Shown here: piece after piece, positions 1 through 28,365 of the stretch
Position numbering within the stretch: position 1 is the stretch's first letter
Layout: each line of letters begins with the position of its first letter
Origin: a virus
DNA length: 28,365 nucleotides
Strand: one strand, 5' to 3'
Virus record (IMG/VR): IMGVR_UViG_3300025201_000001
Span: 1 to 28,365 of that record
Translations under genes and position numbers: made by a program
The notes under the pieces: model-generated
What the model saw: only the letters and a program-made list of their open reading frames with translations
Told to the model about the DNA's origin: nothing
Database searches by the model: none

Positions 1-79
1 AAAATACAGCTTTGATAATTCGATGTTAGACACAAGCTGCACATAACGCTCATACATCGAATTATCAAAGCTGTATTTT
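1..79. repeat. Perfect 25-bp inverted repeat at window edge
   Basis: Bases 1-25 are the exact reverse complement of 55-79, with a 29-nt spacer (26-54). The repeat could extend past the window start. It lies inside the DUF3987 reading frame, which remains open through it. A perfect fold-back at a sequence end is typical of a library or assembly chimera, but a genuine palindrome or hairpin end cannot be excluded. Confidence 0.9.
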
Positions 80-1038
80 CGGTAATGGTCGCGACTACCT
101 AAGTTTGATTTTTCTGACAGCATCAAAAAACGCTCTGTTAAACCTCGACCACTGGCACCGGCCGCAAGCAATGTATCAATGGTGTCATCCTGGGCGATTA
201 CGCTAATTGATGCGCGAACCTCACCGGTGTAACCGTTACGACTTACCCGGTCAGATGCGTACCACTCACCATCCCAAGCCTTTAACAGAAGTTCAACGTT
301 AGACTTGTTTTGGCCGTCACCGTAAACGCTGCCAACAACCACGTTAACCGCTTCGGCTTCTGCAGATACGATGTTAAACATTCCATCGTTTTTATCTAAC
401 CCCGCATCAATTGCTTCAATGGTTGAGTTGGTTACTGCAGGAGACCATTTAGGTATTTCATTGAGTCGAATCACCTTCTGCTCGATTTGGTCTACTATTT
501 CCTCCTCATCGTATTTATCTTTACCTTTGCCAAGGCCATCAAGCTGTCTTTCTAGCCGTTTGACTTCACGCTCCAATTGTCCGCGCTCTTTCTCGTGAAC
601 TTCATTCAAAGACTTGTACGCTTTCAGTATCGGCGTGAATAATCGACGGTTAACTTCTGACTTGCCGGTACTTGGTGGTTGAGCGGTTATAACGTAAAGA
701 CAAACCGGCAGTTCTGAAAAGCCGTATTCAATGTTAAAAGATTTTGTCATCGCTGACGCGACACAACCAAGTCCGTGCAAAAATATTGTTGATGATGGGA
801 ATTGCAAATACCCCTCAATGCCTTTTGCCAACTCCGTCATTAAATCACCGCGCTGGCTAACACAAATATCGGGTGACTCTATCTTTTTGGCTTCGCTTGC
901 GTCTTTAGGATCAGGCCATAGCGAAGGCTTATTGATGTGAGCGCTACCAACATGAACAGCGGCAATGTGATTAGGCACGTTATTCGCTGCAGCATAGTCA
1001 AGCACATCATCCATTATCGGTGCGTTATGTTGGTACAT
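1..1038 (-). CDS. DUF3987-family phage replication-type protein (C terminus cut off)
   Basis: The reading frame stays open from ATG at 1038 down to the window edge (346 residues seen). A nucleotide-binding-like loop PPSTGKS lies near residue 120, followed by a charged coiled coil (about 150-190, KERGQLEREVKRLERQ) and the segment GRGLTERFLML near residue 315, a pattern I associate with DUF3987 proteins of phages and prophages. The family is linked to primase/helicase-like replication functions, but its activity is not settled. The loop is a degenerate Walker A, since Q replaces the usual G/A five residues before the glycine. The start has a CGGAG ribosome site and lies 2 nt after the stop of the upstream YdaS-like gene, so the two form one leftward operon. 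The last 25 codons overlap the terminal inverted repeat and may be unreliable. Confidence 0.75.
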   Translation of the reverse strand, partial: MYQHNAPIMDDVLDYAAANNVPNHIAAVHVGSAHINKPSLWPDPKDASEAKKIESPDICVSQRGDLMTELAKGIEGYLQFPSSTIFLHGLGCVASAMTKSFNIEYGFSELPVCLYVITAQPPSTGKSEVNRRLFTPILKAYKSLNEVHEKERGQLEREVKRLERQLDGLGKGKDKYDEEEIVDQIEQKVIRLNEIPKWSPAVTNSTIEAIDAGLDKNDGMFNIVSAEAEAVNVVVGSVYGDGQNKSNVELLLKAWDGEWYASDRVSRNGYTGEVRASISVIAQDDTIDTLLAAGASGRGLTERFLMLSEKSNLGSRDHYRKYSFDNSMYERYVQLVSNIELSKLYF

Positions 1039-1040
1039 GA

Positions 1041-1277
1041 TTAAACTCCGAACCATTCATTCACATCAGGGCGCATTTGCTCTTTTGTGATTACTCCTTT
1101 TACTTTCTCGTGATTCTCTAACTTGATTGCTGCAGTTGCACTTATGCGACCACGACGAAACCAGTGGTAAACAGTTTGACGGTTAACGTCACAAGCTGCA
1201 GCTATGTCTGACTTGTTAAAATCGAAACAACGCCAGATAACACCAAGCGCTTCTTTTTGTTTTTGCTCATTGCTCAT
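1041..1277 (-). CDS. YdaS/Cro-like helix-turn-helix regulator
   Basis: This 78-residue protein contains a helix-turn-helix: NKSDIAAACDVNRQTVYHWFRRGRIS at residues 20-45, then a helix (AAIKLE) and the ending EQMRPDV. That is the architecture of YdaS/Cro-type phage regulators, in which the tail after the last helix typically reads LRPD. It starts at ATG 1277 with an AGAGGA site 8 nt upstream. It is the first gene of the leftward operon and is followed 2 nt later by the DUF3987 gene. Two TATGGTTACA words lie just upstream (1291-1319), as expected for autoregulation. By position it is probably a repressor or Cro analogue controlling the divergent region. The family is clear from sequence; the role is inferred. 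Confidence 0.8.
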   Translation of the reverse strand: MSNEQKQKEALGVIWRCFDFNKSDIAAACDVNRQTVYHWFRRGRISATAAIKLENHEKVKGVITKEQMRPDVNEWFGV

Positions 1278-1290
1278 TGCTTTATTCCTC

Positions 1291-1319
1291 TATGGTTACA
1301 ATGTTTGCGTATGGTTACA
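1291..1319. promoter_or_regulatory. Paired operator-like words TATGGTTACA
   Basis: TATGGTTACA occurs at 1291-1300 and 1310-1319, exactly 19 bp apart, immediately upstream of the ribosome site of the YdaS-like gene. A third copy (TATGGTTAC) lies at 1740-1748, 40 bp upstream of the rightward -35 box. Spacing of nearly two helical turns and presence on both sides of the divergent region suggest binding sites for the phage regulator; protein binding is inferred. Confidence 0.55.
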
Positions 1320-1445
1320 TATAGTGCTAATAAATGCAATAAGGAATTTAAAGAAGCAAAAAAGGATAAAAAAGGATGTTAGTTGCCCGCTCTTTAGGCC
1401 ACGTATTTAAAGGGTTTCTATATAAAAAAAGGAAAAAAGGATAGG

Positions 1446-1469
1446 TTACTTACTTACTTACTTACTTAC
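1446..1469. repeat. (TTAC)6 tetranucleotide microsatellite
   Basis: There are six uninterrupted TTAC units (GTAA on the other strand) in the non-coding control region. The first unit is continuous with a GGTTAC operator-like word at 1444-1449. Tracts of this kind are prone to slippage in copy number. Confidence 0.9.
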
Positions 1470-1657
1470 TATATTTGTATTTATATGGGGTTAGTTATTT
1501 TTATAGGTGTATGGTGGTGGGGTATACCCCCTTGTCTGTTTTCCTTTTTTTGGCAAGAAATCCAGTAATGGCAAGGGCTGCAGCGTGGGCAAACAGTATC
1601 CTTTTTTCTTCCTTTTTGGTGTCTGATTTGCCATTTTGTATGCAAAATATGCTTACC

Positions 1658-1742
1658 CATTAAAGAAATTTATGAATAATATGGCTATTTATAAAGTTTA
1701 GTTATTGGTTGCCTTTTGTCGGTAGCATTAAAGAAATTTATG
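1658..1742 (+). repeat. 17-bp direct repeat CATTAAAGAAATTTATG
   Basis: Identical 17-mers occur at 1658-1674 and 1726-1742, 68 bp start to start, upstream of the rightward promoter. The second copy overlaps the third TATGGTTAC word (1740-1748). These may be regulator or replication-initiator sites; no function is proven. Confidence 0.8.
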
Positions 1743-1787
1743 GTTACGATAAGAATTTTTGATTAATAAATAAAACACAAATACTTG

Positions 1788-1815
1788 TTGACAACAAAGC
1801 GTGAAGTGCTATTAT
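1788..1815 (+). promoter_or_regulatory. Sigma-70-type rightward early promoter
   Basis: A perfect TTGACA (1788-1793) is followed by a 16-nt spacer and TATTAT (1810-1815, 5/6 to consensus). The first gene starts at 1862. The -35 box sits in the small palindrome TTGTT-GAC-AACAA, which resembles the arms of the palindromic operator at 14447-14468. Confidence 0.75.
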
Positions 1816-1861
1816 ATACACATACCAACGAGGCAACGAACAAAAACAACGGAGATTGATT

Positions 1862-2050
1862 ATGACTTTAGCGGCAGAGGTTTCAAAAAAAGCGCTAGCG
1901 GGAAAAGAATTCGAAATGATGGAGTTTTGTTTCGACAATGCATTTTCTATATCTATGCATAGCGATTTCCAGGTTGTTAGATTTGAAGACAACTCAGAAG
2001 TAAGAATATACATATCAGAGGATCACGAAATTGATATCATCGAGCAATAA
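1862..2050 (+). CDS. Small acidic early protein, unknown function
   Basis: This is a 62-residue protein with many acidic residues toward the C terminus (EDNSEVRIYISEDHEIDIIEQ). It starts at ATG 1862 because GGAG at 1851-1854 is 7 nt upstream; a TTG six bases earlier has no suitable site. It is the first gene after the strong early promoter and carries the GGAGATT leader shared by several small genes in this genome. I do not recognise a family. The next gene overlaps its 3' end by 20 nt, so the two are probably co-translated. Confidence 0.7.
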   Translation: MTLAAEVSKKALAGKEFEMMEFCFDNAFSISMHSDFQVVRFEDNSEVRIYISEDHEIDIIEQ

Positions 2051-2228
2051 TTTAATCCCCCTAAAAGCCCTACTAACCGAATACCCTAGCCAACTATCAT
2101 TTGCTAGGGCTTACGATATTCACCCGTACCAGCTTAGACGGTGGATAGATAACGACGCGCATTTGGATGATGAGGGTAATGTCTACATTCGCACTAAGGG
2201 GAAGTTGGTTAAGTCTGAGGCGGTATAG
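2031..2228 (+). CDS. Small helix-turn-helix protein, NinH-like
   Basis: This 65-residue protein has the arrangement LLTEYPSQLSFARAYDIHPYQLRRWID followed by a short strand region (GNVYIRTKGKLVK), which resembles lambdoid NinH-type single helix-turn-helix proteins. The start is TTG 2031, the only candidate with a ribosome site (AGAGGA at 2017-2022, 8 nt away). It overlaps the previous gene in another frame. A second protein with the same layout is encoded at 4254-4484. It probably binds DNA; the target and role are not visible. Confidence 0.65.
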   Translation: MISSSNNLIPLKALLTEYPSQLSFARAYDIHPYQLRRWIDNDAHLDDEGNVYIRTKGKLVKSEAV

Positions 2229-2257
2229 TTAACCAACAAAAAAGAGGAGGTCGAGAA

Positions 2258-3013
2258 GTGAAACCAAAAAAAGGCGACACGATAGTTTGCTGGTTTAGTT
2301 GCGGCGCAGCCAGTGCAATAGCGTTACAACAGACAATCGAAATGTACGGCGATATTTGCACCATCCGCGCAGTGAATAACCCAGTAGCTGAAGAGGACGA
2401 AGACAACCGACGCTTCATGCTTGATGTGGGCGAGTGGCTATGGATTGATATTGAAGAGGCCACAAACGACAAATGGCCTACCAATGCTTGTGTTGACGTG
2501 TGGGAAAAGAAGCGATTCATGTCTTCACCTTATGGCGCACCTTGCACGGCAGAGCTAAAGAAAGGCGCTAGGCAGCAATGGGAGCAGGAAAATAAATTCG
2601 ACTGGCTTGTTATGGGCTTCACATCGGAAGAAGCTCACAGAGCTGATAGGTTTCGTAAGTTCGAGCGTGAAAATCTATTAACACCGCTTATTGATAACAA
2701 CCTGGCTAAATCTGATTGTTTCATGATGCTAATGGATGCGGGCGTTTCTTTGCCAAGCATTTACCGTCGCGGCTACCCTAATGCGAACTGCATTGGCTGC
2801 GTTAAGTCATCAAGCCCTACGTATTGGAATCATGTGCGCAAAGAAGACCCAGAAGTATTTGAGCATCGCGCAAAGCAAAGCCGTGACATTGGGGCAAAGC
2901 TGGTCAAGTGGAAAGGTGAGCGCATATTCCTTGATGAGCTAGACCCCAAAGCTTACGGCGGCAAGATGAAGGACCTTAATTTTGAGTGTGGTATATTTTG
3001 CGAGGAAAGATAG
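2258..3013 (+). CDS. PAPS-reductase-like (PP-loop) protein
   Basis: This is a 251-residue protein. Near the N terminus DTIVCWFSCGAASA (8-21) is the ATP-pyrophosphatase PP-loop, with SCGAASA in the place of SGGxDS. A CIGCVKSSSPTYWNHVR segment (174-190) and other cysteines lie further on. Many phages carry such phosphoadenosine-phosphosulfate-reductase-like proteins. Relatives activate a substrate with ATP in sulfur transfer (sulfate assimilation, tRNA thiolation, DNA phosphorothioation), and the substrate of the phage forms is generally unknown. It starts at GTG 2258 with a very strong AAGAGGAGG site 7 nt upstream. No DndB, D or E partner is nearby, so a full phosphorothioation system is not present in this window. 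Confidence 0.8.
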   Translation: MKPKKGDTIVCWFSCGAASAIALQQTIEMYGDICTIRAVNNPVAEEDEDNRRFMLDVGEWLWIDIEEATNDKWPTNACVDVWEKKRFMSSPYGAPCTAELKKGARQQWEQENKFDWLVMGFTSEEAHRADRFRKFERENLLTPLIDNNLAKSDCFMMLMDAGVSLPSIYRRGYPNANCIGCVKSSSPTYWNHVRKEDPEVFEHRAKQSRDIGAKLVKWKGERIFLDELDPKAYGGKMKDLNFECGIFCEER

Positions 3014-3207
3014 TGAAAGAAATCAAAGCAACAGCGCCAACGCGAGAGGATTTGTACCAGGAGTATAAGAGGGTGCGTGAGGATAATGAGAGGCTTAGAG
3101 AAATAGCTAAGATAGCGTTCACTAAGGCAAGAATGTCAAGTGAGCACGAAAAGGCATGGATTGATTTAATGAGATTGGAGAACAAAACAAATGATTTATT
3201 GGAATGA
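3013..3207 (+). CDS. Small coiled-coil protein, unknown function
   Basis: This 64-residue, strongly charged helical protein contains the heptad-like segment YQEYKRVREDNERLREIAK. I chose GTG 3013, which shares its G with the TAG stop of the previous gene and has GAGGAAAG 4-5 nt upstream. The longer open frame from 2986 overlaps the enzyme gene without a ribosome site. It overlaps the next gene by 17 nt. It is probably translationally coupled to the PAPS-reductase-like gene; no family is recognised. Confidence 0.65.
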   Translation: MKEIKATAPTREDLYQEYKRVREDNERLREIAKIAFTKARMSSEHEKAWIDLMRLENKTNDLLE

Positions 3208-3742
3208 TAACGCAAAGGCGGCGGTTAGAGAATTCGCCGATTACATCGGACAGAGCGACAAGTGTGAGCGCTACCTGGAAGCATTCGTAACAAAGAAAAC
3301 CGTTGCGGATGCGGTGGAGTATTGCAAAGAGAATGGAAAAATATGCGGTTATTCATTCAGTCAGAATAAAATGCTGTCATTTTGCAAATCAAACGGCACT
3401 TATTGCTTTGTCAGTGAAAAGTCTAGCGCAGGGAGTGTTGAGACTGACGACTGGCAGCCAATCTGCACCCGCGAACAATTCGAAGCCTATGTTAAAGAGC
3501 AAGATGGCGAGAAGTGGACGCATAAGTATGTGAAAGATAATTGTTACATAAAGGTTTCAGAGCCAGACTTAGAGGGCTACATTGTTGTTTTAACTGAGAC
3601 AGATGGTTACATGACGTGCCAACCAGAAGATTTAATGCCAATAAAATCCATCAAGTCGACACTGACGAAAGCGGAGGCGTGGGATAAGGCTGTACTAGCC
3701 GGAAACGTGAGCCATATCACAGATAACTACGACATAACCTAA
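3191..3742 (+). CDS. Hypothetical early protein, 183 residues
   Basis: This is a soluble protein of 183 residues, starting at ATG 3191 with GGAG about 10 nt upstream. It is rich in Cys in the first half (ICGYSFSQ, FCKSNGTYCF, ICTRE), but the cysteines do not form an obvious zinc motif. A segment near residue 125-145 (PDLEGYIVVLTETDGYMTC) looks like an SH3-type small barrel. I recognise no family. It is the last gene of the first early sub-operon, because a hairpin and a repeated regulatory element follow its stop directly. Confidence 0.65.
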   Translation: MIYWNDNAKAAVREFADYIGQSDKCERYLEAFVTKKTVADAVEYCKENGKICGYSFSQNKMLSFCKSNGTYCFVSEKSSAGSVETDDWQPICTREQFEAYVKEQDGEKWTHKYVKDNCYIKVSEPDLEGYIVVLTETDGYMTCQPEDLMPIKSIKSTLTKAEAWDKAVLAGNVSHITDNYDIT

Positions 3743-3780
3743 CTGGTCTAATCTGTTAAGCGCATCTGTCGTGTTAAGGT
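3742..3780 (+). promoter_or_regulatory. Regulatory element copy A (degenerate) with promoter-like boxes
   Basis: ACTGGTCTAATCTGTT (3742-3757) matches the genome-wide element ACTGGTCAGAGTTGTT at 12 of 16 positions, with the outer parts conserved and the centre changed. A CTGTTA box (3753-3758), a 16-nt spacer and TAAGGT (3775-3780) follow; copy B at 4467 has the same TAAGGT. It starts in the stop codon of the preceding gene and precedes the 3809 gene. Confidence 0.5.
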
Positions 3781-3795
3781 GCGCTTAGTTTTTAA
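3757..3795 (+). terminator. Hairpin between early genes, possible weak terminator
   Basis: TAAGCGCA (3757-3764) pairs perfectly with TGCGCTTA (3780-3787) around a 15-nt loop and is followed by GTTTTTA. The T tract is short and the hairpin overlaps the promoter-like element copy A, so it may be an attenuator or an operator-linked structure instead. Confidence 0.45.
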
Positions 3796-3808
3796 AGGAG
3801 ATTGAATT

Positions 3809-4003
3809 GTGAAAATAGAAAGAGCGATGCACGACCCGAAGTATAAGTTTTTAATGATGGGTGATATACACATCCACTTCACGGACTTCGAGCCAGAAAG
3901 TACAGGTGTTAGGTTGATGAATGGTGATATTATTGCGGCTTTCTTGTATTTCGATAAAGCCACGGAATTTTACAAAGCATGGAGGGTTATGCAATGCAAA
4001 TAA
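3809..4003 (+). CDS. Small hypothetical early protein
   Basis: This is a 64-residue protein beginning at GTG 3809 with AAAGGAG 8 nt upstream, part of the recurrent GGAGATTGA leader. The sequence (HIHFTDFEPES, GDIIAAFLYFDKATEFYKAWRVM) suggests a small alpha/beta fold without membrane segments. It overlaps the next gene by 10 nt, which indicates coupled translation. No family is recognised. Confidence 0.65.
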   Translation: MKIERAMHDPKYKFLMMGDIHIHFTDFEPESTGVRLMNGDIIAAFLYFDKATEFYKAWRVMQCK

Positions 4004-4254
4004 ACGAACAAGAACTAGCCGAGTCGGTTGAGCGTCTGCGTGAGGGTGATGATAACGGGTTGCTGGTTAAGTATTACGATGTGATTGAGGCCATGGCCAC
4101 CGACAAAAAACAAATGGAAATAATTGTTGAAATGTTACTCGATGACTCAATCACGATAGCTAATGATGTGAATAACGATTTATTTACTTGCACGGCTAGG
4201 TCGCTACTCCACGAAGCATACAGAACAAAACTAGAGCATGATGCGGGTTTGTGA
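3994..4254 (+). CDS. Small helical hypothetical protein
   Basis: This is an acidic, mostly helical protein of 86 residues (ELAESVERLREGDDNG, KKQMEIIVEMLLDD). ATG 3994 is preferred to the in-frame ATG at 3979 because GGAGG at 3981-3985 lies 8 nt before it and would be inside the longer form. Its stop TGA overlaps the ATG of the NinH-like gene (TGATG), so both are translated together. The function is unknown. Confidence 0.65.
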   Translation: MQINEQELAESVERLREGDDNGLLVKYYDVIEAMATDKKQMEIIVEMLLDDSITIANDVNNDLFTCTARSLLHEAYRTKLEHDAGL

Positions 4255-4484
4255 TGTTCGGACAACCATTAACAAGCCCAGCGCCACAAAAAGCAACTTA
4301 CAGTATAAGTGAGTTGCTACCAAAATTCGGAAATGACAAAAGCGCCATGGCTAAAGCGTTAAACGTCCATAGAATTACGATACGTAAACACGCTCAGCTA
4401 GGCAACTCAAGCCATGTTATTTTAAAGAATGGCGATAAGTACGAGTTGTACGTTAAAACGCGACTAACTGGCCAGAGTTGTTAA
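4254..4484 (+). CDS. NinH-like helix-turn-helix protein
   Basis: This is a 76-residue protein. ISELLPKFGNDKSAMAKALN followed by VHRITIRKHAQLG forms a single helix-turn-helix, and VILKNGDKYELYV follows as a strand pair. This order (LL..YGN, AxxLxxxRxTVRK, short beta tail) is that of phage NinH proteins from the nin region of lambdoid phages, whose exact role is poorly known. The start is ATG 4254, overlapping the previous stop. Its last codons (T-G-Q-S-C-stop) coincide with a copy of the 16-bp regulatory element, so coding and regulatory constraints overlap there. Confidence 0.65.
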   Translation: MFGQPLTSPAPQKATYSISELLPKFGNDKSAMAKALNVHRITIRKHAQLGNSSHVILKNGDKYELYVKTRLTGQSC

Positions 4485-4506
4485 GTGACGGTTTAGGGTG
4501 TAAGGT
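4467..4506 (+). promoter_or_regulatory. Regulatory element copy B with promoter-like boxes
   Basis: ACTGGCCAGAGTTGTT (4467-4482) matches the element in 15 of 16 positions. TTGTTA (4478-4483), a 17-nt spacer and TAAGGT (4501-4506) follow. The flank GTTTAGGGTGTAAGGTTT closely resembles GTTTATGGTGTAGGTTT, found at the same distance from copy C on the minus strand (about 14419-14438). It would drive the structured leader and the 4818 gene. Confidence 0.55.
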
Positions 4507-4817
4507 TTAGATTCAAGCAGAGATTAGCGGCTAACAGCCTGTCGCAACGATATCGAAAAGGCTGGTTTGAGAGGGCGAGAAAATGTGAAGGGTCACGGCG
4601 TAAGCTATACAGTCGATTAGGATAGCACAGAGGTTTTAAATATATTTGAGATTTCGATTGGCTACCGTAAGTAGCCACCCTAGAAATAGGGTGTTTTGGG
4701 AATGGCTACAAGGGATGTAACGCAAGAAGCGCCCGAAAGCATAGCAAATAGGGTAATGGGCTTGGTCAGTGTGATATCGGCTAGCCATTCACCAAAGCGA
4801 ACAAAGGAGATTGAGAA
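4485..4817 (+). other. 333-nt stretch with RNA-like structure; candidate leader RNA
   Basis: No large gene is present. Visible pairings: CAGCC 4535-4539 with GGCTG 4560-4564; TGGCTAC 4659-4665 with GTAGCCA 4671-4677 (5-nt loop); ACCCTA 4677-4682 with TAGGGT 4687-4692 closing a GAAA tetraloop; and GAATGGCTA 4700-4708 with TAGCCATTC 4782-4790 (9 bp). GGCTAC occurs at both 4660 and 4704, so GTAGCC at 4671 could pair with either, giving two exclusive folds. The right part also encodes a 39-residue open frame (4702-4821). It could be a regulated 5' leader of the 4818 gene or a small RNA; I match it to no known RNA family. Confidence 0.45.
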
Positions 4818-4821
4818 ATGA
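4702..4821 (+). CDS. Possible 39-residue leader peptide
   Basis: ATG 4702 opens a 39-residue frame (beginning MATRDVTQEAPESIANRV) whose TGA overlaps the ATG of the next gene as ATGA, a usual sign of coupled translation. The ribosome site is weak (AGGG about 10 nt upstream) and the ATG lies inside the 9-bp stem 4700-4708/4782-4790, so translation would need opening of the hairpin. It may be a real mini-gene or a chance frame in a structured RNA. Confidence 0.3.
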   Translation: MATRDVTQEAPESIANRVMGLVSVISASHSPKRTKEIEK

Positions 4822-5186
4822 GTAAATATTTAAAGTGGTATGACTCTTATTTAGATCATACGCCAACTGAAGATTTAGCTAAAAATGAGCTAGAATCAGC
4901 ACATCGAAAGATAAAACAATTAACCGAATCGCTAGCAAAGGCTAATGAGCGCGTGAGGGGGTTGGAAGATAAACACTTGAACCTAGTTCTTTGGCATAAC
5001 TTAGACCCGCAACAAGCAAAACTTTATAGTGACAGATACGCAAACAAATTAGCCATAGAGAAGAAGATTGAAGTGCTAGACGAAGTTGAGTCTGTTTATA
5101 TACAAGCCGCAGAAACATCAGAACCTATATCGTTTAGAGAGGCTTTCGATACAGTAGAAGAACAACTACGCAAGGAGCAAGAGTGA
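4818..5186 (+). CDS. Coiled-coil protein, unknown function
   Basis: This 122-residue protein has a long charged helix at about residues 18-50 (ELESAHRKIKQLTESL, AKANERVRGLEDKH) typical of a coiled coil, and a C-terminal helix ending VEEQLRKEQE. It starts at ATG 4818 with AAAGGAG 8 nt upstream in the GGAGATTGA context. It resembles the downstream gene in having a KANERVRGLE / KASERIRELE helix and a near-identical 3' end at the DNA level, suggesting old duplication. The next gene overlaps its stop. Confidence 0.65.
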   Translation: MSKYLKWYDSYLDHTPTEDLAKNELESAHRKIKQLTESLAKANERVRGLEDKHLNLVLWHNLDPQQAKLYSDRYANKLAIEKKIEVLDEVESVYIQAAETSEPISFREAFDTVEEQLRKEQE

Positions 5187-5572
5187 TGTTAAAACCAGAG
5201 TCGCTTAAAGCCAAACCAGCAGATAACTACGAAGATTTAAAGCTTCAATTTTTCGCACTTAAAAAAATCTGTGAATCAAAGATAGAACAATGCTCTATTT
5301 ACTCACGCAAGCTGGCAGAATACGACCGTGAAACTGTAATTTCTAGAAATGAAGCGCTAGAGAGCGAACGCGAAATGGATGCGCAACTAACTGAGGAGCT
5401 AGAAAAAGCCAGCGAGCGTATAAGGGAGCTAGAATCGCCTAGAAAGCGTAATCTAGAGTTAATAAAGGCTTTATTCTACGCACCAAGTTCACCAGTAACA
5501 CCAGATAAAGCCAAAGAGATAGAGGACTGGTTTATCAAATTTGAACAACTACGCAATGAGCAAGATAATGTT
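5160..5572 (+). repeat. Repeated gene-junction sequence (5160-5183 and 5543-5566)
   Basis: The word GAACAACTACGCAA, then G or T, then GAGCAAGA, occurs at 5160 and again at 5543, each time spanning the last codons of one gene and the start of the next (GTGATGTT versus TAATGTT). The repeat supplies the ribosome-site region of both downstream genes, and one copy was probably duplicated with its coiled-coil gene. Confidence 0.75.
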
Positions 5573-5575
5573 TAA
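5186..5575 (+). CDS. Coiled-coil protein, related to the preceding gene
   Basis: This is a 129-residue protein dominated by helices; EREMDAQLTEELEKASERIRELE (about residues 55-77) is a clear coiled coil. ATG 5186 overlaps the previous TGA and has AAGGAG 8 nt upstream; a GTG three bases earlier is an alternative. The C terminus (WFIKFEQLRNEQDNV) parallels that of the previous protein. A role as an oligomeric early protein is plausible but unproven. Confidence 0.65.
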   Translation: MLKPESLKAKPADNYEDLKLQFFALKKICESKIEQCSIYSRKLAEYDRETVISRNEALESEREMDAQLTEELEKASERIRELESPRKRNLELIKALFYAPSSPVTPDKAKEIEDWFIKFEQLRNEQDNV

Positions 5576-5708
5576 CATAACACCCTTCATTCAAAACTTA
5601 TCAATTGCGATATTCATGCAAGTGTCTTGTATTACGCTGTTCTTTGCTGCTGCGTTAGCTTTTGAGTGGTGCGTGCGTAAGATTCATGGAGTAAAGAAAA
5701 GATGCTAG
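5568..5708 (+). CDS. Single-pass small membrane protein (46 residues)
   Basis: The frame encodes 46 residues with one hydrophobic segment (about residues 11-33: LSIAIFMQVSCITLFFAAAL) followed by a basic tail (VRKIHGVKKRC), predicting an N-out/C-in membrane protein. ATG 5568 lies in the repeated junction sequence, so the gene is translated from the same kind of signal as 5186, and it overlaps the gene before by 8 nt and the one after by 7 nt. It could be a superinfection or host-envelope factor; it is too far from the lysis genes to call a holin. Confidence 0.6.
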   Translation: MFNITPFIQNLSIAIFMQVSCITLFFAAALAFEWCVRKIHGVKKRC

Positions 5709-5884
5709 CCCCTCAATTCGCATACATGAACCAAGGCAGAAAGCATTACAAAGTGTTTAAATCTGCCACGACAACGCACGAAGCTATAAACGCATTCGCG
5801 CAACACATGAAGCAAGCGCACAACATTGATGCATTAAACACTAAGTGCGCGTTTGACATAAAGTATGTGCCGTGTAATGATTGA
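5702..5884 (+). CDS. Small hypothetical protein, last early gene
   Basis: This is a 60-residue protein (KHYKVFKSATTTHEAINAF, HNIDALNTKCAFDIKYVPCND) with an apparent alpha/beta pattern and no membrane segment. ATG 5702 overlaps the previous gene; GGAG lies about 10 nt upstream. It is followed by a strong terminator at 5924, which marks the end of the rightward early operon. No family is recognised. Confidence 0.6.
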   Translation: MLAPQFAYMNQGRKHYKVFKSATTTHEAINAFAQHMKQAHNIDALNTKCAFDIKYVPCND

Positions 5885-5923
5885 CCCGTGACCAATCATC
5901 ACACTTTCACAATCTCCCATTTT

Positions 5924-5950
5924 AACCCCGCTTTACACGGGGTTTTTTTT
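5924..5950 (+). terminator. Rho-independent terminator ending the early region
   Basis: The stem AACCCCG (5924-5930) / CGGGGTT (5938-5944) has a 7-nt loop and runs into eight T (5943-5950). A TATACT box at about 5967-5972 lies between it and the 5998 gene and may belong to the next promoter, though no good -35 box is seen. Confidence 0.9.
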
Positions 5951-5997
5951 CGTCTGTTATAAGCGTATACTAAGCCAATCAAATCAAAGGCGCTTAC

Positions 5998-7299
5998 ATG
6001 GCTTACTATCTAGCATTTACATCAGGCAGTGAATACGTCGATATACCATCACCGATATCGGTTAGCGGTGACGGGGTGCTGGCTGAAATTGATTTTGTTT
6101 ACAAAGGTGCAACTAATAATGTTATTTGTGGCGGCACTTCATTCAGTGATTATTGGCGTATAGATAGAGATAATCAATTTAGAATCTCAATTGCAGGCAG
6201 CGCCAGCATCTTAACAATAAACACACCTTTAGTTATAGGCGAAAGATATACACTACGACTAGTAAGAACAGGTTCATCAGTAGAAGTTAGAGACTCAACA
6301 AATACGGCGATAACAAGCGCTACAAATATAAGCGCTAACCCGTTTATCATAGGCAAAATAGGCTCATTTCACAACGGCTCTTCAAACCTAATAATGGACT
6401 TGTACGGGTTTAAGGCGAACAACGGCGCTAATGTTTACAGCACAACCGCATCAGGTGGAACAGGCTCAACCATACCTGATACGGTTGGTGGTAACGACGG
6501 AACGCTTGTAAACTTCCCCACCGATAATAGTCAGTGGGTGTTTTATAGTGACGCGACAGGTGTAACGGCTGATGTTGCGTACACGGTAAATAGCCCATCA
6601 GCATCAGCTAGTGCAAGCGCTACCGTGCCAGCGCCGCAAGCAGACATTACTTTCACTGTATCGTCTCCTAGCTTATCGGCAAGCGTATCGGCAACGCTGC
6701 CAAATCCAATCGCAAATGTTAATGTTATTGTTAGTAGCCCTAGTGTTTCCGTAGCATCAACGGCAACATTACCACAGCCAGAATCAGATATTGTTTTCAC
6801 AGTTAATTCACCAGGTGTTTCGGCTAATGCTTCGGCTACGCTACCTGGATATAGCGCAACGGTATCATTCACTGTTGGCGCTCCAAGTGTTTCATCGAAT
6901 GCTAGCGCCACACTACCTAATCCAAGCGCTAATGTTAGTTACACCGTATCTACGCCAGTCGTTAGCGCATTAGCAAGCGCAACGCTGCCAAATCCGGTTT
7001 CAGATATTGCGTTTAGCGTATCAGCGCCTAACTTTTCAGTATCAGCGACAGCGACACAGCCAAGCTTCAACGCTAACGTTGCGTTTACGGTTAACGCGCC
7101 TACTGTATCAATATCAGCAAGCGCTACATTGCCGCAACCAGAATCAACAGTAAGTTTCGCTGTTTCACCCCCTAGCGTTAGCGTAGTTGCTATTGTTGGT
7201 GGAATTGCGATAATAGTCGATGAAGAAACGAACATTAACCAGCGCGTAATGTCAAACAACATTAACGCGCCGATATTATCAAACAACATAAACGGGTGA
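5998..7299 (+). CDS. LamG-like protein with eight 24-residue repeats
   Basis: This is a 433-residue protein. Residues 1-185 resemble a LamG/concanavalin-like jelly roll (YLAFTSGSEYVDIP, GERYTLRLVR, IIGKIGSFHNGSSNLIMDLYGF). Residues 193-384 are eight repeats of exactly 24 residues, with consensus [V/I]xFTVxSPSVSxSASATLP followed by four variable residues, plus a ninth degenerate copy to about 408. The tail contains two NNIN(A/G) motifs. The composition is almost free of Lys and Cys, as in extended surface fibres. It probably decorates the virion or binds a glycan, but no host or phage function is proven. It has an AAAGG ribosome site and opens the operon after the terminator. Its position before the terminase, away from the tail genes, is unusual. 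Confidence 0.7.
   Translation: MAYYLAFTSGSEYVDIPSPISVSGDGVLAEIDFVYKGATNNVICGGTSFSDYWRIDRDNQFRISIAGSASILTINTPLVIGERYTLRLVRTGSSVEVRDSTNTAITSATNISANPFIIGKIGSFHNGSSNLIMDLYGFKANNGANVYSTTASGGTGSTIPDTVGGNDGTLVNFPTDNSQWVFYSDATGVTADVAYTVNSPSASASASATVPAPQADITFTVSSPSLSASVSATLPNPIANVNVIVSSPSVSVASTATLPQPESDIVFTVNSPGVSANASATLPGYSATVSFTVGAPSVSSNASATLPNPSANVSYTVSTPVVSALASATLPNPVSDIAFSVSAPNFSVSATATQPSFNANVAFTVNAPTVSISASATLPQPESTVSFAVSPPSVSVVAIVGGIAIIVDEETNINQRVMSNNINAPILSNNING
6574..7221 (+). repeat. 72-bp coding repeats (8 full, 1 degenerate)
   Basis: These are the DNA units behind the 24-residue repeats. Length is strictly conserved while the nucleotide sequences have diverged, so the array is old and under selection at protein level. 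The ninth unit loses the pattern after SPPSVSV and becomes hydrophobic. Confidence 0.85.
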
Positions 7300-7303
7300 C
7301 AAA

Positions 7304-7642
7304 ATGGCAACACCAAATGCAGCAGAATTAAACGCATTAGCTACCGACTTGGCTACACGATACGCAGATGCAACGCTAGAGATTAGGGCAGGCGTTACTG
7401 TGCTTGCAACACATACGCTAGCAGGGTTCGGCGCGGCATCTAACGGCACGGTTACTGCTAACGCTATTGCAGCCGCAACTATTGCAGCGACAGGTACGGC
7501 AGATAACGCAAAACTTATCGATGTCACTACCGAGTACGATTTAACGCTAGGAACAGCTGGCGCGGATGTTATTGTATCAACTACTAACTACATAAGCGGT
7601 GAAACATCAAGCGTTAACTCGCTAGCTATCACATTCGCATAG
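7304..7642 (+). CDS. Putative structural protein, Ala/Thr-rich
   Basis: This is a 112-residue protein, rich in Ala, Thr and Val and without Cys. A helical N terminus (AELNALATDLATRYADATLEI) precedes beta-prone repeats (GTVTANAIAAATIAATGTADN). The start has GGGTGA 6-7 nt upstream and follows the previous stop by 4 nt, in one operon with the LamG-like gene. Composition and context suggest a virion or fibre-associated protein. I do not recognise a family. Confidence 0.6.
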   Translation: MATPNAAELNALATDLATRYADATLEIRAGVTVLATHTLAGFGAASNGTVTANAIAAATIAATGTADNAKLIDVTTEYDLTLGTAGADVIVSTTNYISGETSSVNSLAITFA

Positions 7643-7649
7643 GTGACGT

Positions 7650-7919
7650 ATGAGCCAGCTTTACGAAAAGCCGTTGCCAGTCGGAAAGGTTGGCAATTAC
7701 ACATATACCATTGATAGCGGTTGGCTTAATGGTGAGCCTATAACTGGATTGACGGTCACTTGTGATGGCGCAACTGTTACGCTACCTACTTCCAGCGATA
7801 ACGTCTTACAGGCTTATTTTGAGGGCGTTACAGTTGGCAGGCATGAGGTGCATTGGTCTTGGCAAACCGCAACGCGCTCAGACTGTGACACAGGCGTATT
7901 GACCATAGTAGAGTGTTAA
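7650..7919 (+). CDS. Putative beta-sandwich virion-associated protein
   Basis: The 89 residues alternate strands and turns (VGKVGNYTYTIDSGWLNGEPITGLTVTC, VGRHEVHWSWQTATRSDCDTGVLTIVEC), as in a small Ig-like sandwich. The start ATG 7650 has AGGTGA just upstream. It sits between two other small genes of the pre-terminase operon and its stop overlaps the next ATG (TAATG). It may act with the LamG-like protein; that is inference from position only. Confidence 0.6.
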   Translation: MSQLYEKPLPVGKVGNYTYTIDSGWLNGEPITGLTVTCDGATVTLPTSSDNVLQAYFEGVTVGRHEVHWSWQTATRSDCDTGVLTIVEC

Positions 7920-8140
7920 TGTTCACACCGATAGTTAGTATCTATCGGTTCGGTGAGAAGTGCGGTACATACGAATCATTTACAACGGTGACTTTTTACG
8001 GTGGCGAGGCTACGATTAACGGCTTATGTCAACCAATAAGCAAGAAGCAAGCACGTAAATTCGTTCACGACATGCGCTTACTTGGTGTTCATACGTTGAG
8101 GTATAAGCGTAAAGGGCGGTACAAGGTGGTTTCTATATGA
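7919..8140 (+). CDS. Small basic hypothetical protein upstream of terminase
   Basis: This 73-residue basic protein has strands in the first half and a helix-strand end (KKQARKFVHDMRLLGVHTLRYKRKGRYKVV). It starts at ATG 7919, overlapping the previous TAA, and ends in an ATGA overlap with the small terminase gene, so it is translated together with packaging genes. It could bind nucleic acid because of its charge; no family is recognised. Confidence 0.6.
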   Translation: MFTPIVSIYRFGEKCGTYESFTTVTFYGGEATINGLCQPISKKQARKFVHDMRLLGVHTLRYKRKGRYKVVSI

Positions 8141-8592
8141 AATCAGGCAGCAAGACTTGCAGAGTGGGTACGTGTGAAGTTACTCACAAAGGCAAGCGTA
8201 GAGGAAGAAAGAAAATGCTAACGCCAGAAGAGTTTAAAGAAAAGTCAGAAGAATACTTTGACGAGTGCAAGGCGCAAGATGAAGCGCCTAGCATTGCTGG
8301 GCTTGCTTTTCATTTGGGGTTTTCATCTAAGCAGTCGATATTTGATTACAGAAAAGACCCTGAATACGCGCATGAAGCAAATAGAGCAACGCTATTCATA
8401 GAGGCATGGCTTAACAAGAAGGTGGTTAATAAAGATACCTACTCGCCCGGGCAATGGCACATACTTAAAGCTAACTTTGGCTATGAGGATAAGCAGAGTT
8501 TAGATCACACGAGTAGTGATTCAAGTATGACTCCTAGAGACCAAAGCTTGGCAGTCCTAGAGGCTTTAAAAAATAAACACAAAGAAGTATAA
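8137..8592 (+). CDS. terS: Terminase small subunit
   Basis: This is a 151-residue protein. The core PSIAGLAFHLGFSSKQSIFDY followed by DPEYAHEANRA is the helix-turn-helix region of gp3-type (P22-like) small terminases, followed by helices and SPGQWHILKANFGYEDK. The basic N terminus (HKGKRRGRKK) fits DNA binding. It recognises packaging sites and regulates the large subunit. The start overlaps the preceding stop (ATGA). The large-subunit gene follows after an HNH gene that has inserted between the two. Confidence 0.85.
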   Translation: MKSGSKTCRVGTCEVTHKGKRRGRKKMLTPEEFKEKSEEYFDECKAQDEAPSIAGLAFHLGFSSKQSIFDYRKDPEYAHEANRATLFIEAWLNKKVVNKDTYSPGQWHILKANFGYEDKQSLDHTSSDSSMTPRDQSLAVLEALKNKHKEV

Positions 8593-8599
8593 TAATTTA

Positions 8600-8679
8600 T
8601 GCGACTAGGAGGCATCCGAAAGGCATCTAGTCAATGCTTGTCGCAACCCTTCATGACTACCTTTGACAAAGGAATCAAT
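8600..8679 (+). promoter_or_regulatory. Structured leader of HNH gene 1; ribosome site in a hairpin
   Basis: CCTTT (8660-8664) and AAAGG (8668-8672) form a tight hairpin with loop GAC that buries the AAAGGA ribosome site. Further upstream TGCGAC (8600-8605) pairs with GTCGCA (8640-8645), and GACTAG (8603-8608) with CTAGTC (8627-8632), as alternatives; CC-GAAA-GG lies inside. The last 30 nt match the leader of HNH gene 2 almost base for base. Repression of translation is inferred. Confidence 0.6.
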
Positions 8680-9315
8680 ATGAAAACTTGTAATAAGTGC
8701 AATTTATCTAAATTAGAATACGAATTTCACAGAGACTCTTCTAAAAAGGATGGTCTTGTGACATTTTGCAAGGAATGCAAGAAGAAGTATAGAAAGAAAT
8801 ATTACTCAGAAAATTCAGAAGATGCCATACGCTATTCAAGAGAGTATTACAAAAAAGAATCCATAGAAAACATAGATGAAGTGCGGCGAAAGGGCAGGGA
8901 GAATGCGCGCAAGTACAGAGCTAGAAACATGGAAAGGGTTAGGGCTAGAAATTCAAAATGGATGCTAAATAATTACAGGGAAAGATACAAGAAGGACAAA
9001 GTTTTTACAGCCTCGACAATTGCAAGAAGAACTTTAAGAAACGCTTTAAGAAACATGGGGAAAGAGAAAGAGTCTTCTACGTGGGAGCTACTTGGTTATG
9101 GGGAAGAGGATTTTATAAAAAGAATTGAGCATTTAATGCAAGATGGGATGAGCTGGCGAAACTTTGGAGAATGGCACATTGACCATATAAAGCCAGTATC
9201 GCTATTTATAGCGGAGGGCGAAACGGATCCGAAAGTTATAAACGCTCTATCAAATTTACAACCTTTATGGGCAAAAGATAATTTGTCTAAAGGTGCGAAG
9301 TATGACCCCGAATGA
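8680..9315 (+). CDS. Free-standing HNH endonuclease with zinc ribbon
   Basis: This is a 211-residue protein. The N terminus has a four-cysteine ribbon (C4, C7, C30, C33), the middle is very basic and helical (about 35-110), and the C terminus bears an HNH motif: WHIDHIKPVSLF near residue 165, then NLQPLWAKDN and KGAKYD. Such enzymes nick or cut DNA and spread by homing. ATG 8680 is chosen over an in-frame ATG at 8599 because AAAGGA lies 6 nt upstream and the cysteine ribbon starts here. The gene lies between terS and terL and overlaps terL by 14 nt; both terminase genes look intact, so no intron is involved. Confidence 0.85.
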   Translation: MKTCNKCNLSKLEYEFHRDSSKKDGLVTFCKECKKKYRKKYYSENSEDAIRYSREYYKKESIENIDEVRRKGRENARKYRARNMERVRARNSKWMLNNYRERYKKDKVFTASTIARRTLRNALRNMGKEKESSTWELLGYGEEDFIKRIEHLMQDGMSWRNFGEWHIDHIKPVSLFIAEGETDPKVINALSNLQPLWAKDNLSKGAKYDPE

Positions 9316-10693
9316 AATAGCTGAAAACAGAACAGACCTACTTACATTTGCAAAAACCATGTTTCGCGCTCGCAAGGGCGCTGAGTTAAAGCATAACTGG
9401 CACCAAGACGAAATATGTAACGCACTTGAAAAGGTTGTTACTGGGCAGATTAACAGGCTAGTGATAAACATTCCCCCTCGCTCAGGCAAGACTGAGTTAG
9501 CCGTGATTAATTTTATGGCTTGGTGTATGGGTAATTTCCCTGACTCAGAATTCATACACGCCTCTTACTCTAAAAGGCTTGCAACAGCAAATGCATACGC
9601 GACACGAGCAATAATGCAACATGAGAAGTTTGCAGAGATATTTCCTGATGTTGGCCTGTCTACTGACTCAAGAGCAAAAGATGAATTCAGGACAGATACG
9701 GGCGGCATCGTTTACGCAACAGGCTCAGAAGGTACAATCACTGGGTATGGCGCTGGCAAGATGCGTGAACACTTCGGTGGTGCCATTATAATAGATGACC
9801 CACACAAAGCAGGTGAAGCAAATAGCGACACTATGCGCCAGAATGTACTTGATTGGTTCACCACCACCATGGAGAGCCGTAAAAACTCACCAGAGACACC
9901 GATAATAGTAATTATGCAAAGGTTGCATGAGGATGATTTAAGCGGATTCCTTTTAAATGGCGGTAATGGTGAGCACTGGGAGCATTTGCTTATACCTGCT
10001 CTAGATGATAATGACGAAACATTCTGGAAAGGTCAATTTAAAACAGAGGACTTGCACAGAATAAGGTCAACTAACAGCTATGTTTTTTCTGGTCAGATGA
10101 TGCAAACACCAAGCCCCACTGGTGGCGGAATGTTTAAGACTGAGTGGTGGAAATTTTACACTAAGGGTGACTTCTGTGATTATAGGGTTATATATGCAGA
10201 TACGGCAATGAAGACAGGGCAAGAGAATGATTACTCTGTTTTCCAGTGTTGGGGCAAAAAAGGCGACAACATATACCTTATAGACCAAGTCAGAGGAAAG
10301 TGGGAAGCCCCGCAGCTTCTAAGTATTGCAAATTCATTCTGGAATAAACATAAAGGCTCGCATGATGGAACCTTGCGGCAGATGAAAATAGAGGATAAGG
10401 CTAGCGGTACTGGACTTATACAGCAACTAAAGCAAGCAGGAATACCGGTTGCGCCAATACAAAGGAATAGGGATAAAATAACAAGGTCTTACGATGCTGC
10501 GCCATCGGTTGAGGCTGGAAGGGTTTTTCTTCCTCATGAAGCCGAATGGCTTAGCGATTACATATATGAGTTTGAAGTGTTTCCAAACGGCAAACATGAC
10601 GACCAAGTTGACCCGACCATGGATGCGATACAGGATTTAATTATAGATTCTAACAACCGCCCAACAATCCGCGTAGGCAGGCGGCGAAGATAA
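9302..10693 (+). CDS. terL: Terminase large subunit (packaging ATPase/nuclease)
   Basis: This is a 463-residue protein. The ATPase part shows Walker A PPRSGKT (around residue 59) and Walker B AIIIDDPHK (around 163). The nuclease part has the RNase-H-like acidic residues in YADTAMKTG, KIEDKASG and HDDQVDPTMDAI. It cuts concatemers and pumps DNA into the prohead through the portal. ATG 9302 is preferred to GTG 9293, since AAAGG at 9289-9293 is then 8 nt upstream. This ribosome site lies inside the end of the HNH gene, so the homing gene is tightly fitted into the packaging operon. Confidence 0.95.
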   Translation: MTPNEIAENRTDLLTFAKTMFRARKGAELKHNWHQDEICNALEKVVTGQINRLVINIPPRSGKTELAVINFMAWCMGNFPDSEFIHASYSKRLATANAYATRAIMQHEKFAEIFPDVGLSTDSRAKDEFRTDTGGIVYATGSEGTITGYGAGKMREHFGGAIIIDDPHKAGEANSDTMRQNVLDWFTTTMESRKNSPETPIIVIMQRLHEDDLSGFLLNGGNGEHWEHLLIPALDDNDETFWKGQFKTEDLHRIRSTNSYVFSGQMMQTPSPTGGGMFKTEWWKFYTKGDFCDYRVIYADTAMKTGQENDYSVFQCWGKKGDNIYLIDQVRGKWEAPQLLSIANSFWNKHKGSHDGTLRQMKIEDKASGTGLIQQLKQAGIPVAPIQRNRDKITRSYDAAPSVEAGRVFLPHEAEWLSDYIYEFEVFPNGKHDDQVDPTMDAIQDLIIDSNNRPTIRVGRRRR

Positions 10694-10730
10694 ATGATAC
10701 ACTAGGTAAAAATTAACCGGATTCGATAGC

Positions 10731-12044
10731 ATGAAACCACACATTAAGCCCACGACGGGGCAATTAAAGCTTAATTCAGCATTGAAGCGCTTGCCGTTTT
10801 ATTCTGGTGTAGGTCACTTCACAGGAACAAAGCATGGCAAGGCGTACAGCGATTACGGTTATCCGTTGGCGCTTGATTTCTGGTTTTATTACTCAGTGTA
10901 TCGCCGTATTGGCTTGGCTCGTGCGGCGGTTAAGCGTCCAATTGATATGTGTTGGTTAACGCCCCCTATGGTTAAGATTAACGATGACGAAATAGACGAG
11001 CAATTCAAGAAGTTTGCCAAGCGCATTAAAATGTGGCCTAAGCTTCGACAGGTTGACGACATGCAGTCAGTTGGTCATTACGCAGGGGTTATCGTGCGCG
11101 TTGCTGATGGGCTTACACTCGATAAACCTATGCAGCGCACAACCATGGATAACATCATTGATTTGATGCCAGCGTGGGAAGGACAGTTGATACCAGGCAA
11201 TCTAGACCTTGACCCGCAATCCACACGCTACGGAATGCCACTTCATTACACCTATCAGCAAAACGGTGTAAGACAATCAAGCCAGCGCGACGGTACAGAG
11301 CAAATGACTATCCACCATAGCCGTGTATGGATATGGAATGAGGGCGCAGTGGGCAATACTATCTACGGCGAATCATGCCTAGAGCCTATATACAACGCTT
11401 TAATGGATTGGGAAAAGGTGCGCGGTGCAGGTGCAGAGGGATTCTGGAAAAAGGCAGCTATGCGAGCGGTATTGCAAGCTGCGGCTGATACTTCTGGCAG
11501 TGCGCCAAGTGATGATGAGATGGACGACCTAACACAAGCTATCACAGACATGCAAGATAGCTTTGACGCTGTACCGTACTTAGGCGGCATGGAATTAAAG
11601 GGCATCGGAGATAGCGGCTCTATTGCGGCAATCGACAAGGCTAGCCAGATAGCACTTGAAGACGTTGCAGCAGGCCGCGGATGGTCAGCTAAGGGCTTGG
11701 TAGGCGCACAGGAAGGTAAGTTAGCGGGAGAGCAAGATACGGGAAACGATAAGCAAACCGCGCAATCACGCCGTGAAAACTACATGTCAATGCAAATTTA
11801 TTCAATGCTTGAATGGTTAACCGAGTACACCGATTACGACGGCACGGATAAGATAGTTGAGTTCGACGACTTAACCGCATCAGGTGACGAGGCTAAACTT
11901 AATCTAGCGCTTAAAATGGCTGAGATTAATACCAAGACCATGCAAGAGGTATTCAACCCTAATCAAATGCTTGAGATTGCTGGTTATGAGAAAAAGCCAG
12001 AGTTTGAAGAGGTGGTTGACGATGGTGGGGATGGTGAGCTTTGA
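10731..12044 (+). CDS. Portal protein, DUF1073-type
   Basis: This is a 437-residue protein. Motifs include ARAAVKRPIDMCW near residue 65, an IHHSRVWIWNEG segment near 193, GESCLEPIYNALMDWEKV, and the C-terminal RENYMSMQIYSMLEWLTE helix, consistent with the DUF1073 portal family. It forms the dodecameric channel at the capsid vertex. Some DUF1073 proteins are linked to Acb1-type phosphodiesterases, but no such domain is visible here. The start has only a weak site (CGGA). The C terminus overlaps the MuF gene by 4 nt. Confidence 0.85.
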   Translation: MKPHIKPTTGQLKLNSALKRLPFYSGVGHFTGTKHGKAYSDYGYPLALDFWFYYSVYRRIGLARAAVKRPIDMCWLTPPMVKINDDEIDEQFKKFAKRIKMWPKLRQVDDMQSVGHYAGVIVRVADGLTLDKPMQRTTMDNIIDLMPAWEGQLIPGNLDLDPQSTRYGMPLHYTYQQNGVRQSSQRDGTEQMTIHHSRVWIWNEGAVGNTIYGESCLEPIYNALMDWEKVRGAGAEGFWKKAAMRAVLQAAADTSGSAPSDDEMDDLTQAITDMQDSFDAVPYLGGMELKGIGDSGSIAAIDKASQIALEDVAAGRGWSAKGLVGAQEGKLAGEQDTGNDKQTAQSRRENYMSMQIYSMLEWLTEYTDYDGTDKIVEFDDLTASGDEAKLNLALKMAEINTKTMQEVFNPNQMLEIAGYEKKPEFEEVVDDGGDGEL

Positions 12045-12967
12045 CACAGCGAATAGTACCAACCCGACTCGAAAAAGACCCCACCGGACAGGCAGGCAAT
12101 CGTCTACGCGCAAAAGTTGACATCAGCAAGCGCGTGGAAAGGTTACGCGAGCCTGTTTTAGCTATCATTGATAGCTTCCCCGTTGAGTCGATAACGGTTA
12201 ACAAGACGCGGTACAACTACGATGTTAACCCGCAGCGAATTGCGGGCTTATTCGATGAGTTGCAAGCGTTGTTTTATCAGGCGCTAGAATTGGACGGGTT
12301 TAGTCGCGGGTGGTTTTTGATTCAATACCTGGGCAAAGCATGGCAAGAGGGTACGACTAAGGCTTTCACGCGACTAAAGCAAGCGGCAGAATCAGCAGCT
12401 CCAAACATAGCAGAGGTTATGCACCTTGATAGCGTGTTGACTTCACCAGAATACGCAAGGCGCTTTGAGATTATCGCGGCTAGGGCTTTTGAAAGTATGA
12501 AAGGGTTTGCAGGGCAAGCAGCTAATGACTTAGGGCGTATACTTGGTGAAGGTGTAGCGCTAGGCCAATCACCCGGCACAATTGCGCGTGATATTCGCAA
12601 GACGTTTGACCAGATTCAGGGTTATCGTGCTTTGCGTATTGCTAGGACTGAAGTTAATCAGGCTTTTACGGAGGCTAGGTACGAAGAATCAAAGGATGTG
12701 CGTGACCGTTTAGGTTTGCAAATTATGCAGATGCATGTGAGCGCCTTGGTTGATAACACGCGCCCAACTCATGCAGCTAGGCATGGTAAATTGTATACGC
12801 TTGAAGAACAGCGCGAGTGGTGGGCAGAGGGTTCCAATCGCATCCAGTGTTTATGTAGCACCGTTGAAGTTGTTATGGTTAATGGCAAACCGACTCAGCA
12901 AAAACTAATCGATAGACAAAGAAAGCGTGGTGAAATGTACTTTGCAATGCACCCCGAAAAGGCTTAA
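12041..12967 (+). CDS. MuF-like minor head protein
   Basis: This is a 308-residue protein. Residues 155-290 carry the MuF pattern: IARDIRKTF, then RIARTEVNQAFTEARYEES and a Cys-containing end RIQCLCSTVEVV. MuF proteins help prohead assembly and DNA ejection and are encoded next to the portal. The start is TTG 12041, which overlaps the portal stop by 4 nt and has GGTGAG upstream; no ATG fits. An HNH gene follows after a 96-nt leader. Confidence 0.85.
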   Translation: MTQRIVPTRLEKDPTGQAGNRLRAKVDISKRVERLREPVLAIIDSFPVESITVNKTRYNYDVNPQRIAGLFDELQALFYQALELDGFSRGWFLIQYLGKAWQEGTTKAFTRLKQAAESAAPNIAEVMHLDSVLTSPEYARRFEIIAARAFESMKGFAGQAANDLGRILGEGVALGQSPGTIARDIRKTFDQIQGYRALRIARTEVNQAFTEARYEESKDVRDRLGLQIMQMHVSALVDNTRPTHAARHGKLYTLEEQREWWAEGSNRIQCLCSTVEVVMVNGKPTQQKLIDRQRKRGEMYFAMHPEKA

Positions 12968-12977
12968 TATATAAACA

Positions 12978-13063
12978 AGGGTAAGGCTTAGCGGCTTACG
13001 GGTGGATTGGTCTCCACCTCCCTAAACTCACACAATGACCACCTTTTGACCTAAGGAATCAAT
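12978..13063 (+). promoter_or_regulatory. Structured leader of HNH gene 2; ribosome site in a hairpin
   Basis: GTAAG (12981-12985) pairs with CTTAC (12995-12999). GGTGGA (13001-13006) pairs with TCCACC (13013-13018). CCTT (13042-13045) pairs with AAGG (13053-13056) and covers the AAGGA ribosome site. The final 32 nt are nearly the same as the leader of HNH gene 1, while the upstream hairpins differ in sequence but are similar in layout. Confidence 0.6.
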
Positions 13064-13762
13064 ATGCAAACATGCAAATCATGCGGTATAACTCAACCGC
13101 TAACTGAATACTACAAATCAAATCGTACAACATCAGGTTATCGCGGAACATGCAAGAAGTGCGCTCACGAATCTTACAAAAAGCGATATGCGAATTCAAA
13201 GACATTTGTAGGGCATAACCAGAGAAATCTACCGCTACCAACAAAAGAAAGGCTGAGCGAGCTATTAGAGTATGTCGATGGCGGTAAATTAAAGAGAAAG
13301 GTTTCTGCTGGAAATCAAAAATATGGAACAGTCACTTCGGGCAAACAAGAGAGTCACGGGTATTGTCGAATACTGGTTGATGGAGACCACTATCTTTTTC
13401 ATAGAATTGTATGGCGCCTTGTGTATGGTGATGAACCTAAATTTATAGACCATATTAACAATGTAAGAAGCGATAATAGGATTGAGAATTTAAGACGCGT
13501 GGATAAATCTAGCAATTGCCAGCATCAACTTAAGCCAAAAAGCAATACAAGCGGATTTATCGGAGTTAGTAGGGTAAGGTCGTCTGGCAATTGGACTGCA
13601 AAGATATGCGTAAAATCAAAGAGCATCACGATAGGAAATTATTCAAACATAAAAGACGCAGTCCTAGCCTACAATGAAAAGTGTAATGAATTACATGGTG
13701 AGTTTGGCAAATCAAAGATAATACACAACATGGAAGAGTTAAAAAGGAGAGGGCTTATATAG
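13064..13762 (+). CDS. HNH homing endonuclease with zinc ribbon and AP2-like domain
   Basis: This is a 232-residue protein with three parts. A zinc ribbon has C4, C7, C30 and C33, the same spacing as in HNH gene 1. An HNH_3-type core reads HRIVWRLVYG, FIDHINNVRSDNRIENLR and SSNCQH (about 120-165). An AP2-like DNA-binding domain follows (SGFIGVSRVRSSGNWTAKI to NELHGEFG, about 168-220). It is a free-standing mobile endonuclease between the MuF and DUF2213 genes; neighbours are intact. AAGGA lies 6 nt before ATG 13064 but inside a hairpin. The stop codon lies in the terminator-like hairpin at 13749. Confidence 0.88.
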   Translation: MQTCKSCGITQPLTEYYKSNRTTSGYRGTCKKCAHESYKKRYANSKTFVGHNQRNLPLPTKERLSELLEYVDGGKLKRKVSAGNQKYGTVTSGKQESHGYCRILVDGDHYLFHRIVWRLVYGDEPKFIDHINNVRSDNRIENLRRVDKSSNCQHQLKPKSNTSGFIGVSRVRSSGNWTAKICVKSKSITIGNYSNIKDAVLAYNEKCNELHGEFGKSKIIHNMEELKRRGLI

Positions 13763-13767
13763 CCCTC
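13749..13767. terminator. Bidirectional hairpin terminator between converging genes
   Basis: GAGGGCT (13749-13755) pairs with AGCCCTC (13761-13767) around TATAT. On the minus strand the stem is followed by TCCTTTTT, a usable T tract for the leftward cassette; on the plus strand ATTTC follows. It separates HNH gene 2 from the converging small genes. Confidence 0.7.
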
Positions 13768-13834
13768 ATTTCAACCTAACCTTAACGCCTTGTTTGGCGA
13801 AGTGCCTTAATTCCATTATTGCATAAGGGGATAT

Positions 13835-13924
13835 TCATCTAATTAATTCATACCTTGTATTTATGATGCAAAACTCAAGTATCGCTTTAGACATTATGTA
13901 AAGATTTTCTTTTTCTTTGTCCAT
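13835..13924 (-). CDS. Possible 29-residue protein
   Basis: ATG 13924 overlaps the TGA of the upstream 48-residue gene (TGATG) and has AGGGAGG about 10 nt upstream. The product begins MDKEKENLYIMSKAILEFC and ends at 13835. It is very short and has no known relatives that I recognise, so it is supported only by the coupling and the ribosome site. Confidence 0.4.
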   Translation of the reverse strand: MDKEKENLYIMSKAILEFCIINTRYELIR

Positions 13925-14070
13925 CACTCCCAAACCTCCCTAAGCTCATTTAAAAATTTACGCTCATCAGCATCTAGGCGGCGTTGCTGCAAGCGCTTGG
14001 TTTCTTTTATCGCTGCCTGTTTTGCTTTCTTGCGCATATTGATGACTTGCTTTTGTGTTTTTAGTTTCAT
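13924..14070 (-). CDS. Small basic helical protein (48 residues)
   Basis: The protein is highly basic and helical (KLKTQKQVINMRKKAKQAA, then IKETKRLQQRRLDADERKF), ending in LNELREVWE. ATG 14070 comes 1 nt after the stop of the upstream gene; GGCGAG is the likely ribosome site. It belongs to the leftward three-gene cassette. Its charge would suit nucleic-acid binding, but no family is recognised. Confidence 0.55.
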   Translation of the reverse strand: MKLKTQKQVINMRKKAKQAAIKETKRLQQRRLDADERKFLNELREVWE

Positions 14071-14071
14071 G

Positions 14072-14395
14072 TCACAGCTCGCCAAACGTTCTTTTAATTT
14101 CGTTGATTAGCATTTCCTCTTCTCCCATGGAAAACCTTGCACAATCATCATCTATTGTCGGGTACATTTCCCAATAAGGCGCACCTCCCATGCAGCCTAA
14201 GAAGTCATAGCAATCCATATAAACAGAAACAGATTCTGATTCATCTTTGTTGTAAACCCTAAATCTACCCATCGCCCCACCAAACTGAGGTATTATTTTT
14301 ACCTTCCACCCCTCCGGAAACTCTATGAGTCCAGCCGTGTCACCGTGCTTTCTATACTTCTCTTCAACTTCTCTATACGTTTGGTCGTAAAACAT
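14072..14395 (-). CDS. Hypothetical protein of leftward cassette 1 (107 residues)
   Basis: This is a soluble protein with aromatic and acidic residues (FPEGWKVKIIPQFGGAMGRF, VYMDCYDFLGCMGG) and a C-terminal helix (EEEMLINEIKRTFGEL). ATG 14395 is selected because GGAGATTGAAA places GGAG 7 nt upstream; the longer open frame to 14494 runs through the promoter/operator region. It is the first gene of a leftward unit inserted between head genes, next to a palindromic operator (14447-14468). A moron-type function such as host takeover or anti-defence is possible, without direct evidence. Confidence 0.65.
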   Translation of the reverse strand: MFYDQTYREVEEKYRKHGDTAGLIEFPEGWKVKIIPQFGGAMGRFRVYNKDESESVSVYMDCYDFLGCMGGAPYWEMYPTIDDDCARFSMGEEEMLINEIKRTFGEL

Positions 14396-14423
14396 TTTCA
14401 ATCTCCAAATTAAACCTCCAACA

Positions 14424-14494
14424 AACCTACACCATAAACACAGCCGCAACAACTCTGACCAGTTGTTGACCCCACAACCCATGCGCGATACCAT
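14424..14494. promoter_or_regulatory. Divergent promoters around a palindromic operator (element copy C)
   Basis: CAACAACT (14447-14454) and AGTTGTTG (14461-14468) are perfect inverted arms around CTGACC, containing the element AACAACTCTGACCAGT (14448-14463). Rightward: TTGACC (14466-14471), 17 nt, TACCAT (14489-14494). Leftward: TTGTTG (14452-14447), 17 nt, TAGGTT (14429-14424). Both -35 boxes overlap an arm, so one bound protein could control both directions. Confidence 0.6.
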
Positions 14495-14514
14495 AGTGAA
14501 AAATAACCGTATTT

Positions 14515-15876
14515 ATGGCTATGACAAAGCAATTAGTAACGATAGTTAATAAGGTAAATAACTCAGCAATTCGGCGTGAGCGTAACGAGCGCGGCGATTT
14601 GGTGTATATTGTGCCTAGTTATACATTGCCGGATGACGTGGTAATGAATGGCGGATTATATCCCGCTGAGGAAATAGAAAAAGGCTATGCAAGTCTTGAA
14701 GATACGCCTGCACCTATTGGGCATCCAACCGATGCGCAAGGTAATTTCATCACTGCAAACAGCCCTGACGGCATTCTGTATTACCAATGCGGCGTGTTTA
14801 ACAAGAATGTTAAGCGTGTCGAGTGCGAGCAATACGGGCATAGGGTTTATGTTGAAAAGCACATTCACGTTGATACCGCCATGCAAACAGAGCGTGGGCG
14901 CAGACTAATCGAGGCTATCGACACTAACCAGCCGATTCACACAAGCACGGGCGTGTTACTTAATCGCGTTAATGAGCAAGGGCAAAGCGTAACAGGTAAA
15001 GAATACACCTGGAAGGCTACCAACATGATGTATGACCATGATGCGATTTTGCTTGACGAAGACGGTGCAGCTACACCAGCCGATGGTGTAGGCATGATGG
15101 TTAACGCCAATCTATTCACACACGTTAAGCACGATGGTCAACAATTATCAGTCAACACCGCCGTGCTAGACGTAAACCAATCTTTTAATGACCTACGTGA
15201 AACGCTCCAAGCTGAGATACAAAAGAAGTTTGGTGGCAACGAAAAGCACGTATGGTTAAACGACTTCGGTGACGATTACGCAGTATTTGAGGACGGTGAA
15301 ACGTCTTACATGGTTAAATACATGCGCGACGGTGAAAGTGTAATGATTGACGACACACTGGAAGAAGTGAAGCGTAAAACCATTTGGGAGCGCATTTCTT
15401 TGGGTGTTAAAAGTGTTCTAACCAGTCCATTTGTGGGCTTAACTTCAAACCAAGACGAGGGCAAAGATATGTTCAAAGAGCATATTATGAAGCAACTCAA
15501 AGCTAACAGTATCGACACAGCCAATATGGATGATGCCGCAATGCTAGAGGCTTACGAGTCAATGCTACAGGCGAATGCCGCCGAAACAACCGCACAGGGC
15601 GAGCAGAGCCAGCCCGACGTGCAATCCATGGTTAATGAAGCAGTGAAAGCTGCTATGAAAGACATGAAAGATGACGAAGACGAGGAAGAAAAGAAAAAGC
15701 TAGCTGAAAAGCTCAAAGCTAATTCTATCGAATTGTCTGAGTCTGAAATCAAAGCGCTTTCGGTTAACTCACTTAAAGCAATGCTGCCAAAGCCAGCGGC
15801 TTTCGGCTTAGCGGGTGCGCAATCGCTAGAGGGAAACTCTGACGATTCTTACCTATCTGACACACTACCTGAGTAA
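14515..15876 (+). CDS. DUF2213-type head protein (protease/scaffold)
   Basis: This is a 453-residue protein. The N-terminal 230 residues match the DUF2213 pattern (GLYPAEEIEKGYASL, APIGHPTD, GRRLIEAID, HTSTGVLL, HDAILLDEDGAATPADGVGM). The C-terminal 130 residues are helical and acidic (DDEDEEEKKKLAEKLK), as expected of a scaffold part. Position directly before decoration and capsid genes supports a role in prohead assembly; the protease activity is inferred. ATG 14515 follows the rightward promoter of copy C closely but has no clear Shine-Dalgarno sequence, which is unusual in this genome. Confidence 0.8.
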   Translation: MAMTKQLVTIVNKVNNSAIRRERNERGDLVYIVPSYTLPDDVVMNGGLYPAEEIEKGYASLEDTPAPIGHPTDAQGNFITANSPDGILYYQCGVFNKNVKRVECEQYGHRVYVEKHIHVDTAMQTERGRRLIEAIDTNQPIHTSTGVLLNRVNEQGQSVTGKEYTWKATNMMYDHDAILLDEDGAATPADGVGMMVNANLFTHVKHDGQQLSVNTAVLDVNQSFNDLRETLQAEIQKKFGGNEKHVWLNDFGDDYAVFEDGETSYMVKYMRDGESVMIDDTLEEVKRKTIWERISLGVKSVLTSPFVGLTSNQDEGKDMFKEHIMKQLKANSIDTANMDDAAMLEAYESMLQANAAETTAQGEQSQPDVQSMVNEAVKAAMKDMKDDEDEEEKKKLAEKLKANSIELSESEIKALSVNSLKAMLPKPAAFGLAGAQSLEGNSDDSYLSDTLPE

Positions 15877-15887
15877 GGGGCTGGAAA

Positions 15888-16298
15888 ATGTCAAACATAG
15901 TTTATATTGGTCCTGCTGAGAGCCATCCTGACGTAACGGAATTTCCTGCGTCTGAAGTTATCAGCCCACGCCAAGTTTTGGTTGTATCATCTGGCGCATT
16001 TGCGGTAGCTGGTGCTGACCAAGGAGGCATGGTTTACTTCGCGCTAGAGAATGTTCTTGGCGAGGTTACAGAAGATTACCCAGTTGACGAGACGGTGCAA
16101 GGCGCTCGACCTCAATCGGGTGAATACTACGAAATGGCGCTAGCGGCAGGCCAAACTATCGCTAAAGACGACGCGCTAACCACGGACGCATCTGGTAACT
16201 TAGTTGCGCTTGGTGCTGGCACTAACGTAATTGCATACGCTGACGAAGCTGTCACTACCACCGGTAGCGCTGGCTCAATTCGCGTATACGTGAAATAA
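15888..16298 (+). CDS. Head decoration-type protein
   Basis: This is a 136-residue protein. The C-terminal half (YYEMALAAGQTIAKDDALTT, GNLVALGAGTNVIAYADEAV, SAGSIRVYVK) has the beta-barrel pattern of phage decoration proteins (DUF2190/gpD-like), which trimerise on the capsid and stabilise it. It lies directly upstream of the major capsid gene with an AGGGG ribosome site. The family assignment rests on pattern and position. Confidence 0.7.
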   Translation: MSNIVYIGPAESHPDVTEFPASEVISPRQVLVVSSGAFAVAGADQGGMVYFALENVLGEVTEDYPVDETVQGARPQSGEYYEMALAAGQTIAKDDALTTDASGNLVALGAGTNVIAYADEAVTTTGSAGSIRVYVK

Positions 16299-16308
16299 GG
16301 AGTAAGTA

Positions 16309-17388
16309 ATGAGCTTATATCTTGATAAACAAATCATTGCTAGCTCTGGCAATGCAAAAGCGCAATACAACCAAATCGTTAATATGCGTAAACTCCACGG
16401 GAATCGTGAAGCTAACCTTATCGGTGAGGCTGTATCTGCTGGATTGATGGGTAACTCGTTTCTAGCGGCTAACGCTGGTCGTGTGCCACAAGACACTTAT
16501 CGTGACTTTGACCGCACGATTAAGCGCGTAATGGCTGGTGATGAGGGTGCTAACATCGTTTCATTGCTACCTACTCGCTCGCTACCTGTTGGTAAAATCG
16601 TTGCAGAGTATGCACAAGCGTCTGACTCTGGTATCGCGCAAGCTACTATCAGTGGTCGTCAAGCTCACAAGCTAGACCGTGCTGCTTACGATTACGAAGG
16701 TGCGCTAGTGCTGGTGCACGATGCTGCATTTGGTCGTCAATGGCGAGAAGTTGAAGCGATGCGTAGTGAAGACTTTGATGCGCTACAAGATGACCAAGCA
16801 AACACTGTTCGCGCGGTACGTCGAAGCATCTACGACCATGCGCTTAACGGCGTTGATGGTGTACAGTACAAAGGTGTTGAAGCTTACGGCATGAAGAACA
16901 GCCCTAACACGCAATCATTGCAGTTAGGCGCGGCAGGTGTAAACGTTGATTTGACTTCAGCTTCTGCAACTTACGCAGACTTTGAAAAGGCTATCATTGC
17001 AGCGTTAACAGCGCTACAAGGGCCAGCAAATAACGTTGATATGAACATCACCTTCGCGGTAAGTTCTGAAATCTGGTTTAACGCACTACGTACAGGCACT
17101 ACGGACTCAAGCTTCCGTAATACGCTTGAAGCATTGCGCAATATTCCAGGTGTTGCCGATATCGTTAAAACTAACGGCTCGCAGCTAAGCGGTAACGAGT
17201 TCCTAGCATGGGCTAACTCTGATGAATACGTTCAGTTGCAAGTGGGCATGGCGGTTAATACGCAGCCTGTTGTTCGTAACATGTTTAACGACCCTTATAA
17301 CTTCGTTACATGGGGCGCTGCTGGTCTGCTTATTAAAGCGGATACGGCTGGTCGTTCGGGTGTCCTTTATGCGCGTGTTATCAGCTAG
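16309..17388 (+). CDS. Major capsid protein (HK97-like fold)
   Basis: This is a 359-residue protein with a strong AAGGAG ribosome site. Segments GNREANLIGEAVSAGLMGNSF and AGRVPQDTYRDFDRTIKRVM lead into a central part with YEGALVLVHDAAFGRQWRE and the C-terminal MAVNTQPVVRNMFNDPYNFVTWGAAGLLI, resembling major capsid proteins of the DUF2184/DUF6260-type group. Length, codon optimisation toward T-ending common codons, and order after decoration protein all fit. It forms the icosahedral shell. Confidence 0.85.
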   Translation: MSLYLDKQIIASSGNAKAQYNQIVNMRKLHGNREANLIGEAVSAGLMGNSFLAANAGRVPQDTYRDFDRTIKRVMAGDEGANIVSLLPTRSLPVGKIVAEYAQASDSGIAQATISGRQAHKLDRAAYDYEGALVLVHDAAFGRQWREVEAMRSEDFDALQDDQANTVRAVRRSIYDHALNGVDGVQYKGVEAYGMKNSPNTQSLQLGAAGVNVDLTSASATYADFEKAIIAALTALQGPANNVDMNITFAVSSEIWFNALRTGTTDSSFRNTLEALRNIPGVADIVKTNGSQLSGNEFLAWANSDEYVQLQVGMAVNTQPVVRNMFNDPYNFVTWGAAGLLIKADTAGRSGVLYARVIS

Positions 17389-17541
17389 ATGGCTAACGCT
17401 AAAGGTCGCGTGTTTGGCATGGGTGGTAAACTTATCACTCCGCCAAAGGTCGAAAGTGAGTCGGGTGATAAAAAGCTAGAAGTAGCTACGCCTAAAAAGA
17501 CTACACGTAAAACCTCGAAACCGAAGACTGACGAAAAGTAA
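17389..17541 (+). CDS. 50-residue basic protein after the capsid gene
   Basis: ATG 17389 follows the capsid stop with no gap (TAG ATG) and encodes 50 residues: a Gly-rich start (RVFGMGGKLITPPK) and a Lys/Thr-rich, disordered tail (ATPKKTTRKTSKPKTDEK). The strong terminator comes 8 nt after the stop. There is no separate ribosome site, so it would be made by coupling with the capsid protein. Small Lys-rich tails of this kind occur next to head-completion genes; the function is unknown. Confidence 0.6.
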   Translation: MANAKGRVFGMGGKLITPPKVESESGDKKLEVATPKKTTRKTSKPKTDEK

Positions 17542-17548
17542 GAATAAG

Positions 17549-17570
17549 CCCCGCCTAGTGCGGGGTTTTT
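17549..17570. terminator. Strong terminator after the head operon
   Basis: CCCCGC (17549-17554) / GCGGGG (17560-17565) has loop CTAGT and a T5 run (17566-17570). On the minus strand the same stem is followed by TTATTCTT, so it can also stop the leftward cassette whose last gene ends at 17573. Confidence 0.9.
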
Positions 17571-17572
17571 GT

Positions 17573-17737
17573 TTATTCGCACCAATCCCTTTCAAGTTCG
17601 ATTGTGTATTCGCTTTCATCTTTGTCTTTGTCATAGCTAATACCAACGACTGTGCCAATGTAAACAGTATTACCGATAGTAAAATGAACCAACTCAGATG
17701 CGCGCCATTGCATATCACCGCTTATTTTCATTCTCAC
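17573..17737 (-). CDS. Small SH3/OB-like hypothetical protein, cassette 2
   Basis: The 54 residues form a strand-rich small domain (ASELVHFTIGNTVYIGTVVG, YTIELERDWCE) with an acidic-basic loop DKDKDESE. GTG 17737 has AGGAGG 6 nt upstream; the longer frame upstream lacks a site. It is the last gene of a six-gene leftward cassette and stops 3 nt before the T tract of the terminator. No family is recognised. Confidence 0.6.
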   Translation of the reverse strand: MRMKISGDMQWRASELVHFTIGNTVYIGTVVGISYDKDKDESEYTIELERDWCE

Positions 17738-17762
17738 AATTAACCTCCTAATTTCGGGGTTT

Positions 17763-18023
17763 TTATTTACGATGCATTGACTCAATCCAAGCAGAGCCGC
17801 ATTTATCAATCATCAGCCTAATCATTTTTGCAAAATCAGAATCCCACTCTACAACAATCACAGACTGGTCTTCATATTGCTTATAATCGATAAAGTCATA
17901 ACTAGCCTCTATCACTAGCACCTCTTTATCTCCGTTAATATCGGTTTTACTAGTATGCTGATACGCATAATCATGGTAAATATGACAGGCTGGCGTGTTT
18001 AGTATTGTTCCTTTTGTACTCAT
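17763..18023 (-). CDS. Hypothetical protein, cassette 2 (86 residues)
   Basis: A soluble protein of 86 residues with alternating strands (EVLVIEASYDFIDYKQYEDQ, SVIVVEWDSDF) and a C-terminal helix (AKMIRLMIDKCGSAWIESMH). ATG 18023 is fixed by GGAGATT 6 nt upstream. It lies between two other small genes of the leftward cassette, with gaps of 14 and 25 nt. The function is unknown. Confidence 0.65.
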   Translation of the reverse strand: MSTKGTILNTPACHIYHDYAYQHTSKTDINGDKEVLVIEASYDFIDYKQYEDQSVIVVEWDSDFAKMIRLMIDKCGSAWIESMHRK

Positions 18024-18037
18024 TTTAATCTCCAATC

Positions 18038-18247
18038 TCACCGATTCTTTATCTTGTCGTAATACTCAACTTGAATAGCTTTAGCTTCTTCAAAAGTCTT
18101 TACAGGCGCTAGCGGAATACCGTCAGTGCATATTTCCTTTTTTACCTCTCTCGCTTCTCCGTAAAGCCCTATCTCATCATTTATGAGTTGCAATACATAG
18201 TTAAAATCATCGTCGTCGTGTAACTCAACTCTAACTAGCCTTTCCAC
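18038..18247 (-). CDS. Acidic hypothetical protein, cassette 2 (69 residues)
   Basis: The start MERLVRVELHDDDDFNYVL is followed by EIGLYGEAREVKKE and a helix (FEEAKAIQVEYYDKIKNR). GTG 18247 is 7 nt after GGAG in the shared GGAGATTGATT leader. The four consecutive Asp residues and the helix-strand order suggest a compact alpha/beta domain. No family is recognised. Confidence 0.65.
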   Translation of the reverse strand: MERLVRVELHDDDDFNYVLQLINDEIGLYGEAREVKKEICTDGIPLAPVKTFEEAKAIQVEYYDKIKNR

Positions 18248-18261
18248 AATCAATCTCCTAT

Positions 18262-18390
18262 TTAAAACTCACCCAACTTTTCACTTTCAATATAAAGGCC
18301 GCACTTGGTGAAAGTAAATCTCCACCAATAACCGTCAAACGCAAGTATGTGCGGCTTGTTTGTTCTGCTCATTATTCTTGATAGTCTCAT
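18262..18390 (-). CDS. 42-residue protein, cassette 2
   Basis: A frame of 42 residues (MRLSRIMSRTNKPHILAFDG, then YWWRFTFTKCGLYIESEKLG) begins at ATG 18390, 5 nt after GGAG (18396-18399); another ATG is directly before it. It ends 14 nt before the next gene's start and fits the tight packing of the cassette. The aromatic core YWWRF suggests a small folded domain. Support is the ribosome site and spacing. Confidence 0.5.
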   Translation of the reverse strand: MRLSRIMSRTNKPHILAFDGYWWRFTFTKCGLYIESEKLGEF

Positions 18391-18393
18391 CAT

Positions 18394-18565
18394 TACTCCA
18401 ATAAATATAAGCCCCTCTTTCGCCGCTGGCGGGGCTACCAGCGCTTCATATATGCTAGATTGGCTTGCATATTCAGCTTATCCATTGTCCGTAGCTACCA
18501 ACTTCGCATTATTAGGATAGGCTCAGACGGTACAATGGTGCCTCACATATGCCAGATGGATTGAT
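18394..18565 (-). other. 172-nt non-coding stretch with several hairpins inside cassette 2
   Basis: No gene is seen. CCATTGTCCG (18482-18491) pairs with CGG-T-ACAATGG (18528-18538). ATATGC (18450-18455) pairs with GCATAT (18467-18472). AGCCC...GGGCT near 18408-18433 encloses CGCC/GGCG. Two related words ATATGCYAGAT occur near 18450 and 18548. It may hold an internal terminator and a small RNA between two parts of the cassette. Confidence 0.45.
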
Positions 18566-18817
18566 TTAACATTTCTTTTGAGATTCAATCTCGTAGTATT
18601 TCATAAGGTCGCATATTTTATTTAGCGCTCGCTTTCTAAGTCCGCCTGATGATGGAGCCATGGCTCTAGCGAAATCATCTATCAGCTTTTCATCCTTTTC
18701 CGTTATACGGCTAAACTCAAACCAAAATTCTGCAAACTCGGCGGGGGTCGCGTGCCTTAGCGCTAGAGCTAGATTTCCTGGAGTTATCACATTTACTGAA
18801 ATTTGCTTAATTTCCAT
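18566..18817 (-). CDS. Helical hypothetical protein, cassette 2 (83 residues)
   Basis: The protein has a short strand (KQISVNVITPGN) and then helices (LALALRHATPAEFAEFWFEF, DEKLIDDFARAMA, RKRALNKICDLMKYYEIE). ATG 18817 is preferred to 18823, because AAGGA is then 8 nt upstream instead of 2. It overlaps the end of the upstream membrane-protein gene by 11 nt, so the two are coupled. I recognise no family. Confidence 0.6.
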   Translation of the reverse strand: MEIKQISVNVITPGNLALALRHATPAEFAEFWFEFSRITEKDEKLIDDFARAMAPSSGGLRKRALNKICDLMKYYEIESQKKC

Positions 18818-18986
18818 TTTCATAATCCTTGCTGCTAACTTTAAACTGCAACTGGTCTATTTGCGCCCATGTAACAAGAAACAAAGACAATATCCCCATA
18901 ACTTCGCTACCAGTAATTAAATACCACGCAAAGAAGACTATCGCCAAAACGAATTGAAACAATGATGCTTTGCTAATGCCTTTCAC
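18807..18986 (-). CDS. Two-helix small membrane protein, first gene of cassette 2
   Basis: This is a 59-residue protein with two hydrophobic segments (about 10-26 FQFVLAIVFFAWYLITG and 28-45 VMGILSLFLVTWAQI) and a polar C terminus, so a hairpin in the inner membrane is expected. GTG 18986 has GGAG 9 nt upstream in the GGAGATT leader. It is transcribed away from the late genes from the promoter at 19020-19048. Small two-helix phage proteins include superinfection-exclusion proteins and holins; lysis is less likely here, as a holin-like gene is present near the tailspike. Confidence 0.6.
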   Translation of the reverse strand: MKGISKASLFQFVLAIVFFAWYLITGSEVMGILSLFLVTWAQIDQLQFKVSSKDYENGN

Positions 18987-19002
18987 TTGTGTAATCTCCA
19001 AT

Positions 19003-19059
19003 TTGTTAATTCAGCCCCGAATATAGTACACTAGTCATACACAAACAACTCCGACCAGT
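19003..19059. promoter_or_regulatory. Divergent promoters with element copy D
   Basis: Leftward: TTGTTT (19048-19043), 17 nt, TATATT (19025-19020, 5/6), reading into cassette 2. Rightward: TTGTTA (19003-19008), 18 nt, TACACT (19027-19032), weaker, reading into the connector genes. The element AACAACTCCGACCAGT (19044-19059, one change from copies C and E) covers the leftward -35 box and lies just downstream of the rightward start. Confidence 0.6.
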
Positions 19060-19071
19060 GGAAAGATTCTA

Positions 19072-19437
19072 ATGGCAGTCGTCATACCAAGCTATAAAGT
19101 TAAGGCGTTATTACCAAGCGCAACAGACGCGCAAATAGACCTATACGGCGCTATGTTCGACGGTGCAGAGTCGTGTTTATCCAATTACAGTCAAGACATG
19201 CAAGACCTAGCCATATCGCTAGCAGTTGCGCACATGATTGAAATGTCGTCTGGTGGCAGCGTAACAAGCGAAACCACAAGGCAAGGCGCTAGTGCGTCTT
19301 ATGGCTTCTTTGGTGGCAAGGGGCTTGAATCAACGCGTTACGGGCAGCAATTAGCGGCACTTCCTGCGGGCGATTGTATAATCGGTTTATTTAGTAAGCC
19401 GCTGAGATTTGCTAGGAGCATTAAGCCATGTCGCTAG
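19072..19437 (+). CDS. Head-tail connector, DUF4054-type
   Basis: This is a 121-residue protein. Helical segments (SATDAQIDLYGAMFDGAESC, QDMQDLAISLAVAHMIEMSS) followed by the Ser/Gly loop GASASYGFFGGKGLESTRYG correspond to DUF4054/gp6-like connector proteins that attach below the portal. GGAAAG precedes ATG 19072. It is the first gene after cassette 2 and overlaps the next gene by 10 nt. Confidence 0.75.
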   Translation: MAVVIPSYKVKALLPSATDAQIDLYGAMFDGAESCLSNYSQDMQDLAISLAVAHMIEMSSGGSVTSETTRQGASASYGFFGGKGLESTRYGQQLAALPAGDCIIGLFSKPLRFARSIKPCR

Positions 19438-19766
19438 CAACACGCCACATGATTGACAAAGTAACGTTTTGGACTGAAAGCGGTTACGACCCTAATGACC
19501 CATACGCCAACCAATCATACTCAGCGCCTCAAACAATATCATGTGAGTACATGACGGGCGGCTCAATGCAGCGTGATGCTGAAGGCGTAGAGTTTCAGCC
19601 TTCAACGTCCATTTACAGCGTAGTGCAAATTCCGTTTAACGCTTATGTGGTTTTCGGTACATCTACGGATGCAACACCTCCAAGCAATGCGGAAAAGGTG
19701 CGTAAGACTGGTTTTGGTACAGTTCTTCGCGGCCAAGTAACAGAATATGAAGCGTTTACGGGTTAA
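19428..19766 (+). CDS. Putative head-tail stopper-type protein
   Basis: This is a 112-residue protein with a strand-rich pattern (ISCEYMTGGSMQRDAEGVEF, IYSVVQIPFNAYVVFG) seen in neck proteins that follow the connector in this gene order. AGGAG lies upstream of ATG 19428, and the start overlaps the connector gene. The assignment depends mainly on synteny: connector, stopper, gp10-like, tail terminator. Confidence 0.6.
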   Translation: MSLATRHMIDKVTFWTESGYDPNDPYANQSYSAPQTISCEYMTGGSMQRDAEGVEFQPSTSIYSVVQIPFNAYVVFGTSTDATPPSNAEKVRKTGFGTVLRGQVTEYEAFTG

Positions 19767-19768
19767 CG

Positions 19769-20227
19769 ATGCCATTCAAAGCCGGAAAATCACCCGCTGA
19801 CGTAGCGCGCAAGATAAACAAAGCGCTAACTGAGGATTTACCCAAAGACGTAGAGCGTGGGTTATTTACCATGTATACGATTCTTGCGGGCGAGGCTGAT
19901 TTTTATGTTCCAGTTGACACCTCTACGCTTGTTAAGTCGCGTAGTTATAGGACTAGGCAAACCGGAGAAAAATGGCATTTAACCTACGGCTATTATACCG
20001 ATTATGCGCTAGCGCTCCATAGCCCGAAACCTGGCGGTAAAATGGATGGATGGAAGCCAATGGACCCATACGAGCGAGAGTGGCAGACCAAAAATGCAAG
20101 TGAATTCACAGGCAATGGTTCTGGTGGGTGGAATCCTAGCGCTACACAAGGTTGGATGAATATAGCGTGGGATAACGTGGGCGACGACGCAGTAAGAGCC
20201 TTTGCAAACATGATAGAGCCTAAATAA
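19769..20227 (+). CDS. HK97 gp10-like neck/tail completion protein
   Basis: The 152 residues include a helical N terminus (DVARKINKALTEDLPKDVER), the DFYVPVDTSTLVKSRSYR segment typical of gp10-like proteins, a YTDYALALHS segment, and a C-terminal helix. Family members help join head and tail. It starts 2 nt after the previous stop and abuts the next gene, so it is part of one operon. Confidence 0.75.
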   Translation: MPFKAGKSPADVARKINKALTEDLPKDVERGLFTMYTILAGEADFYVPVDTSTLVKSRSYRTRQTGEKWHLTYGYYTDYALALHSPKPGGKMDGWKPMDPYEREWQTKNASEFTGNGSGGWNPSATQGWMNIAWDNVGDDAVRAFANMIEPK

Positions 20228-20623
20228 ATGAACATACGACACGCTGACGTTATACGCGACTTTATACGCACGAATGCATTACCAACTTACAATCCAGCGA
20301 TTGAGTGGGATGAATCAACCGAGCCATTTACTATTGACGAGCCTATTATTTATTGCAGGCAGGAAGGTCGACCCGTCGACGCATTTGTAAGGCATGTATC
20401 GGTTAGCGTTATGCTATTCAGCGGCAAAAACGCAACTAAGCATGAATTGAATACGCTATTCAATGATGCAGTTGCAGCGCTTGAGTATGTCAAAGCTAAC
20501 TTTTATGTTGGTGATGGAACGCAAATAACCGTGACGCAAGACGTTATGGGCGAATACAGAACAGGGCAAAACAGACGGTATTACACATTCCAAGTGCTGT
20601 GTTATTCTGTCGATGTGTGCTAA
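20228..20623 (+). CDS. Tail terminator-like protein
   Basis: This is a 131-residue protein with the alternation of strands and helices found in tail terminators (ADVIRDFIRTNALP, VRHVSVSVMLFSGKN, FNDAVAALEYVKANF, RRYYTFQVLCYSVDVC). These proteins cap the tail tube. It lies immediately before the tube gene, and its stop codon is the first base pairs of element copy E. Identity is based on pattern and gene order. Confidence 0.65.
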   Translation: MNIRHADVIRDFIRTNALPTYNPAIEWDESTEPFTIDEPIIYCRQEGRPVDAFVRHVSVSVMLFSGKNATKHELNTLFNDAVAALEYVKANFYVGDGTQITVTQDVMGEYRTGQNRRYYTFQVLCYSVDVC

Positions 20624-20668
20624 CAACTCTGACCAGTTATTTACTAGTTGACTTATCGGGGTTATTAT
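20622..20668 (+). promoter_or_regulatory. Promoter for tail genes with element copy E
   Basis: AACAACTCTGACCAGT (20622-20637, identical to copy C) is followed 2 nt later by TTTACT (20640-20645), a 17-nt spacer and TATTAT (20663-20668). The 2-nt distance between element and -35 box is the same as at copy C. This would drive the tube, chaperone and tape-measure genes. Confidence 0.6.
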
Positions 20669-20698
20669 AGTCATTAACTTTTACACGAGGGTAATATT

Positions 20699-21121
20699 AT
20701 GTCAGTAGGCGGCGGCTGGTTAGGTCGAGCAGTTAAAATCACGAGCTTTGGCGGGGCCACTCTTGCGGGTGTAATCACTAAAGACCTTTCATATTCAATC
20801 ACAGGCTTAGATACCACTGATGATACATCAGGCGGTAATGCTGAGTACCATTCAGAGGCTGGACGCATTGACCGTACAATGTCAATTAGCGGTAAAGCTA
20901 AAGACCTTTCACTATTAGCAACAATCGAAACCAACGTTGCTAATGGACAAAACATTTACGCAATGACAATCACATGGCCTGATGGCGGCTCAACCTTGTC
21001 TGGTGATGTATTTATCACCTCTTTTAGCCAAGGCAACCCGCACGAAGAGCTAGGTACATACGAAATGGAAATTGCGTGGTCTGGCGCTCCAACGTTTACT
21101 GCGGCTGTGGCGGCGGTGTAG
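20699..21121 (+). CDS. Major tail tube protein
   Basis: This is a 140-residue, strand-rich protein (VKITSFGGATLAGVITKD, GRIDRTMSISGKAKD, GDVFITSFSQGN, YEMEIAWSGAP), as in siphovirus tube proteins. It has a strong GAGGG ribosome site and its own promoter, fitting high expression, and is followed by the G/GT chaperones and tape measure. The classification uses synteny plus beta pattern. Confidence 0.75.
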   Translation: MSVGGGWLGRAVKITSFGGATLAGVITKDLSYSITGLDTTDDTSGGNAEYHSEAGRIDRTMSISGKAKDLSLLATIETNVANGQNIYAMTITWPDGGSTLSGDVFITSFSQGNPHEELGTYEMEIAWSGAPTFTAAVAAV

Positions 21122-21122
21122 T

Positions 21123-21476
21123 ATGTTTAACGACTCAGTAAAAATAAAGTGGAAGGGCAAAGAGTACACTTGCGAAGTTAACATGAAGCTCATAAAGCTC
21201 ATGGAAAGCAACGGGTTTAATGCTGCTGTAACCAATGCTCGAATGAGCATGGGCGGTGTGCCTCCTATCTCATTGTTGGCTGAAATGGTGCAATGGCTTC
21301 TTTACGCTGGTGGTTGTCACAATATCACGGAAGAAGAGGTTTACTCCGAGTTAATGAACAACCCTATGGAAGATGGGAACAAAGCGCTAATTAAAGAAGG
21401 TCGAGCGCTTTCTGAGTTGTTCATACCTAAAATTGAATCATCCGAGAGGGTGAGCAAGACTGAAAAAAAGAAATAA
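21123..21476 (+). CDS. Tail assembly chaperone G-type protein
   Basis: This is a 117-residue protein. The N terminus is a small strand domain (DSVKIKWKGKEYTCEVN), followed by helices and the ending KTEKKK. Such proteins coat the tape measure during tail assembly. ATG 21123 comes 1 nt after the tube stop; the longer frame upstream overlaps the tube gene without cause. The 3' end carries a programmed -1 frameshift site that yields the longer GT form. Confidence 0.8.
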   Translation: MFNDSVKIKWKGKEYTCEVNMKLIKLMESNGFNAAVTNARMSMGGVPPISLLAEMVQWLLYAGGCHNITEEEVYSELMNNPMEDGNKALIKEGRALSELFIPKIESSERVSKTEKKK

Positions 21477-21676
21477 GCGCCTTCCCTTGGCGCTCTCTTT
21501 ATTCTCAGTGCATTAAGCTAGGCTTATCACCTGGCGATTTCTGGTCAATGTCGCCGGATGAAGTTGGCGAGTGGTACAACGCAAGCAGACCGCGCCAACA
21601 GATTGCAGGAATGAGCGAAGACCAAGCCAAAATGTTAACCGATATGATAAACGAAAACCCCGAGGAGTTTAGCTAA
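21123..21676 (+). CDS. Tail assembly chaperone GT, made by -1 frameshift
   Basis: Ribosomes reading zero frame to AAG at 21468-21470 can slip back one base and continue at 21470 in the -1 frame for 68 codons to TAA 21674-21676, giving about 184 residues. The T part begins EISAFPWRSLYSQCIKLGLS and contains PGDFWSMSPDEVGEWY, the familiar pattern of T domains of siphoviral chaperones. The T frame lacks its own good start and ends directly at the tape-measure ATG. G and GT together assemble the tape measure. Only one long protein arises, so the ratio depends on the slip rate. Confidence 0.85.
21464..21494 (+). other. Programmed -1 frameshift signal
   Basis: The slippery heptamer A AAA AAG (21464-21470) is in the correct phase (codons AAA and AAG). 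After 5 nt a stem AGCGCC (21476-21481) / GGCGCT (21489-21494) with loop TTCCCTT follows, and the zero-frame stop (21474-21476) lies between. This is the classic arrangement, as in dnaX. Confidence 0.9.
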
Positions 21677-23503
21677 ATGAGTACAATGCAAGTCGGCGGT
21701 GTTGAGTTTGATATTACGGTTGATGCCAGCGGCGTAGCAACAGCCAAAACGCGAGCCGTTGAGGACTTAACCAAGCTGCAAAAAGCGTTTAAAGATACCG
21801 ATGTAAGCGTAGGTAAAACAAACGCAGCCATGAAGAAAAGCGGCTCAAGCTTTCAGTCTATGGGCAAGAGCGCTGGCGCGGCTGGTATTCAGATTCAGCA
21901 ACTTGTAGGGCAAATTCAAGGCGGTCAAAACGTATTTAACGCGCTATCTGCACAGGCGGCCGACTTAGGTATAGTGCTTGGCGCTCCACTTGTTGGCGCG
22001 GTGGCTGGCTTAGGTGCTGCATTCGCTGGCATTCTCCTCCCCTCTCTTTTCGACACCGAAGATAAAACTCAAGACCTCATTGATAAACTTAGAGAGCTTG
22101 CGGAAATACAGGTTCTATCTGCCGAAGAGGCCAAACTTCTAGCTCAAGAAGAAAAGAATAAAAAGGACGAGATATACGGCACTATTCAGACAACTGAAAA
22201 GCAAATAGCGGCCGACAAGAAAGCCCTTAAAAGCGAACAGGATAGGTTGACTCTGATTGGCCAAACTCAATGGGCTAGAAGTCGTATCGGCAAGACGATT
22301 AGAGAGTTGAATGAATCTATCGTAGAAGAAGAAGCAAAACTCAAAGACCTCAACAACCAATACGACAAATCAAGAGAGGCGCTTGATTTATACAACTCCA
22401 TGGTCGATGGCTCTATTGAGCAGACCAATAAGCAAGCAGAGGAAATAAACGCACTCGTCTCTGCATTTGAGGCGCAGGCTGATGCTATCGGCAAAACTGA
22501 TAGGCAACTGGCAATAAAGGCGGCGACCGAGAAAGGTGCGACTGAAACTCAACTTCAAGCTATCAATACATCATTTGACGCGATAGAAGCAGAAGAAGCA
22601 AGGGCAGAAGCTGTCGTTGAAGCTCGCAAAAAAGCGGCACAGGCAATCAAGGATGAAATGCAGGCTCAGAAAAACTATGAAGCTTTGCTTGATGAAATAG
22701 CGGCTAATCAGAAGAAGAAAGACCAAGAAGAGCAGCAGGAAAAGGAGCGCATAGGTTCTAACATTGATAAGCTAAAAGAGGAGTTTGCAACAGAGGAGCA
22801 ATTGAGGGCGGAGGCATTCCTGACTCAAGGTGAGCAACTGAGAGAAGCCCTTGCAGCTCAATTGCTAACTAAGCAAGAGTTTGACGAGCTTGACAAAGAG
22901 CGCATATCTTCTTATCACGATTGGTGGCTGAATAAAGAAGCGGAAACCGCAGAGAAGAGAAAGCAGATTGAAGCTCAAGCGCAAGACGCAATGGGCAACT
23001 TGAGGCGCTCAGCCATAAATAATGCGATTGGCCTGCTTGACATGTTTGCTGGCGAGTCTAAAGTTGCTGCTCTTGCTTCAATAGCGCTCACCAAGGGATT
23101 GGCCATCGCTCAGACTTTGGCGCATACACAAACAGCGGCAATGCTGGCTTATTCTTCTCAATTGATACCTGGAGACCCTAGCTCTCCAGCCAGAGCAGCG
23201 GCGGCTTATGCGAAAACGCAGTCAATGGGTAAAATTAGCGCTGCACTGATAGCGGCAACTGGACTTGCTCAGGCTGCTGGAGTGGTTAGCGGCGGAGGTG
23301 GATCATCGCAATCTTACAGTGGTGGAGTGCCTGCGACCAATACAACTAGAAACACGAGCGATACTGGAGGCTCTACACAAAGAAACATCAGCATTGCCGT
23401 AACCGGAGGTTATGGTAGTATGGATGATATGGCTAGAGCGCTAGTGCCTGCGTTAAATGAGGCGCTTGGCGATGGCTACAACTTTAAAGTAAATGGAGGC
23501 TAG
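21677..23503 (+). CDS. Tape measure protein
   Basis: This 608-residue protein follows the chaperones directly, with GAGGAG upstream. The N-terminal 60 residues (GGVEFDITVDASGVATAKTR) are of the tape-measure type, a hydrophobic segment lies near 110-125 (APLVGAVAGLGAAFAGILL), long coiled coils follow (about 150-440, AEEAKLLAQEEKNKKDE), and Ala-rich and Gly/Ser-rich regions end the protein. It sets tail length and helps DNA enter the cell. At about 600 residues the tail should be rather short for a siphovirus. Confidence 0.9.
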   Translation: MSTMQVGGVEFDITVDASGVATAKTRAVEDLTKLQKAFKDTDVSVGKTNAAMKKSGSSFQSMGKSAGAAGIQIQQLVGQIQGGQNVFNALSAQAADLGIVLGAPLVGAVAGLGAAFAGILLPSLFDTEDKTQDLIDKLRELAEIQVLSAEEAKLLAQEEKNKKDEIYGTIQTTEKQIAADKKALKSEQDRLTLIGQTQWARSRIGKTIRELNESIVEEEAKLKDLNNQYDKSREALDLYNSMVDGSIEQTNKQAEEINALVSAFEAQADAIGKTDRQLAIKAATEKGATETQLQAINTSFDAIEAEEARAEAVVEARKKAAQAIKDEMQAQKNYEALLDEIAANQKKKDQEEQQEKERIGSNIDKLKEEFATEEQLRAEAFLTQGEQLREALAAQLLTKQEFDELDKERISSYHDWWLNKEAETAEKRKQIEAQAQDAMGNLRRSAINNAIGLLDMFAGESKVAALASIALTKGLAIAQTLAHTQTAAMLAYSSQLIPGDPSSPARAAAAYAKTQSMGKISAALIAATGLAQAAGVVSGGGGSSQSYSGGVPATNTTRNTSDTGGSTQRNISIAVTGGYGSMDDMARALVPALNEALGDGYNFKVNGG

Positions 23504-23506
23504 AAC

Positions 23507-23605
23507 ATGGCTTGCCCAACACCAGAAACACCAGTAACCACTACACCACCAACACCATTAACGCCACAACCAGCAGCGCCGATCGATCCACCTTGCGCGG
23601 AGTAA
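23507..23605 (+). CDS. Proline-rich mini-protein (32 residues)
   Basis: ATG 23507 has GGAGG 7 nt upstream and encodes MACPTPETPVTTTPPTPL, then TPQPAAPIDPPCAE: 32 residues, about 12 of them proline, with Cys at positions 3 and 30. It occupies the gap between the tape measure and the next tail gene almost exactly, and the GGAG of the next gene lies in its last codons. No signal peptide or lipobox is visible, so it does not look like Rz1. It may be a flexible, disulfide-closed tail component; this is speculation. Confidence 0.6.
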   Translation: MACPTPETPVTTTPPTPLTPQPAAPIDPPCAE

Positions 23606-23608
23606 CCT

Positions 23609-25357
23609 ATGGCGATACCAACGCAGTTTAGCGTAGCTAAGACGCGCAAGTGTCCGTTAGCTAATCCGTCTCAGCATGTTGATGGTGCTAGTCCGTTAAC
23701 GGCTGAGGATGTTGGGTTTATTAGTGGCGCTTCGGTGTTACCTGCTAAGTCTGCGGGTGGTATTGGTGCGCCTAGTGAGTTATCGGCGCTGCCTATTAAT
23801 GATGTCGATAATGCATCACTGTTTAGCGCTTTGTCGGCTGTTACGATTAATGACCCGTCAATTATAGCGGCTGAATATGTTGTGCCTGTTGATAATGCTA
23901 GTGATTTAACGGCGAGGCCTAAGGCTGAGGTTGATGCACCAAACTTCACCATTGTTGATAGAACGCAATGGAACTTCCCTAATTCGCTATCAGGATGGAC
24001 AGCAAACAACGCCACTTTAACGCCTGGACCTGACGCAATTACTGCGGTTATGACGGGTACGGACTTTCAATTTATTAAAGGTGACTTTACTGAGGGTTCG
24101 GGAAATCCAAATATACTTTGGTTCAGGATTAGGTGCACCACAGCAACCGTGACAACCACCGTTCAGGCGTTTACGCTAAATTCAAAGCATGGATATACAA
24201 GCGAATTCATGGTACAGGGAGTGCCAACAGAAATACCGCAGGGTGTTTATGTTGACTTTTACTTGAACCTTGGCGAGATTCAAGACTACCTAGTCGATGG
24301 AATGACATCATTGCGGATAGATCCGTATGACGGTTCGCCTCAAACCTTTGAAATTGATTTCGTTATATTGGGTAGGTATAAAACTGATATATCTGCGCGT
24401 GATGAGTCGAGCATTAAAGAGCCAAGCGCATTAAGTGCAAAGAGTTCGGCAGCAATAAGCAATCCCGTTGCATTGTCTGCCGAAGATAAATCATCTGTTG
24501 CTTTACCTAGTGCAGCAAGCGCGGAGAGTGCGCCTAGCATATCCGCACCTAGCGCGTTAACGGCAAACCAAGCCACGCAAACAAGCGGTCCTTTTCCACT
24601 TAATCATGCGCGCATACTGTACAATAACAAGTTGTTTGGCTATGAGTCTGTAACATCGATTAAAGGCGTACCTCTTAATGCGTTAACGCCTAACACATGG
24701 CAACGATGGATATTCGATTCAAGCACGACAAGTTCGGGAATTCGTGTAGACCTACCAAGTGCGGTCACTATGGATTGCATATGCATCGGCGCTCACAACT
24801 TAGGCGCTATCGGTGCGACGGTAAGCATAACTTACAGCACTGATGGCTCAACTTTTGTTGATTGGGCACCGGATTTTGATGTAGGCGGCAGGGCTGCGAT
24901 TATGTCTTACACTCAAACGCCAAAGCAGGTTAAATCTATTCAGATTTTTATACAAGCAGGAACAACTGCAACTGGCTATATTGGTTATATTAGCGCAGGT
25001 GAAGCGCTACAAATGCAGCGGCCATTCTTTAGCGGTCATCAACCTTACACTGACGCAGACGTAACAGAGTATTACAGCAACCGCACAGAGTCGGGTAATA
25101 TCATCGGTAGGCAGATTCGCCGCCGTGGATTCGAAACTACTTACGAATGGCAAAACATAGACGACACTTGGTATAGAAACAATATTCCAGTGTTTAAGGA
25201 TTACGCGAAAAGGTGGCCAATGTTTATCGCGTGGAATTTGCTTGAATACCCCTATGATGTAGCGTTTGGCGAAACTACGGGTGATATAAAAGCATCCATG
25301 CAAAATGGAACAAGAACAAAGCGCACAGGGCTATCATTTACGTTAAAAGGTGTTTAG
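23609..25357 (+). CDS. Distal tail protein with 14-residue repeats and inserted domain
   Basis: This is a 582-residue protein. Residues 14-111 are seven repeats of exactly 14 residues (S-x-L-S/T-A-x6-I/V-x-x-A/P). Residues 112-258 form a separate jelly-roll-like domain (DRTQWNFPNSLSGWTANNATL, FRIRCTTATV, SLRIDPYDGSPQTFEIDFVI), resembling carbohydrate-binding modules. Residues 259-328 are five more repeats, and the C-terminal 250 residues look like a discoidin-type domain (ICIGAHNLGAIGATVSITYS) plus a tail-tip part. It probably belongs to the tail tip and contacts the cell surface. Order (after tape measure, before hub) fits a distal tail protein. GGAG lies upstream of ATG 23609. Confidence 0.7.
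   Translation: MAIPTQFSVAKTRKCPLANPSQHVDGASPLTAEDVGFISGASVLPAKSAGGIGAPSELSALPINDVDNASLFSALSAVTINDPSIIAAEYVVPVDNASDLTARPKAEVDAPNFTIVDRTQWNFPNSLSGWTANNATLTPGPDAITAVMTGTDFQFIKGDFTEGSGNPNILWFRIRCTTATVTTTVQAFTLNSKHGYTSEFMVQGVPTEIPQGVYVDFYLNLGEIQDYLVDGMTSLRIDPYDGSPQTFEIDFVILGRYKTDISARDESSIKEPSALSAKSSAAISNPVALSAEDKSSVALPSAASAESAPSISAPSALTANQATQTSGPFPLNHARILYNNKLFGYESVTSIKGVPLNALTPNTWQRWIFDSSTTSSGIRVDLPSAVTMDCICIGAHNLGAIGATVSITYSTDGSTFVDWAPDFDVGGRAAIMSYTQTPKQVKSIQIFIQAGTTATGYIGYISAGEALQMQRPFFSGHQPYTDADVTEYYSNRTESGNIIGRQIRRRGFETTYEWQNIDDTWYRNNIPVFKDYAKRWPMFIAWNLLEYPYDVAFGETTGDIKASMQNGTRTKRTGLSFTLKGV
23648..24592 (+). repeat. Two blocks of 42-bp coding repeats split by an insert
   Basis: Seven units (23648-23941) and five units (24383-24592) code for the same 14-residue motif. 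A 441-bp segment (23942-24382) stands between them. The first block uses many T-ending codons (GCT, GGT, GTT), the insert fewer, which hints at a separate origin of the insert. Confidence 0.75.
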
Positions 25358-27550
25358 ATGGCATACGACAATGCTAAAAGAGAATACACGAAAGAGCACC
25401 TATGGTATGCAGAGATAGAGGTTAATGGCACGACCTATCGATTTTGCGAAAACCGTTCGCCCATACCTGTTGAGCTTGACGCTAATGCATCGTTGCAATC
25501 TGTGCGCGTTAACCCTGCTGAGATAGATTTAAGTGGCGGCATTGGTGTTAGAGCTAAGACAAGCTTAACCCTCGCAGAATCAAACGATAGCACCATATGG
25601 GGCACAATAAACAATCCAGAGCGCTTTTGGGCGCGATGGAGGGCAGAGAATCCGTATTATTTAGGTAATAGAATCAGTGTTTTTAGTGGTTACATTGTTA
25701 ATGATTCCTTTGATGTATCTAATTTCGTTAGGCGTGATTATATCATTGAGAGCTTTGGGCTTACTGCTGGCGGCGTTTCAATTGCGGGTAAAGACCCGTT
25801 AAAGCTACTCAGCAATGACAGGGCAAAAGCGCCTGTTGAGTCTAATGGCTCGCTGAGTGCTGACATACTGGCGACTGACACAAGCTTTACTTTGCAGCCT
25901 GCTGGTATCGGCGATGAAGAGTACCCAGCAAGCAACGGCATTGTGCGCATAGGTGATGAGGTAATACTTTATACTACGCGAACAGGTGATACGTTTAGCG
26001 GTCTTACTAGAGGCTTTTACAGCACCGAGATAGACGACCACAGCGAAAACGACACAGCGCAACTTTGCTTGCAGTACACCACTGAGACAGTGAGTAATAT
26101 CGGCTATGACTTGATGGTTAATTACGCGAGTGTTGACCCGTCGTTTATCACAAAAGCCGATTGGGATGCAGAAGTTTCAAACGCATTCAACACAACTTAC
26201 AGTGTATTGATAACTGAGCCAACAGGCGTACAAGATTTACTTCAAGAGTTTTGTGACAGTGCGCCACACTATTACTTCTATGATGAGCGCGTTAACAAAA
26301 TTCGCTTGGTGGCATTAAAGCCGCCACCAACTGATGCGCAACTTTTTACATGGTACGGAAATATCATAGAAGGCAGTGTTGCAGTTAAAGACCGCCAAGA
26401 CCTGCGCATAAGTACGGTTATTGTCAACTACGGCATTATCAACCCGACAAAAGACCTAGATGAAACGTCTAACTATCGCTCATCGTATGTGCGTGAAGAT
26501 ACAAGCAGTGTTACCAACTACGGGCAAAGGGCGTACAAGACTATACACAGCCGATGGATACCAAGCGACAACAAAACTGCGGCTGTATTAATGGCGGCTA
26601 GGGTAGGTCGTAGATTCTCAGAAGCACCAAGGGAGATAACGTTCTCTATGGATGCGAAAGACTCTGACGTTTGGACTGGTGACAGTGTGCGCATTGAAAC
26701 AGACTTGATTATGCAGCAGGGAGGTGGCTATGCAAGGCTACCTTATCAAATATTGAGTGCTGGCGAGTCTGAGAATTTTAACTACACGGCGCTAGAGCAT
26801 ACCTATGGTGATGCAGTGCCGGGTGATGAGGATGTGGAAGACCCGAATGTAAGACTTATCTACTTCAGTGGCGAAATCGACAGACTTCAATCAGATGATG
26901 GCACCACGTACAGGAACTTGCGCGAAGTGTACGAGGATGTGTACGGCACTGACCCGCTTGATGCAGGTTTAGATATTCGTTTCATCTTTGAGTCAAACGC
27001 AGTAGCAGGAAGTAGCGACAATAATTTCCATGCTATTGAAACAGGCGCATGGCCAGAACTAACAACGCCCATACTCATCCAAAACAATGGATTGATACTT
27101 GGTAAAGGTGGTGACGGAGGCGCGGTTGGTCAAAATGGTCTTGACGGCGGGACCGCAATTCAATTGCAATCCAACATTAGACTCAAAAACCTAAACACCA
27201 TTGGCGGCGGCGGCGGTGGCGGCGGTGGAGCCACTGCACCTGGAGAGGAAGGTGATCCTGGTGGTGCGGCTGGTGGCGGTGGCGGTGCAGGCTTTACGCA
27301 GGGTCTAGGCCAGCCATCTGCGGGAGCTTTGTTTTCACAAGATGGTCAAGATGGTACGTACACTACAGGTGGTGATGGTGGTGAGAGCGGCACAGCAGAG
27401 GGAGGATACGGCGGTGACTTGGGTCAAGATGGCGAAAACGGCATAGGCGGTCAAGTCACAGCAGGCGGCAATGCGGGTAAAGCTATCGATTTGAACGGTT
27501 TTACGATAACATACGAAGAAACAGGCACTATATACGGGGCGGTATCATGA
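25358..27550 (+). CDS. Tail hub protein with glycine-rich C-terminal adhesin-like region
   Basis: This is a 730-residue protein. The first 500 residues resemble tail hub/baseplate proteins (SLTLAESNDSTIWGTINNPE, ITEPTGVQDLLQEFCDSAPH, WTGDSVRIETDLIMQQGGGY). The C-terminal part has an IRFIFESNAVAG segment and then, from about 580 to 710, glycine-rich runs (GKGGDGGAVGQNGLDGGTAI, a tract of about eight Gly, GGDGGESGTAEGGYGG), ending in a strand motif. Glycine-rich motif arrays of this kind form polyglycine-II bundles in phage adhesins such as the gp38 type of T-even phages and bear the receptor-contacting loops. AAAGGTG precedes the start. Confidence 0.75.
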   Translation: MAYDNAKREYTKEHLWYAEIEVNGTTYRFCENRSPIPVELDANASLQSVRVNPAEIDLSGGIGVRAKTSLTLAESNDSTIWGTINNPERFWARWRAENPYYLGNRISVFSGYIVNDSFDVSNFVRRDYIIESFGLTAGGVSIAGKDPLKLLSNDRAKAPVESNGSLSADILATDTSFTLQPAGIGDEEYPASNGIVRIGDEVILYTTRTGDTFSGLTRGFYSTEIDDHSENDTAQLCLQYTTETVSNIGYDLMVNYASVDPSFITKADWDAEVSNAFNTTYSVLITEPTGVQDLLQEFCDSAPHYYFYDERVNKIRLVALKPPPTDAQLFTWYGNIIEGSVAVKDRQDLRISTVIVNYGIINPTKDLDETSNYRSSYVREDTSSVTNYGQRAYKTIHSRWIPSDNKTAAVLMAARVGRRFSEAPREITFSMDAKDSDVWTGDSVRIETDLIMQQGGGYARLPYQILSAGESENFNYTALEHTYGDAVPGDEDVEDPNVRLIYFSGEIDRLQSDDGTTYRNLREVYEDVYGTDPLDAGLDIRFIFESNAVAGSSDNNFHAIETGAWPELTTPILIQNNGLILGKGGDGGAVGQNGLDGGTAIQLQSNIRLKNLNTIGGGGGGGGGATAPGEEGDPGGAAGGGGGAGFTQGLGQPSAGALFSQDGQDGTYTTGGDGGESGTAEGGYGGDLGQDGENGIGGQVTAGGNAGKAIDLNGFTITYEETGTIYGAVS

Positions 27551-27753
27551 ATCTAATAAAAGAATGGCGCAGCGCGTGGAAATTTAGCAGTATTCAAACG
27601 GCGGTTATATTGGGCATTGCAAACACGCTATTTGCACTAATGCCTGCTCTATCAGAAATTTTCACTGTACCTGTTTACGCGGCCATTTCCGCAATAGGTA
27701 ATATCGCCATAATCGTGTTAAGATTAATCGCACAGCCAAGCATTGAGGAATAA
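27547..27753 (+). CDS. Holin-like membrane protein
   Basis: This is a 68-residue protein. The amphipathic start NLIKEWRSAWKFSSIQTAV leads into hydrophobic segments (ILGIANTLFALMPALSEIF; VYAAISAIGNIAIIVLRLI) and the end AQPSIEE. The W-R-x-x-W N terminus and R-L-I-x-Q end are typical of a small phage holin family (DUF7940-like). It would open the inner membrane at lysis. Its ATG overlaps the hub stop (ATGA). No endolysin is seen in the window; it may follow beyond the right end. Confidence 0.7.
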   Translation: MNLIKEWRSAWKFSSIQTAVILGIANTLFALMPALSEIFTVPVYAAISAIGNIAIIVLRLIAQPSIEE

Positions 27754-27755
27754 AC

Positions 27756-28365
27756 ATGGCACTAGTACCACATAAAGTCGTTGCTCTAAATGAGCTTAAC
27801 GATGGCGAAAAAAACACGATAGCTGGCGCGGTAGTGTCGTTATTTGATACCGAGGGTAACGCAGTTACGCTATTCGATGATGAATCAGGCGCTAACGGCA
27901 GCACAGCAAAGCAAACTGATAGCGAGGGCGTTGTTGTTGTTTACGTAACGCCTGGTGAGTACGACGAGCAGGTCAATGGCGGCATTCAGCGTCGTGTATT
28001 GGTGGGAAATAAAGAAATCACCACTGAACAACTGATTGAGCGGATACGCAAGTCTCGTGAAGGCGACGTAATTACCACGACAGGCTTCTACTCCGCAGGC
28101 GACGGCGGCTCCGCACAATGGAAGGCCACAAGCACAACAGGTTTAACGCCTTCACAAACACCTGCTGACCGTGGCGCGGCTGAACTGGTTGATGGTAGCG
28201 GACGGCTGTGGGAGCTAACTAGTGTAGCAGGTACATCAAAAAGGGAAGTTAACCCTCTTTGGGTGGGAGCAAGGCCAAATGAGGACAGCACGCAGGCATT
28301 GCAGGCGGCATTTAACTCCGCGATTGGGGGTGTTCTTGTTGGCGCGCCATCTGCATTCTTAATAT
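27756..28365 (+). CDS. Tailspike/pectate-lyase-like fibre (C terminus cut off)
   Basis: The frame is open from ATG 27756 to the window end (203 residues). The N-terminal part (AGAVVSLFDTEGNAVTLFDD, SEGVVVVYVTPGEYDEQVNG) is the head-binding domain seen in many tailspikes. ERIRKSREGDVITTTGFYS and GDGGSAQWKA follow, and GARPNEDSTQALQAAFN corresponds to the GVxxDGxTDDTxALQxAi motif that begins the beta-helix of pectate-lyase-3-type spikes. The D in DST stands where DD is usual. GAGGA precedes the ATG. The product likely degrades or binds a surface polysaccharide; the enzyme part is outside the window. Confidence 0.8.
   Translation, partial: MALVPHKVVALNELNDGEKNTIAGAVVSLFDTEGNAVTLFDDESGANGSTAKQTDSEGVVVVYVTPGEYDEQVNGGIQRRVLVGNKEITTEQLIERIRKSREGDVITTTGFYSAGDGGSAQWKATSTTGLTPSQTPADRGAAELVDGSGRLWELTSVAGTSKREVNPLWVGARPNEDSTQALQAAFNSAIGGVLVGAPSAFLI

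Follow-up and report, generated by a model that had tools for sequence, protein, structure and literature searches.

A structured RNA leader of about 85 nt precedes one of the HNH endonuclease genes in the phage DNA studied here, and comparison with related leaders suggests that it exerts cis-acting, two-state control over translation initiation. The leader would act as a portable cassette that is found mostly before homing endonuclease genes and also before other phage and prophage genes. We give this reading, which is based on sequence comparison, a probability of about 0.78. The window, i.e. the whole stretch of viral DNA analysed, is 28,365 nt long (IMG/VR record IMGVR_UViG_3300025201_000001), and all features described below lie on its plus strand.

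Results

The tail shared by HNH1 and HNH2

The last 30–32 nt before the start codons of two HNH genes, HNH1 and HNH2, are nearly identical, as a preliminary description of this DNA had noticed. The tails read ATGACTACCTTTGACAAAGGAATCAATATG at 8653–8682 for HNH1 and ATGACCACCTTTTGACCTAAGGAATCAATATG at 13035–13066 for HNH2, both ending at the start codon and both of the form ATGAC(T/C)ACCTTT(T)GAC..AAGGAATCAATATG. The window contains two exact copies of the 14-mer AAGGAATCAATATG, and the HNH1 tail matches the copy of the HNH2 tail in Alteromonas phage XX1924 with 86% identity over 37 nt (blastn, E 4e-4). The same description held that the enzymes differ in class, and they do. HNH1 (8680–9315), located between TerS and TerL, is a zinc-ribbon HNH endonuclease of endonuclease VII-like type (PF01844; PHROG 1035, 'endonuclease VII'). 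HNH2 (13064–13762), downstream of a Mu F-like head morphogenesis gene, combines a zinc ribbon with HNH_3 and an AP2-like part (weak AP2 match; PHROG 99). Likeness between the two proteins is limited to the N-terminal zinc ribbon of about 43 amino acids, at 28%.

The pairing proposed to hide the Shine–Dalgarno (SD) sequence, CCTTT with AAAGG in HNH1 and CCTT with AAGG in HNH2, is backed by the comparison of 78 leaders described below. Folded alone, the 51-nt stretches of HNH1 and HNH2 are no better than shuffles (z −0.6 and −1.2), so one sequence cannot prove the SD hairpin. The shared 30 nt had been taken for the control unit. They are real, but they make up merely the 3′ end of the structured RNA, and the HNH1 unit begins further upstream, at about 8588 (promoter) to 8598. 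When viral contigs were searched with the literal 30-nt tail, most matches (L001–L006, L008–L013) stood before unrelated virion genes and had another upstream region; such matches amount to a strong SD sequence plus a small hairpin and were left out.

A family of structured leaders

Comparison of the regions upstream of HNH homologues revealed a common stretch of about 85 nt just after a TATAAT box, with the order GCGRC, UAG, short hairpin, GAAA, hairpin and GYCGC. Examples are found in Pseudoalteromonas phage TW1 (L105), Yersinia phage P400 (L106) and environmental phages (L014, L097). Further leaders were gathered by pattern scans of IMG/VR and genomes. A covariance model, R1, was built from 22 sequences with P1, P2 and P3 as its only helices; the tail columns were included in the training alignment as unpaired. 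R1 found more leaders independently of any fixed motif, among them leaders in 7 of 369 Gammaproteobacteria genomes and in 13 of 295 genomes of one family. The low-scoring genome matches L277, L291, L279, L269 and L270 were judged false.

The leader of HNH1 is the canonical form of the unit: a three-way junction, then a tail with the SD-hiding hairpin, then the start codon. It spans 8598–8682 and matches R1 with 63.1 bits (E 7.8e-18 over 592 kb), a score that is not independent, as this leader is one of the 22 sequences in the model. More specifically, P1 (8600–8605 with 8640–8645) encloses the junction, in which UA at 8606–8607 is an invariant position. The P2 hairpin (8608–8610 with 8615–8617) is followed by the junction strand GAAA (8618–8621), and the P3 hairpin (8623–8626 with 8634–8637) carries the loop L3, CUAGUCA (8627–8633), the putative switching strand. 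In the tail, site A, UGACUA (8654–8659), precedes the SD-hiding hairpin CCUUU(GAC)AAAGG (8660–8672), in the loop of which lies site B, UGAC (8664–8667). A putative promoter at 8565–8593 (TTTAAA at 8565–8570, 17 nt, −10 box TATAAT at 8588–8593) overlaps the stop codon of TerS.

In the 78 aligned leaders 87% of cells are paired, and the covariation is 0.659 as compared to 0.165 in shuffled controls and at most 0.12 with the partners slid. Each of P1, P2 and P3 co-varies. The P1 sequence can differ wholly between leaders (GCUAUGGC/GCCAUAGC, ACUCCAGC/GCUGGAGU, GCCGCGCC/GGCGCGGC) while the junction UA and GAAA stay. Note that conservation of UAG, GAAA and sometimes TATAAT is inflated in the leaders that were gathered by patterns containing them; UA and GAAA are near-invariant also in 23 leaders found without sequence patterns. 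A −10-like TAnnnT stands at the same distance in 22 of the 35 leaders found without requiring a −10 box, as compared to 19% of shuffled flanks.

The position of the unit relative to genes is equally regular. An open reading frame of at least 40 amino acids starts at the end of the model in 77 of 81 cases (19% at random positions), with the start codon 29–36 nt past P1. The SD sequence lies within a hairpin in all 76 testable leaders, and in 45 of them some or all of it falls in the loop. Whether related HNH genes have unrelated leaders has a mixed answer: of 80 loci with distant homologues of HNH1, retrieved without use of the motif, most do not have the leader, while the loci L014, L047, L017/L018, L062 and L090 do.

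Loop L3 has two alternative partners

After P1, the tail presents site A, then the SD hairpin with site B as its loop, and then the start codon. In HNH1, L3 can form 6 bp with site A (duplex −6.5 kcal/mol) and can pair alternatively with site B (−5.3 kcal/mol). The same arrangement recurs with quite different sequences. In L274, L3 is UCUCUCAC, A is GUGAGAG and B is CCG(UGUGAGAG)CGG; in L116 the three elements are ACACAGA, UCUGUG and AACCUA(CUGUG)AGGUU, and in L131 they are AUCGCCU, AGGCGAU and (GAGGCG).

Because MAFFT columns were misaligned by loop length, the pairing was tested by swapping loops. The longest Watson–Crick run of each leader with its own loop was compared to that obtained with loops swapped among leaders (78 leaders, 53 distinct loops). 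For L3 with A the mean run is 5.08 vs 2.92 in swapped pairs (sd 0.12, z about 18), and for L3 with B it is 4.58 vs 2.65 (sd 0.12, z about 16). Leaders found by the P1/P2/P3 model or by homologue search, i.e. without a sequence pattern, give z of 8.0 for A and 7.2 for B.

Both pairings reach at least 4 bp in 67 of the 78 leaders, always with L3 bases in common. Since they use the same loop bases, the two pairings cannot form together, and this competition makes the leader a probable two-state translation switch. Mere direct repetition does not explain the two sites, since in 10 of these leaders they pair with different though overlapping parts of L3; L105, for instance, uses CAGCUC with A and UCACAG with B. 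The mean energies are near-balanced, −6.6 kcal/mol for A and −5.6 kcal/mol for B, calculated for the loop–site duplexes apart from the rest of the fold. The automatic parser gave no clear site B in L185, L214, L220, L289 and L268, some of which are readable otherwise by eye. The preliminary description had likened the control to a single hairpin of T4 style, and this part has to be given up: by comparison, the three-way junction further upstream provides a loop, that of P3, with two alternative pairing sites in the tail.

The leader of HNH2

The leader of HNH2 is chimeric: its tail follows the logic of the HNH1 tail, and its 5′ domain is another one. A common leader for both HNH genes thus holds for the tail but not for the 5′ part, which differs and gives 1.9 bits with the family model R1 with filters off, i.e. 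no match; the int-alpA core (see below) is not shared. Single-sequence folding predicts a different three-way-junction-like structure at 12978–13023, composed of AGGG (12978–12981) with CCCU (13020–13023), UAAG (12982–12985) with CUUA (12995–12998) and GGUGGA (13001–13006) with UCCACC (13013–13018), the last closing the loop UUGGUC (13007–13012). By sequence, a −10-like TAATAT is located upstream, at 12965–12970. In the tail (13035–13063), site A, GACCA (13037–13041), can form 5 bp with the leader's own loop, and site B, GACC (13048–13051), 4 bp; B lies between the arms of the SD hairpin, CCUU (13042–13045) and AAGG (13053–13056).

The positions that had been regarded as variable between the two tails, C for T in ATGAC(T/C)A and an extra C after the second GAC, correspond to one substitution in the upstream P3 loop, which has A in HNH1 (UAGUC) and G in HNH2 (UGGUC). 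Site A changes in compensation from GACUA to GACCA, and site B gains a C. If the loops of HNH1 and HNH2 are swapped, pairing with site A falls to 3–4 bp. Alone, the HNH2 pairings are weak evidence, being equalled by 1.7% of mismatched loop/tail pairs and by 3.5% of shuffled HNH2 loops. The 5′ domain was found only in close relatives, e.g. Alteromonas phage XX1924, and the leader is 94–96% identical to that of its relatives. For one of them, L096, identity to the window is 94% in the leader, 76% in the HNH2 gene and 68% in the preceding gene, which indicates that the leader is under strong constraint. A reading of ATGACCACCTTTTGA before HNH2 as a four-codon upstream open reading frame was put aside: no SD sequence was seen for it, and site A explains the bases.

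Genes behind the leader

The genes behind 57 leaders are of many kinds. HNH_3 is found in 22; other HNH, NUMOD4, AP2 and endonuclease VII types occur as well, together with GIY-YIG, intein-bearing TerL, helicases, Prim-Pol, KilA-N and C5 methylase. Behind prophage leaders there are DUF551 and unknown genes. The unit is therefore not specific to HNH genes. Most phage records have one leader and some have two.

The sites of the leader recur. In Plesiomonas phage phiP4-7 it lies between TerS and TerL, as for HNH1 in the window, and in Salmonella phage 64795_sal3 and Acinetobacter phage AB4P2 it follows a head morphogenesis gene, as for HNH2. L142 has the order TerS, leader, HNH, TerL, and in L145 an identical leader of 86 nt is immediately followed by an intein-bearing TerL. 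In several phage pairs, multi-kb loci have no detectable nucleotide similarity outside the leader, even where it stands before different genes: L209 (helicase) and L214 (HNH), L116 and L190, and L214 and L220 (GIY-YIG). Because many phage pairs share no other DNA, the leader moves separately from the gene behind it, and the earlier suggestion of a selected, transferable control unit has gained support. Phage XX1924 was considered as an empty site for HNH1 and proved unusable: its whole TerL region is of another lineage, and the TerL match is a weak piece of 26%. Given this different lineage, the C-terminus of TerS, the leader, HNH1 and TerL arrived as a block related to L014.

Relation to int-alpA

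The R1 members score against the Rfam family RF02996, int-alpA, in a continuum of 30–76 bits, with a gathering threshold of 35.8. Weinberg 2017 is reportedly the source of this family. Rfam files it as 'Gene; sRNA' with function unknown, and in the open-access literature searched a single paper mentions it, as a putative sRNA without a function, the describing paper lying outside that scope. The leader and int-alpA have the same P1–P2–GAAA–P3 architecture; at 8598–8682 the HNH1 leader has the three-way fold of P1, P2 and P3 with CUAG and CGAAA(A) (R1, 63 bits). Judged by this predicted fold, the HNH1 leader is continuous with int-alpA and belongs with it, though Rfam misses the window copy: there was no int-alpA match at 8400–13200 even at E ≤ 10, and the gathering score of 35.8 bits was not reached. 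The Rfam model also misses L014, L105 and L106, and at the gathering threshold Rfam yielded only tRNA in the window and the first relatives.

The differences concern the 3′ part. The RF02996 model stops close to site A, some 24 nt short of the start codon; it thus contains neither the start codon nor the SD hairpin with site B, and it includes no pseudoknot, whereas the leader as predicted here has all of these. Its consensus does contain CCuU in L3 and AgGG at the 3′ end, which are not annotated as a pair. Whereas RF02996 is typed as an sRNA, our reading of the leader is cis-regulatory.

Discussion

Comparison of the leaders shows the predicted P1–P2–P3 junction, the SD hairpin, co-variation of L3 with the competing sites A and B, the fixed distance to the gene and the sharing of the cassette. 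Regulation in cis is thus well supported computationally. We propose that pairing of L3 with B clamps the SD hairpin, so that translation would be off, and that pairing of L3 with A releases the clamp, so that ribosomes could open the short hairpin. L3–A may form first, since A is transcribed before B. The conserved junction probably senses a protein, a metabolite, an ion or transcription speed and would thereby shift the balance between A and B. If this is true, a potentially harmful homing endonuclease would be kept from expression until infection reaches a favourable stage.

Translational riboswitches have conserved junction nucleotides, a pseudoknot and mutually exclusive pairings that end at the SD sequence. 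By computation, the leader has the same combination, but the genes behind it share no pathway, it is carried by mobile phage genes and it is not known to have a ligand. That the junction is a true sensor of a small molecule, an ion or a phage or host protein, and the cassette a mobile, self-contained riboswitch-like module of promoter, sensor and switch that passes between unrelated phages and times the expression of several endonuclease families during infection, is only a tentative extension of our reading.

Hairpins that hide the ribosome-binding site (RBS) are established for the T4-type homing endonucleases I-TevI/II/III, segB and Aeh1 mobE (PMC2988022). In T4, the position of the late promoter leaves the inhibitory hairpin out of late transcripts. 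Here, too, selfish endonuclease genes have a buried RBS; in HNH1 and in all 76 testable relatives it is paired in a stem before the gene. This conservation and the precedents of I-TevI, segB and Aeh1 mobE (PMC2988022) would suit plain control of T4 style, in which a local hairpin hides the SD sequence, the upstream RNA is a 5′ stabiliser or promoter-proximal structure, L3–A is a structural pseudoknot and no switching occurs. We consider this unlikely, as site B co-varies with L3 as strongly as A does, and B draws on another part of the loop in 10 leaders. The T4-type elements are individual local hairpins, whereas here unrelated genes have in common a junction RNA with a loop that has two alternative partners. 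While T4 late transcripts skip the hairpin, no late promoter of that kind was noted at HNH1, only the −10-like box (8588–8593) upstream of the whole leader.

Two further explanations detach the unit from translation of the gene behind it. The type given by Rfam and the promoter-like −10 box of its own would be compatible with a small RNA that acts in trans and is merely located upstream of genes. With the gene start at a fixed distance past P1 in nearly all cases, and with the co-varying partners of L3 within the same RNA, we consider this very improbable; the Rfam model, ending short of the start codon, does not extend to the SD hairpin or to site B. The unit might also be a DNA landmark for homing or recombination, a cleavage site or homology arm, spread by co-conversion with endonuclease genes, with RNA folding being secondary. 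Near-identical cassettes in otherwise unrelated phages, the recurrent insertion at TerS/TerL and after head morphogenesis genes, and the identical leaders of L142 and L145 all speak for such an element. However, compensatory changes across P1, P2 and P3 and in both loop pairings fit an RNA and not a DNA site, and the P1 sequence can be completely different, which makes this explanation very improbable. For the proposed two-state control, the paired L3, A and B sites make compensatory single-base tests with reporters straightforward.

Our results recast int-alpA, an orphan RNA family so far listed as an sRNA with no known function, as a cis-acting translation switch that can be tested, and suggest a likely job for the family. 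Unrelated phage homing endonucleases have one portable control cassette in common, which adds to the picture of how the selfish nucleases of phages stay quiet.

Results and discussion

Comparison at the nucleotide and amino acid levels indicates that the segment 8497-10693 of the window, comprising the C-terminus of TerS, the zinc-ribbon gene HNH1 and TerL, is of a different lineage than the remaining window. Alteromonas phage XX1924 matches the window in the TerS core up to position 8496 and again from 10662 on (78-84% nucleotide identity), and the match of the TerL block is the phage locus L014 (76% nucleotide and 77% amino acid identity). HNH1 thus entered the window through a packaging-module swap.

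An 86-nt leader is identical in two other comparison loci, L145 (9142-10668), where it precedes TerL, and L142 (461-1059), where it precedes an HNH gene. The junction of identity between the two falls exactly at the start codon. Either the HNH gene has been lost, or it was inserted behind a pre-existing leader. TerL of L145 carries a LAGLIDADG intein at the GGRG site.

Many environmental phages (L001-L006, L008-L011) carry, in front of a small virion-like gene, a different short leader that consists of a terminator, TACAAT and TCTCACCTTTTCAAAGGAATCAAT. The Shine-Dalgarno hairpin text that it has in common with the HNH leader reflects either coincidence or convergence.

Both HNH proteins of the window (8680-9312 and 13064-13759) match PHROG 5558, 'Lar-like restriction alleviation', only via the N-terminal zinc ribbon, and this family label is likely misleading for both. 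In Vibrio phage pYD21-A, the homologue of the second protein, HNH2 (L104:6263-6970), is annotated as an endonuclease starting at 6425, 162 nt too far downstream of the homology-supported start at 6263, and the zinc ribbon is thereby cut off. Our covariance model of the leader, R1, matched no leader at this homologue.

The related Rfam entry, RF02996 (int-alpA), should probably be lengthened at its 3' end by about 25 nt, given a pseudoknot and retyped as cis-regulatory.
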